Below are positions 1 to 64,000 of a stretch of DNA of 64,000 bases, in pieces (position 1 is the stretch's first letter; every line of letters begins with the position of its first letter). Under the pieces are notes generated by a model. It worked only from the letters and a program-made list of their open reading frames with translations, was not told the origin of the DNA and did not search any database. Source of the DNA: Cloeon dipterum (lineage: Eukaryota > Arthropoda > Insecta > Ephemeroptera > Baetidae). The position numbers and the translations under genes were made by a program. The DNA lies in contig NC_088789.1 in NCBI RefSeq assembly GCF_949628265.1, positions 27,459,883 through 27,523,882 on the forward strand. Direction: 5' to 3'.

Positions 1-2308
1 TTTTTCAAGAGGTCTAATTGAATACAAGATTTATGAGCGAAGAAAATTCTTACTCATCACAAAACATCCCACAATTTATAGGAAAATATCTCCCACATCA
101 ACCCCTTTTTTTAGTTAAATCAATCGGTTTGTGAAATCTTACCTCCAGAGCAGAATAAGTAAATATATATTCTGTGAAAAATATTTTCCAGGCGAGTATT
201 CAATAGCCAGGTTTCAATAGAATGTGTTTCAGAGTGGCACAATTTTTGTGATTTTTGGACGGCAGCAAAGTGTTAGCTGCGGACAAATAATTTTGGGCTC
301 AGAACGACGAACGACGGGGACCGCACGCATATATGTGAAAATTTTAAATCAAAAGTCTCTGAAATGTTTTGACAGCCGGAAACAGAAAATGTATGCTCTT
401 AAGTGCGTCAGCAGCGAGGCAAAAAGGCACGGCAAAATAGAGCGAGAACTGGCAATTTTCACTTGCTTTTACAACATCAATTTTTTTCTGTGCAGCTTGC
501 GTATTTGCAGTGACGACCGGTATTGCTCAACAGCACACGGAACACCTGCATTAAAACGCCATACAAGCTGAAAGCAAAACGCAGAGCCAATGACATGAAC
601 TCTTTGTTGATTGTTGAATTTTATCAGGACGTTTAAAACATTCGACTGCCCCAGATAACAAAATATTTTTCATCAACTTGTATTATTTGCACAATGATTC
701 CAATATTCCACACGCTATCCCGCTAGGGGGCAGATATTTTTTAGAATCACATTCAACAAGTGGCTGCGAATAGGTCCGCAGGCGAATTTGTTTCACACGG
801 CAGCTGCACGATCAAAATCCATTCATACAAGTTTTGATATCTCTCTGGTGCCTGCAAATTGATTTCCTCTGAGAGCGGCGTTAAAACCTAAAAGCTTTCC
901 ATTGGCGGTCGTAAAAAGAGCGGGTTTTCAGGCTCCTTCATAGCACAAAACGCTAGACAAAGAACGCGCATTCGTGACCGCGAAAATTGGACTAGGCGAA
1001 ATAAAAAATAATCATTTCGCATCGGAGTTTGTTTTCTAAACAGCAATCATGATGTTATGGGAAAAGAAAATAATGAACTTGAGAGTATCCAGAAGCACAA
1101 CGTATTAATATCCGGCTCATTGACATTCTGACATTTTGCACATTTCTAAGAATTGAAAAAAATATAGCGTTTATGGAAATGAGCGCGCAAGATAAAAAGT
1201 ATCGACGGGAAAATAGAACCAACGGGGATCTAATTATAATTGAAAATCAAGTCAATGGCGAGTGAAAAGGCGGCCTCTTGTTCCTCTCCGCGGGGCAAAA
1301 TTACAAGTCTGCCGCGGCGTTTTTTTTTTTGTTTCGCTCGCGGCGACCATAACTTCTCTGCCGCCGCCGCTGCGTGCATCATTTCACGGAGCCGAGCGAG
1401 AGGAGAGGCGAGACGCGCGGAGATCTAGGCAACGCCGAATTAAGGTTCTACCTGGAACAGGTTTTGGCTCGCTCTTCTTCTCCAGGGCCCTCGAGGCTCC
1501 ACTCGTCTGCCCGCTGAGGAGCCCTACCGTCTCCCCCTCCCCCCTCTGATCGCGCCGCTGGCCGCCTCGACCGTTTCCTGCAAGCGCTAGCCCTGGCGGC
1601 AGGAAGATGGTGTGAAAGATGAAGGAAAAAACCGACCAGCAGCAACCTGGGAGAAGACGCGGCAGCATGCACTACTATACTTCGCCAGCAGCGAGATGAA
1701 AAAGCAAAAAGCAGGTGCACTCGGCATATAATGGAAACAATCATCGTTCGCTTCTTCGCTCTTTCGATCTTTTCAGCCTGCCCGCGCTTTACTTACTCGC
1801 CAAACATGTCACCCTTTGACTGCTCTCAGCGTCGTATCAGTCTAACAATGCCGAATTACTTGAATACCAGCTCGATGAAAAGCTTATTGATGCAGTCCTA
1901 GGAAATGTTGACCGAAATAGGGGATAAATGGAATTTTACTTTTTCAGTTACAATTCAATGAAATTATTGCTGCGCTTGATGCGCTGGAAAATCCATTCCA
2001 AGAGCTTAAAACGGAAGCAATCCCTTTCAAGATCGCTTCCCGAGCCTATCAATAGTTGCGCCGAAATGGAATGGAAGTATATTGACCATTTTGTAGTTTC
2101 CTGCTGACGAAACGACGCTAAAAGACTATGTTGTATACTCTTGCAACAGGAGCTAGTATGTTTCTTGGTACAGAACACGAAATTTTGTTTCATTAAAACG
2201 TCCGCGGCAACATGCGCATGGTATATCACTTTACGTAAGCAAGGCCCACAAGGAAAATGGGCTGCGTATGAAAAACGTGAGTGGAAAAGGGCAGAGTGTC
2301 AAGACTTT
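1..2308. other. Non-coding stretch, no gene recognised
   Basis: Mostly AT-rich sequence with one GC- and CpG-rich island at about 1240-1700. All open frames here are under 120 codons, overlap each other on both strands and show no recognisable domain. The stretch is probably intergenic or part of a large intron of a gene extending left of the window. I see no convincing exon with matched splice sites. Confidence 0.5.
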
Positions 2309-2737
2309 TAAACCTATAGAGACCTTAAACAGAGATAAGCGCTCTCAGAAAAGTCACCGAACGCATATTTCCTCTGTTAAATGCCTTTGTTCTGCCACCA
2401 TTGCGCGTGCAACCGATTGTTTAGTGTCTACTTGCAGTTGGTTTATCGATTTATAATCGCAAAAACACATTCGATGTTCATTTAAACCGATTTAACTGCG
2501 GGTGAAAACACCCAAATCAGAGCCTTTGCTGCTGTCTCTAATTTAGATGTTTTCACTCGCAGCAAAATCTATTCAAATCAACTTGTACTTTGATTGTAAA
2601 TCGATTAAACAATTCGTAAGTTAAAAGTACACACCGATCGGAAGCAGAACAAAGGCATTTAACATTGGAAAATGCGTTAGGTGACTTCTTTTAGCACGCT
2701 TATCTCTCGTTAAAGTTTCTAGAAAAAACGTTTGTAG
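2309..2737. repeat. Long imperfect palindrome (foldback/MITE-like)
   Basis: The left arm (about 2309-2515) is read again in reverse complement in the right arm (about 2545-2737). Examples are GAGATAAGCGC near 2332 against GCGCTTATCTC-like sequence near 2700, GGCATTTAACA against TGTTAAATGCC, and the inner GTGAAAACA / TGTTTTCAC pair. The short centre is near 2530. Transcription would give a hairpin of about 200 bp. No coding capacity. Target duplications were not identified, so the superfamily is unassigned. Confidence 0.7.
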
Positions 2738-5700
2738 CAACAGTGTGCATTTCATCAATATTAATCTCAATATAGGGTTATGTTTTTGAGACTCACACTT
2801 CTCAAATGTCAAAATTGGGAAAGTTAAAATATATTATTTACGAATGGTTAGAAATTCGATGGCCTCTTTTAAATTCCAATGGTGAGTAAATACTCAGTCA
2901 TTTTTCTGTTGACAAATACATCAATTTCTGTTAAGTCAATATTTTTTTAGCAACAAGCTCACGTTTCAAAATCTTACCAACAATAATATTATTGCGCGTC
3001 ATGTCTTTTACAAAAATAACAAAGGCAGGAAAACGACCCCTATATTTTTCTAAGAAACAATAATATATCATAAATCTCCTTTTGTCAAAGCGTGTCAGAA
3101 GCCTTGGAATTTAAGGAATTTTTTTCAAACGGAGTTGCAAGGTGTCTGTCCAATTAAGAAAGCAGCAGGGTGCATTTTTTGAGAAAAGGTCATTTTTTAA
3201 AATTGATACACCCAGGCAGGGAAGCCACCTTTTGTTCACTCTTTCTGAAACCACCTGGGTCGAAGAGTTGGTCAATGAAGCACGCTCACTTCCCAGAATA
3301 CATTACGGGGATCAGGCACGGGGGCTTACACGTTTCGCAGGCATTGACACGATGCGGAGCAACCTTTAAAAATCCGAGAGGAAGATCAATATAAGCTAGG
3401 AAGGCTTTTGTAATTGTGCAGCTCAAGGGTCTCTGACTTCTCGGCGTGGCGAAAAGCCTTCGCTTGCATTTTCGCAGCGTAAAAGAAGAAAAATCCTGCG
3501 ACGGAATCAGCACTTATTATTATTTGCTCTTGCGACACAATCAAGAAAAAAAATGCATGCATCGCACTCGCAATGCACTTCTTATTTTTATATCCGCGTA
3601 CATTTCAGAAAAGCAGGGGCAAATTGCCGTCGCTTCAATTATCTCTTTTCCGCCCTAACAAGTGTCCGCTCGTTAATTCGGCTAATTATAACTTGGCACT
3701 GGGCGCGGGAAATCCCGCGTCACCCCTTCTTCCTTGAGCAGCGCTTGCCTTTGCTCGGATAAATTTAGATGGCCTTTTAAAATCTTCCAGGCTACTGCTG
3801 CTGCTACTGGAGATTTGCCGCTGCGAACTGCGAAATTCAAAATAAACAGTCTCGCTTTTGCATGCAATTTCAACCGCGAGCGACGCGTCTGCCGCAAGAA
3901 GCCGAGCTGCTTTGTGATCTAATAATGGCTTAACAGTTTTCTTCCATTTTCATTTTTCGTTTGTTTATTTTTATGCAATAGGATTGTTTGAGGATAAAAA
4001 TCTGATTTTATTTACCTGAACTGTTTGGAATTATTTATTGTTTATTTTGAGTTAATTAATCAGGGGTTTCGATTTAACCTTGCCGCGTAACAGTGGCGAT
4101 GTCCGTTTTCGCGGTTCTCACGCACGACCACACAAAATTTGCATGCATCGCGCGGGCATTGATTAACAGAATGAATTTCTCCTCTGTCGCAGGCATAAAA
4201 AATAATATTGTAAATATTTTCCTCATGACTATTCCTCTCATCGCACTCAGCGGTTTCCTGTGTGTGTGTGTCAGTCAGGTGAATCAACTCTGGCGAGAGC
4301 GCTGAATTGAGAATAAGAAGCCGCGCGCGTCTCGTCGTTGAAAAGCAGTAATTTATTTTGGGTAAGCGATTTTGTGCCCGCGTCCTCAATTTAAGTCCAC
4401 CTTGTCTCTATTTTTCTTTCCCGTCTGTGCCCAACGCACAGCACACGCCGCGCGGCCGCCGCGCAAAAGCAATAAACCTACTTCGCCTCGTACTTTTCGG
4501 GAGACAACACTTCAGAAGAGACAACATTTTGAAATCGACGGACTTTTCGATTTTTACGGTGCCGGCGCACTTGGTTGCCGTGTTGCGAAATTTCCCAATC
4601 GAATAACATTCGAGGCTCTTTTAAAATGAAAATTTAATCAGTATCAATCAAGCAAATGGAATTTTGAAAACACAGGGTGCGCTTCCAGGTGTGTTATAGG
4701 TCAAGAACAATAATGGAAAAAGTCAGGAACAAAACGTGAAGTTAGTCAACTATTGCGTACATAACATGCCTCTTCGAAATCAGCTATACACACATGTCAT
4801 GTTATTTCAGCCCTCTCGGCAGGGAGGGAAAAGGAAATATTACGCCAGGCAAGTGATGACTCATCTAAAAGGTATGCGTTCAAAATTTGTGCTCCTTTGC
4901 AGGTAACAATATAAACGGGTGGGTGACAGCGCAATGAATGAGTGTCCAGTAAAATTCGTGGGAAAAATCTATATGTGCGGTACGGAAGTTTATGAAAGAA
5001 TTCGGATATAGTTCGGTAGACGTGCTCTAGGGAATATTCTGGCATTATTGTTGACAAAATAAACTGTTAGAATCGCACAGTACTAAGATTCTTACTCGAT
5101 TTACTCCAAAGATAAATATTTTCTTGAGTTATCAACAAGATTTTATTAATTAATTAATATAAAAGGGCAGGGAAAAAGTCTTGGCATCCAGCAATGCCGC
5201 TACTGAGGCTCAATAAATCAGATAATTATAACAATAGAAGCAACTTCAAGTGCATCTTTGAGGAATTCACAATCGTTAATGATCGAACTCAAGGCTCCAA
5301 TTAAAGGCGAAATAATCTGAATAATCGATCTGCCGTTTTTCAGGGTCACACGTGCAGTTGTCCCGTGCGCGCGCCGAGTACAATTGTACGCGACACAAAA
5401 AAAATCAGCACGATGATGCGGGGCTCGCAAAAACAAATGCAGGAAGCGGCGGAATGGGTAAATCGAAGAGCCAGCAGCAGCGGCGGCGGCAGCGGCGATC
5501 TTGAATTGTAAAAGAGTGCAAGAGTCCCGTTGGCCGATAGCGCGCCGGCAGTTTTATCCGCGCGCCAGATGGAGTGAATAAATTTGAATCATATGCACTC
5601 GGCCGCGGCAGTAAAAGTGTCACGGGGTTCATTTGCGGCCGCTCTGCGCTCCAATATTGTTGTTGTAGCGATTATTTCACGCGTCCAATGACCACGCTCG

Positions 5701-6659
5701 ACTTGTTTATCGCTTTTAATATGGAAAGTGAATTTGTCTCCGCTTTATTTTGTATGCTCGTGTGAATTACTGCAGCCAACAGCAGCAGCAGCGTCGCGTT
5801 TAAAATTCATACCTCACTCACTCAGCAAGAGCGCACTGCTCCGGAAAAGCGAGCGTATTGCACGTATGAATTATATTCTTTGACACTTGTTGCTATCTCA
5901 AAGTGGCACGGGGGTTTCCCAGCAAACTTACCGTTAAGTTCAACAACTTTTAGGGGATAGGGGATGGCTGCACGTTGTCCGAAAATAATTTGTCTAGTGA
6001 AATTGAACCTTAATAGCCTTAGAAGTGGTAAAAAAATGCCAGAATTAGACGACCAGGCAAACGCAATCAAATTTGGAGACGGGGAAATCACTGTCAGAGG
6101 ATTTCTTGAAAACCCACTGAGCAACACATTTAATCCATCGAGGGCAGCCATCAGAAATGGAGCCAAAGAAGGCCATCAAGAGACCAGCAGGACCAGCTTT
6201 ACACTAAGATCTGTATTTGCAGATTTGAGAAAGACATGCCCGACAACTCCGCTTGAGTAATGTGATTTTAATCAATTATAAGTTGAAACGACCGATTATT
6301 GTTGCGCGACCCCACTCAGATTTTCTCCTCTTTCGGTTATCTCTCCATACTAACTGTTTCGTAATGCAGTAGCGAAAAATTCTTTTCGGACAACTTACGC
6401 ACTGCCCTTTAAGGATAGCTCCACGAGATACTCTTAAAAAATAATTCAGTGACCATTTTCCAGGGCCCAGGGCGTCTTTTTCAAGTTCACCGGCCAACTT
6501 CCATTCCACGAAAAGACCAGTAGCGGGCAATGTGTCCAGTTTAGACCCGGAGGAGGTCCATTATCATTTTGACACAATAAAAACATCGCGTTCGGGCGGC
6601 AGCCAGCCGGTTTGATACATAATAAAATCGGCGATATTTTACATCCCTGTTATTAGTTA
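2738..6659. other. Non-coding stretch with GC-rich patches
   Basis: Alternating AT-rich DNA and GC-rich patches (about 3.6-3.9, 4.3-4.6 and 5.4-5.7 kb). No ORF shows a known domain. An open frame at 5964-6260 (98 codons) looks slightly coding-like in composition but has no recognisable family. A splice-donor-like GTAAGT on the minus strand lies near 5930. Confidence 0.45.
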
Positions 6660-7106
6660 TCAAGGCGAAAGAGAGTGAGTGCGCGCGCGTGTGTGAGTGT
6701 GTGGGTTCATTTCGAGCGTCGAATAAAACACGAAAGACGCGGTAGCCGGCAAAGAGCGGCGGCGGCCTGCGAGGAAGATCTCTTTATTCCTCTCGGTGCT
6801 GGAGCAACGAGAGCAAGCGGAGAAAAACGGCCTCGGGCGAGACAGGTTTTTTACTCGGCCAGCAGACAAGTCACCGCGGCGCATCGCACTAGGCACCAGC
6901 CAGCAAGCTTTTCTAAAACGCGCTCACTGCCACCAGCAGAAGCAAACGAGAGAAAAGAAGAGCCTCCCAACTCCCAAGCCGTGACCAGTAGCTTTATTTG
7001 TTTTCATTACCGAGTGCGAGAGAGAGAGAGAGAGAGAGATCCAACGCATAATAAAATCGAATCAGGCCCGGCTGATTTGCTGTGCGCGGATGACACCTCT
7101 CGTATT
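6660..7106 (+). promoter_or_regulatory. GC-rich upstream region of an orphan promoter
   Basis: A purine- and GC-rich segment with a (GA)n run at about 7019-7039 sits directly upstream of a TATA box. GAGA-type runs are common in arthropod promoters. The 152-codon frame crossing it is low-complexity and basic, and I do not regard it as protein coding. Confidence 0.4.
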
Positions 7107-7138
7107 TATAAAGAGAGTGAAAGAGTCAGTTAGTCAGT
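7107..7138 (+). promoter_or_regulatory. TATA box plus initiator
   Basis: TATAAA lies at 7107-7112. Two initiator-like TCAGT motifs follow at 7126-7130 and 7134-7138. The A of the second (7136) is 29 bp from the first T of the TATA box, the usual arthropod spacing. Together with the donor-like GTAAGC at 7347 this predicts a spliced non-coding first exon. Confidence 0.5.
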
Positions 7139-7346
7139 CGAGTGAGCTGCTGGGTGGATAATTTTAAAAATAGCCCGCAGCCAGCCCTGCCTATTTCTCT
7201 CTGCTCTCAGCCAGCCTCGCTCGCTCGCTCCAAGCTTTGTCGGCCTCGCAGTCAAAATCAACACAATAGCCCCACGAGCAGACGTAATTCTAAAACAAAA
7301 CGCCTTTTCCACGCCGGTTCACGGCCACGATTGCAATTTCTAATTG
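7136..7346 (+). other. Possible 5' untranslated first exon
   Basis: Inferred from the TATA/Inr pair upstream and the GTAAGC donor at 7347. No long ORF starts in it. The downstream gene is unknown; the next recognised + strand gene is the ETS factor at 12.3 kb, but a non-coding RNA is equally possible. Confidence 0.35.
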
Positions 7347-8389
7347 TAAGCTAGACTTTGCAGGGAACCTCTTCTGCTTGTCAATTTGAGAGGTTTTGCG
7401 AGATGTTGCGTAATCATGGATCATGGTGAATTTTGAACGTTATTAAAAAAAATCAAATAAAAATTATTTATTCTGGCCGCGTGGGGGTTTTCAAATAAAT
7501 ACTCGGGTTTTAATAGCCCGACGTGGAGGTGATCAAGCCGTCAATAAAATCCGCGTTGAATTTACACTTTCCGGCCGCCGTGCAATCTGATGAGAGCAAG
7601 TCCCCACGCGTAAACACGGCAATTAAATCCGATGGAACGACTTTTTTCCTCGACCCATTAATAACAACTAATTTTTCAGTTGAATGCAAATGCTCTGGTC
7701 AGAGGGAAGAGGCTAGCTGCGTTAGTTTCTTGTCCTTTCACTGAGTAATATTACAATAAGCGAGCAACAACAACTATATAGCCTTTCTAATTCTAATATG
7801 CGCGAGCGGTGTTAATTTCTGAGCATAAAGCGCACACCAGACGCGATGATTGCAAAAGCGGCTGGATGGAGCAGTTGAATCAAATTGCGCGCAATACTTC
7901 TCACTAGATTGAGCAGTGTGTGCAATTAGTTTTTTTTTAATATTTTTCGCGGAATCAGGGTAGCAACAAATTATTGTGAATCAGCAGCTTTCATACCGAT
8001 GTGAATTTAATAGCAAAAGGAAGTCAGGCCGCTCGGTAGCAATATTGTGGATGATTTATCACCAGAAATCACTTCTAGAAAAAAAAAATGCAAAAGTGAT
8101 TCATGGAAATTCCCGCATTTCACCTCTTATGCTTTGGGCGGCAGTGAATATACAAGCAGGAATTCAGAGGAATACAGCAATTTTTTAAACTCCGGATGCG
8201 GGCAATATGATTTTTCACGTGATTACAAACTGAATATAATTAAAAAAAAATTGAAACTTCAGCCCACAAAATGCTAGAAATCTTTACAGATAATTATGAT
8301 ATTAAAACAGTTTGGAACTGATCGCACATTTTTCGCTAACTCAACACTTGCTGATCTGATAATGATTGAATTGATGGTTTTGAATCTTG
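7347..8389. other. Non-coding stretch
   Basis: AT-rich sequence with several short frames, none with a recognisable domain. I see nothing else to annotate. Confidence 0.5.
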
Positions 8390-8397
8390 AATATTCC

Positions 8398-8667
8398 CAG
8401 GGTTCCAAAAAACCCGGGTTTTTGACATTTTGCCCGACCCACCTGGGTTTTATTGGGGGGTAATGTGTTTTTTTTTTGGGTTTTTTCTGGGTTTTTTCCA
8501 ATTTGCTATTCACTGCATTTTTTCAAGAAACGAAGAAATTTAATCCTCATGCCCCGGGACTTGCCAATTATTCATTGTGCAAAAATGCAGCACTTGGGTT
8601 TTTTAGCCTGGTTAACCCGATAAAACCCGGGTGGGTTTTATCCGGGTGGGGAAAATTCGGAACCCTG
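8398..8667. mobile_element. hAT-type MITE, 270 bp, with intact 8-bp target duplication
   Basis: The element begins CAGGGTTCC and ends GGAACCCTG, a perfect 9-bp terminal inverted repeat. It is flanked by identical 8-bp direct repeats AATATTCC at 8390-8397 and 8668-8675. An 8-bp duplication with a CAGGG terminus is the signature of the hAT superfamily. The interior is rich in ACCCGGGTTTT-type words repeated in both orientations and has no transposase, so it is non-autonomous. The intact duplication suggests a fairly recent insertion. Confidence 0.88.
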
Positions 8668-8675
8668 AATATTCC

Positions 8676-9881
8676 ATAAATTCAATGCAATTCGAACTTT
8701 TAAATTGACAAAGAGGAAAGAGGCGAGAAAAAAATTGACGTTGTTTCCCTCCTGATTAGAAAATATCTGCGATTAAAATTAGCCATATAAGGTGATCCTC
8801 TCTTTTGCGATTAAGTTGTCGCTGTAAAAATCAAGTGAGAGTATCGGTCAAATTTAAGCACGAGCACCCATCGTGGTTCGGCAGTTAAGCGATAATTTAA
8901 GAGGCTCAGCAAAACGATTAAGTTCATTGATAACGATCAATTTCGCAGAAAATTGATTTATCATAATTTAAAATAATTTTCCTAGGTTCTAAAATCTTAA
9001 ATGAAATTTGAATTTAGTTGCTAAGGCGGTGTTTGAGGTACAACCTTTTAGTTTTCCGAAATGACGAGTCGCCAGTTGCTTATCCGCATTGTAAACAAAA
9101 TTCTTTCAGCTGAAGACGCTTATTAGAGGCAATCGCTAAGTGTCATCGTATCGGATCACTGAATCTGCGCCGCTCTTTTTTTTCCTCCTCCAGTCTGCGA
9201 TTACACGCGACGAGTCACACTGCTGCCGCTGTGGCTGTTCAATGAATCCATAAAAATCGGCAACACATGCCGCTGCTGCCAATGCCAAAAAGGAAGGCAA
9301 AATATGAAAATAATAAAAAAAAAAAAGAGCGCGCGGGTTGGTGATCGTTGCGCAGCGGCACCTGTTCTGTTGGGCGGCTGATCCGTGCTAGAAAATTCGG
9401 GGGCAACAAATCGGTGCGGGGCCGCGGGCGGTCAAGAAAGAAAACGGGTAGCACCGCATGAAACTAATGTGAGTTTCAGCCTTCCGATTCATAAATATAC
9501 ACGCCGAGGCATCGCATGTGTGGAATAGAGAGAGAGTAATAAACAAATCCACCTGTGTGCGTGCTGCCTTTTTGCTCTTGTTGTCATATTTGCATTTTAC
9601 AGCAGCGCCATTCAATCTTTTCCGTCCGCGCTTCGCTTGAATTATTCATCTCAGGCGAAAAATCGTTCGTTATGAAAAAAAAAACACAGTCTGTCTCCGT
9701 GTATATGCATGTTTTTCGAAGCTGCGTTTCGATCCGATGATGCGCGAGAAGCCGGTGGACCAATATGAATTGCTAATTGCGCACGCCCTGGGTGTTTGTT
9801 GCTCATTTGCCTTTTCATCTCGTGTTTTGTGCGTGCTGATCATCAAGACTGCTGGCCTTTGAGATTGCATCCTGTTTTCAG
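8676..9881. other. Non-coding stretch, partly GC-rich
   Basis: AT-rich to about 9170, then a mixed GC-rich patch to about 9880 with homopolymer A and T runs. No recognisable coding sequence. Confidence 0.45.
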
Positions 9882-9914
9882 CTCAAGAGCAAATTGTTTA
9901 ACCAGCCTTTGCAC
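9882..9914 (+). other. Candidate 33-bp microexon
   Basis: A strong acceptor (CCTGTTTTCAG, ending 9881) and a consensus donor (GTAAGT from 9915) enclose 33 bp. Two of the three frames are open. No partner exon was found in the window, so the gene is unknown; it may be non-coding or a chance pairing. Confidence 0.3.
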
Positions 9915-10690
9915 GTAAGTAGTTTATTTTTAAAATCTATTTTTATTCCACGCTAGTTCCGCTTTAATTTATAAAAATAATATCTCGATCAGCATTGAAA
10001 TTATTTCAAGAAATTCAAATTTTTTCTTAACTCGTCGCAAATGATTTTTAAGTCTCGTTTATTTTTCTGTGCTGCTATCAGACAGAAGCGAGCTAAATCT
10101 TTATCAGCTCACCATTGACATTCTCAACTCTTTAGTCTCGCAGAATGCAGTGCGAGCGGCAGTCTAGCATTAAAGCGCTAATTGAAATCCAGGCAAACGC
10201 CTAGCGAAACATAATATTAGGCGCGAATCGATTCGCCTCGAAAGCAGCAGATAAAGAAAGGACCGATTTCACGCGTAAGTGCGCGGCGCCGATATTCAGA
10301 GGCACGCAAGCAAACGCACTCGCCGGATCAGGCCTCTCTAAATAACGCCGACTTCGTCTCTCGATCGCGTTTATATATTTATTTTATTCGCGACCGACGC
10401 AATGTTTGCAACTCGCCGGGCCGATAAGATAGCCTCGCTTAGCGCGGCCGGCGAAATTAATTAACTAAAATAATAATTATCTTGTACGGTCGCCTGCGGA
10501 AAGAGGGAAGCGTGAATACGAGAACAAGATAGGATAGATCTCAATTTTCAGAAATGATCGCCAATTTATACTATTGTGGTTAAAAAAAAACCGGGAAAAT
10601 ATAAAGCAACATAAAATTATTGATTATTTTAAATTCAAGAAAATTAAAATTGATTTAAAAATATATCAGACCTATAAAATCAGTCAGCAC
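9915..10690. other. Non-coding stretch
   Basis: AT-rich with a GC-rich patch near 10.2-10.5 kb. A donor-like GTAAGT on the + strand lies near 10275. No gene seen. Confidence 0.45.
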
Positions 10691-10799
10691 ATCGGAAAAT
10701 TAAATTATTTTAGAAAGCAAGTACCCCGTTAATTGACGGCCGATCGAAATTTTAAATTTAATCCACCAAATAATTTCAAAATATTTACTCGGAAAATTT

Positions 10800-11510
10800 T
10801 TAGCAGTGAAAACCCGGGCAAACAGCTCTGTTAGAAGTGCACCTGACACGCGGTCGGCGGGAAAAGCCGAAATTTCGAGCAGAATGAGAAAGAAATGCGG
10901 CTCAGTACGCGCAAGGCACATACATACCGCGAGAGCGGCACACGATTTGTACGACGTAAAAGTTGGGACGGAGCGGCCGCTTTCGGGGGCGGCTGGGCTC
11001 GCCAGCGGCCGCCACCGCCTCGAGAGGCAGGTTAGGCGCGCGGCGGACGCGGCGGCCGATTCGGCCAAGCCGTCGCGTCGAATGGGGAACGGCAAACACG
11101 ACAAGTATGTGAGGTATTGTAGGTATTGGGTAGCACATTGCCGAGGCATTTGGCCGATTTGGCCGCCGTCCGCGGGCGGGCGACAGCCGAGGCCACTCAA
11201 AGTGGCCGTCTTTACTTACCGCTGACGAAATGCGCTACCTGGGCAGCCGATTTCCGCAGTTAGCACGAATTTTCGGGCGATATTTCGACGAGCGACTCTT
11301 CGTTAGGAATGCCAGGAATGGCACAAGAATTCTGACAACGCATCCAACGACTGCGCACTCGGTCACCGCACACTCCGATGCACAACTGCCACCATTTTTC
11401 GCTCCACCGACTCACTCCTTTCGCGCCATCTCTCGCTCGCTTCCAACACCAATGATGCTGCGTTCGGCGCTTGAACCGATTCTACAAATAATTTCCGCAA
11501 ATTTCTAAAA
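10800..11510. promoter_or_regulatory. CpG-rich block, possible bidirectional promoter
   Basis: Abruptly GC- and CpG-rich sequence between AT-rich flanks. Overlapping frames of 139 codons (+) and 166 codons (-) reflect base composition rather than a gene: both are rich in Arg, Ala and Pro and match no family I know. On the minus strand a consensus donor GTAAGT (plus 11219-11214) follows a stretch from about 11450 to 11220. This suggests a non-coding first exon of a gene running left out of the block. Confidence 0.35.
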
Positions 11511-12273
11511 CAGCAACAAATTCCCCACCTTGAAAAAATGATAAAATTCTTATCTATGTGTACAGTTTGAATCATACATCATACAATCTAAATTTTGTAA
11601 TTTATAAAGCTAGCTATTGAAGCAATTTTGATTAACTCATCAAGCATTGCAATGTTTATGACATAATATTTATGGTCGCTATGTGCACATGCCAGCTCTA
11701 AAATATGATGTAATTTAAAAAATGTTTGATTTAAGTAATAATTTTCAAATTCAAACAATAAATTTGTAAAAAAGTGCATAACATATTAAATAATATAACA
11801 GCAGTCTATAAGTCTACTGGCAGTTTATGCTCTTCGCGCGCATCTAATTTGAAATAATCATGTTTGGTTGGATCCCCTGCCATAACAAAAGGTTCTAAAA
11901 TGGCCATCAGAATCTGACTAAACTTGTGGATCCTTCTTACATTATTTTGTTCTAATTAAACATACTACCCTCTATAAGGTACAATCACTGTCAGGTTGTT
12001 TTCATTAGGGCTGCATGTTTTTCTACTTTATTCATTGGTACTTGATCATATTTACGACATTAACTGCCATTTATGATTCATGACCAATAATCTTGAATGA
12101 AAATATTTTGACAATCTATTTTCTTGCACGCACATTATTTAAATTTCGTTTGGTATTATTCAAGGACCTAGTCACACCCAAAATTTGTGTGTATGTAAAT
12201 ATTGTGTTTACAACTGTTTATATTGTGTTTTATTCCCGATATTAAGAATTCAATATTAATACATAAACAAACA
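11511..12273. other. AT-rich upstream region of the ETS gene
   Basis: AT-rich DNA without recognisable coding sequence. It probably holds the proximal promoter or 5' leader of the downstream ETS factor gene. No clear TATA/Inr pair was found. Confidence 0.4.
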
Positions 12274-12318
12274 ATGCAGGGCCTACAGGACGCAGCAGTT
12301 TATGAACATCAACAATGA
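12274..12318 (+). CDS. 14-codon upstream ORF overlapping the ETS start codon
   Basis: An ATG at 12274 opens a 14-codon frame ending in TGA at 12316-12318. The stop overlaps the main ATG (12315-12317) as ATGA, the arrangement associated with termination-reinitiation. This holds only if the leader is not spliced at the acceptor-like GCAG ending at 12279, which would remove the upstream ATG. Confidence 0.35.
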   Translation: MQGLQDAAVYEHQQ

Positions 12319-15300
12319 ATGGAAACGCTGGAAAACCTGAAGGAGGTACACCCTCTCGTAAAAGGTATGTAATGCAACATAGGCGGGGAAGCAGGAAAAA
12401 TTTGTTTATGTTTAAAAATCATTTCATTTTATTCGCAGGAAATCCTCAGAAACATCTAAGAGCAACGACGAGAAGTACTTTAAGTACATTGATTGCGCTG
12501 AGGAGATATTAAATGCAGATATTATACCATCACCTTTGAACGATGAGCCTATTATTCTGGAGCAGGAAGTTGTTACAGACCTGGAGTAAGTTGAAAAAAT
12601 CAACTCATGATGAATAAAATCATCAATGAATATTGAATATCTCATTAGGGACTCCTCGGATCAAACAATTGTCATACACATGGACATAAGTGAGCCTTTG
12701 ACAACTCTAAGATCCCTTTTAGAGACCAAACTTGGTGGGATTGACCTCTCAGGCTATAAATTTTGGCTGCAGGACTCGCAGATGGTAAGATTACCATTTA
12801 AATTAATACATTTAAAATTTCATGACCGTTAATTTCATTTCACAGCTGGACGCAAACAAAACTCTCCAAGACCAGTGTGTTTCTGAGGGTGGTGTGGTTC
12901 AGATCAACGTTGAATTGCTCCACGACTCAGTTCAGGGAACTAAGATTAATATTATGGACGTTTTGAGACCAGGAGATGATTTCTTGGAACAACAGGAATC
13001 TCAAAGTAGATAATTAAATCTTTTTGCCTTGTTAAATTAACTCATCTCATAATCATAAAAGAGTCGGACGATTATGAACCACAAGCCACTACCAGTGAGA
13101 ACCAAACAACTAGCTCAAACTCTGAAAATAATCCGGTCAAATGGTGCATTGATGCAACTTTCAAGAGCACACAAGAGCGGATGAATATTCCTAGTGGTAA
13201 GTACCTGTTACATACCAAAAACAACCTGTGAGTGTTTAAATTCAAGGTGGCTAATTATGGTTTTAAAAATGGGCCCAATTGTTTAGTGCAATTCAATCAA
13301 ATTTTTTATTTCAACCAGAAAATATTATGTTCGATGGTAATGGCTATTTTAGAGGTCTCGGACTCGAGATTTAAGGCGGCAGCTGGCGTGACTGACTTAC
13401 AATTAGCTGAATATTTTGCCCTGCGGCTGGCCATTTTAACTGTCAGCTAGCCAGGGTTGCAAAAACCCGCATTTAAAAAAAAATTGCAGTACAGTGATAA
13501 GTTTAGTAGGGCTATTTTCAATTTGAACCAGTTTCTTGGAGGAAATGTTTGCACCTTGGTTTTAATTTTTTTTTTAATTTCTTTATTTGCATTACACAGC
13601 GGTACAAAAATTGAAGCTCCTCCATTTCTGCCCGCGCATTTACAAATGAGTATCATGCAAATAAAATTTCAATAACAATAAATAATAAATAGAAGAAACA
13701 TTTCGTTATGTTTGTGTCGCCAGCGAGTGTGCATGTTTTGCTACACAGGTGCCCTGTAATCGAGAAATTCATCACAAGCATAAAATTTGTTAGCATTAAC
13801 AAAAATCTTTTAACTGCTTCTCGAATTCGTCTAACTGCGACACACTCCGAATCTGCGCTGGAAGTTTATTATACAAATTTAATTCAACATGTCAATCTTT
13901 GGATTTTGAGAAGGCGCCGCTCTGCTGACACCTGTTTTCTTATCATTAGACCTTGACTTGTAAAATTGTCAGAAAGAAATTTTTGGAAAAATTGAAGCAG
14001 CAATTTAAAAGATAAAATCTGTGTACAGTAGAGAAAATTTTGACCCCTCCGACCGCATATTTTAGATTTTTTCAGGAGAAATATATATGATGAATTCATA
14101 TTTCTTAAATTTCTTGCGCAAGAAATTGGTAAAATCGGAATGGTAAAAACCAGTAATGAAAAACTGTGTTGTAAGCAAATGCAACCCCGCAGCTGGCGCA
14201 ATTGACAATATTTTAAACAATGTGTAGTTTGATAAAGCTTAACGCCCAGAAGGGCAGGAAGACATTTTTTCTCCTGCACTTTTTAATTTTTGACCTGTTT
14301 TCAATGGCGGCTAGCATGTGACCCAAAATTTGCCAGTTGGCGCAGCGCAGCGCGACTAGCTGAGACATCAATCTACTACACATAAAAAAATATATATGCT
14401 CGTGTTAAGAAAATTGCCCTAAATTACAGCGTAATCTGAAAATGATAATAGTTTTTAAAATGTAGTGTTTTTAGAAAAGCGAGTTTTTTAATAATGGCTG
14501 GACACCAAATACTTCTCTAAATATCATTTCTTTTCATCTGAGTTTAGCCTCCTTCATAAATCTTTTTTAAAAATATGTTTTTGTCTTGAGAGGGCCTGAG
14601 AAAAGTAACAACTGTTAATCGATTTAAATTTCTAAGTGAGGTCAATTTATTTCAGATCCCGAGCAGTGGAGTGTGGAGCACGTTCAAATCTGGCTTCAAT
14701 GGGCCGTCCGGCACTTTAATTTAATGAAGATCCAACTTTCAAATTGGTCCATAACAGGGAAAGAACTATTTTCCATGAAGAGGGAACAGTTTAAGGAGAA
14801 GGTGCCGATCGACCCCAATGACACGTTTTGGACACATCTTGAGCTCCTGAGGAGATGCAAATTCGTTGGTATAATTAGTGCTCTGTTTATATTTTCTATT
14901 GCTTCATTAATGAAATTTAAATTCAGCCGTGCTGGACCCAAGCAACCAGTCTGCTAGCAATAAAATCAGCACGAGATTGACAAAACCCAAATACAAATCA
15001 CAGAGGGTCATTATGTCAAAATCTGTTGAGGCTTTTGGCTCGGTTCGATCAGGTAACTTGAAAATCACTTGATAGAATCATAATAAGTAAAGATGCGGTG
15101 CTTTCAGGCAATAATGGTCAAATTCAACTTTGGCAATTTTTGCTGGAGCTCTTAACAGAGAAGCAACACACAGATGTGATCCAGTGGGTTGGCATGGAAG
15201 GTGAATTTAAACTCAACGATCCAGAAGTTGTAGCCAAGCTTTGGGGAGTGAGAAAAAACAAGCCAACAATGAATTACGAAAAGCTGAGTCGAGCACTGAG

Positions 15301-15544
15301 GTACTATTATGACGGTGAAATGATAGCTAAGGTAATGCTTCTACATTCTCAACTTTGCAAGGATTAAAATTAATTTTATTTCTAGGTCCACGGAAAGCGA
15401 TTTGTTTACAAATTTGTCTGCGACCTTAAAGCTCTTTTAGGCTACAGTGCTGCTGAACTAAGCAGATTAGTTGACGAGTGCAGCGGGTCACAAGCAATGC
15501 CTGAAGTTGAAGAGCATACTTTGTCTCGACACAGGCCATTGTGA
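12315..15544 (+). CDS. Ets97D: GA-binding protein alpha / Ets97D-like ETS transcription factor
   Basis: Nine exons join in consistent phase: 12315-12364, 12439-12585, 12649-12784, 12846-13005, 13062-13196, 14656-14868, 14927-15052, 15108-15331, 15386-15544. They give 449 residues, close to vertebrate GABPA (454). Exons 3-4 (residues about 66-165) match the ubiquitin-like OST domain. Residues about 210-285 form the SAM/Pointed domain ([14 protein letters not shown]). Residues about 328-412 are the ETS domain, with [11 protein letters not shown] and the DNA-reading helix [14 protein letters not shown] including both contact arginines. GABPA binds GGAA sites with the ankyrin partner GABPB in the nucleus and drives nuclear-encoded mitochondrial, ribosomal and housekeeping genes. 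The start is the first ATG in frame with exon 2. The 1.46-kb fifth intron carries a hAT insertion. Identity is very secure; exact residue positions are approximate. Confidence 0.93.
13452..14189. mobile_element. hAT-type element, about 738 bp, in intron 5 of the ETS gene
   Basis: The left end CAGGGTTGCA (13452-13461) pairs with TGCAACCCCG (14180-14189). Flanks CAGCTAGC (13444-13451) and CAGCTGGC (14190-14197) are 8-bp target duplications with one mismatch. The right half (about 13965-14190) is similar, in opposite orientation, to the element at 38780-39139, for example the shared TTTCTTGCGCAAGAAATT palindrome. No transposase frame is visible, so it is non-autonomous. Confidence 0.75.
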
Positions 15545-15654
15545 GGAACCCCTGAGTATGTAAACATTGTAAAAAAACTCATAAAAAGCCATTTACGCAA
15601 GGGACTGAGTAGTATGATATTTTAGAAAATGATTATTTTTGTGGATATTTCATC

Positions 15655-15660
15655 AATAAA
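15655..15660 (+). terminator. Poly(A) signal of the ETS gene
   Basis: AATAAA about 110 bp after the stop codon, with a further AATAAA near 15681. A typical distance for an insect 3' UTR. Confidence 0.6.
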
Positions 15661-15689
15661 ACGTGCTAGAGTTTAAATGAAATAAAATG

Positions 15690-16300
15690 TATTTTAAGTT
15701 ATTGGAGCAAATAATAATTAACTGAAAATTAAGCTGTTTTGCCACATATTTTGAAAAATTACTAACGTTATTGATTTGTGCGCTTACTTGTTAAGAAGTT
15801 TTAATGAAGGGTTAATTTAATTTGATGTGTATTTAATACAGGGCAACAGTTCAAAAATTAGTTGAATTTTGTTGAATGCATTAAGCAGTTGATTCTACAA
15901 TTTATGTGTATCAATATCAAAAAAAGAACTTCTTGCTACAGTAAAATTCAAACTTTTCAAATTTAATCCAAAATATATTGCTCAACAGTGTATTATGACA
16001 CGTTTTGTGGAAACTGTTTTGAAATAAGTTTTTCAAGTAAGGAGACAGCCCTCACAGTTTGAAATTAACTTGGCAACCACTTTTTTAAAAGCTTGCAGTG
16101 CTTCTTAGGTCAGTTTTTGTCTTAACTAAATCATAAGGGATTGGCAACAAGTATTTTGCAGTATCATTCCTCTCATTATCGAAATTAATTTATGAACTGA
16201 TGAATCAGCGTGGCAATCGCGCCTTTTTTCAAACATCTTGCGCTGACGGATGCACTTTCCAGACCTCTCTCAATTCGGCGTTTCTAGAACAACGTCGTCA
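15690..16300. other. Intergenic spacer between ETS gene and BiP promoter
   Basis: AT-rich sequence without recognisable gene; it becomes GC-richer from about 16200 toward the BiP promoter. Confidence 0.5.
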
Positions 16301-16304
16301 TTGC

Positions 16305-16396
16305 GGACGTGGACCAATAGCGGCAGTCCAGCTGTGCATGACACGAACCAATGACGAAGGCGCTCGTGGCCACACAGCCAATCGGCATGCGACACG
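16305..16396 (+). promoter_or_regulatory. ER-stress response elements of the BiP promoter
   Basis: Three CCAAT boxes, at 16314, 16348 and 16378, are spaced about 30-34 bp apart. Each is followed after exactly nine bases by CCAGC, GCTCG or ACACG. The ER-stress element consensus is CCAAT-N9-CCACG, bound by NF-Y and ATF6, so the third box matches 9 of 10 fixed positions. GGACGTGG at 16305-16312 is one base from the UPRE core TGACGTGG bound by XBP1/ATF6. The array lies about 40-130 bp upstream of the predicted start, as in GRP78 promoters. Confidence 0.65.
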
Positions 16397-16411
16397 CTGG
16401 GATGCGAGGTT

Positions 16412-16440
16412 CATAAACCCGGTCTTTGAAGTGTTTCAGT
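16412..16440 (+). promoter_or_regulatory. Core promoter of the BiP gene
   Basis: A TATA-like CATAAA at 16412-16417 is followed by TTTCAGT with the initiator A at 16438, about 26 bp downstream. The TATA element is degenerate. Confidence 0.45.
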
Positions 16441-16527
16441 CGTGTCTCTAATCGAAGAAGAAACAGTGACGGTGTCGTGAATAGTCGATTTCTGAAACGG
16501 ATTGCGTCGCAAGTACGACAATTACTA
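16438..16527 (+). other. 5' untranslated exon of the BiP gene
   Basis: Runs from the predicted start to a consensus donor GTGAGT at 16528. The next acceptor TGTTACAG ends at 17128, leaving a leader intron of about 600 bp and a second leader segment 17129-17165 directly before the ATG. Confidence 0.55.
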
Positions 16528-17165
16528 GTGAGTATTCAACTTCTTTTCAGTCTGAGTTGCCTATAATTTGTGAAAATCCAACTCAATTGATTTGTTCACC
16601 TCATTCTGAGGCATTTTCGGCTGAAATACTTGAGATTTTTGTCTCGCGGTGTAGCTTCATATGGTTACTCAAATTAAAGGGACACGTTGTCCTTGCGGAG
16701 GAATGTGTGGAATTTTAAGCTCTTTTTATAACTGATTCGGGCCCTAGAGTGTGTAAAAATTGAATATCAAGCAATTTTGTGCACTTCTTTCTGCTTGACC
16801 GCACCGCATCGCTTAAAAAGGTGATACCGTTAACTCGATCAAGGTGCGGTGCGTTGTCCACGTAGATACGGTAGATACAATACGTGCTCGGGATGCTATT
16901 ATTCCTTGAGAAGGCAAAAGTGCCTCGTTGGCAGAACATTGTGAATTTTTTAAAATTTGTGGTGCAATCTGGGTTAAAATAAGCTCATTATTGCATCATC
17001 TATTCTTACATACCGAGAGAGTTATTATTCAACTTATGTAATAGAAAAATAATGGCTCAGACAAATAAATTATTTATGTTTTTGAATCAGTGAACAATTG
17101 AACTGATTTTCTTGCATTTCTGTTACAGGTAACTTTCATCAGCAAGCGTTGATAGCTAGTCCAAA

Positions 17166-19300
<2,135 letters not shown>

Positions 19301-19421
19301 ACTGATCTCTCCTTACTCCTACACTGAAATTCCGTTTTTTTTTCTATTTTGATCTGAGAGTCGCTGAAATTTGACCGCTCATTCATCAGTATGTAGTTGG
19401 CCATTGGGAGTTGGTTTTTAC

Positions 19422-19427
19422 ATTAAA
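19422..19427 (+). terminator. Candidate poly(A) signal of BiP
   Basis: ATTAAA about 120 bp after the stop; a common variant signal. No AATAAA is nearer. Confidence 0.4.
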
Positions 19428-19429
19428 CG

Positions 19430-20849
19430 CTGATTCACGAGGGCGCCACTTTTGCGTTTGTTAATTTATTATTATATTTCATCCAGCACAAAGATTCCCC
19501 ACATTATCAAATGTCAAACCTTTCACTCGCCGTTGTTGAAACGCGACTGCTTTGTGCTAGGTGAATGAATTTGGCCGGCAGAAATTTGTGTTACGGGTGC
19601 GTGTCTTTACTAGCTACAGAATGAGAGTGTGAATCAATAATTCCAAAAGAAGACAACTTTTCTGTGGTAACTATTGTTTTGTGGAAATTTATGCACTTTG
19701 ATTACATGTACGTGAAATTCTAATGGGTGATTGCGAGAGTATTTGCAAGAGGTGTGCAATGTTATTAAATATAAAATTTTTACAATTAAACTGCTGTTTT
19801 TATTCAATTGATTTAACCCAATTGAGAATCGAAATTTTTAAGCTGGACTGTGTCCTGCACTCGCAGCATAGGATAGAGACATCAACGGCATACAATTTCT
19901 CAGAAAGCTGATCAAATATGAAATTTTTGGCGAAAAACATTTTTCCTGTAAAATCCATTGCAATAGTTGATCGCAAAAAATACAAAGTCCAAAATAAAGC
20001 TTCAACTTATTGTTAGAACAAATTAAAACTCTACCATGAGAACTGTTATATATCTCTGCATTTTATTTTTCCTGGGTATTTCCAGTCAGTAGAAATTTAA
20101 AGTGAATAAATCCCCTACTTTTCCAAAAAATCGTTAATCATTCGATTCGTCTTGCGGAGTAGATAGATTCCTAATATGCCTAATTTTCTTTAAATCCGAC
20201 CAATTTTTAAGAAATTATGGCATCATTTTAGAAATTTCATAGAATTTTAGCTAACAATAAAATTGTCATGATTATCTTTTATTTTATCAAACTGTAGCGA
20301 AAAAACGCTAATTGTAATTATTGTTCTTCGTATTAATAGGTGGTGCGTTCCCTTTTGTAAGTCAATTCAATTGTTTTAGCCGTGAAGATCAATTATCAAT
20401 TAATTGCGCAAAGCGCCTTTTATAGCCCATTGCGGATATATTTTTGAAAGGAGATACTTTTGGGGAGGTGTGTTTACACTCATTGGATCCCAAAAATGTG
20501 CGGTGTCTGCGTGCCTGGATTCTACAAAATCCTGTGAGGTTGGTCGCTCTGACTTGTGCCAAGGACCGGGGACGGGGACAATCACAAAAAGGGGCGCGGT
20601 CTAAACAGGATTAGATCTCACTGTCACTTTAACTATTTAGTCTCACGTCAGTCTCACTCTTGGGCACATAAACAAAGGACGTAAACAAGAGGACAAAAAT
20701 AATAATAATAATTTATTTTTAATACCGTACAGTCAAATTATTATCCTTGTTTTCCTTGCTAACGACGGCCAGGTAGAATTACATACATATATTTTCACTT
20801 TATTGTTATCTTATCATAATAACAGAGAAAATTAACCCTCTCTGCAGCG
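19430..20849. other. Intergenic spacer between BiP and FAM8A1-like gene
   Basis: AT-rich sequence; short frames only. The last part must hold the promoter and leader of the FAM8A1-like gene. The sequence TCTGCAG just before the ATG could be an acceptor for a leader intron. Confidence 0.45.
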
Positions 20850-21946
20850 ATGGATGCGGACAATCCAGCTGGCGACGAAGCCAAAGCCAAAATGACTCGG
20901 GACGAGTATTTTGCGGCACTAGAGAAGTGGTTGCAGGACGCATACATGTGGCAATGCATGAATGCGTGGTTTCCTTACATGCTGATGAACCAGCAGCAGC
21001 AGAGGGTTGCCCCGTCTGCCCCCACAACAGCTGGAGCCGTGCCCTTCCCCTGGCCCACCGGCTTTCAAGGCCTGCTGAACGTCAACAACACACCGCAGGG
21101 CAACGTCACAAATCAGCAGACCCTGCCTGGTAATTTTATAGAGCTAACATTTTATTTGTCAGATGGATTATAATTTAATTTTTCTCTTCAGGTATTGAAT
21201 GCCAGATCCCTCCTCTGTGGAAGAGGTTTGCTGCTGAATTTCTGGACTTCTTGATCTTGTTTTCCCTCAAAATGGTTGTTACCCTGGTCGCTGTTGATTT
21301 GTTTGAGTTGATGTAAGTTCCGGTGGTAATTCCCTCGGAAATTGAAAGGTCATAGTTTAGTCTGTCCCTAGAGACATAGAGCAGTACGACTTCATGAGAC
21401 TTCTGGACACTCAAAACAAAATGGACTACAACACGGCGTTAAAAATGACCACTGAAATCCTAGTCCTCGAGACCATACACAGGATTGTGGTCTGTATGTA
21501 TGAGGTAAGTTTAAATTCAGGCAAAATAAATCCAAAAATTATAAAACCCTAATAATTATTGCTCTATAGGGCTTTTGGTTGGCACAAGGAGGCGTTGGTG
21601 TTGGCCGAATTGGAGGAGCGACTCCGGGGAAAAACATAATGGGTCTCTGTGTGGTCAACTGCTCCTCTGTCACAACTGGTACCATTTAAATGAGCATTGT
21701 TTTTATCTGCAAGCTGCTAACGAGAGTGCATCAGTTCCAGGCCGCACGACTGTTTTTGTCAACCCTGCTACAAGACTGAACCTGGGGATAGCCGTCGCCC
21801 GTTCGATAATTAAGAACTTTGTTCTGGCATTTTTCTTCCCCATCTGCTTCACTTCCCTAGTATTTCAACACAACCGGGCTATCCATGACACGCTGTGCAA
21901 AACCATTGTTGTGGAGGATCCAGCACCAAGACGCCGCATCTTCTAA
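20850..21946 (+). CDS. FAM8A1-like RDD-domain ER membrane protein
   Basis: Exons 20850-21129, 21192-21312, 21372-21504, 21570-21678 and 21714-21946 give 291 residues. The N-terminal about 93 residues are cytosolic and rich in Gln, Pro and aromatic residues. From residue 94 (IPPLWKRFAAEFLDFLILF) an RDD domain follows, with three hydrophobic helices near residues 105-130, 160-185 and 245-270, the motif GGATPGKNIMGLCVV and the tail FQHNRAIHD. This pattern is that of FAM8A1, a cofactor that scaffolds the HRD1 ubiquitin ligase complex in ER-associated degradation. It lies immediately downstream of BiP, which feeds substrates to that complex. Intron 4 would be only 35 bp, but frame conservation requires removing it. 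Family assignment is strong; the ERAD role is inferred from the mammalian protein. Confidence 0.85.
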
Positions 21947-22006
21947 AATCTTCTGTTGGTAATTAATTCCTATCGCCTATTAGTTCTTGTGATATCCTTA
22001 AGTTTA

Positions 22007-22012
22007 AATAAA
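22007..22012 (+). terminator. Poly(A) signal of the FAM8A1-like gene
   Basis: AATAAA about 60 bp after the stop. The convergent PI31 gene ends at 22070, so the two 3' ends nearly meet. Confidence 0.65.
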
Positions 22013-22069
22013 ATGAATTAACTTGACTTGCAATTTAATTTTTAATAACCAAATAACTGAAATTGTCAT

Positions 22070-24012
22070 CTACATAAACATGTTGTCAAAGTTGTTGCCA
22101 CCAGGCATCGGCAGGTGGTCAGGGTCAGGCCCAGCCCTTCTGCCAGGCATTCCTGGCATGATTGGATCAAACCTGGCGCCTGGCGGAACAGCTCCTCTGA
22201 AACAAAAATTCACACTTATCAGTAATGCTGTAAATTTTAACATTTAAGACATTTAAGACTTTTTCGGTGAAATTTCTCAGGTAGGAATTTCTGGTCAACT
22301 ATTTGGACCCATTATACGCTTTCAGGGTGCCCAGGAAATGCCCTGATGTGCCCACAATCTCATTCCCGGGGTCAAATTGCACATATTCTGAAAGCTCTTG
22401 ACTTGGCTGTTCCAAATTGTGCAGATCTTGCTGATCGAACCAATGTAGAGTCAGGTGTCGTTCAGGTGGCTACAAGAGCTACCCTGACATCAGGGTTCGA
22501 TTTATCACCTATTCTGATAGTCTTTCTTGACCTCAGGAGTTATCCAAAGCTTGTTATAAGGGTAAAAATCGGCTGATCATAAAATTTTGACAATCTTAAT
22601 TTTCACTAGAGTTAAAAATACACATTTTTAAACCTTCAACCCTCCGTATCTCCAAAAACTGCAGGTTTTTCTGTACAAAAACTTCTACAAATTTACTTCT
22701 TGCAAAATTTTGTCCCATACTTTTAAAAAAAATCGAAGGGGCCTCTCAAGAATATGATAAATAGGCTGAATAATTAATCGGATTGAAAATTTAAAAAAAA
22801 TGCAAATAAATAGAAGCTATTGACTGATCAATAAAGTATCATTAATTGGTGCAAACGATTACCTTGAAAATTGGATTAAAGTAAATGAATCATTAATGCT
22901 CACGCTTTGAATAGAATTTTAGGAAAAAAATAATTTGCCAACTGTGTAAATTTCCCGGTCCTTCCAACCATACCTTGGCAGTCCTGGAAAATTCCTGTCT
23001 GGCATGATAAGTCCCCTTCGTAGTGGCTCCATTAGCATTCCTCCGCCAGGTCCCATCGGAGCGAGTGGATTCAGGTCTCGCTCGCCAACCCTAAATGGAT
23101 CAACCAGATTTGGGCTTGGAATTCTACAAAAGAAATGCGAAAGTATTTAGATTTAAAACTAGCTCTTTGTGATTAATATTACCCTCTTGGGAAAATGATG
23201 GGGTCAGTTCCGACAGGTACAAAGCGACTTGAACTGGATGGGATGGGAGCAGTCTGACTCTCTACGTCGCGCTGCCCTTCGCTTTTGGCAGGCTTCACCA
23301 TTTCAGACCTAAGAATGTGAGGTTTGGTCATCAATGACAATTTTTTACATTATTTAAGCTTTTGTTGGTAATACCAAATTTGGTTGAAGAGGTCTTTCTC
23401 ACTTGGAATCATAGTGGCCAAGGGCCCTTCGAGCTTCTTCACGAGGGAAATGGGAACCACAATAGAGTGGGTCTTCTGCGATTTCAAATTCTAAACAATA
23501 AAATGTTAAGCGACAACAACAAATATGTCAACTTTTTAGCTTACGAGCAAATTGATTGAAAGGACATCTTCAATCATGTGGGCACTGAGATGGTATTTGG
23601 TGCTGCTGCAAGTGTACAAAATCTTATAGTCCTTTGAATCGCTGTTCCAGCCGGTTGGAAGAATCTCTGATGTTTGAGTAGCAACATACTGTAATTTTAA
23701 AATCATATAAAAATGTACATTTTATATTCGTTGATCTAGATTTTTCTTATCAAGTTGAATTTTATAGGAGTTATGCGTCTCCTGTGAAAAAGGTTTGACA
23801 AGGAGTTTTTTACTGACCTGGGCGTCTTCTTCCTGGATGCATTGAAAATCGTTTTTGATGAGAATCAAGTGCACCATCAGGATGATCACATCTTGCTCAC
23901 TTTTCACGTTCCCTTTCTCAATGTGGTACAGAAGTTCCCAGCAAGACCCAAGCGAAACCATTTTTGACATAGGTTGCACGTCAGGATCCAGCTTCTTGAC
24001 GATTTTTTCCAT
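22070..24012 (-). CDS. PSMF1: Proteasome regulator PI31 (PSMF1)
   Basis: Six exons in consistent phase on the minus strand: 24012-23818, 23688-23545, 23490-23375, 23308-23183, 23123-22974, 22196-22070, giving 285 residues (mammalian PI31 is about 271). The N-terminal half is the FP domain used to bind FBXO7/Nutcracker and for dimerisation, with the landmark PTGWN and a hydrophobic IILMVHLILI segment. The C-terminal half is Pro/Gly-rich with DPFRVGERDLNP, GGGMLMEPLRRG and GAVPPGARFDPI, the hallmark of the family. PI31 modulates 20S/26S proteasome activity and couples proteasomes to transport. It ends in M-F-M where an HbYX-type tail has Tyr. The last intron is 777 bp. The start chosen is the first ATG of the open first exon; an upstream exon cannot be excluded. 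Confidence 0.88.
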
Positions 24013-24899
24013 GAATGTGTTGTCTAAATATGCAGAAAAAATAATTATAATTCAGTTAGGTACAAATCGGTTATCACGCAAATACTTTATGAAAACGCAA
24101 GAAATCAACAGACTTTTAGAATAATATAAAAAACAATCAATTTACTTATTAACTAACATAATGTTAGTGAACGTAGCGAATTCTATAGTTAATGCATAAT
24201 AATATTACAAAAATAACTCGTTTTTCAGAATTATGTGATGTATTTTACCCAAAAGTTATCACAGGCAGAACTGACAATGAGATATAATTACGTTTTCTCG
24301 CTTTTGCTTTGGCTTTTTTGTATGTATTTGTTTATGGACTTCTCTGAAAAAGTGCTTGTGTGTTGTGACAAGTCAGCTGTCCGCGGGCACGGTAAAGCGC
24401 ATGCGCAATCGGGGGGAATCGTATTATCCTGTAACCTGCGGGAACCGGGAACTTGATTTTGTTTATTTGCGATGGAGCACTTTTCCGACATGGTAAAATT
24501 GGTAAAATTAAAGTACATTATCTCAGAATGTGTTAAAATGGGATTTAACATAAGAAATTTCGGGTTCAAGATCAAATTGTGAAGCCAGTTTTTATTCAGG
24601 AAAGGCTATACACGAATTAAATGATTTCAACAAAAACGTAACAACACTAAACGAATCCGAAACGTAGAGAAATCCCAATAATTTTATTACATAATATTCA
24701 ATTATTTTAAGAGTTTTCTTGAATGTATCTAACTTGGACTTTTTAACTTTCCTGTTTTGCGTCATCAGCAGCAAACAACGCAAGAAGGGGAAGCACTGAG
24801 TCACCGACGGCGGTCGCGCGGATAGCTGCTGCTGCGCGATCTCACGCCTCAGCCTCACTCATAGTCTATCTCACTGTCAGGTCAGGATATTCTTATATC

Positions 24900-25000
24900 G
24901 TCGTCGGCAGAAGGCAGAAGCATTCACAACTAATTGTAAGACCTATCAGCGAAGGATTTGCTTGCGCATTTTGTGTTGCTTGGGAACCAATCGGAACGAT
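24900..25000 (+). other. Predicted 5' untranslated exon of the DXO-like gene
   Basis: The end is set by the consensus donor GTAAGT at 25001; the start is approximate. No ATG with a useful frame joins exon 2. Splices to 26504, 40 bp before the start codon. Confidence 0.45.
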
Positions 25001-25470
25001 GTAAGTATGAAAATTTGCGTTTAAATATAATTATTGTAATAATCGTAATAATTATGTTATGTACACGTACAGCACACGCACTAACTACGATTATTTTGTT
25101 TTATTTGCACATAATTATATATCAGAAACTCAGATTTTTAAGTGTTTGTGATCGTCTAATTCGCTTCAAGATAAATCAAAAAGGTGGGAGGCGGGCACAT
25201 GAATAATTATTATAATGTTATGTAAATAATGGTCTGATCTGGGTCTAATTTATCGGTTATCCGCAAGCTTTGTATAAAATTTGCCATGAAAAATCATGGT
25301 AAAGTACCAGCTTTTACATGCTTGAGTGTAATGCCAGAATTAGATACTTGGACTTTTTCTGGTACTTCCCCTGTTCGATCTAGAGCAAGAGCGTCTATCG
25401 GGCTGGGAAATTTTAAGATACCCAGGAATAATGAGGAATATCTGCGTCCCAAGCAGAAGTTCCAGGCGAA

Positions 25471-25498
25471 TTCGACCTCCAAATTTTTGGAGGTCGAA
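25471..25498. repeat. Perfect 13-bp hairpin
   Basis: TTCGACCTCCAAA, two T residues, then the exact reverse complement TTTGGAGGTCGAA. It lies in the leader intron of the DXO-like gene. Too short for a microRNA precursor by itself. Confidence 0.6.
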
Positions 25499-26543
25499 TG
25501 GACGTTTGGTGTTGAAATTTTTATGTGGTAACGGACTGAGAAATTTCAGTTGTGAAATGTGAAGCTCGGGATCGGGGGTGATCTCTATATTTTTTCGTCA
25601 CCTCAAAAATCCCCATAAATCGAATTCAATGAACGAAACGTGGACTGTGTTAATCATCTTGAATGCGTTAAATTTTCACTGTCCATCCTAGTTTTCAATC
25701 CGGAATAAAAAAATTTCGCAGGGCGAAGGTCAAGGCACCTCTTGCAAGATTTTTTTTTCACACATTCAAAATTAAGGGATGATAGCCCTCTTAGAATTTT
25801 TACGGGGTTCAGGGCTGTAATGTAGCCCTTAAAATTCTGCACAAGCACACTTACGTGTCATAAATAATGCAATCGCGATATTTTTGCTGCAATCCGACTT
25901 TGAAGTTTAAAAATCGGCTCAATCGCGCATGGCCTTTGAGCTTTGAGCAGCAATAATTCACCTCTGAAGTATATTTTCGCATTTTTGATTACACATAGCC
26001 AAGATTGCCGAATGACGAAGTTTTAAGATTATATCTCAACGCAGTCAAGAGTTATAGACAGACCACATTTAATCATTTACTGAAATTAATTGAATAACGA
26101 ATAAAGAGGGACCGTTAATATTCCTTGGCTTCAAACCTGGAATTTCATCTTCTCGATTAACAATAGTGCTTTATTAAGCAAATTTAAGTGTCACGTAAAA
26201 ATTTCACCGCTGAAAAACCCGTCCATTGTGCAATCGACCTTAAAAAAATGTTTTGCCGTCTGCTCTAATATTTTTTTGTTAGGTTCGGGAATATATAGCG
26301 CATTTTAATTTTCAATCTTATTTTTCTCTCGCTTTTCTGATTATTATATTTTCTTTTTTGTATATTTTACTTAAAACTATCCAACTTAAATTGTAAAACA
26401 TGATTTCTATTGGTCATAAAACCCTTGACTTAAATGTGATTCCATGAAAAAAAATATATATTTGAAAAACAAAACGTTCTCAGTGTGTCTTTCTCTGTTT
26501 CAGACCTTATTTATCCGATCTCTTAATTGGTGACAAGGAAAAA

Positions 26544-28156
26544 ATGTCGTTGCATATTACAAACCCACACAACGTAGACTTTAACGAGTCTGCAGTAAAA
26601 GATGTTGACTTCAATGCGACTGCTGTGTCATGGTACACCTCGAGAGACGCTGTGAGAGGCGAAATAGGATTCTGCGGACAGGATGAGTCAGCTATCAAGT
26701 ACTTGCACATGCCTGCATCGACAAGAGTGAATTTCAACTTGAATAGAACCCATCCAGGAGACAAACTGCAAATTGAAAAATATGCCGACAACAAAGATAT
26801 CAGTGACCTGTTATCTTGGGTGCAAGAAATTGGATTTGAGGAGGACAGGTGCTTATTGAAATGGGCAAAATTATGGTTCTTACTCTTACATCAAATTCTA
26901 TTCATCGTTTCAGCTTTACAAAGGCAGACTTTGTGTGCTCTCGCCATGATTTACTGGACCTGTTGTTGATGCCTTTCTCTGATCAAAGGTGATACATATA
27001 TTGACACTTCTGTTCTTTAGCATTTGGAGATGTTAACTTTCAATACAGCAGGAGAGCCTATAACAGTTTGCCAATTGTCTGCTTAAATTTTCTGCATGGC
27101 TCGCGCGCTGCTATCTTTTGTTATATAAGTGCTGCGGATACATATAAGCATCGCTTCTTTTTATAACACAACATATTAAATATCTTCTCAGATTCAACAA
27201 GAGCGTGAAACTGTACTTGACGAAAGTGAATGGGAAGATCTACATCCGCAGAATGGCTTCAAAACAAGACAAGGATCATATTGTGCACATGGACGACTTT
27301 TCAAAGCAGAGAACTACCCATGGATTAATTTTCCAGCATTATATGATTTCTGGTAAATTTCATGAGCAAATGGCATTAAATTCGTTAAATTAAAAAAAAT
27401 ATAATATTCATATATAGACTCGGCAAACAAGGCGCCTGTTCCTGATAAACCATTTGTCCGAGGGGACAAGACGATGTACGTCGTTTTCGAAAGCAGTGTG
27501 GGAAAGCACCAGCTGCTCTACGCATCCAAGGTCAAGGCCTTGGACAATCCTGAGGACTTGTTGAATTTGGACGGTGCCTCATTCACAGATGTCAGGACCA
27601 ACATGGGCAATTCGTCTGCCGACATCAGATGGTGGGCTTTTTCATAAAAATAGGAAGTATGAAAGCACTAATCTACCTCACAATTTATGTTATAGGAGGA
27701 AATGGCTTGAGTTTTGGGGAAACTGCATGACTGGCAAATTGGACAAGATCGCGATTGGCTTTGTCGGAAAGGGGCGCGCCATTGGCACGGTCAAAAACCT
27801 GGAGGTCATTCAAGCAGACAAGTTGATCCCCAAATGCGAGGTATTTTACTCTCAGATAGTTTTAATTAAATTTGCAACTTTTAAACTGACAAAATTTTCA
27901 GACTGCATACAAAAAAGACCGATATAAAACCTCAGATGTCATGCCCAAGGGGGAATATTGTTTGGATGTGCTCGACAAAGTGTTGTCTTTCTTCAAGAGT
28001 GAATTGGAGGGCGCCAAGCCAGACGAAGTGTACGAGTTTGAGTACACTCCCGCTGATTCCGAGTTGGCAAACATCAAACTTCTTGGCAGTTCCAATTACG
28101 ACTCCATTTTTGTAATCCCCAAATGGTACAAAGAGTGGCTGGACCGCCAGGCCTAG
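26544..28156 (+). CDS. DXO/Rai1-family pseudoenzyme, Cutoff-like
   Basis: Six exons close in phase: 26544-26848, 26914-26988, 27192-27352, 27418-27631, 27696-27840, 27902-28156, giving 384 residues (human DXO is 396). The fold order is recognisable: FVCSRHDLL (motif I, Arg112 kept), THGLIFQHYM (motif II), VGKHQLLYASKVKALD (motif III), LLNLDGAS (motif IV), then RKWLEFWGN, KIAIGF and the C-terminal FVIPKWYKEW. DXO/Rai1 enzymes remove aberrant caps and 5' ends using metal-binding acidic residues. Here motif II Glu is Gln175, motif III Glu and Asp are Lys218 and Lys220, and motif IV Glu and Lys are Asn230 and Asp232. Catalysis should therefore be lost. Drosophila Cutoff is such an inactive DXO relative, working with Rhino and Deadlock at piRNA clusters. 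Orthology to Cutoff is inferred; an independent loss is possible. Confidence 0.82.
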
Positions 28157-29264
28157 TTCTCGAGCGGCTTTGAGCAGAGAGATTTTATATAATATATATA
28201 TATATATAGATGGTTTTTATGATTAAAATTTCATTTATCTGATCTGTTGTTTTGAAGTCAATTGTAACACAAGTTCAACTGAAATGTTTGTATGAACATG
28301 TAAAGGTTAGGATTTGACAGGCCATGGGAGTGGCAAAGAATGTCCTAGATGGATAAAATATTTTGCATTGTAAATGACTATGAAGCTTTGATAGCTTGAT
28401 TTATATCTACTTAATTATAGTTTTCAAAACGTTTGATAGATAGTATTTTGTGAATATTTTATCAGAATGAAATTTTTATATATCGTTTTTTGTGAGTATA
28501 TATGATGCTACTTGAACTGCAATTGGAGATATAATTTGCCACCAAAAATTGGTTTGAATATTTATAACCAAACTTGTCGCACGTTATTTTATTTTAATTA
28601 AAATCTCATCACGTTCCTCATCCATATGCGTGTATGTAGTGTTAAAAGAGTTGAAAATTAAATCCAAATATCATTGCAAATATTTTTAAAAAATTTCTTT
28701 CAGAACCCGCAACATTTTCTAATTTTTGCAATATTAGATCAGTTAAAATTCAGTGATGCTGTATTATTGAAGCTTGAAGGCCTCAAAAATAGATTACGTT
28801 TTCGTCCTTATGACAGTACACAAATAATATTAAATTCAGCACAACATTTTTGATAGTGACATTGCAAGGAGAAAAGTCAATTTATTTATGTACTATTATT
28901 TTTGCAACCCTGTAAAACTAAAAAATAGACTACTTCAATATTAATTAACTCTTCAGATATTAAGGATTCAATGATATATAATTGAAATATTATTCATATT
29001 ATTATAAAAAATATTGTTTCTTCTGTCACCACAATATTTTCGCGCTTTTTATCGTTCTCTGCTTTTACCTGCTGGCTGCTTCTGGATTGGTTGTGTGAAG
29101 TGGGCGGGGTAGGGTATACGTCAACAGAAAGGCCCGATCGCTGATCCCGTTGTGGGAGCCTTCTCTCTTGCACTGTTGTACTAATCTGCTGGCGAGTGGC
29201 GAAAATAAGTCGAACCCGTCCTTCTTTTGAAACGTGTCACTCTCGGCTCTCTGACTTAATCACT
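28157..29264. other. Intergenic spacer, DXO-like to TMEM214
   Basis: A (TA)n run at about 28188-28209, a variant poly(A) signal ATTAAA near 28222, then AT-rich DNA. A GC-richer segment from about 29040 is the likely TMEM214 promoter and leader (for example the repeated CTCTCTTGCACTG context near 29165). Confidence 0.45.
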
Positions 29265-32200
29265 ATGTCCTACCAGTGGGAGGTTGTTGGCGGAAAAAAG
29301 CCCAAAGCCAACGGACAGCAAAGCAACAAGCTGACCAAAAGCGAAAAGAAAAAATTCGTCGAGAATGCACCAAAGGCTGAAGACATCTGTAAGTAAACGA
29401 CAGTCGATGAGGAGATTATGAATGTATATTTTTCGATTGTGTTCGCAGTGCCGTTAGTAGAAGTGCAGACCCTGTACACGAAATTGGACAAGAAGAAAAA
29501 GGCCGGACGAGACGGCTCGAACGAAAACAAGCAGAATGGCCAGTCAAACGGCAAAGCAGCTGTCAAAGCCGAGGTGGTCAGCAAACCGGCGGCGAGCAAA
29601 GCCAAGAAACAAACTCCATCTCCAGCCAAGACCGTCAAAGAACAGTCGCCCGAGCAGAAGGCCAGGGCCGCCCTGAAGAGCGTGGAAGTGGCCGACCTCA
29701 GTGCCTTGGTCCAATCTGGTAAGCAGCAATATGAAGAAGAGCCGTCGGTTTGGCTCCGCTTCCTGGCTTCCAGTTTGACCGCAAAACTGACCCCTGCGGT
29801 GTGGAACTATTTAAACATCGAAGACTTGAAGTCTTCAATTTTGGAGCTGTGCCCTGGAGAGCTGAAGAAGATGCTCGTGTCCACCGTCAAGGAGCTGAAC
29901 CCTAAAATCCAACAGGCCTTTTACGAGAACTGTTTGAGTGCTATAGCAAACGACGCCAGCAAAGGTCTGTTGACAACATCTGATTTATTCACTGCGGATT
30001 TTGATCGTGACGGAATTTCCATGCAGACCTGAAGGTGGATGGTTGGCTGCTGCTGATTGAAACCTTGTCCCACGTCTCCCCCGAGTTGGCTGTGAACAAC
30101 CTTTCTCGCTACGAGTCCATCATGGTTTCGTATCAAAATAGACCTGTGGTTGGCAAAACTTTGCTCTGGGCTCTTGGCCAGGCCGGACTCAGAAATTTGG
30201 CTGTCGGTGTACAGAGTAAGAAGTGCACTAATTAAAACATTGGCTGACTCCTGATTTTTTTAACTGCAGTTTGGCATTCCATTTTCCGGCCGAGGGCGGA
30301 CACAAAAAATTACTCTAAAGTTGTTACTGGCCACTTCTGCTCTTTCGTCCAAGCGGCATCGACCAAGAGCAAGAATGTGGCAGACAATAATATTAATTTG
30401 GAGCAATACCGTTCTTTCATCTTGCTGCTTACTTCAAAACCCTTTGTTGATCATCCATCTCTAGAGACTACGTTTAAGTCCCTGCAGGTTTGGCTTTTTT
30501 TCATAAATATGAGGTAACAAAAAGTTAAAAATGAAATTTTGAAGGTTCTTGCTGTGAAGACAATCACTGTGACTGTTATCTTCGAGGAGCTGTTCAATCA
30601 GTATGAGGGAACCAATTTTTCTGATGGAGACAAGGCCATGAAGCAGGTAACCTTGATGACGAGTTTAATAATTAGAATCAAATTTAAATTTCTGCAATTC
30701 TAACAGATCATGGAGGGTTTAACATGGTGCCTTAAAAAAGACGTGAAAGAGTCTGAAATTGCGTGGAACTCTATTTTGAGCAATAAAAACTTCAAGAAAG
30801 CTCTGGAAACCACGTATCAACTGCTTAAGCATATCCGTAATTATTTAAGTTCTCTTCTTTTATCTTAAGGTGCATTCATCACACACATTCCACAGAGTCA
30901 TCGTGGAATAAGAGCAACAAGGAAATGGAAAACTTTGCTGTTGACAACAGCTTCAGAGATGGCTTTGTGAATTTGCTCAAGAGTGTGGTGAAGAAGAGCG
31001 AATCTGTGCCAGGCACCAACAAAGTTCCGCCTGGACAGTGTGCCCATATCGCTCAGGTATTTTTTTTTTGTCCTTTGAAAAATGTGGCAACCCAAATTAG
31101 AGATTATTAAAAATATTTTTAGTAGACTGAGGATGTACATAATATATATTTTAAAAGTGAAAATATTTTTCTCAATTTTTGGCTCAAAATTTCTACATCT
31201 TACAAAGAAAACCCACGGTCTGACAAACGTGTCATAGTTTTGGAGTTTTGACCTGAACCAATGTTTTTCGAAATCGATTCAAAAAACAAATTTAGTTAAA
31301 TCACTGAGTTTTGGTCCATAAATTCTATTTAAAGGGACAGATCGATTGATGGGCCATTTTTAAATTTCTGCAAAGCCACTTAATTTTGGCATTGATGTCA
31401 CTTTGGACCAATTAAACGTTCTATAAACAATAATTTATACTTGAATTAAGAGCGGAAAAATTGTGCTTTAATTTTAAAACAAACTTATAAATTTTTGTCC
31501 CAAATTCTAAAAATTACTTCATGAAGTTTTTATTATTTTCAATCCGTTGGCAAGTCGCCAGCTTTTTACTGAGTCAAAATAAAAATATCGCAAACATTCG
31601 AGAGAGAAAACAAGAAGTTTTTACAATAATTAACGGCAAATTGCTGTGCAATTGCAAAATTGGGGAACACGTAGCCGTGTAAAACAATTAATTTTTTGTG
31701 TAAAATCTCCAAGTACTACTATATTGGCCAAAAGTAAGGGGGAATTTTTCCGGCTGTCTACTCACTACATCCTTTAAGTCTAGCTTTTACAAATAAAAAA
31801 ATTAATTATTTTGCACGGATAAGTGCTTGCCAATTTTGCAATTACAAAAAAATTACAATTAATTGTAACAAAAATCATGTGTCCCAACTTCAAGTTGTAA
31901 CCTAGTCAATATTTTACTTTTACCAAGTGACCGGCGTGTCTGTCACAATCAGGCTAACCTGGTTTAGTAGTAATACGAAAAAAATACTATCTCCTGCTTT
32001 AAATATTAGTGCTGCGCGATGCAGTAGTTTGGCGCCAAGTGTGATGTTGGCAACAGTGTGTTTAGCGTCTCGCTCATTTGAACTCTAGCTATTGATATTG
32101 ATTTCTTGTGTATATTCTCTAGATTTTGAATTAAAAGTAAAACTTGGTGTCAGTTGTTGGATCGGAGTAAGCACATTTCGAAAAAGAAGAACTCCTTGCT

Positions 32201-33887
32201 GAAGGTAGCAGTAGCACTTTTGTCGCCGGTTTTTATGAGGTCGTGTCAGTTTACCACCTCCCGTACAATTAAAACCAAGATTTCCATTGCCTGAGGCCAC
32301 AGTTAATTACTTTTACAGTTTGTTTATATCATTCCACGCTCGACAGCGACACGTCTTGTGACTGACTTGGTATTTTTAAGATTTAAAAATTTATTTCTAA
32401 TAAGTTTTGATAGAAATAGATTTTAAATTGTGTTTCTGTTGGGGCGGCTAGACAGTGCTAACATTTGTATATATTCAACAGAATCTCATCAACCGTCTCA
32501 AGAAAATAGAGATTGAAAACTCGAAGAAAATGGGTGGATTTCCGTGGAAGACTGCTAACCTAATACTCATCATCGCAATTTCTTCAATTGTGGCCTACGA
32601 TGTGAAGATCCATGATGGCTTTGAAAGTAAGCAGTTTTAAAGGTCAATATTCTTAATGATTAAAAATTAAATTAATGTTCATTGCAGAATCAAGCACAGG
32701 GATTTTCCTTCAAAATATTGGTGCCCTTCATTACGGACAAATAGCCCTGGACAAATCAAAAGAATACTACCAAATTGCTTACAAGTATAATATTCCTGTT
32801 TTTATCACGCATTTGCAAGTACTTAATTGTGGTTATCGTGGAACTCAGATGGAGTGAAAAGGAAATTCCTCCGATTTGGAACAAGTATGGTGCACCCACC
32901 TGGCAGGTTGTGCGAGAGCAGAGTGGGAAATTGTTCGACGCAACGAAAGCAACGGCCCTGAACATTGGCAACTGGGTGTCGGAAACTTGGCCAAAAGTAT
33001 TATCATCTGTAAGTTTTGCAGCTTGAGAAACAAATCATCAATTAATTTGCACCACTTATGTAGGTTGAAGAGTATGCTCCCGGGCTCAGCGATAAAATTG
33101 TCGAATTCAGCAAACTGGGCTGGCAGTCCATTAAAGATTTTGGTGCAATCGGCTACGCCTACTCTCTGCACGCTGTTTCATGGGTCAACAAAACTGCTTT
33201 TGGGTAAATATTTGATCTGATTAGAAATTCAAGTGCTGTGATATATCGGTTATGGCCATATTTCTCTTTCAAAATTCACAAATAATGTGAAAAATTTACT
33301 TGTATGTTTTTCCCCACTTGATTTAAATCTGCTTCCTTCAAAAAAATTTGAAATATGAAATCAACTTTCGAAAAAATGCAAACTTATAATTTTTGAGTGT
33401 TGCAAATCGTAAATTAATCTACCCTGAAATTTTTGTGTCGGTGTTATATTTTGTTTTTGAGATATTTCCGGGCTAAATCGAGTTAAAAATATTCGGCTTC
33501 TGGTGATCAGAAATGCGTAAACTGCATACCATTTAACTCTTATTGACGCCCCCTGACGAGCCAAAAAGGTTACAGGGTGGTATCACCCACCCCTTTTCAT
33601 CCCTCATCCACTCTAGCCAAATAAGACAAATTAATTTCTCTTTCTAGCGTTAATTGCACCGTAGCTATGGCCTTGAATTTATGTTATCATCCAACACACC
33701 CTCTTAATCAAGTTTCACGAGTGCAAATTTTGCTTTCAGTGGGCAATTCTCTGCTGAATACTTATCTGAGATGTCAATCGCGGCTTACAACGCCTCGCAC
33801 GCGTTGGCAATGGACACATACCAGTGGATCTCGGAAATGGTCTTGCCCCTGAAATCCAGCGCGGTCCCACCGACCAAGAGCTCGTAA
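29265..33887 (+). CDS. TMEM214: TMEM214, ER membrane protein of ER-stress apoptosis
   Basis: Twelve exons in consistent phase (29265-29388, 29449-29964, 30027-30215, 30270-30487, 30545-30646, 30707-30836, 30896-31056, 32482-32626, 32688-32784, 32849-33008, 33064-33203, 33740-33887) encode 709 residues; human TMEM214 has 689. The N-terminus MSYQWEVVGGKKPK is typical of the family, followed by a Lys-rich low-complexity stretch and a long helical region. Residues about 505-521 (ANLILIIAISSIVAY) form the one clear membrane span; the rest of the C-terminus is amphipathic helices ending PPTKSS. In mammals it anchors procaspase-4 at the ER and promotes apoptosis under sustained ER stress; the insect role is inferred. 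The seventh intron (1.4 kb) is much longer than the others and the last one carries a dispersed repeat. It is convergent with AIMP3, 270 bp apart. Confidence 0.88.
33280..33680 (+). repeat. Dispersed repeat copy in the last TMEM214 intron
   Basis: Shares long stretches with the reverse complement of 39300-39740, for example ACCCCTTTTCAT, CCTCATCCAC and CAGCGTTAATTG-like words, and a word resembling the CTGCACACCGTTCGACTC core seen elsewhere. It belongs to the dispersed foldback family of the window. No coding sequence. Confidence 0.65.
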
Positions 33888-34156
33888 TCTTCTACATTCC
33901 CGAATTTACATCATCTTCATACAAACTTTCGTTTTTCAAATTTTTCGATTTTTATTTAGATTTGAGATAGTGCAAATTTATCGAATTTGTTTAAACTGTA
34001 ATTAAGACTGTCCCATCTAACATCTATTGCATGTTAACATTGAAGCACAATAACAGTAAAGCGTGTATGGAATGTGTACTTTTTATCAAGAGAAATGGAT
34101 GGAGATTGTGGAAAAAATCACGAGTTTTAATCGTTCAAACATCCCGAGTATAGGTA

Positions 34157-34834
34157 TTAGTTTGAGTACAGGGGATTTCTGCTGAAAGCGATGGTTTCGT
34201 GCCCAGCCTTGAGTTTGGGCAAATGCTGCACTGTTGAGAACCATCTTGACAAGTGGCAGAATTGCTCTTTTTCGTGCATGGTCGCTCTTGCCTGAAATTT
34301 TAAATATAAGAACAGCAATTAAAAAAATATAATATCAAACTTTTACCAAAACTGGGTAGACGGTGTAGTAAAGAACTGCATCAGCCACCGAGATCCTGTT
34401 CCCGACTAAGAAGTTCACTTTAGCAAGCCGCTCATTTAATTCCTGTGGATAGTAGTATTGTATAATTTCATTGATGGTTGCAGGGATGTTACCTTTAAAG
34501 CTGTACTCTGAGAGTCAGCAAAATTAACTGTGGTTATGCAAATTTCGAGCCACTGCCTCAGCTGTGCCAACTCTTCTGGGTTGCTTGGTACAAGCTGTGA
34601 TGCATTTCCTTGACTTTTGATGATGCTCTCGAGTACAGAAGCAAATCCTTTCACCTCTTTGCTTTTTGTTTTGAGAATAACCTGCAAAATAATTTTAGAT
34701 TAAATTACTGAAAATCAAATAATAATAGTACAATCACTAACCTCGCAAGTGGGAAGAAAGGAAATATCTCCAGGAGCATTTAAATTTAGAAATTTGCAGG
34801 TATTGGTGATTACATTAGCGTCGCACAGCACCAT
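34157..34834 (-). CDS. AIMP3: AIMP3 / EEF1E1 (p18), multi-synthetase complex subunit
   Basis: Four minus-strand exons, 34834-34742, 34681-34493, 34442-34347 and 34291-34157, give 170 residues, matching the 170-180 residues of this family. It has a shortened GST-like N-terminal part and a GST C-terminal helical domain with NERLAKVNFLVGNRISVADA followed by VLYYTVYPVL, which aligns with the TGYNFTLADILLYYG region of EEF1E1. AIMP3 docks methionyl-tRNA synthetase (and EF1) in the aminoacyl-tRNA synthetase complex and in mammals also acts in the ATM/ATR-p53 DNA damage response. All introns fall in phase 0. Another GST-fold scaffold is the only realistic alternative. Confidence 0.8.
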
Positions 34835-35557
34835 TTTACAGGAAAATCACGAATAAATAATAATAATAAATAAATGCCTTTTGTGAGAGATGTTTTGGTT
34901 TACTGCAGACTTGCAGAGTCCAATGAACTGTAATGTTTTGATATTTCCTCTTTTAGTTAACCTAAAATCAGACAGTATTTTGAGGATAAAAAAATTAATT
35001 TTCTGACGGTAAAAAAAACAATATTTTGCCTTTTAAATAAAATTAAATTTCTCCTACCACAAAGCTTTAGGATTTTGGATATTGGCCTATCTTAGCAGCC
35101 GGACCAGAGCCAAACAGTGTGAAAATAAACTCTGTCAGTTAGTCACGTTGGCACTATGTTTTCCACTGGCAGCCTGCAGATGTCTCTTGCGAGGACCGGA
35201 GGCGGGAGAACTTGAGAGTGAGCAGAGCAGGCAAGCGATTTGCCCGCTTCTTATTCCCAGGCGATTTGGAATGCATGCGCGAGTGTGCCATTCCTTTGGG
35301 GATAAGGGCTGGCAGAAGCGGTGGCTATGTCGGCGGCTCAGGCTCAGTTTGGCAGGAAAAGCGGAGGCACAGGCAGCAAACTCGACGCCCCACCTCGGCA
35401 CCGGCGCACGTGCATTCGCCTCCCTGCCCCTGAAGCACTGGACACGGACGCAGTAGTTGCCCCTGCACACCTGATCGCCGCACCGGCCCCAGTTCCGGGG
35501 CTAATATACATTTTGTTAATGAGGGAGTAGCGCTCGAACCGTGATCGGAAGGAAAAA
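34835..35557. promoter_or_regulatory. Divergent promoter region of AIMP3 and FOG; FOG leader
   Basis: AT-rich next to AIMP3, then GC-rich from about 35090 up to the FOG start. An initiator-like TCAGT lies near 35136. An upstream frame of 69 codons runs from 35321 to a TAG at 35528-35530, in the same frame as, and 27 bp before, the FOG ATG. Opposing frames in this stretch reflect composition only. Confidence 0.45.
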
Positions 35558-38500
35558 ATGTCACGAAGAAAACAGGCCAAACCTCGATCCTTAAAAAGTA
35601 AGTAGTGTTGATTGCTCATTGTCAGTCATGCTGTTTTATTTTTAAGACAAATAGCAAAGAATTTCTAAAAAAAATTGATTTAATTGGAATTTTATTTAAA
35701 ATGTTAGAAAAATGCTAGCAATTTCCCTTGTTACCATTTATTTTTTGAGAAAATCGGCTAATTAAGCGGCGAGAACTCTATCCTTACTGTTAAATCGTGA
35801 TTTATTTCACAATTTATTAAGATTTTCCTCAAAATTCGCATACAAATGGACAGATCGCGATGAGAAGAATCGAAATCAAGCGAAATAAATCGAGAAATTT
35901 GTCAACATTTAAAATTAACTGATCCTCAGTCCTGATTTCATCTTTACACACTGTATAAATTAACTGTCATTAAATTTCACGAACTATAAACTCAATTAAT
36001 TAATTGCTACAGTCAACATTACAAAATTTTCTTAATTGTTATGTTATTTCGAAACTATAAAAATCAAAAAATGCGTATTTGCTAGGCAGAGAGTAGCCGG
36101 GAGGCGCAAACATTGACAGATCGCAAAGGTTGCGGCGGCGACACGTCGCGAAAATGTGTCTCGTGGACCGCCGTGTATACATTTCCATTGTTTTTGCCGC
36201 GCGCGGTGCTGCGGGGGCGGGGGTGCGTGGTGCAGATATGAGGGGATTGCGGCGACGGGGGATATTTCTTGTATTGTTATTGCTCCCAAGTCGTCCATTC
36301 GACGGCGGCGGCAACTGCCCGCCCGTCGCTGCAAAACAACGTCGCCAGAAAAAGGAGCACTGCCGCCGCCGCCGCCGCCGGCGTCGATAGGCAAGCCGCG
36401 CGCTTGTTTGGTTTTCCGCGCGCCGCAGGTGAGCTATATGCCATCGAGCAATCTCCAGCAGCCCTCGCGCTCCTTTACTGCCCGGCCCTGCGTTGATCGT
36501 CGTTTGCGGTCCGCCAGTGTTATGGTCACCGCGATTTTCTTTTTCCTCTTTTTGCTACCCCTATGCGATGGGAAATCGCTCCCCTTCACTCCACCACCGC
36601 GTGAAATAGTATATTACGAGCGATTGATTTGATTTGAGCACTTGTGAAAATGAAAACCCATCCATCCACAAGAATTGAATATTTTTACAATAAAATTCTT
36701 TGCTTATAATTATTGTGGGACCATCAAATTCCATTTGAACCGTTATTAAAACCGTTTTAATCGGCTAAATAAACAAGGAAAATGCATAATTATTTCTTCG
36801 CTTCACGCTTGGATTCATTTTAACAGTTAAAATGGTTTTCAATAATGAGTGGATTGGTCACAGTTTGTTAAATCACCAGAACAAAATGTAAAAAGGGGTT
36901 GCCTTGTCATTTTTTTAAGAAATTTAGACAGACAATTTTCGTCAAAATCTTCCCTTTTAAATATTCGAGTCTCCAACGATTGCCACCATATTTTCAGTGA
37001 AGAATCAAAGCAGAAAAAGAAACTAACTGGTAGTACATTATATATTATGTGAATTTGAGCAATCTCTAATTAATGGCGCGGGAGGGTACAAATCATTGAG
37101 ATTCTTAGCTCTCTCATTTTTAAATCATGAATTCCAGCCCGTTGGCTCGCATTCTCAGTCAGGAGTGTCAAAGCAACGACAGATATTTGAGCAATTCGAG
37201 GAACAGCAGAGATGGCAAAAGGTGTTAGTTCTGAGTGACTCGAAATTCTCAAATAGTTCCACGGACTTACTGGTTTATGCACCTTTCCAGCGGCTTGATG
37301 GACAAATGAAATTATTTTATTGGGACCCGGTGAGCTCATAGCCCGCGGGATGTGCTGAGCAGAGGTTCAAAATAAAATTAATTTCCAACTAGCCAGATAA
37401 AAATGCTGAAGGATGACTTTGAGAGGTTCAGCGCCTGCTAAATGCGGAAGTATGCAAACTGCTAAACAGCTGTACACTGCTGTAGGCATAAATTCGAAAC
37501 AACAATAATATTTAATGCACTCTCTGAATCTGGAGGATTCATGCTAACTATTTATAAATTTTTCCCCAGTTAAGTAGGACCTTAGCGCTTGAAGCCGCCA
37601 ATAGATGGCGCCAGTGGTTTATTTAGATTTTATTTAACTTACACTTCGATTTAAGATTCAATCCTGCTGCTGTGCATTCTGCTTCTAGAATTATATCTTT
37701 AGACGTGCTGAAAACAAAAATCAGTCCATCCATTCGCCGGAGAAACGTCAGAATGGATTTTTTTTAATTTCAAAAAATTGTTTTCCACGATTCTACGGCG
37801 ATCGGCTTAATAGACTTTGGTTTTCAGAACGTCAAAAGAAAACTGAAGAATGCACAGTGGCAGGATTGGATCTGAAATCGCAGCGGTGCCTTAAAATCAA
37901 AAGTATACGGTGGCGCCATCTACTGGTGGCTTCAAACACTAACGGCTTACGCAACTGGTGAATTTAATAAAATTATGTTTGTAAATTCCACCTTCAAAAG
38001 CACAAACATTATTTTAATTAATTTTATTTATTTTTTCTTGCTAGTATTCAACACAATCAGATCAAATAATTAATAAATTACAAACAAAATGTGCAAAATA
38101 CAGAACAAAACCATCCTTTGCATTGCAATTTCTCTCCGCACTGAGCCGCAATCACAAACTGACGGTAAAATTTGTTCCATTGATCGTTTCAAACCAATCC
38201 TCCGATTCAAAATCCGTTACTCGCGCATAATTTAAACAGGAAATGGGTAGTCTCATTACCAATCAATTACCAAATTCTTGGCCAAGTCGGGGGTCTGCGG
38301 AGATAGGGCTGCGGGGCTTGCATACAAATGACGCACAATGGGCCTTGTAGCCGTAAAAGGGTTGGCCAGCAGGCAGCACACACGCATTTACTGCCTTGCT
38401 TGTGTGTGCGAGTGTGTAATGCGAATGTGTCCATACCTCTGTGGCTCTGGCTTGCTCCGGTCGCTCTCCCGCCCGCCCGCCTCCCCTACAGCATAAATAC

Positions 38501-40671
38501 GAGCTATAGAGTTGTAGCGCCGGCCCCGGGAGGATTGTGAAATGATGTCCCTAGGTTCGTGGATGCGTCTCCGGGGAGATGCATGCGCCAGAAAAGGGTC
38601 GAATGTCCTCTACGTCTTGCCACGCCGTATTTCAGCCGGGCGAAACGCGTGCGTCGATAAAAGTTGGTCGCTCCGTCGGCACAATTATTAGCCTCATGAA
38701 GCAAATCAGCCGGAAATGCGGTCATTTGTACCTCGGAACTGATTCGCAACATTTGCATGCTCATTCGCTGCAAAGCAATTAGGGTTGCATTTGCTTACCA
38801 CCCGGTTTTTTCACCTCTGGTTTTTAATCACTTAATTTTTACTAATTTCTTGCGCAAGAAATTAATTTATTCCATTTTTCCCCTGCGAAAATCTAAAATT
38901 TTGGGTCGAAGTGGTCAAAATTTCCTCTACTGTGCAGATGTTTTCTTTAAAATTGTCATTTGCTGCCTCAATTTCTCCAAAAATTTATCTCTAAATATTT
39001 TTCAAGTCGATAGGTCATAAGCTAATAAACTAAGGTGCAAACATTGCCTGCAAGAAACTCGTACAAATTGAAAAAAACACTGGTTTTTACCACTACACTG
39101 CATTTATTTTAATGCGGTTATTTTGCTTTTGCAACCGTGAAAGCAATGCACGGCTGATAAGAGCACAGACCGAATACACTAAATAATCTTGGTAGTTGTT
39201 AATGAAAAAACATCACTATGAAGTTAGTAAATGTTAGGAAATTTCGCCTTTTTTATTCTCATCTTATCGTGGTTTACATTAAAAAGGCCAAAGGAGAGCC
39301 ATGAGTTAGATTTTCGTTATTAAAAAAGGAGGTTGATAGTAAATCTGTCCAAATAATTTCAAGAAGTAAAACCATAAAGGAATTAACACGATAAATTATG
39401 AAAAATCTACGTTCATTATTTAAGGGGTCAGTTAGGGGTTGATGAGGGAGGGACGGGTTTAGGATAATTTCAAACATTCAAGGCCATAACTTTGATTCAA
39501 TTAACGCTGGAAAAATAAATTAATTCTTACACGGAAAGGGTGGATGAGGAATGAAAAGGGGTGGAAGTTACCACCCTGGAACTTTCATGGCTCGTCAGGA
39601 AGCATCAAGACGAGTTAAACGGTATGCAATTTTTGCATTTCTGGCCAACAGAAGATGAGATCTCGCGTTCACTTGATAATTTAAATTCTGACCCTAAAAC
39701 GGGTTTTAACCTTTGACTTGAAATATCTGAAAAATTAAACATATGAGCGTCGCAAAAAAATCAGGATAAATTTATGTTACTATTTGCAGTATGTTTTGCA
39801 ATATCACTCTAAAATTAGACAAAATGTGCTTATTTAAAATAGAAAATTGGTGTTCTAGACCTTGGAGCTAGAAAAATATTTTCCTCACATTAGTTTTAAG
39901 GCATAAAAAATTACTTAAAACTTCAGACAGATTCTTATTAGTTTAGGCGAGTCTGCTGCATATATTTCAAATCTCAGAGAAATTGAATTGGAACCCCACG
40001 GCGCTTCCCAAAACCGAGCTGATTTTCATCAGAATCTGACATTGCAGAATCAACTGAATTAATATTTTATGATATACCACCACTTCAGTGAAATTGATAA
40101 AAGATGGAACTCTCCCTCCATTGTTTAATGTGCCTTCCATTTATTTAAAAATCTTTTAATTATTTTTATTCCTAAATATTTCTCATGGAAGCTGCATTGA
40201 GAACAACTTTGATTACTCTTGATTGCCATTTATTATCATATCAACGTGTTTGTATACTTTCACCGAAACAAATTGGGAACTAAACATTATTAATTTGTTA
40301 ATTTCCTAAAAAAATATACCAGTGATACGAGCACTATGGCAAACCGGCTTAATCACACAGATATACACACATCTCTCAATCAAAGTGCGCATCACAATGA
40401 TTGATGGATCTAAATCAAATTGCGCAGCGCTGCGGCGTTAGGGCAAAAACCACACGTGCAGCAAGCTAGACCAGCGTGAATATTGGGGAGGACGCCTGGG
40501 GGTGCAAATAAAGTGTCAAAGCATCGGCCAAAAATTGAAATAGCGCAAAATAGTGACGGATAGGAAATCGATGCTGCAGCTAGAGGGCCGTCGGATCTGC
40601 GGACACACATTTGCATCGCACACGCCCGCCCGAATACATTCCTGATGAGAACGATACGAGCAGCAACAATA

Positions 40672-40702
<31 letters not shown>

Positions 40703-43700
40703 GAGGTATTGTGAACCCGCCGTGTGCGCGCGCGGGTGACCGAGCCGAGAGAGAACGCGAGAGCGAGAGAGAGAGAGAGTCCATAATATAATAGTACAGC
40801 ATGTAGACCGATGGGATTATGATTTATATCGAGCACACGCCAGTCCCGCGGGACGCGCAGCGAACATCACATTATGCCGCTGGCTGGTCGGTCACTCGCT
40901 CGCTCGCTTCGGCCTATCCATATTGTCTGTCCAGCGGCGTGATGGCTCGCTCGCTCGCCCACCCGCCTCTGCACTGTTGAATATGTGACGCTTTACTAAT
41001 AGCGCCTCATCACTTAACTCGCGCTGCTGCTTTACTAATTGCACCTATATCTATGTGCCGCGCGCGCTGCAACACTCACACACACACACACACGCTCGCC
41101 CGGTCGCCGACGGACGGCCTAACTCGTGTGCTATCTGTCGCTTTGCGGTCGGCCTGCAGCCCCTCGCGCTGAAAAATCACCCGCCGCGTGTGTGTGTTCT
41201 CTCTCTCCGCTCCAACACATATAGTCGCGCAGAGCGAGGTGTTGCGAATCTGTGCCGCCGCACCACCCACTGCGAAACCTACTGCCGCACTCTGATTCAT
41301 CCCCCGTGCGGTTATTGCCATCTGATTTTTCTTTCTGCTATTGATGCTCCATGTCCTGTGCTAAATGAGCGAGTGTATGGATTCCAATTTAAAATATTAT
41401 TACTTTCAGAGCTAAGGTTGCGATTTGAGACGGGTTTGGATCCAAATTGGATTTTTATTTTTAATCTATTTTTTCTTGTAACCATTTCACACGAGATTTG
41501 CTTCTGAAAAAGAGTTTTAAGGTGAATTAAAGGATTTAGCCGTCGTATTTTCCGGTTATATTAGTTGAATATCATTTATACTTAACTCGATTTTTCCCCA
41601 AAGCCTGGAAGCTCAACAGGCTGAAAAATCTGTTCTCCTGGTCATGTTTGGCTTAACCGCATGAATCTGAATAAAAAAATGAATAAAAAAATAAAAAATT
41701 GAGATTTTTAGCCTAATAATTTTAGCTAATGCATCGCATAAAAACACTAAGAACGGGTAAAATGTAGTTAAATCGCTTTAATTTGGCCTTTATTTTTTTG
41801 CAATGGTCAAAATATTAAAAAATGTGCTCTAATAAATACTACGATTTTTAAGTAAAATTAGGTTACAATTAAATTATTTTAAAAGTTAATTTTACAAGTA
41901 ATGGAATTTAAATTTTTCCCATTAAAACATCGATTTCAGTTGTCAGCATTTTATTGTGCACAGAAAAATATACTAAAATAATTTTCCGAAAAATCTTGAA
42001 TTACACCATCACGTTTTAGAAGCGATTTAGGACGATTGAAGGGCTTAAAACTGCGGGATACATGCTAATTTGATGTCTATAGCAAGCAGAAAAATTGCCG
42101 GTCGTCTCTAATTCCGGACCCTTAACAATAACAAAATATTTTCTTCCGTGAATTAAATTTGTATCTGATCATACAGTCAGTTTTTTCGGTTGGAAATTTA
42201 GTTTGAATTAAAATTCAGCACACGTGCAGAGTTTAAAAGTAGAACAAAAGACTTTTGATTGTATATCTATAGCAGTACAAGTGCGAACGAGGGTACCAAT
42301 TAGCAATGATGTGGTGCGGGTTAAGTGATTTGACGGTGCATGGCAGTGCCTCGCCTCCGAGATGAGGTTCGCAGGTCAACTGATGTTTACTCCGAGTGTT
42401 TGATTGGTTTGCAGGAGATGAGGAAGAAGACGACACCGAGCAGGACGTGGTGGTGCACACAGAGGCCGACGACGACTTTCGGCAGGCGAACCCTCCACGC
42501 ACACCCGGCAGTAGTATGTATCCTGCTCTTGAATTATTTAGCATGCAAACGGAAGCATTCTTTACAGAAATAGTATCGCACATTGTTAAGAAATTAAGAC
42601 TGACTTAAGATGTAATTTTCATTAATTCCAATATTCTTTTTGGAGCTAAGTAAATAAAAAAATCCAAATTTTAGGCTCTCCCCTGTCTGTTAGGAACTCG
42701 CAGCATTAAGTGAACAAATGAAGTTTCTCGGCCATTACCAAATTTCTGCTTGCTCCACCCGGGAAATGCATAATTAAGCGGCCTCTTAGTTAGTTGGCCG
42801 TCTTGAAAAGTGGCCGATAGCCAAGTAAACACGCTTGTAATACCATCCAAGCGCGCACTTGCCGGCTAATAGCGGAGATCGCTCGGCCGGGCAGGCAGGC
42901 AGGCAGGCAGGCTACTTTCGCCTAGCAAGAAACTACCTGACGCTTTCCCGCTAATACGAAGTGGCTGTGTGTGCATCGGCAATCTCCTTAATGCAAAATC
43001 TTTCTAAAAGTTAATATCCTTCTTAGCTCGGTGTTCGCGTTGTTCAAAGAAAAGGAAGGGCCTGCTCCTTGGAGACGTCTTGAGCTAAAACGCGCGCGGA
43101 CGTTGCTCAGGAAAGCGGCTGCACACACACACACGGATTGCCTGCCCCACGGCTGACGCAAACGGCTTTTACTCGATGGCTAAGTTGGCTAAACCAAAGA
43201 CGGAGATCACATGAGAGGTGGAAACTCCTCAATGATTTTTTTTATTATTAAAGAGTAATTTTTTTAACAGATGTAAAGATTTCTTTATTATATGAAACAT
43301 TTGTAAATTATACGAACAATATATAAATGACCTATTGGGAAAGTCCACCAAAAGATGACGCCACTGTTCATTTACAATTTTAAAGCTTCAGATTTTATCA
43401 TGCTACTGTAAATTTGTGATGAGCAAAAACATTTTTAGCGCATTTTGAATTTTGAGAGTTCATAATAAATCATTTTGAGAGTTTAAGTGTGCGTTGAACT
43501 CCTCTCGTCAAGCCCGATCAAATGAAATCCAAATATGAAGTCATCGGTCAAGGTAAAAGGTCACTAAGGCTAATTTTCGAAAATTTCATGGAATTTTTTG
43601 GGTTTTTTAAAACAGCAGCATACTTTAAAAATCCGAAACACCCCTCAAAAGGGGTCTCAGGGTGCTTATGAACTTGTGTGGAAATTACAAGGTGGTGCTC

Positions 43701-46700
43701 AACTTTGTTTCCCAAAAATTCAATTTTTAATTTCAAAAAGCACTAAATTTTCAATTTTTGCAAATGTTGTGAGCGCTAAATCTCGGGTTCTAAGGGTCAA
43801 AAATGCAAAAACTGCACACCATTCGACTTGGGTAGACTTCCTCAGTTGAGCTGAATGGTTTTTGGGGTGCTCACTGTTCCCTATCAACCCCTATTTGCCA
43901 TAATTTCACCCCCCGAATCGAAAAGTGAATATTTTTAACTATTCGCGATTTTTTGTTCTTTTATAACTGGAATTTGGAAATTAACAAAATTTCAAAGGAT
44001 ATTTATAAGAAGCATTAGACGTTTAAACAGCTAAATTTCGGCTTCCGGAATAAGGTATTTTTAATGACGATGTTCTAAAACCAATTTTCTTTGATTTTTT
44101 ATTCACAACATTTGTTCCACTGGTTTTCTGTTTAATTTTATATTATTGCTGGGTTGCAATTATCAATAATCTTCCTTTCTACCGCTTCACAGTCAGATGC
44201 GTTGGCTGTCAAAACGTCTAATTCGTTTCACCCATTAAAATATGTTTTGATTCATCCGGCATTATTAGCCTCTACCAATGTTCAAAACAAGAGTGTCAAA
44301 TTTTCGAATTTTACTGTAACGAAATGTTTCTATATTGCGCAACGTGATTGTTGACTACCAAAAGTCACAATTTTATAATTATTGCGGCAAATACATAGTT
44401 GAACTTCTTGTTCATTTGTGTATGACAAAAATCAGCAGTTCAGAGATCTGCATCAAAACAAAGTTATAAGTGACAGACGGAGCCTTGGTGAAGATTGGAC
44501 CCTTAATTGACCCTGCGAGGTTAATCAGAAAGGTCAATTGCGAGCGCACCCTGATTGCGTGCTGCAAGTGGACGCGAGTCGTAGCTGAATATTTTACACT
44601 CGTGTACACGCACACGAGAGCAAAGTGCGACACTCGGTCTCGCTCGCACGTCGGCTCCTCGGGTGACCAAAGTGTTGGCCCAGAATCATTAGTCAGGGTG
44701 GCAGTAGCAGCTTTATCACCTCCGCAGACGCCATTAGTTAGTGCCTGCTCTCCATTATTCGCGCATTTGTATCTCTGCTGTGTGCGCACCGCCTAGGGAA
44801 ATAGATTTGTCCATCTTTAATGACAACCGGCCGCCCGCAACCAACAACCATATCGTGCTGAATGCGCAGTGTGCAGGCGCAGTATCTCTCAAAATATTGT
44901 CTAGGACAATTAAATATTCCAAATTTAATTTCAACTGCAGTTGAAATTTTTTTGTTGAGCGAATATCACGGGTCGCAGGACGGTTTTGGCGGTGTCAGGT
45001 TAATCTGACGAAATTCCCACCATCGATCATAGTCTTAATTTAAAGGGTAACCAAAATGTTTCACAATTGCTGGTTTTACGGGAAATTTTTGCAGCGGGGT
45101 CCAGATGTGCGATAAAATTGGTTCCCAGTGCGCAGATCCAAGATGGCGTCTGAATGTTAGAAACAAAAAGCTCTCTTTGGATTGTCATACGAGTGTCAGA
45201 GTTTGTTTTTACGATCCAAAAGACACAAATTAGTACAAGTAATGCAAATTATGTCACAATATTGACGAAAACTTGGTTCGTTTCGCGCATTTTCACGTGA
45301 CTGTTTTTTCGCGCCATACTCCACCGGACGCCATATGTGCGCGTCGTATGAATCTGGTACCCGCTGCATTTTTGGAGAATTTTTAGTCTACTTATTTCAG
45401 TATGCTGACCTTGCCTAGTGAGAAATATTCCTAGTGTGAACTATTGTATTATTTGTCTCCTTGTGTTGACCAACCCGTATATCAGTAATTTATTTTTTAT
45501 AACTTATTTTGTGATGTCTACTTTATTATATATTGAAGCTAATTTAAACCACCTGTTATTTATGAATTTACGAATAGCTAAAATGAGTTAAATTCTTGTG
45601 ATGTATTCCAAATATTTATTGACATGACGGACTGAATTATTTTATGCTATCTCGAGTCAACAATAAATCTGGCATTTCGACAATTTCAGGGATTTATCCT
45701 CCATGCATCCCCATAGTGTTGAATAATTCTCTAGGTTGAAGAGTAAATTTACGACTTAACCAACATCTTACACGATATTCGTAGGACTAAAATGTAGATC
45801 TATTTGTGTTTTAGTTCAAGGAGACAGCCGAGGCTCTCCCCTACCTCCTGCCATACAAAATTCTCCCCTGCAGCATGAGTGGCAGGCAGCATCAGCCGAG
45901 AGAGGGACAGAAGAAGACCCTGGCGAAGATCCGGCTTCACCTCTGATACTGCCAAATGAAGGTAAGCAAAAACAATAAAAATGTTCATTTTGTTACATTT
46001 TTGAATGGAAAATAACACTAAAAGCGGCATGTCTGTGACAATGTCTGCACTCTCGCCTGCAAAAGTAACGCCTTTGGGGACATGAAAAATTAAATCTGCC
46101 GGCACTCGAGCGCAAATGAAGTTGGGACTTGTACACGAAATTACACAGGGATTAATAGTTGAAATTTTTACCATTCCACGTCGAGGATTGTATTAAAAAC
46201 CTTGTTAAAAATGCATTCATCCGCCTCTCTCTATCTCTCTTTCTCTCGACCGCCCACAGAATTAAACACAACTCGTTTCAGTTAAGTTAATTTTTCAGCC
46301 GGCCTGCTGGAATTTCGGGCAAATCTGTTTTCTTTATTTCCCATGTCGCGGCTTACTCGCTTTCGGTCGGCTTCCCCTGAGTTGCGCGAATTTATATAAA
46401 CACGCCGGCAGAGTGAGTGAGTGAGTGAGTGAGGCTTGCCCACAAATTTCATTAGAATTTTTGAGTTTTCGACGCCCGCCTAGCGGCCTGGAAGCTCTCG
46501 CGTCGGCCAGGGAATAAATATTTACGCACGCTAAGGCCGAAAAAAGCGGCCTTATCGAGTTTACTCGGCCCGATAAGCCAGGCTGATGCTCTCCCGAGAC
46601 CTAATAGGATATCTCATCTGCTCGCCGCCTCCCAATTTTCCGTGTGTGACCATACTCGCTCTCTCTCTCTCTCCGCTCTCCACTGCGGCCGGAGAGAGGT

Positions 46701-49700
46701 AAACGTGCGCGTTTCTCCGCAGCATTAACTTTATTTCCACCAGCGTGCAGCTACGCAAATATCTGCCATAATGCCACTAACGGCCGCCTTGTAATTGAGC
46801 GGCCGGCCTTTTTCTTCAATTGGACTTTTAAATTTGCGCACCAACGGTGAGAGTGGGATGGCTCAACTTTGGGGAATTCAGCGACTTTCGGTCTCTTTAC
46901 CTGCGCGAAAGGTCCTCTTCGCTTCTGTGCGTATTTTTTCTACTTTAGTCAAAAAAATTACCTTTTTTCAAGTCTGTGATCAGGTTGAAATTCTATCAAT
47001 GTAGACGGTTCAGGTGATTGTAAACGGAAACTTGAGAGACGGCATTAGAAGCAACGAGGTTTGCAGAAATCAGCTTGTGAGATTTCGCGACGAGCTGGTC
47101 CCAGAAGGTGCAAAGTTGCAGGAGCGTACTCGGAGAAGAACGAGCGCGAAACACCAGCAGGGAGCGGAGAACAACGCGCGGTGTTTCATCTTTTATTTTT
47201 ATGCCTGCAACTCTCTGGGGCCGTCCGCGGACAAAACAAATTAGAGTAATAACGTATAAGAGAGGAAGAGACAGAGAGAGAGAGGCAGCCGTGCAACTTA
47301 TTAACTGACGAATTACTAATGTCTATCCACCGAGGAGTTGCAGCAGCAGCACAAATGTGGAGGAAAGGGATTCCCATTTCTGCCGCTGTTTTATTTGCTC
47401 AGCGGTCCCTTTTATGAGACTCGCGTGTGGGACATATAAAAATGTAAAATTTTGTATTATTTGCTCGCCGCCTACTCTCGCGGTCCGTTGTCGCCAAAAG
47501 CTGATTTCATTAATTAAAATCAAGTTCAAATTCATGGAATAAAGACTAGAAAAATTAAAAAAATAAATTCAAATTCCATCTAGAGATTTATTTTGTAATT
47601 TTAAAACAAAAATTAATTCCAAGGGAAGGCATCTACGCATATTTTTGCTGTTGACTAATTTATCTGGTTGCAACAAATTTTTCAATGCATGACCATCAAC
47701 CAAAGCGCGCCGTTCTGCCAGGGAGAATCTGCGCAATTTATATTCTCGCCGAGCATTGTGTGATTTCGTGTTGTTTGCGTTTGATGGCGAGTGGACTGAT
47801 TAGCTCTTTCGCAGGCGCGGCAATGTGTTTATCCGGCGCACCGAATTGTAGCCATCATGGCCGAGCCGAAGCCGCGCGCCTGTGTGTTTTTCATGGTGAG
47901 CGTCCTGCAGGGAATAAGTGCGCGCGGCATTAATCACTCGTCGCCACTTTAAAAGCAGGCGAGCACCTCGGGCCAGGGCACGCACGGGCGCACGCAGATA
48001 AAAATTAACTTACTTATGTACTTGAAGACAAATTTCGTCATTCTCATACCAACTAGCCTGCTTCTGCCGCCTCCCTCGAGGCCTGCGAGGACGGACGAGC
48101 TGCTCTCTTTTGTGAACTTGCTAAATTGAGAGCAGATAATACTCTCGCGCGGTGACTCAACAGCAACGCGGTAAAAAGGCGTCTGCCTGATTAGGAAATG
48201 CGAACTAGACCCGATTTGACCGAAAATGCAAGTGTAAAAAATTCGAATTTCCCTTATTTGCGTTTTTTTTTTTTTGGAGGTTTTATCCCAAATTGGTTCA
48301 AATTCCTGGTAGAACAAAAGTTCAGACACCCTTGAACTCATCTCGTCAAGAAAAACGACTTTTCTTAGGGCCTCAAAGTGGAGGGTCCAATTTAAAGGTA
48401 TCTAAAATCGAGTTTTTGAAATGGAACTCAAATTTTAAAATGAATAAATCGATTTTTTTTAAATTTTGATATGGTTGTCCTGTAGAGCGCAAAAATATAT
48501 TAGGTAGGTTAAAATCTGGAGAGGCGTTTTGCCTACATTTTTTACTGTTTGTACTAAAATATAGACTAGAATATTTATTTGTCTTTTTTCGGGTTTTGGA
48601 AAAATGTTTACACGCCCAAAACTCAGCTTCTAACTGTCAGATTTTATAAAAAACAACTCACTGCTAGACTATTCTCAACCTCCCCGAGATAGCTGAAGTA
48701 TTCGAAGGGTGCCAACCCTTCAACCCCTCTTTTTCACCCCAAAAATCGTAAATGTTTTTAATTTTTGGTTGTTTGCGCCTCACTAAGAAACAGAGTTTTA
48801 TTTTTATCACCACGAAATTGCTTCAGTACATCATGGGACGTGAACGTGAATACAAGTAAAGTGGTATGTAGTTTTTTTTATAAATTTGACTCTTAGAACC
48901 TGAGATTAAGTAGACACGCTTTTTTATAATGAACAGCCTCCGAAAGAAAAAGACGTTTTTCACCAAATCTCGACTTAAAAGCATTAGATTTAAAAAAAAA
49001 CTGCACACCGTTCGACTTTTTGTAACCTTAATATAAGAGAGTTAGCAGTATAGGGGTGTTAACTCCTTCAACCCCTTTTCCACCCCATCAAAATTGGAAA
49101 AATACATTTTTAACAGGTTGGAAGCAAATGATGCTACTAATTAAGCATGTAGAGAATTAAAAATGGCTTGAATTCAATCCGACAAATTCACCCTTAGAAT
49201 GCAGATGCTAAGACCTACCGAAGATAGTTTGTAATTAGAAAATGGTTGTCTTTCAGCATGTTTTTACTCATATTTCTGCATTTTTCCATTGTTAATTTCT
49301 TTATGTTAAGAAATTATCACATCCATGTCATTTTTTATCAAAATAAATGTGAGATAATTGCACCGACTACGAAATTTTATGTATTTTCTACGTCTCACTC
49401 TTTGCATTTTTTCGTGTTTTTTAAAAAGATCCAAAACTATTTAGAAAATTCGTACCATGACCGGAGCTTCTGAGATTAAAATAATTTGTTTACATAAAAA
49501 TATGCAACAGTTGCAGGACTCATTAGAAAAACCAATTGCACGAAACGACGTAATCATTAACGTGCGTGGCGTGTCAAACGATTAATCACGTGCCAAAGTA
49601 ACGATTCATGCGATAATCGAGAGGCGTCAGGTGGCACACGACGGACGGAAGTGGCGCCTTGGCCGAGGACAGGGGTCATAATTGAATGGCTGTTTATTAA

Positions 49701-52700
49701 ATGTATGAACCATATATTTATTGCCTGCAAAACCACTCAGCGTGCAGATAAACACGTGAATCGATTTGCAATATAATTGAGGAGGAGGAGGCGCAGGCTG
49801 CGTGCAGGAATCGACATATTATTCGGAGCTGCCGCTGCCGGTGGTGGCAGGCAGGCGGGCGGGTGAGCGGGCTGGCGGGCGGCGAGCAGAGCGTGCCGAG
49901 AGAGGGCTGTTCTGCCACACTGCAGCCCGAGAGCCAGGCAGGCAGCATTAGCAAGGGAGGAGGGCTGCGCGATGGTGCCGGTCCTCTGGGAGTCAGTCGC
50001 TCCCCAACCCACACCACCAGCCCATTCTGCTCCCGCGAGACTGCCTCCGCATTATTTCTCTTGCTCTCGCAGTATAGCACCTTCCCAGGGGATAAAAGTA
50101 TACCTAAATTCATGCCGTGCACCAGTGACGTCAGATGAGACATAAATACGCCACTGGCATGCCACTCGGTTTGTTCTCTCTCTCTCTCTACCTGTGCGAT
50201 TGGCCCACCCCTGCAACCCCCCGACCGCCCGCGACACATGCCTATTTATTCGATATCATTTGTGTACTTGTTTCCACGGCCTGATTGTCCTTTCGCATCG
50301 AGATTTTTCAAACAAACCGTTTTAGGGCAGTGTAACACAGATTTCTTTTTTTATTTTTAAATTATCTAGGTTAAAGCTTAAAGTTTTTTTCACCACTGGT
50401 GTATACGGGTCAATTTTTTGCGGTAGAAGAGGAAATTATTTTTTTCTAGCAAAAATCCAAAATTCCTCCGCTTGTTTTTAATTTAAAAATGCTATTCTGA
50501 GATTTCAGTCTACTCTTAACTTTGTCGAGGTCATGGGCATATTAAGTTACAAATTATTAATAAAATTACGGATAAATATTCCTTCAAGATACTGGTAAAA
50601 ATTAAAAAAAAGATAAAACAGCAATGCGAAAGGATATTTTTGCGACCCTTAGGGTAAATTATATTTCTAAAACTTTTAATTTCCGAAAAGTAGTTATTAA
50701 ACTCGAGATTTATGAGTCGCTAAATTAAATAAAGAGCACAAATAGCTAGTGTACTTACAAAATTGCTCCAAAAATTTTAAAATTCGTATACTTGAAAATA
50801 TGAGAGTTATTTTAGAATTTTATAATTTCCCTGTAAGGTTAGCCGTTTTAGTGTGACTTACCCAATAAAAATTAACGAGAGTTCTGTAAACTTTAATATT
50901 TTTACTGCCTTCTGCCCCTTTCTTGACGGCTTATAAGGAGAAATTAAACACTGCACCACTGCTTGCAGTAGGTTCAAGAATGAAAAAGTTCGCTCTGCGG
51001 AAGAATAATTTAACCGTGCCTAAAAATCTTTCCTAATAAGCAAAACGCAAGGCTGGTATGGCTCCAGCTATCCATTTTATTTGCACATGGGTGAGACTTC
51101 TGCATAATGCAGTCGCTCTCGAGCCATCGTCGCCAGCTGTGGAAAAAGAAACTTATTTTCAGGCAGCGTCTCGACGTCTGAAATTGGCCAGATCTCTCGC
51201 CAGAATGACAGGCCGCTGGTCATTTAGCCAGCAAGTCTGCACGCATCAGCCGAGGGTGGCTGGATTTTAAAGAGTGGCAGACACGAGAAAAAAACTTATA
51301 TTTGCAAGAAAAAGAGAGCGAAAGAAAGGGATGCACGGAGAAGAAATAGCGGAGGCGCTCCGGAGGAGGAAGGCGTTTGCAAATGAGATGACTGTGGAGA
51401 GAGCGCGCGCGAGAGAGAGAGAGAGAGACCGAGAGAGAGCGAGAGAGAGAGAGACGTACTGCTGGCTGCATATTTCCCTGGAGGTTCCTGGGGCGCCTCT
51501 TTCCACTCAACTCCTCGCGCTCTTTTCTCCCTCACTTACACCCTTGGGAATTCCCTTGGCGTTCTGATTAGTTCGGCTCCCAAAGGTACGCCCCCACTCG
51601 CGCGCGCGCTACCTTACTCTGCTGTGTGCGATGTTAATTCCAGCACACGCCAAGCTCTCTCTCTCTCTCTCTTTCAGCTCCATGTAATCATGTTGCCTGC
51701 CGCTGGATGGCTAATATAATTCTCCCTGCGCCCCGTAATGAGCTCTATTTATAAATGGAGAACACGGGACGCAAAAATGAATAAAGAAGTTTATTTCTTT
51801 GTAATGCTGACTTGAATATCAAATGAGTTGGGCCTCTCTTTTTTTGGCGTATTTTCGGTTTGACTTAAAATGACCTGGCCTTCTTCTCAAACTTTCCTCG
51901 CCCCAAAACTTGTATTAGTTGTTTTATCTGATGGGGCATACGCACAAAGATAGAAAAAGAAATAGGAATAAAATTCAGTTCAGTCAGACCTTATATATTC
52001 CACTTAGGGTGCATTGCTGAAGAAATTTGAATTTAAATAAAAAAAATCATTAACTCTCTTAATTGGAAATCACGCAACTAGTTATAAGTGTCTTAAGATT
52101 ATTTTTGCCAATTTTGTCACCACCAAATCTCGGGCTCTGACGGTTAGAATTGCAAAAACTGCACACCGTTCGACTCGTCGCGACCTCCCCTAGATAGCCG
52201 TGAGGTTTTGAGTTTGATCTCCCTCATCCCCTTCCACCCTGTACATTATATAATAGCGAGAAAAATCGCGTTGCTTTTTGCACTTTCAGCAAACTGGTCA
52301 CAGCTCTCTTTAATTTGAAAATCTACCCCAAAATACTCTTCATAGACAGTGAAAAAAGGTTAAAAATAAACATCTAAATTGCAGAACGGGAAATATCATT
52401 TTTAAAAATCAATTTTTACTATGTTGGAGTAGAAAAAACGCAAATAGGGGTTGGTGACTGATTAGATCACCCCTAAAATCCACCGTCTATCTAGAGAACG
52501 TTGAGACGAGTCGAACGGTGTGCAGTTTTTGTGATTCTAAGCGTTCAAACTTGAAATTTAGTGTTTACAATATTGGCAAAAATTGAAAGATTTAATTTTT
52601 AGTAAAATTGTGGTTGATTAGTCGGTTTAATAAATCATCTTTATCTTACTAATCGATCAATAATTTTTTTAATGAAAATGCCAATAAATCCCAATAATTA

Positions 52701-53182
52701 ATTATTGACTTAACGCACAGGCTCTAAAATTTTCCTAAGAAATATTATTTGTTCCACAACAAATTGCAATATACGCACATTTAACTCTAAAATTTTTTCA
52801 AACCGACTAAATTACACCATCAAACTGTCTAACAATAAAAGCCCTATTAATAAGTAAATTAAAATTACGCGTTTCCCGCACTTTGATTGCACAAAAATAG
52901 CTACTAGGCAAGCCGGCGTGCATTGTTGCGCCGCCGGTTGCATAAGCTCTCTCTCTCTCTCCTCTTCTCTACTTCGCCGATTAAATTTTTGCTTTCGCGT
53001 CCGCATAGAGACCACTCTCGGAGGATCAAATCTTGAAACGGGCGCAGCACTCTTTAATTTGGGAATTCATCAAACGCGCCGCCGTTCCCGCGGGCGCGCG
53101 AGCACGGCCCGATCTGCGTGTGCTGAGCCCTTTCATCTCAGCGCGTCTTCATTCAGCCGCGCGCGCCACAATAAAGCACTCG

Positions 53183-53231
<49 letters not shown>

Positions 53232-56200
53232 CCGCTCCCCTGGCGACCTAGATGAAAATATCACGCCAGCTTTTCCTCGGCCACTCTCCTCAAGAGTTAA
53301 CTAATTCCATCAATAGGAAAGGTAGGTAGGTGAGTGCGAAACACACGCGGCCGGCGTTTTTGGAAAAACACAAGCAAGCAAGCAAGCAGCCGGCCGCCGC
53401 CCTCCCCTGCGGTTTGCACTTTTTGTTTCAACTTTTTATTACGTGTGATGCCGTGTCCACTGAGGAATGCCGCCGAATACATACTTTAGCACCGGCAGTG
53501 AAGCAGCGCATGCCACAATTTCCGAGGCGGGCTTAAAGCCTTTCCACACCTATTTGAAACTTTACTCTGCTGGTACATAGTGCTGATACTATGTCCAATC
53601 AAAGCGGACCAGTTGTGCAAACTAGCCAAAAATAAAATAAATATTGCAATGCATGTTAATTTTTTTTAAAGAGTCGTATGCACGATTAAAAGGACAAAAA
53701 TGCCTGGAGGTCAAACAAATACTCAAAGATATTTACAACAGAAATCAGTCATCACTTGTAGATAGCATTATTAAAATATTTTTCATTTTTACGGGATGAT
53801 TTTGGTAAACTTTGAGACCCCAGTGGTGCAATTTTTAAAATAAGGGGCTCTTTGGATTCCTCTCACCGAGCCAAATCGAACTGACACCAAATTTCATGTC
53901 CTAGGTCAAGACCAGGTTAATTATGATTGATAATTAAAATTTTGTAATTTTAAAGTTGTGCTTAAAAGTTGTCCCATTGCATGTGCAAACTTCTGTGAAA
54001 ATTTCAGAGTCGTTTGCTTTTCCATTTTCGTAAAATCCCGCTTCAAAACTTGAAAAACACGAATTTTTCGACTTTTTCCTGTTTTCCTTAATTTGCCAAC
54101 TCCAAATCTCGGGTTCTAACCATCAGAATTGCAAAAACTACCCATCGTTAGACTCGCATCGACCTCACTTGACTAGCTGAAGGGTGTAGGGGATGCTTAC
54201 CTTCTATCCCTAGATTTCAACCCTCTTAAAAAACAAGACAAACGCTAGATTTTTTATTCTCTTACAATTAATTGAGATACGAACTATTTTATTTTAAAAT
54301 GTATTAGTAATAAAGGGTGAGTTTTCGGCAATTTTAAATATTTTCAAACCTCATGCAGGGATGCTTAGCAGTAAATATTTGCTATTATAATAGTAGCAGA
54401 AGAGTATGTATTTGCAAATTTCGAAAAAGTTGAAAAGTTCGTTATTTCTTTAGCTTTTAAGTGGAATTTATTGAAAACTAAAAATAACGCCTCCGAAATT
54501 TTTACACAAGGTCACTCATGCATTTGGACAACTTCAAAGCACACTTTTAAAATTCAAAAATTCTGAGATTATTTTCATAAGAAATCAAAATTAATAGTTG
54601 TGACTTTTGACCTTGATCTAGGGCATCAAATGTGGTGTCAGTTCAATCGGAATTGGAGAGAAAAATCTAAATCGCACACTTTTATTGAAATATCACAACG
54701 GGAAAATGAGACACTCCGTGTTAAAAGTCCCTGAATTGTCCCATAAAATTAATATTTTGTAGAAAATCTGCTAGTAAAGGCTCCATGCTAATTTTGTCTT
54801 TCTACCCATGACATTACGTCAATCAATTAAATGTCAAAACCAACGATAACGTACGCCTATCAATTTGTTTAGAGATGTTAATTAATAAATTCTAGTTAAT
54901 TTCAATCACCTCTTTAACCACGGATGTTAAAACCCTTAAATTTGATGTGATCAGAGTGAAGCAAGAATTTGGATTAGACGCCGGTGCGGATCTATCTAAT
55001 TCCAAAGTTGGCGCGTGTTTTCTCCAGCAGAGGAGAATGTAAAATTTATGGGTGCCTGCCTGAGGCGGCGACTGCGTCCCTGAAGTCATTAGCAGTTAGG
55101 TCCCAGCAGCTAGTGTGTCATAGCTCATGCACTTGGAAGGTGGATGAGGTGAAAGACGACGAGCTGGGCCCCGGCTCTTGGCTGCCTCCCTCAAGACTAG
55201 CAGCCGGCAGCATCCGCCGAGAGAAAGAAGACTCGTCCCCCGTCCCCCGCCCCCCGCCTGCCGCCCCCTGCCCGCTCTTCGCCCGATGTCGTCTTTCTGC
55301 AAAAATTTCTCCGCGCGCGTTCTGACTCGGCGTCCCTGGGGAGCTCGAGCAAGTTGGCACAAAATTAATGTCTCGAGGTGAAACATTTTCTATATCGCTT
55401 GCAAAATTTATACACACGCCGACTTCTCGCTCACAGCGGCGCGCGTGCGGCCGGGAAGGGTAATAAAACTTGAAATAATTATCATGCATAAAGGATAATT
55501 TCAGGCAGGCAGCGCGACGTTTTTCTTACAGCAAGGAAACGGGCGTTATCTTCGTGTAAAACATTAAATTTGTTTCTTGAAAGAAAAAAATAAATTAAAT
55601 CCCTTGCATGGGAGTGTTTGCCCATGTGAAGGTTGACAGTTTGGAGCTTTTGAAATTGAATTATTTAGACTGGAAATTGTTTCAGACGCAGAAGAGTTCT
55701 ACCGGCGGCGCGTAGGCGTCACGTCAGGTGGCGCCGCTCTTGACGACCTGGACCACAACAGTCTCGACTCGGGTGAGTTTTCCACCCTTTCCTGTTGGCC
55801 GGAATATTGGCTTAAAAATAGTAGCCGTGCCGGGCGTAATGGCCAAGTTAGGCCCGGCCGGCATTAATTTTAAATGGGCTTTGTTAAGTTGACTGTCCGG
55901 CCGGGGGTGGGCAGGGGGTGGTGCCAAAAATTAACACTCGGACATCGCTTTTCACTTTATCCAATTTAGTATGGAGAGTCGGATGTGTCAGGGGAGGGTG
56001 ACGAGAGAATAAAGGTATTTCTCGCCGAGAATAATTAAGACAGAGGCTGCTCCTGTGACGCAGTGGGCGAGCGGAACGAACGCAGTCGCTCCTTGAGAGA
56101 CAGCACGAGCAGCAGAAGGGTCAAACATGAAATATTCACTGCATGGCTTGCTTACTTGTCTCTCATGGCCATAATAATTCAGTCCAAACCCCCGCGGGAA

Positions 56201-56422
56201 GGCGACCAAGGCGTTGGGGACCTCCTGACGAGCGTAATTGAAATTTATCACTCCCGACTGCTGACTGACTGTTTTGTGCGAGTGTCCTCCGCTAAAAGTG
56301 AAAATCACTCGGCCCGTCAACTCTATCTCTCTCCTGTGCAAAGGCCAGCCCGTCCGCTTCTTTCGCAGCCAATCTTTTCTGTCTTTCACCCTTGCAGTCC
56401 TCGTGGAGCCGCCCGCCGAGCG
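35558..56422 (+). CDS. ush: FOG/ZFPM (u-shaped) transcriptional cofactor, 5' exons only
   Basis: Exons 35558-35597, 42415-42513, 45815-45961 and 55686-55772 all join in phase 1, with a likely fifth (56398-56422). The first encodes MSRRKQAKPRSLK, the N-terminal motif by which FOG, SALL and BCL11 proteins bind RBBP4/7 and recruit NuRD; in vertebrate FOG genes the same 13 codons also form a separate first exon. Exon 2 continues as RDEEEDDTEQD, like the acidic stretch after IKR in FOG2. Exons 3-4 add a Pro/Ser/Glu-rich region (LPPAIQNSPLQHEW; AEEFYRRRVG). FOG proteins bind GATA factors through zinc fingers; u-shaped controls haemocyte, heart and bristle development. No zinc finger lies in the window, so the gene must continue past 64 kb. 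SALL- or BCL11-type alternatives are less likely. Confidence 0.7.
35598..37565. other. FOG intron 1, proximal part with CpG-rich island
   Basis: AT-rich except for a strongly CpG-rich island at about 36100-36600, where frames of up to 158 codons on both strands are composition artefacts with poly-Pro/Arg. The island may be an alternative promoter or enhancer of the FOG gene. Confidence 0.4.
37566..37958. mobile_element. Palindromic MITE, copy A (393 bp)
   Basis: Begins CCAGTT and ends AACTGG. The sequence reads almost identically on both strands throughout: GAAGCCGCCAATAGATGGCG near the left end returns as reversed GGCGCCATCTACTGG near the right. It is homologous along its whole length to 58583-59003. 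No coding capacity. Confidence 0.82.
38780..39139. mobile_element. hAT-type MITE, 360 bp, with 8-bp target duplication
   Basis: Starts TAGGGTTGCA and ends TGCAACCGTG, degenerate versions of the CAGGGTTGCA terminus seen at 13452. It is flanked by identical 8-bp repeats AAAGCAAT at 38772-38779 and 39140-39147. Its interior matches part of the 13452-14189 element in inverse orientation. Confidence 0.85.
39290..39740 (-). repeat. Dispersed repeat copy (inverse of TMEM214 intron copy)
   Basis: In reverse complement it matches 33280-33680, including ATGAAAAGGGGTGG and the GACGAGTTAAACGGTATGCA word that corresponds to the family core. Lies in FOG intron 1. Confidence 0.65.
39741..42414. other. FOG intron 1, distal part
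   Basis: AT-rich to about 40400. A GC-rich, microsatellite-rich segment (40400-41330) follows with (CA)n at 40676-40702, (GA)n at 40747-40779 and a second CA run near 41078-41092. AT-rich again after that. Frames over the GC-rich part are low complexity and not coding. Confidence 0.45.
40676..40779. repeat. CA and GA microsatellites
   Basis: An uninterrupted CA run of about 27 bp (40676-40702) and an interrupted GA run (40747-40779). Confidence 0.9.
42514..45814. other. FOG intron 2
   Basis: Contains a GGCA tetranucleotide repeat at 42889-42912, a dispersed repeat copy at about 43480-43960 and a GC-richer patch at 44500-44800. No further exon recognised. Confidence 0.5.
43480..43960 (+). 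repeat. Dispersed repeat copy
   Basis: Carries GCAAAAACTGCACACCATTC, CTCGGGTTCTAAG and AAGCCCGATC words shared with copies near 48.9, 52.1, 54.1 and 60.6 kb. Confidence 0.65.
46411..46432. repeat. GAGT tetranucleotide repeat
   Basis: Five to six tandem GAGT units within FOG intron 3. Confidence 0.85.
48290..49100 (+). repeat. Dispersed repeat, two tandem-oriented partial copies
   Basis: Copies of the family occur at about 48600-48740 and 48890-49095, both forward. The second has ACTGCACACCGTTCGACTTT followed after about 55 bp by CTCCTTCAACCCCTTTTCC. Confidence 0.6.
51397..51454. repeat. GA-rich microsatellite
   Basis: Interrupted (GA)n; a CT run follows at 51656-51673. Confidence 0.85.
52101..52588. 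mobile_element. Foldback element, about 490 bp
   Basis: The left arm (52101-52210), with AATTGCAAAAACTGCACACC and GTTCGACTCGTC, reappears inverted in the right arm (52485-52588) as GACGAGTCGAACGGTGTGCA. A spacer of about 270 bp separates them. Same family as the single copies elsewhere; unassigned superfamily. Confidence 0.75.
53181..53229. repeat. CT microsatellite
   Basis: Nearly perfect (CT)n of about 49 bp in a GC-rich patch of FOG intron 3. Confidence 0.92.
53824..54682. mobile_element. Foldback element, about 860 bp
   Basis: Outer arms at about 53824-54060 and 54500-54682 are inverted copies: AATCGAACTGACACCAAATT on the left, TGGTGTCAGTTCAATCGG on the right. The interior (54090-54240) contains the CTCGGGTTCTAA / GCAAAAACT core of the dispersed family. 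This is probably the most complete copy in the window. No coding sequence. Confidence 0.72.
55773..56397. other. FOG intron 4 with an optional exon
   Basis: Contains a possible alternative exon ending at 56013 (donor GTATTT at 56014): the frame ESDVSGEGDERIK is open if the acceptor is the AG ending at 55976. This competes with direct splicing of exon 4 to 56398-56422, which preserves frame as VLVEPPAER. Confidence 0.35.
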
Positions 56423-58582
56423 GTGCGTGTTATGTTAAGAGATCCCACTGAACGACGTTGACTTCTTGTTTATTCATTCGTTTCAAGTTTCAAACGCTCA
56501 GAGTTGGTTGCATGGAATGAAAAGAAATAAATAAATCGGTGCAATGTAAATAAATACTAATTACACGCTCGTAAAATATGGAATTAATACATGAAAGTAA
56601 TTTTCATAATATACACATTTGGGGGCTTCAAATAACGTGATACTATGTATTGTTTTTAATTTAAAAAAGGCATTTACAGTTGATAGAAACTTTTGAACAG
56701 AAACGTTTATCTGAACGAATCAGGGAAGGAGTGTCTTTTCTTTAAAATTAGGAAATCACCAGTTCTTATTCGTCATTGCACTCATTGCTGGTGAGTTAGA
56801 TTAATTGTGATAGATATTTTTTACATATTGATTTCCAAAAATTTGTTTCAAATAGGTGTTTTAATTTTAAGATCACTTCTGCAAAATCCTGGAAAATGCT
56901 TGTTGCCAATGCATAAACTCGTCCCGTAGGATTCAGTTAAAGCCTAAATTGACCAAAGAAGCACTGTAAATTTTTTGAGAAAATTGGTTGGAAAGTTAGC
57001 GTGCTTTTCAAACGGTAAGGACTTTCTCCTTACCTGAAATCCAATTTAATTTCAAAAGCAAGAGTTTCCCCAATAAGCGGCACGCACCTTTGGACAGATC
57101 TCAACGAGAGGAATCGGAATATGCCAAGAAAATATGTTCAAGCACTGTAAATTTAGGAGAAAATTGGCAAAATTTGAATTTTCACTGTAGCAATGTCCTT
57201 TTTTAATATTGAAAATTTATCAATCAATTGTTTATGGCATCCAACAAATCAAATAATTTTCAATTGTTGCCCTGTATCATTCCACTTTAATCTAGTTCAT
57301 TGTTAACTTAACATTTTTTTAAGATTTCAATTACTCGTAATTGATATTTCCTGATCATTTCCTTCCTAAAATTTAAAGGTAATTAGCGTAATTAGAAAAA
57401 AAAACTATTAAAATTTGATCCTCCATGAAGTGCCTCATTTAAAGAGTTAACCAAAATAAAAAAACTCCTATTAAAACTTACAACTATACGAACGGGAATG
57501 CGAATTTTTGCTATTTGTTGCTTTTGACTAAATTTGGACGCTTTAAAAGAAAACATCGTCAAAATTTTAATTTATTTATTTATGCCTGCGGTGGTCACCT
57601 TGTTTTTAAAAGAAAATTTCTGTTTCCGTCGTTGTTTACGTCAACGTCCTTTATTTAAAAAAGGAACATAAAATAAAACGACCAGACAAACATTTTGATT
57701 TTTTTTTCTATCGATCACATCAAGCAAATAAATTAGAATCTTGTGTAGGGCGTGATTTCTCCTGCCTGAAGTATTAACACCGATCTTGCAGGATATCGTT
57801 CCGCGGCTGATTAATTAATGCCAGCTCTCAAAGTCGGTGGGAAGAAAGCGCTCAAGATTTGTTGGGTCGTTCCCCGAGGTTTGCCGAACAAAAAGTTGAG
57901 TGCGCGCGGCAGCTTAAAAGCGGTCAACGCAACCCTTGCCGCCGCTGACGAGATGGATTGTCGGCTGCTCGGATGCATTTTTTTCGCTGCTCAAGACGCC
58001 GCCGCGATTTATAATTCATAGAGGCGAAGACGCTCGCGCTCAAACTACAATTTATAAGCCTGCACTGGCGCTAGCTCACTCGCTCTCGGCTCTCCATTAT
58101 GTATTATTATTAGCTCAAGTATTAAGAACCGCGAAGAGGCTGCGTTGCTTTTGATACAGAGCGAGAGAGCGAGTACGGGGTGCATCAGTGTAATCAGCTC
58201 GAGCTTGTCTTTATGAATTTATCATAACGCAAGCAGCTCTCTCGCTCGGCTCAACGTCGTCTCCCGCTCCTTGTAAACGCTGATGGACCAAACTTTCGAG
58301 CCCGCCCGCCCACCCGCCCGTGTATTGTGTATTATGTATATATATAGTTGCTGCGTTTCTCGCCACGCCGCAACACACCGCGGCTGCACCCTCGACTCGC
58401 GCCATCATCCGCAGAGATGACATTTTCAGCCTCCTGAGCCTAGTCGGTTTTTCAAGCCATCGTTTTTGCCCAATTAACACATTTAAATTAAATTTTTACA
58501 GAAAAAACCAAATGCACGAGCAAAAAATAAAGGAAAATATTTTTGAAACGTATTTTTCCGTCTACACTAAGTAATTAATTGG
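56423..58582. other. Downstream FOG intron, proximal part
   Basis: AT-rich to about 57800, then a GC-rich patch (57800-58450). No exon recognised. The frames at 57818-58154 and 58211-58480 lack splice context and domains. Confidence 0.4.
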
Positions 58583-59003
58583 CCAGTTGTAAAAACCCTT
58601 AGCGTTCGAAGCCGTCAACAGATGACGCATCCGTATACTTTCTTAAAACTTAAATTTTAAGGCACTTCTGCTCTGATTTCAGACTTAATTTAGCTACTGT
58701 GCATTCTTCACTTAATATGAATTCTTTTGACGTGCTGAAAACCAAAATCGGTTCAGCCAATCGCCGTAGAATCATCGAAAATGATTTATTATTTCAAAAA
58801 ATAGTTTTTCACGATTCTACGGCGATTGGCTGAACCAATTTTGGTTTTCAGCAAGTCAAAAGAAAGCATAATAAGTGAAAAATGGACAGTGGCAGGATTG
58901 AGTCTAAAATCACAGCGGAAAAGCCTTAAATTTAATTAATTACGAAAGTGTACGGTGGCGCCATCTGTTGGCGGCTTCGAAAACTAAGGGTTTATGCAAC
59001 TGG
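58583..59003. mobile_element. Palindromic MITE, copy B (421 bp)
   Basis: Left terminus CCAGTTGTAAAAACCCTTA, right terminus TAAGGGTTTATGCAACTGG. Inner arms GATTCTACGGCGATTGGCTG and its inverse flank a short AT-rich loop. Flanked by TTAA at 58575-58578 and 59008-59011, with the inverted repeat extending through these flanks. Homologous to 37566-37958. Confidence 0.85.
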
Positions 59004-62000
59004 TGAATTAATAGCGAAATTGAACAATGATTTTCATTCAGTTTTAAATGATTGGAACCCTTGCTTAATCATGCCTTAACCTTTATTGGGCTGTATTTAA
59101 ACTCCTTACATTAAACACCAAAATGAACGAGACATAAATTTTTCCACGTTGCAAAGATTTGATAATGTTAAAATATATTCTTAGCTGGAAAATGGAAAAG
59201 AAAACTTTATAAACAATTTTAGAACCAATTTAAGGACAGTTCTGAATGATTTTTTACAGGTCTAACCTACTTTGGCATGACTGTAATACATTCGTTTAGA
59301 CTGACAAAAAAATTATAACGAGTAAAAATACGAGCCGAAGAGATTTTTAGCCAAATTTTAGACGCTTTTAGATTGCGTTGGCAGCTTTAGACGATTTTAA
59401 GTATGGTTTTAATGGCTTAAATTTGGATCATTGGTGTTCATTTGACAGTCTCGCAACGATTAGAAGCTCAGAAAAAAATATTCAACCATCTAAAATTAAC
59501 ATAGCTCTACAGATAACTCGCGTTCAGCACAAGGCATGCCTGAATTAAATAGAGTATGCAGCCAGCTGCTCTCGAGTGTCAAGCAGGTTGCATAGCAGAC
59601 CACGCTCGTCATCTGTGAATTCCACTCTCGCGAGTGCCAGAGCAGCGAGCACTAACAATAAGTAAGCAATTCGCGTCCGGAATCGGCCCTTCTTCGCCGT
59701 CTCGCTGAATAAGATGGAAATTACAACGCGTTCTCTCCCTCACTCACTCCCGCGCGCGCGTTATCAGGCGAACACGACAGGTAATTAAGGGATTAGATCG
59801 GGGCGTGAAACAATAGTTTGCGTGGCGGCAGAGAGACAGATGGCACGGTGGGTGCGAGCGTTTTGAGTGACGGCCCGGGGGCGAGGCGAGAGGGACAACA
59901 TTATGTGTCGCATTACTAACAAGTGTTTGCTAGATTTATTACGCTGTTGTGACACGCGAGCGCGCGCGAGTTCAACTTCTTGTCATGTTCTTAATAAGAA
60001 AGTAGCGTCGTGAACTTCTTGTTTCGCGGAGACGACGGCGGCGCAACACGGCACACCAGTCTTCCTCTAATTAGCCTTAATGGAGATGTTTTGGTTGTAT
60101 TGCCAAGCGCGTCTCTCTCCGCTCCGCTCCACCCTTGCTTTATTTCGCAAAAGTGGCTTTGCTCTTTCGCTGTGCCGCCAGTCTGCTAATTGTTTTCATC
60201 TGCAATGAAATAAAAGGGCTCTTGTAACGCGTTTATACTCTCTCATTTCTTCAAGTTAACCTTAACCGATGCACGGAAATGGAAAACCTCGACACACACG
60301 CGCGTGTGTGTAATTACTTATTAATTCAAAGCAACAATTAATTCAATATTTACAATTTGATCCAACTTCAGTTCCTCACAGATGAAACATCAGAATTTGG
60401 TCCATTTTAAATAAATCTGTTAATGTTTCTTAAATTCAAATTTTGTGTGTGTGCTTTTCAAAAGAAAAGAAAGGCCCCTTTTTAGAATTAAAATCCAAAA
60501 CATCTGTGAGAATCTAGGAAAACAGCTTAAAAGTTTTCTAATTTGTGGAGAATTTTGGACATTGCTTTAATTTTTTAAACGCAAAATTTCCTCTTCTCGC
60601 TGTCCAAATAAAAAAAGATGTGCATTGCATTCATTTTGTAAAGCCCGATCGAATTAGTTTTAAATTTAGGGCCATCGGTTGAAGCTACAAGTCATCACAG
60701 GAGATTTTCGGCAATTTTTTAAAACAATCTGAAAACTGGAAATAATTCCAAGTGACGCGTAAACTTGTTGGAAAATTTAGTGTGGCGTCGTTTACTTTCT
60801 TTTTCAAGAAATCTTCCTTTTAAGAACTGAAAAAAACAAACATATTGTTTTAAATCACGTTTAGTACATTTAAGGGTTGAACTATTTGCAGATACTGATT
60901 GGGGTGGATATTTTTTCTATTCTGCTTGACCTCTTGCCTATTTTGTCATCCTTACCGTGCACCTTTTTGCCTTAAAATGTCTCACTCGCAAGAGAATGTT
61001 CTTTATTTTAACCAAAATGCAATCCTGATGCAGCAGGGAAAATTTCTGGAAGCTGGCAGTCATGGCCCGAAAACTTTGGTTCGTGCTTGCAAATTTATTG
61101 AATTAGTTTAAAAGAGGCGGACGTATAAGAAGTATTCTCGTTAAGTGCAGGGCAAAAAATTACGATCCACCTCCGCATTTATTCAGAGAAAGGCGACGCC
61201 GGAATACATATTTCGGCGCGTGCGACTGAAACTTTCGTCCCCGGGCTGTTTAAAGTTGGCCTGTTTTTATTAGTCTAATTACGGGCGCTATTCATCAAAT
61301 CGGCAAAACGAGCAGGCGACGCGAGCCAGCGAGCGCCGCCGCTTTTATTCGCGGCGAGATGAATTAGCCGAGTTCTGGCGTTGCGAGTTAGATGGCAGGC
61401 CCAGTGTTTATAGAGCCCACTTGGGACTGCCGGCTGATCAAATATCTCCACCCAAATGAGCCACTATTAACCCAACGGGGGATGCGCACCGCACTGCACC
61501 GCACCGCACCAAAAGTATCCCCTTTCCTCTTCCAATATATATGCAGATTAGGATCTTACATGTTCAACTCGTGGATTTGATAACCTTTTTTTCTAAAAAT
61601 TTTATTTAAATATAATTTTTTAACCTATAATCTTAAGTATGATTTCTCCTTCGAGCTTTTATTTTTTAACAAATATAATTTAAATCGTTGAAATGTCCAA
61701 AGCTTTATTCAAATTCCAGAAATTCCAAATTTAAAATAACCACAGTTTAAATTATTTAATCCATGAGAAGGTGAATGAGATAACTCCGATTTAATTAAAC
61801 AAAATAATTAGCTTTGGTAGAAACATTTGAATCCTGATTAAAAATTGATTTCTAAATTTTGAAAAATAATTTTTACCTTTACCTTTTTAAATATTCTCTG
61901 GAATTCGGGGCAGGGCTAAAATTCCACGCTCCTGTTTTTACTGTTTTTGTGCTTTTAAAAAACCTGGCAGTGTTTTATTATTTATTGTTTAAGGTAGGAA

Positions 62001-63719
62001 TTAATTTGTGAAAATCGACACTTCGTCGCAATCAGTACAATTAAAAATCCGAAAAATCCTACCATTTCGTTAAGACTCGATTTGACGAGAAGAAAAGCAT
62101 AAATCTTTTCTATAAACTGCCGGTGCAGGAAATGCAATCAAGAGGCATGTGAATAACGGAAATAACGAAGGTTTTGCAATTCAGTAGAATCGTTCAGAGC
62201 AAATTTTAAGAATTATATTGCTTCGAGAGCAGTATATTCGGCGATGGGACAAAATGTTTACTTATGCATCACGTCATAAAATCAAAATTGTTTGCTGCGG
62301 CGCCGCTTGCAAAGGGCGATCAACGCACTACGGTGCATTATTCCGGGGCTCAATTAACGACGGGTACACCTAGTTGGCGTGTAGTTGTCGGTGCGCGACG
62401 ATAGAGCGTAGAGAGATGCTGATTAGATCTTTACACAGCTCACCTGTTAACAAGGATGAGTAGCCGGCAGGTAATAGGCCCGGTCTAAAGCTAATCAACG
62501 GAGTCTAATTGCAGTGGGAATTCTCGCCTCTCATTCCTTTCTTCTGTTCCCGGCCGGAGAGCAGAGCACAGAGCACAGACACAGACTTTGCACTTTTATT
62601 TGCATTATTTACCAGGCACACACTCTCTCGGTGAAAAACACGGCTTAATCATTTCGCTGAAACTTCTCTCTGCGAGAGCTTTAATTATCATTGAAAATGC
62701 GCAGCTGAGTGCAACAGCAACAGCAGCAGCAGCGAAACTTTTTACTTTTCAACTGCTTACACACACGCTCGCTCGCTCAGCCGTTCCGTAGGCAGACTCA
62801 TTTATTAGCGCATTTAGAGCTGATTTTAAGGTGGAGCGCTGCGCAATTTATTTCTCCTGCCTGCTTCCCTTTCTTTCGTTGACCGAGGCAAGGAACTTAT
62901 ATTCAGATTCAGCCGCTCGCTCTCTCGCTCTCTCGCACACGCATAATTTAATCCCGCAGATACAACTTACTTAATGTGTTGTAATTGATGTTTATTGTTA
63001 TTAATTACGCGCGTATGATTCTCTCATTTGCATCAAGGATTTTCACAGCTCGTCTAATAGCGAAATATGCGTGAAACCGCCGACTTTTTCTCACGGCAGG
63101 GTGTGAGTTGCTTCTCGCGCTCGATTGATCATAATTTTTCCAAGGAAAGCGTTAAAATAATTAATATCACGGAATGTTGTTCATTTTACGATTCATTTAC
63201 TCGAAGTTAGGTCAAACTAATCAATGTTATACTTAATACTAATTATTTAAAAGCAATGTTCGTCTTTTTTATTGACACAAGAAAACTAATAAATTTTTCA
63301 ACCTTCAGATGGTCTCTGCAATCATTGGGTTAGCATGTTTTTTAATTAAATAGGGGAAAGACATACTTTTTGAAGCCCTAAGGAGTGTGAATTTAGGGTT
63401 TTGGATCGTTTCACCTCTTTCGAAATTGCAATCAATTGGTTTCAACGCCTAGAGAGACAAAATCCAGTGCGAGAGACGTGTAAACTAATATTTAATTTTC
63501 AAAACAAACCGGGGAAGCTGATGAAGTTGGTCAGTCTTTCGCGTGCGTGTGTGTTTTTTTCCCAATGTGAACCGAACCACGGCACAGAACCCCATTTTCG
63601 ATGTAACAATCAAACAAGCATCAAGATTATTTATTCCAAACAAGAAACTTGGTCGTCAATAACCTGAATAGCCGCAAAGAAAGTCTTCTCTTGAGGCTGT
63701 GAGATGATCAAATGCTCTT
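59004..63719. other. Non-coding stretch, probably FOG intron
   Basis: Alternating AT-rich DNA and GC-rich patches (59.5-60.25, 61.1-61.5, 62.2-63.1 kb). A partial dispersed repeat lies at about 60600-60760 (AAGCCCGATCGAATTAG). No exon or RNA gene recognised. Confidence 0.4.
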
Positions 63720-64000
63720 TTTAGCTAACGCAGCCTGCTGCTCATTGGTACCCGCGAGAGCGCTTCAAAGGTCGTGTCTCGCGTTAGTGCAGGTCGTTTC
63801 GCGTGTGTAGTGTACGTGTATTATTTTCAAGTTAGTGCATCTTCCAATCCGCCCCGCCGCTCGGTGCAGTCAGTCAAAAATCCAGTTTGCAGCGCGGCGG
63901 CTAACAGGATTCCTGTTTTGCCGTCCGTCCGTCCGGCCTGCCGGCCGTCCGCCGGTTTCCCGGTAGGCCGCGGCATCAGTCATCGCAGTCGCTTTGTCCG
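63720..64000. promoter_or_regulatory. GC-rich block at window edge, possible promoter
   Basis: An abrupt rise in GC and CpG with a CATTGG (inverted CCAAT) box near 63745, CCAAT near 63845 and CAGTCAGTC initiator-like motifs near 63868. It may be an alternative internal promoter of the FOG gene or the start of another gene; truncated by the window. Confidence 0.3.

Follow-up and report, generated by a model that had tools for sequence, protein, structure and literature searches.

A DXO/Rai1-family gene with an altered metal site: a probable pseudoenzyme among four related genes that look inactive

The locus described here raises the question of whether a gene of the DXO/Rai1 family has lost its catalytic site and is still kept by selection, and if so, what its protein might do. 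The window, meaning the whole stretch of 64,000 nucleotides that was analysed (C4:27459883-27523882), belongs to an assembly of 190,111,064 bases in ten contigs, five of which are 33-43 Mb long. A sequence-only reading had proposed that the window contains a 384-residue member of this family, a pseudoenzyme similar to Drosophila Cutoff. The gene itself, its coordinates and its length were all borne out: the gene model runs from 26544 to 28156 on the + strand and has six exons, five GT-AG introns and 384 residues. Coding exon 1 (26544..26848) begins at ATG and is an open frame that ends at a GT donor, and exon 2 (26914..26988) carries Arg112 (26942-26944). Exon 3 (27192..27352) carries Gln175 (27334-27336), and exon 4 (27418..27631) carries Lys218 (27528-27530), Lys220 (27534-27536), Asp238 (27588-27590) and Arg240 (27594-27596). 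Asn261 (27721-27723) is in exon 5 (27696..27840), and exon 6 (27902..28156) ends with the stop codon TAG. Mis-joined exons were considered as a source of the residue changes described below and rejected, because every compared site lies inside an exon. At the local base composition, the probability that an unconstrained frame stays free of stop codons over 384 codons is about 7e-13; this value, together with a dN/dS below 1 against a second copy, indicates that the window gene is more than a chance reading frame.

The Pfam RAI1 profile (PF08652) matched the window protein with E=2.1e-30 and 106.6 bits, compared with a curated cut-off of 26.8, and the match spans residues 46-377 on profile positions 19-333 of 333. 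The proposed DXO/Rai1 membership is borne out by this match, and the profile match together with the gene structure shared with other family genes shows that the window gene belongs to the RAI1/DXO family by descent. No further RAI1 copy with a better E value than 0.77 was found within the window, and Rfam and tRNA scans over it were empty. The neighbours identified by Pfam are an ETS/pointed-domain gene, a PI31-type gene and TMEM214, and a nearby frame ending in KDEL, recognised by eye, is presumably BiP-like. The window also contains an inverted repeat (31639-31697 / 31796-31854) with 59-nt arms that are 81% complementary and 98 nt apart.

The catalytic site was compared with that of mouse DXO. 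In the cited part of PMC7293010, Glu234 and Glu253 are described as direct metal ligands and Glu192 as acting via metal-bound waters, while Arg132 and Gln280 hold the cap-side phosphate and Lys255 and Gln280 hold the 3' phosphate. The metal ions are held by negatively charged residues of motifs II, III and IV, according to the extract of PMC9283932. The register was set by the Pfam profile positions of pieces of the window protein and of mouse DXO. Gln175, Lys218 and Lys220 fall on profile positions 141, 190 and 192, as do mouse Glu192, Glu234 and Asp236. The first proposal had named these three residues correctly; it had numbered the motif II glutamate Glu185, which is Glu192 in the mouse numbering of the PMC7293010 extract. 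Residue 243 fell on profile position 212 in two fragments of the window protein, which places Asp238 on 207 and Arg240 on 209, the positions of mouse Glu253 and Lys255; a third fragment, whose last residue is 241, aligned only as far as residue 227 and is silent on this register. The same pairing was obtained from phmmer and MAFFT alignments. The partners of Glu253 and Lys255 are therefore Asp238 and Arg240, and not Asn230 and Asp232 as proposed. All five catalytic residues said to be replaced are changed, two of them only conservatively (Glu253 to Asp238 and Lys255 to Arg240), and the first of these is the one site at which an acid was recovered at a shifted position.

Arg112 aligns with mouse Arg132 in the profile register, so that the phosphate-binding arginine is kept, and Asn261 pairs with Gln280 in the alignments. 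Among the three phosphate contacts, Arg132 is thus kept and Lys255 and Gln280 show conservative changes, to Arg240 and Asn261. The metal-site acids Glu192, Glu234, Asp236 and Glu253 are represented by Gln175, Lys218, Lys220 and Asp238. With two metal sites occupied by lysine and one by glutamine, two-metal catalysis by the window protein appears very unlikely. We infer that there is no hydrolysis, because Gln, Lys and Lys stand in place of Glu192, Glu234 and Asp236.

The genome contains at least six RAI1-family genes, one on C3, one on C5 and four on C4 including the window gene. Only the best candidates were scored in the genome searches, and six is therefore a lower bound. Since most animals have one DXO homologue and C. 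elegans has eleven, according to the part of PMC13129544 cited here, six genes would be unusual yet have a precedent. An active DXO copy in the same genome had been suggested as a point of comparison, and two candidates were found: the C3 and C5 genes, with five exons each, appear active in that all seven catalytic-site residues are intact. At DXO sites 132/192/234/236/253/255/280 they have R/E/E/D/E/K/Q, and the window gene and its nearest copy have R/Q/K/K/D/R/N. Both the C3 and C5 genes were matched in a search of the genome with the RAI1 profile, in which the window gene was unlisted because its exons score too low singly. Diverged members are therefore missed when the profile is used on its own. 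With the window protein as the query, a gene with 90% identity was detected at C4:27849186-27850743 (the 27.85-Mb copy), and its six exons are those of the window gene. The same search gave two more distant genes, a pair near C4:5.41 Mb, at C4:5413273-5414789 (C4:5.413) and C4:5415106-5416810 (C4:5.415). A genome search with one of the 5.41-Mb proteins gave no further genes. In collections of viral contigs and genome contigs no relatives were confirmed, as 77 and 100 pattern matches failed in tblastn.

The main homologous block between the window gene and the 27.85-Mb copy has 1754 columns and 87.5% identity. It reaches barely beyond the gene, which indicates that the copy is a duplicate and not an alternative haplotype. 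Three other parts of the window (43464-43944, 52101-52600 and 54102-54200) are 69-81% identical to DNA beside the 27.85-Mb copy and have the look of interspersed repeats. At the seven sites C4:5.413 has D/M/S/D/Q/K/K and C4:5.415 has D/M/F/D/H/K/K, with the first site loosely aligned in both. The pair has lost the arginine at site 132 and kept Asp236 and Lys255. Judged by these residues, the four C4 genes look inactive. C4:5.415 (L041 6107-7787) is about ten residues shorter at its end than its tandem neighbour, and its fourth intron has 386 bases compared with 118.

The RAI1 scores follow a gradient: 233.7 bits for C3, 178.5 for C5, 106.6 for the window protein, 110.1 for the 27.85-Mb copy, and 39.9 and 35.9 for the 5.41-Mb pair. 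Pfam scans of the six proteins found RAI1 only, apart from a sub-threshold Cpf1_PI-like match in the window gene and its copy. In phmmer searches against mammalian DXO, C3 scored 143.7 bits, C5 120.8 and the window protein 19.9. Low similarity alone is no proof of inactivity, since the K. lactis chain KLLA0E02245p, which we take to be Dxo1, an active enzyme, scored 15.5 bits against a mouse segment.

Some features of the assembly lie apart from this gene family. Satellite-like tandem repeats of related sequence are found at the starts of contigs C4, C7 and C9 (L011, L014 and L016), and L008, L012, L013 and L015 have another AT-rich repeat in common. No TTAGG array was found in the genome search, which skips simple repeats, or in 12 contig-end stretches.

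Four introns are common to all six genes in position and phase, within one alignment column. The genes are therefore DNA-level duplicates and not retrocopies. The four inactive-looking genes carry one further intron, in phase 2 and at alignment columns 145-147, which in the window gene lies at the end of exon 2, and the C3 and C5 genes are without it. This intron is likely to be homologous among the four; its homology is not certain because the two-column difference falls in a gapped stretch. A loop near the C-terminus is 9 or 12 residues longer in the four genes than in C3 and C5. In a maximum-likelihood tree of seven rows the four genes form one clade (100/100), as does each pair (100/100 each). 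A tree of four rows left the window gene unplaced (65/64), and the seven rows resolved its placement. The simplest reading is that catalysis was lost once, before the two pairs split, and that different changes followed in each.

The window gene has evolved faster than its active-looking paralogues. With mouse DXO as the reference, it has 40 lineage-specific changes against 12 in C3, and 42 against 13 in C5 (p ~1e-4), while C3 and C5 have 20 each when compared with one another. The window gene keeps 23 of the 51 columns that are conserved in C3, C5 and mouse. At the catalytic site it keeps 1/7, compared with 22/44 of the other conserved columns, a difference that is not significant (Fisher p 0.11). 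Between the window gene and the 27.85-Mb copy, dN is 0.052 and dS 0.121, giving a dN/dS of 0.43 (bootstrap 0.27-0.71), and none of 1000 codon bootstraps reached 1; the introns of the two are 71-90% identical. This ratio indicates that the protein of the window gene is maintained. In the 5.41-Mb pair dN is 0.26 and dS 1.27, a ratio of about 0.2 with dS near saturation. The dN/dS values are approximate because the counting method is simple. Purifying selection acts within each recent pair. The proteins of the window gene and its copy differ at 40 residues, and none of these is one of the seven pocket sites. The pseudoenzyme claim of the sequence-only reading is upheld, with corrections of detail, and is strengthened by the other genes of the genome. 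Of the four metal-site acids, one has become glutamine and two have become lysine, where two RAI1-family genes of the same genome keep all four, and the altered pocket is unchanged in a second copy under purifying selection.

Our data suggest, with a probability of about one in two, that the window gene belongs to a family of DXO pseudoenzymes that hold RNA 5' ends without cutting them. An intron-bearing DXO gene would have been the ancestor of the four paralogous genes, the metal site would have been lost, most simply before they diversified, and selection would then have retained them for a non-catalytic job. The fold and the pocket would persist and grip RNA 5' ends. Two lysines stand where metal-site acids stood, and phosphates could therefore be held by their positive charge instead of by metal ions. 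A protein of this kind might shield chosen RNAs from active DXO or Xrn enzymes, or compete with these enzymes. When three of these acids were removed from mouse DXO, the triple mutant continued to bind 3'-FADP and no metal was visible, as reported in the extract of PMC7293010. Binding of 5' ends is our first choice because the phosphate contacts are kept or conservatively changed, two lysines have been gained and the inactive mouse DXO binds a ligand. Several points count against it. Changes are not significantly more frequent in the catalytic columns than in the other conserved ones, and Asp238 is still acidic. The 5.41-Mb pair lacks the arginine and keeps Asp236 and Lys255, and therefore the four proteins need not share a ligand.

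Second after 5'-end binding, and tentative, is a role as a scaffold, in which the RNA pocket is unused and the DXO fold is retained for protein partners, for example in regulating active DXO or Xrn enzymes. Fast change outside the catalytic site as well as in it, with 23/51 conserved columns kept, would be expected of such a protein, and the loss of Arg132 in the 5.41-Mb pair points the same way. Against this role, Arg132 is retained in the window pair, Lys255 and Gln280 are replaced there by similar residues, and the pocket sites are identical between the two copies.

Rather unlikely is that the window gene encodes a Cutoff-like germline factor, an orthologue or a product of convergence, that sits on transcripts from piRNA sources and prevents them from being terminated, spliced or degraded. 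In the passages cited here, Cutoff is a Rai1 homologue in which key catalytic residues are missing (PMC11125864), and it was proposed to protect the 5' ends of piRNA-cluster transcripts (PMC4053829). The same family, the same kind of loss and the fast evolution of the window gene are consistent with this idea, as are the Piwi-type genes present in the genome. About 19 Piwi/Argonaute loci were found on contigs C1-C5 by our own grouping of 59 exon-level matches, which is a large set. Drosophila has five Argonaute-superfamily genes. Piwi fragments from two of the 19 loci matched silkworm Siwi best among solved structures, better than fly Piwi. A Drosophila host is therefore unlikely, although it may be another dipteran; the genome seems arthropod-like, judging by the genes around the window gene. 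In searches with DXO-family proteins, no match among the solved structures listed bore the name Cutoff. The genome has two adjacent chromo-shadow matches, which we read as one HP1-type gene, and no Rhino-like HP1 paralogue was visible in the exon-level search, which can miss diverged copies. One HP1-type gene lowers the chance of a complex of the Rhino-Deadlock-Cutoff type, although the protein may have a piRNA role by another route. Reported absences of Cutoff in other insects also count against a Cutoff-like factor. In the portions of the sources cited, mosquitoes are reported to lack cuff (PMC7601171) and Trichoplusia ni to have no detectable Cutoff orthologue (PMC5844692); the medfly has a cutoff gene (PMC5034548), and Rhodnius is described with one Rai1-like gene (PMC6179187). 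The Cutoff-like reading is not supported as an identity and may still apply to function, and a separate loss of DXO activity, the alternative given in the sequence-only reading, fits better.

It is improbable that the protein is still an enzyme, either through a site rebuilt from other residues together with Asp238 or through some other arrangement of the metals. The acidic Asp238 and the conservative replacement at Arg240 would fit this, but lysine occupies two metal-site positions and glutamine a third, and the second copy has the same three residues. The high divergence and the early end of C4:5.415 might point to a pseudogene in decay or to an error in the gene model. This reading is largely refuted: each of the four inactive-looking genes has open frames and GT-AG introns, dN/dS is 0.43 in one pair and about 0.2 in the other (with synonymous change near saturation), and four intron positions and phases match C3 and C5.

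The non-catalytic 5'-end binder, if correct, would add to a short list. The non-catalytic DXO homologues named in the literature we found are few, Cutoff and eIF3d, the latter in the cited part of PMC7293010; Cutoff is therefore not the only non-catalytic homologue; the sequence-only reading had named it as the one other inactive member with a clear job and had left eIF3d out of account. Judged from titles and abstract openings, none of the open-licence papers that we found describes an insect clade of inactive DXO genes. Four such genes at two levels of divergence, grouped in one clade and accompanied by catalytic-looking relatives in their own genome, would provide a natural series from a decapping enzyme to an RNA-binding or regulatory protein. 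If the host is not a fly of the Drosophila or medfly type, Cutoff would not be the only case in which a DXO gene was kept after its catalysis had been lost. A further idea, which we consider unlikely, is a convergent counterpart of Cutoff: in a non-Drosophila lineage, DXO duplicates may have become a set of several non-catalytic guards of RNA 5' ends, in which lysines replace acids and hold phosphates, possibly tied to the enlarged Argonaute set and to control of transposons or viruses.

Compared with known systems, the window gene shares its family with the DXO/Rai1 enzymes (PF08652) by profile and has the exon frame of its C3 and C5 paralogues; unlike these, it has the acids at 192, 234 and 236 replaced and scores 106.6 bits against 233.7 and 178.5. 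eIF3d, the cap-binding eIF3 subunit, is similar in being a non-catalytic DXO homologue (PMC7293010, in part), and none of the six proteins matched its profile in Pfam scans that listed E values up to 1. In C. elegans, EOL-1 and the DXO paralogues form a lineage-specific, partly tandem expansion, as outlined in the extracts of PMC13129544 and PMC7735679, which is similar to the expansion seen here. In contrast, one of the loss-of-function changes of EOL-1 affects the residue that pairs with DXO Glu253 (PMC13129544, same extract), so that catalysis matters for EOL-1. Drosophila Cutoff resembles the window gene in the loss of key catalytic residues, by its description in the cited part of PMC11125864, and Cutoff, Rhino and Deadlock are reported to be rapidly evolving (PMC12992792, in the text cited). 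It differs in that there is one Cutoff gene, compared with four genes here, which stand in a genome in which no Rhino-like HP1 paralogue was detected.
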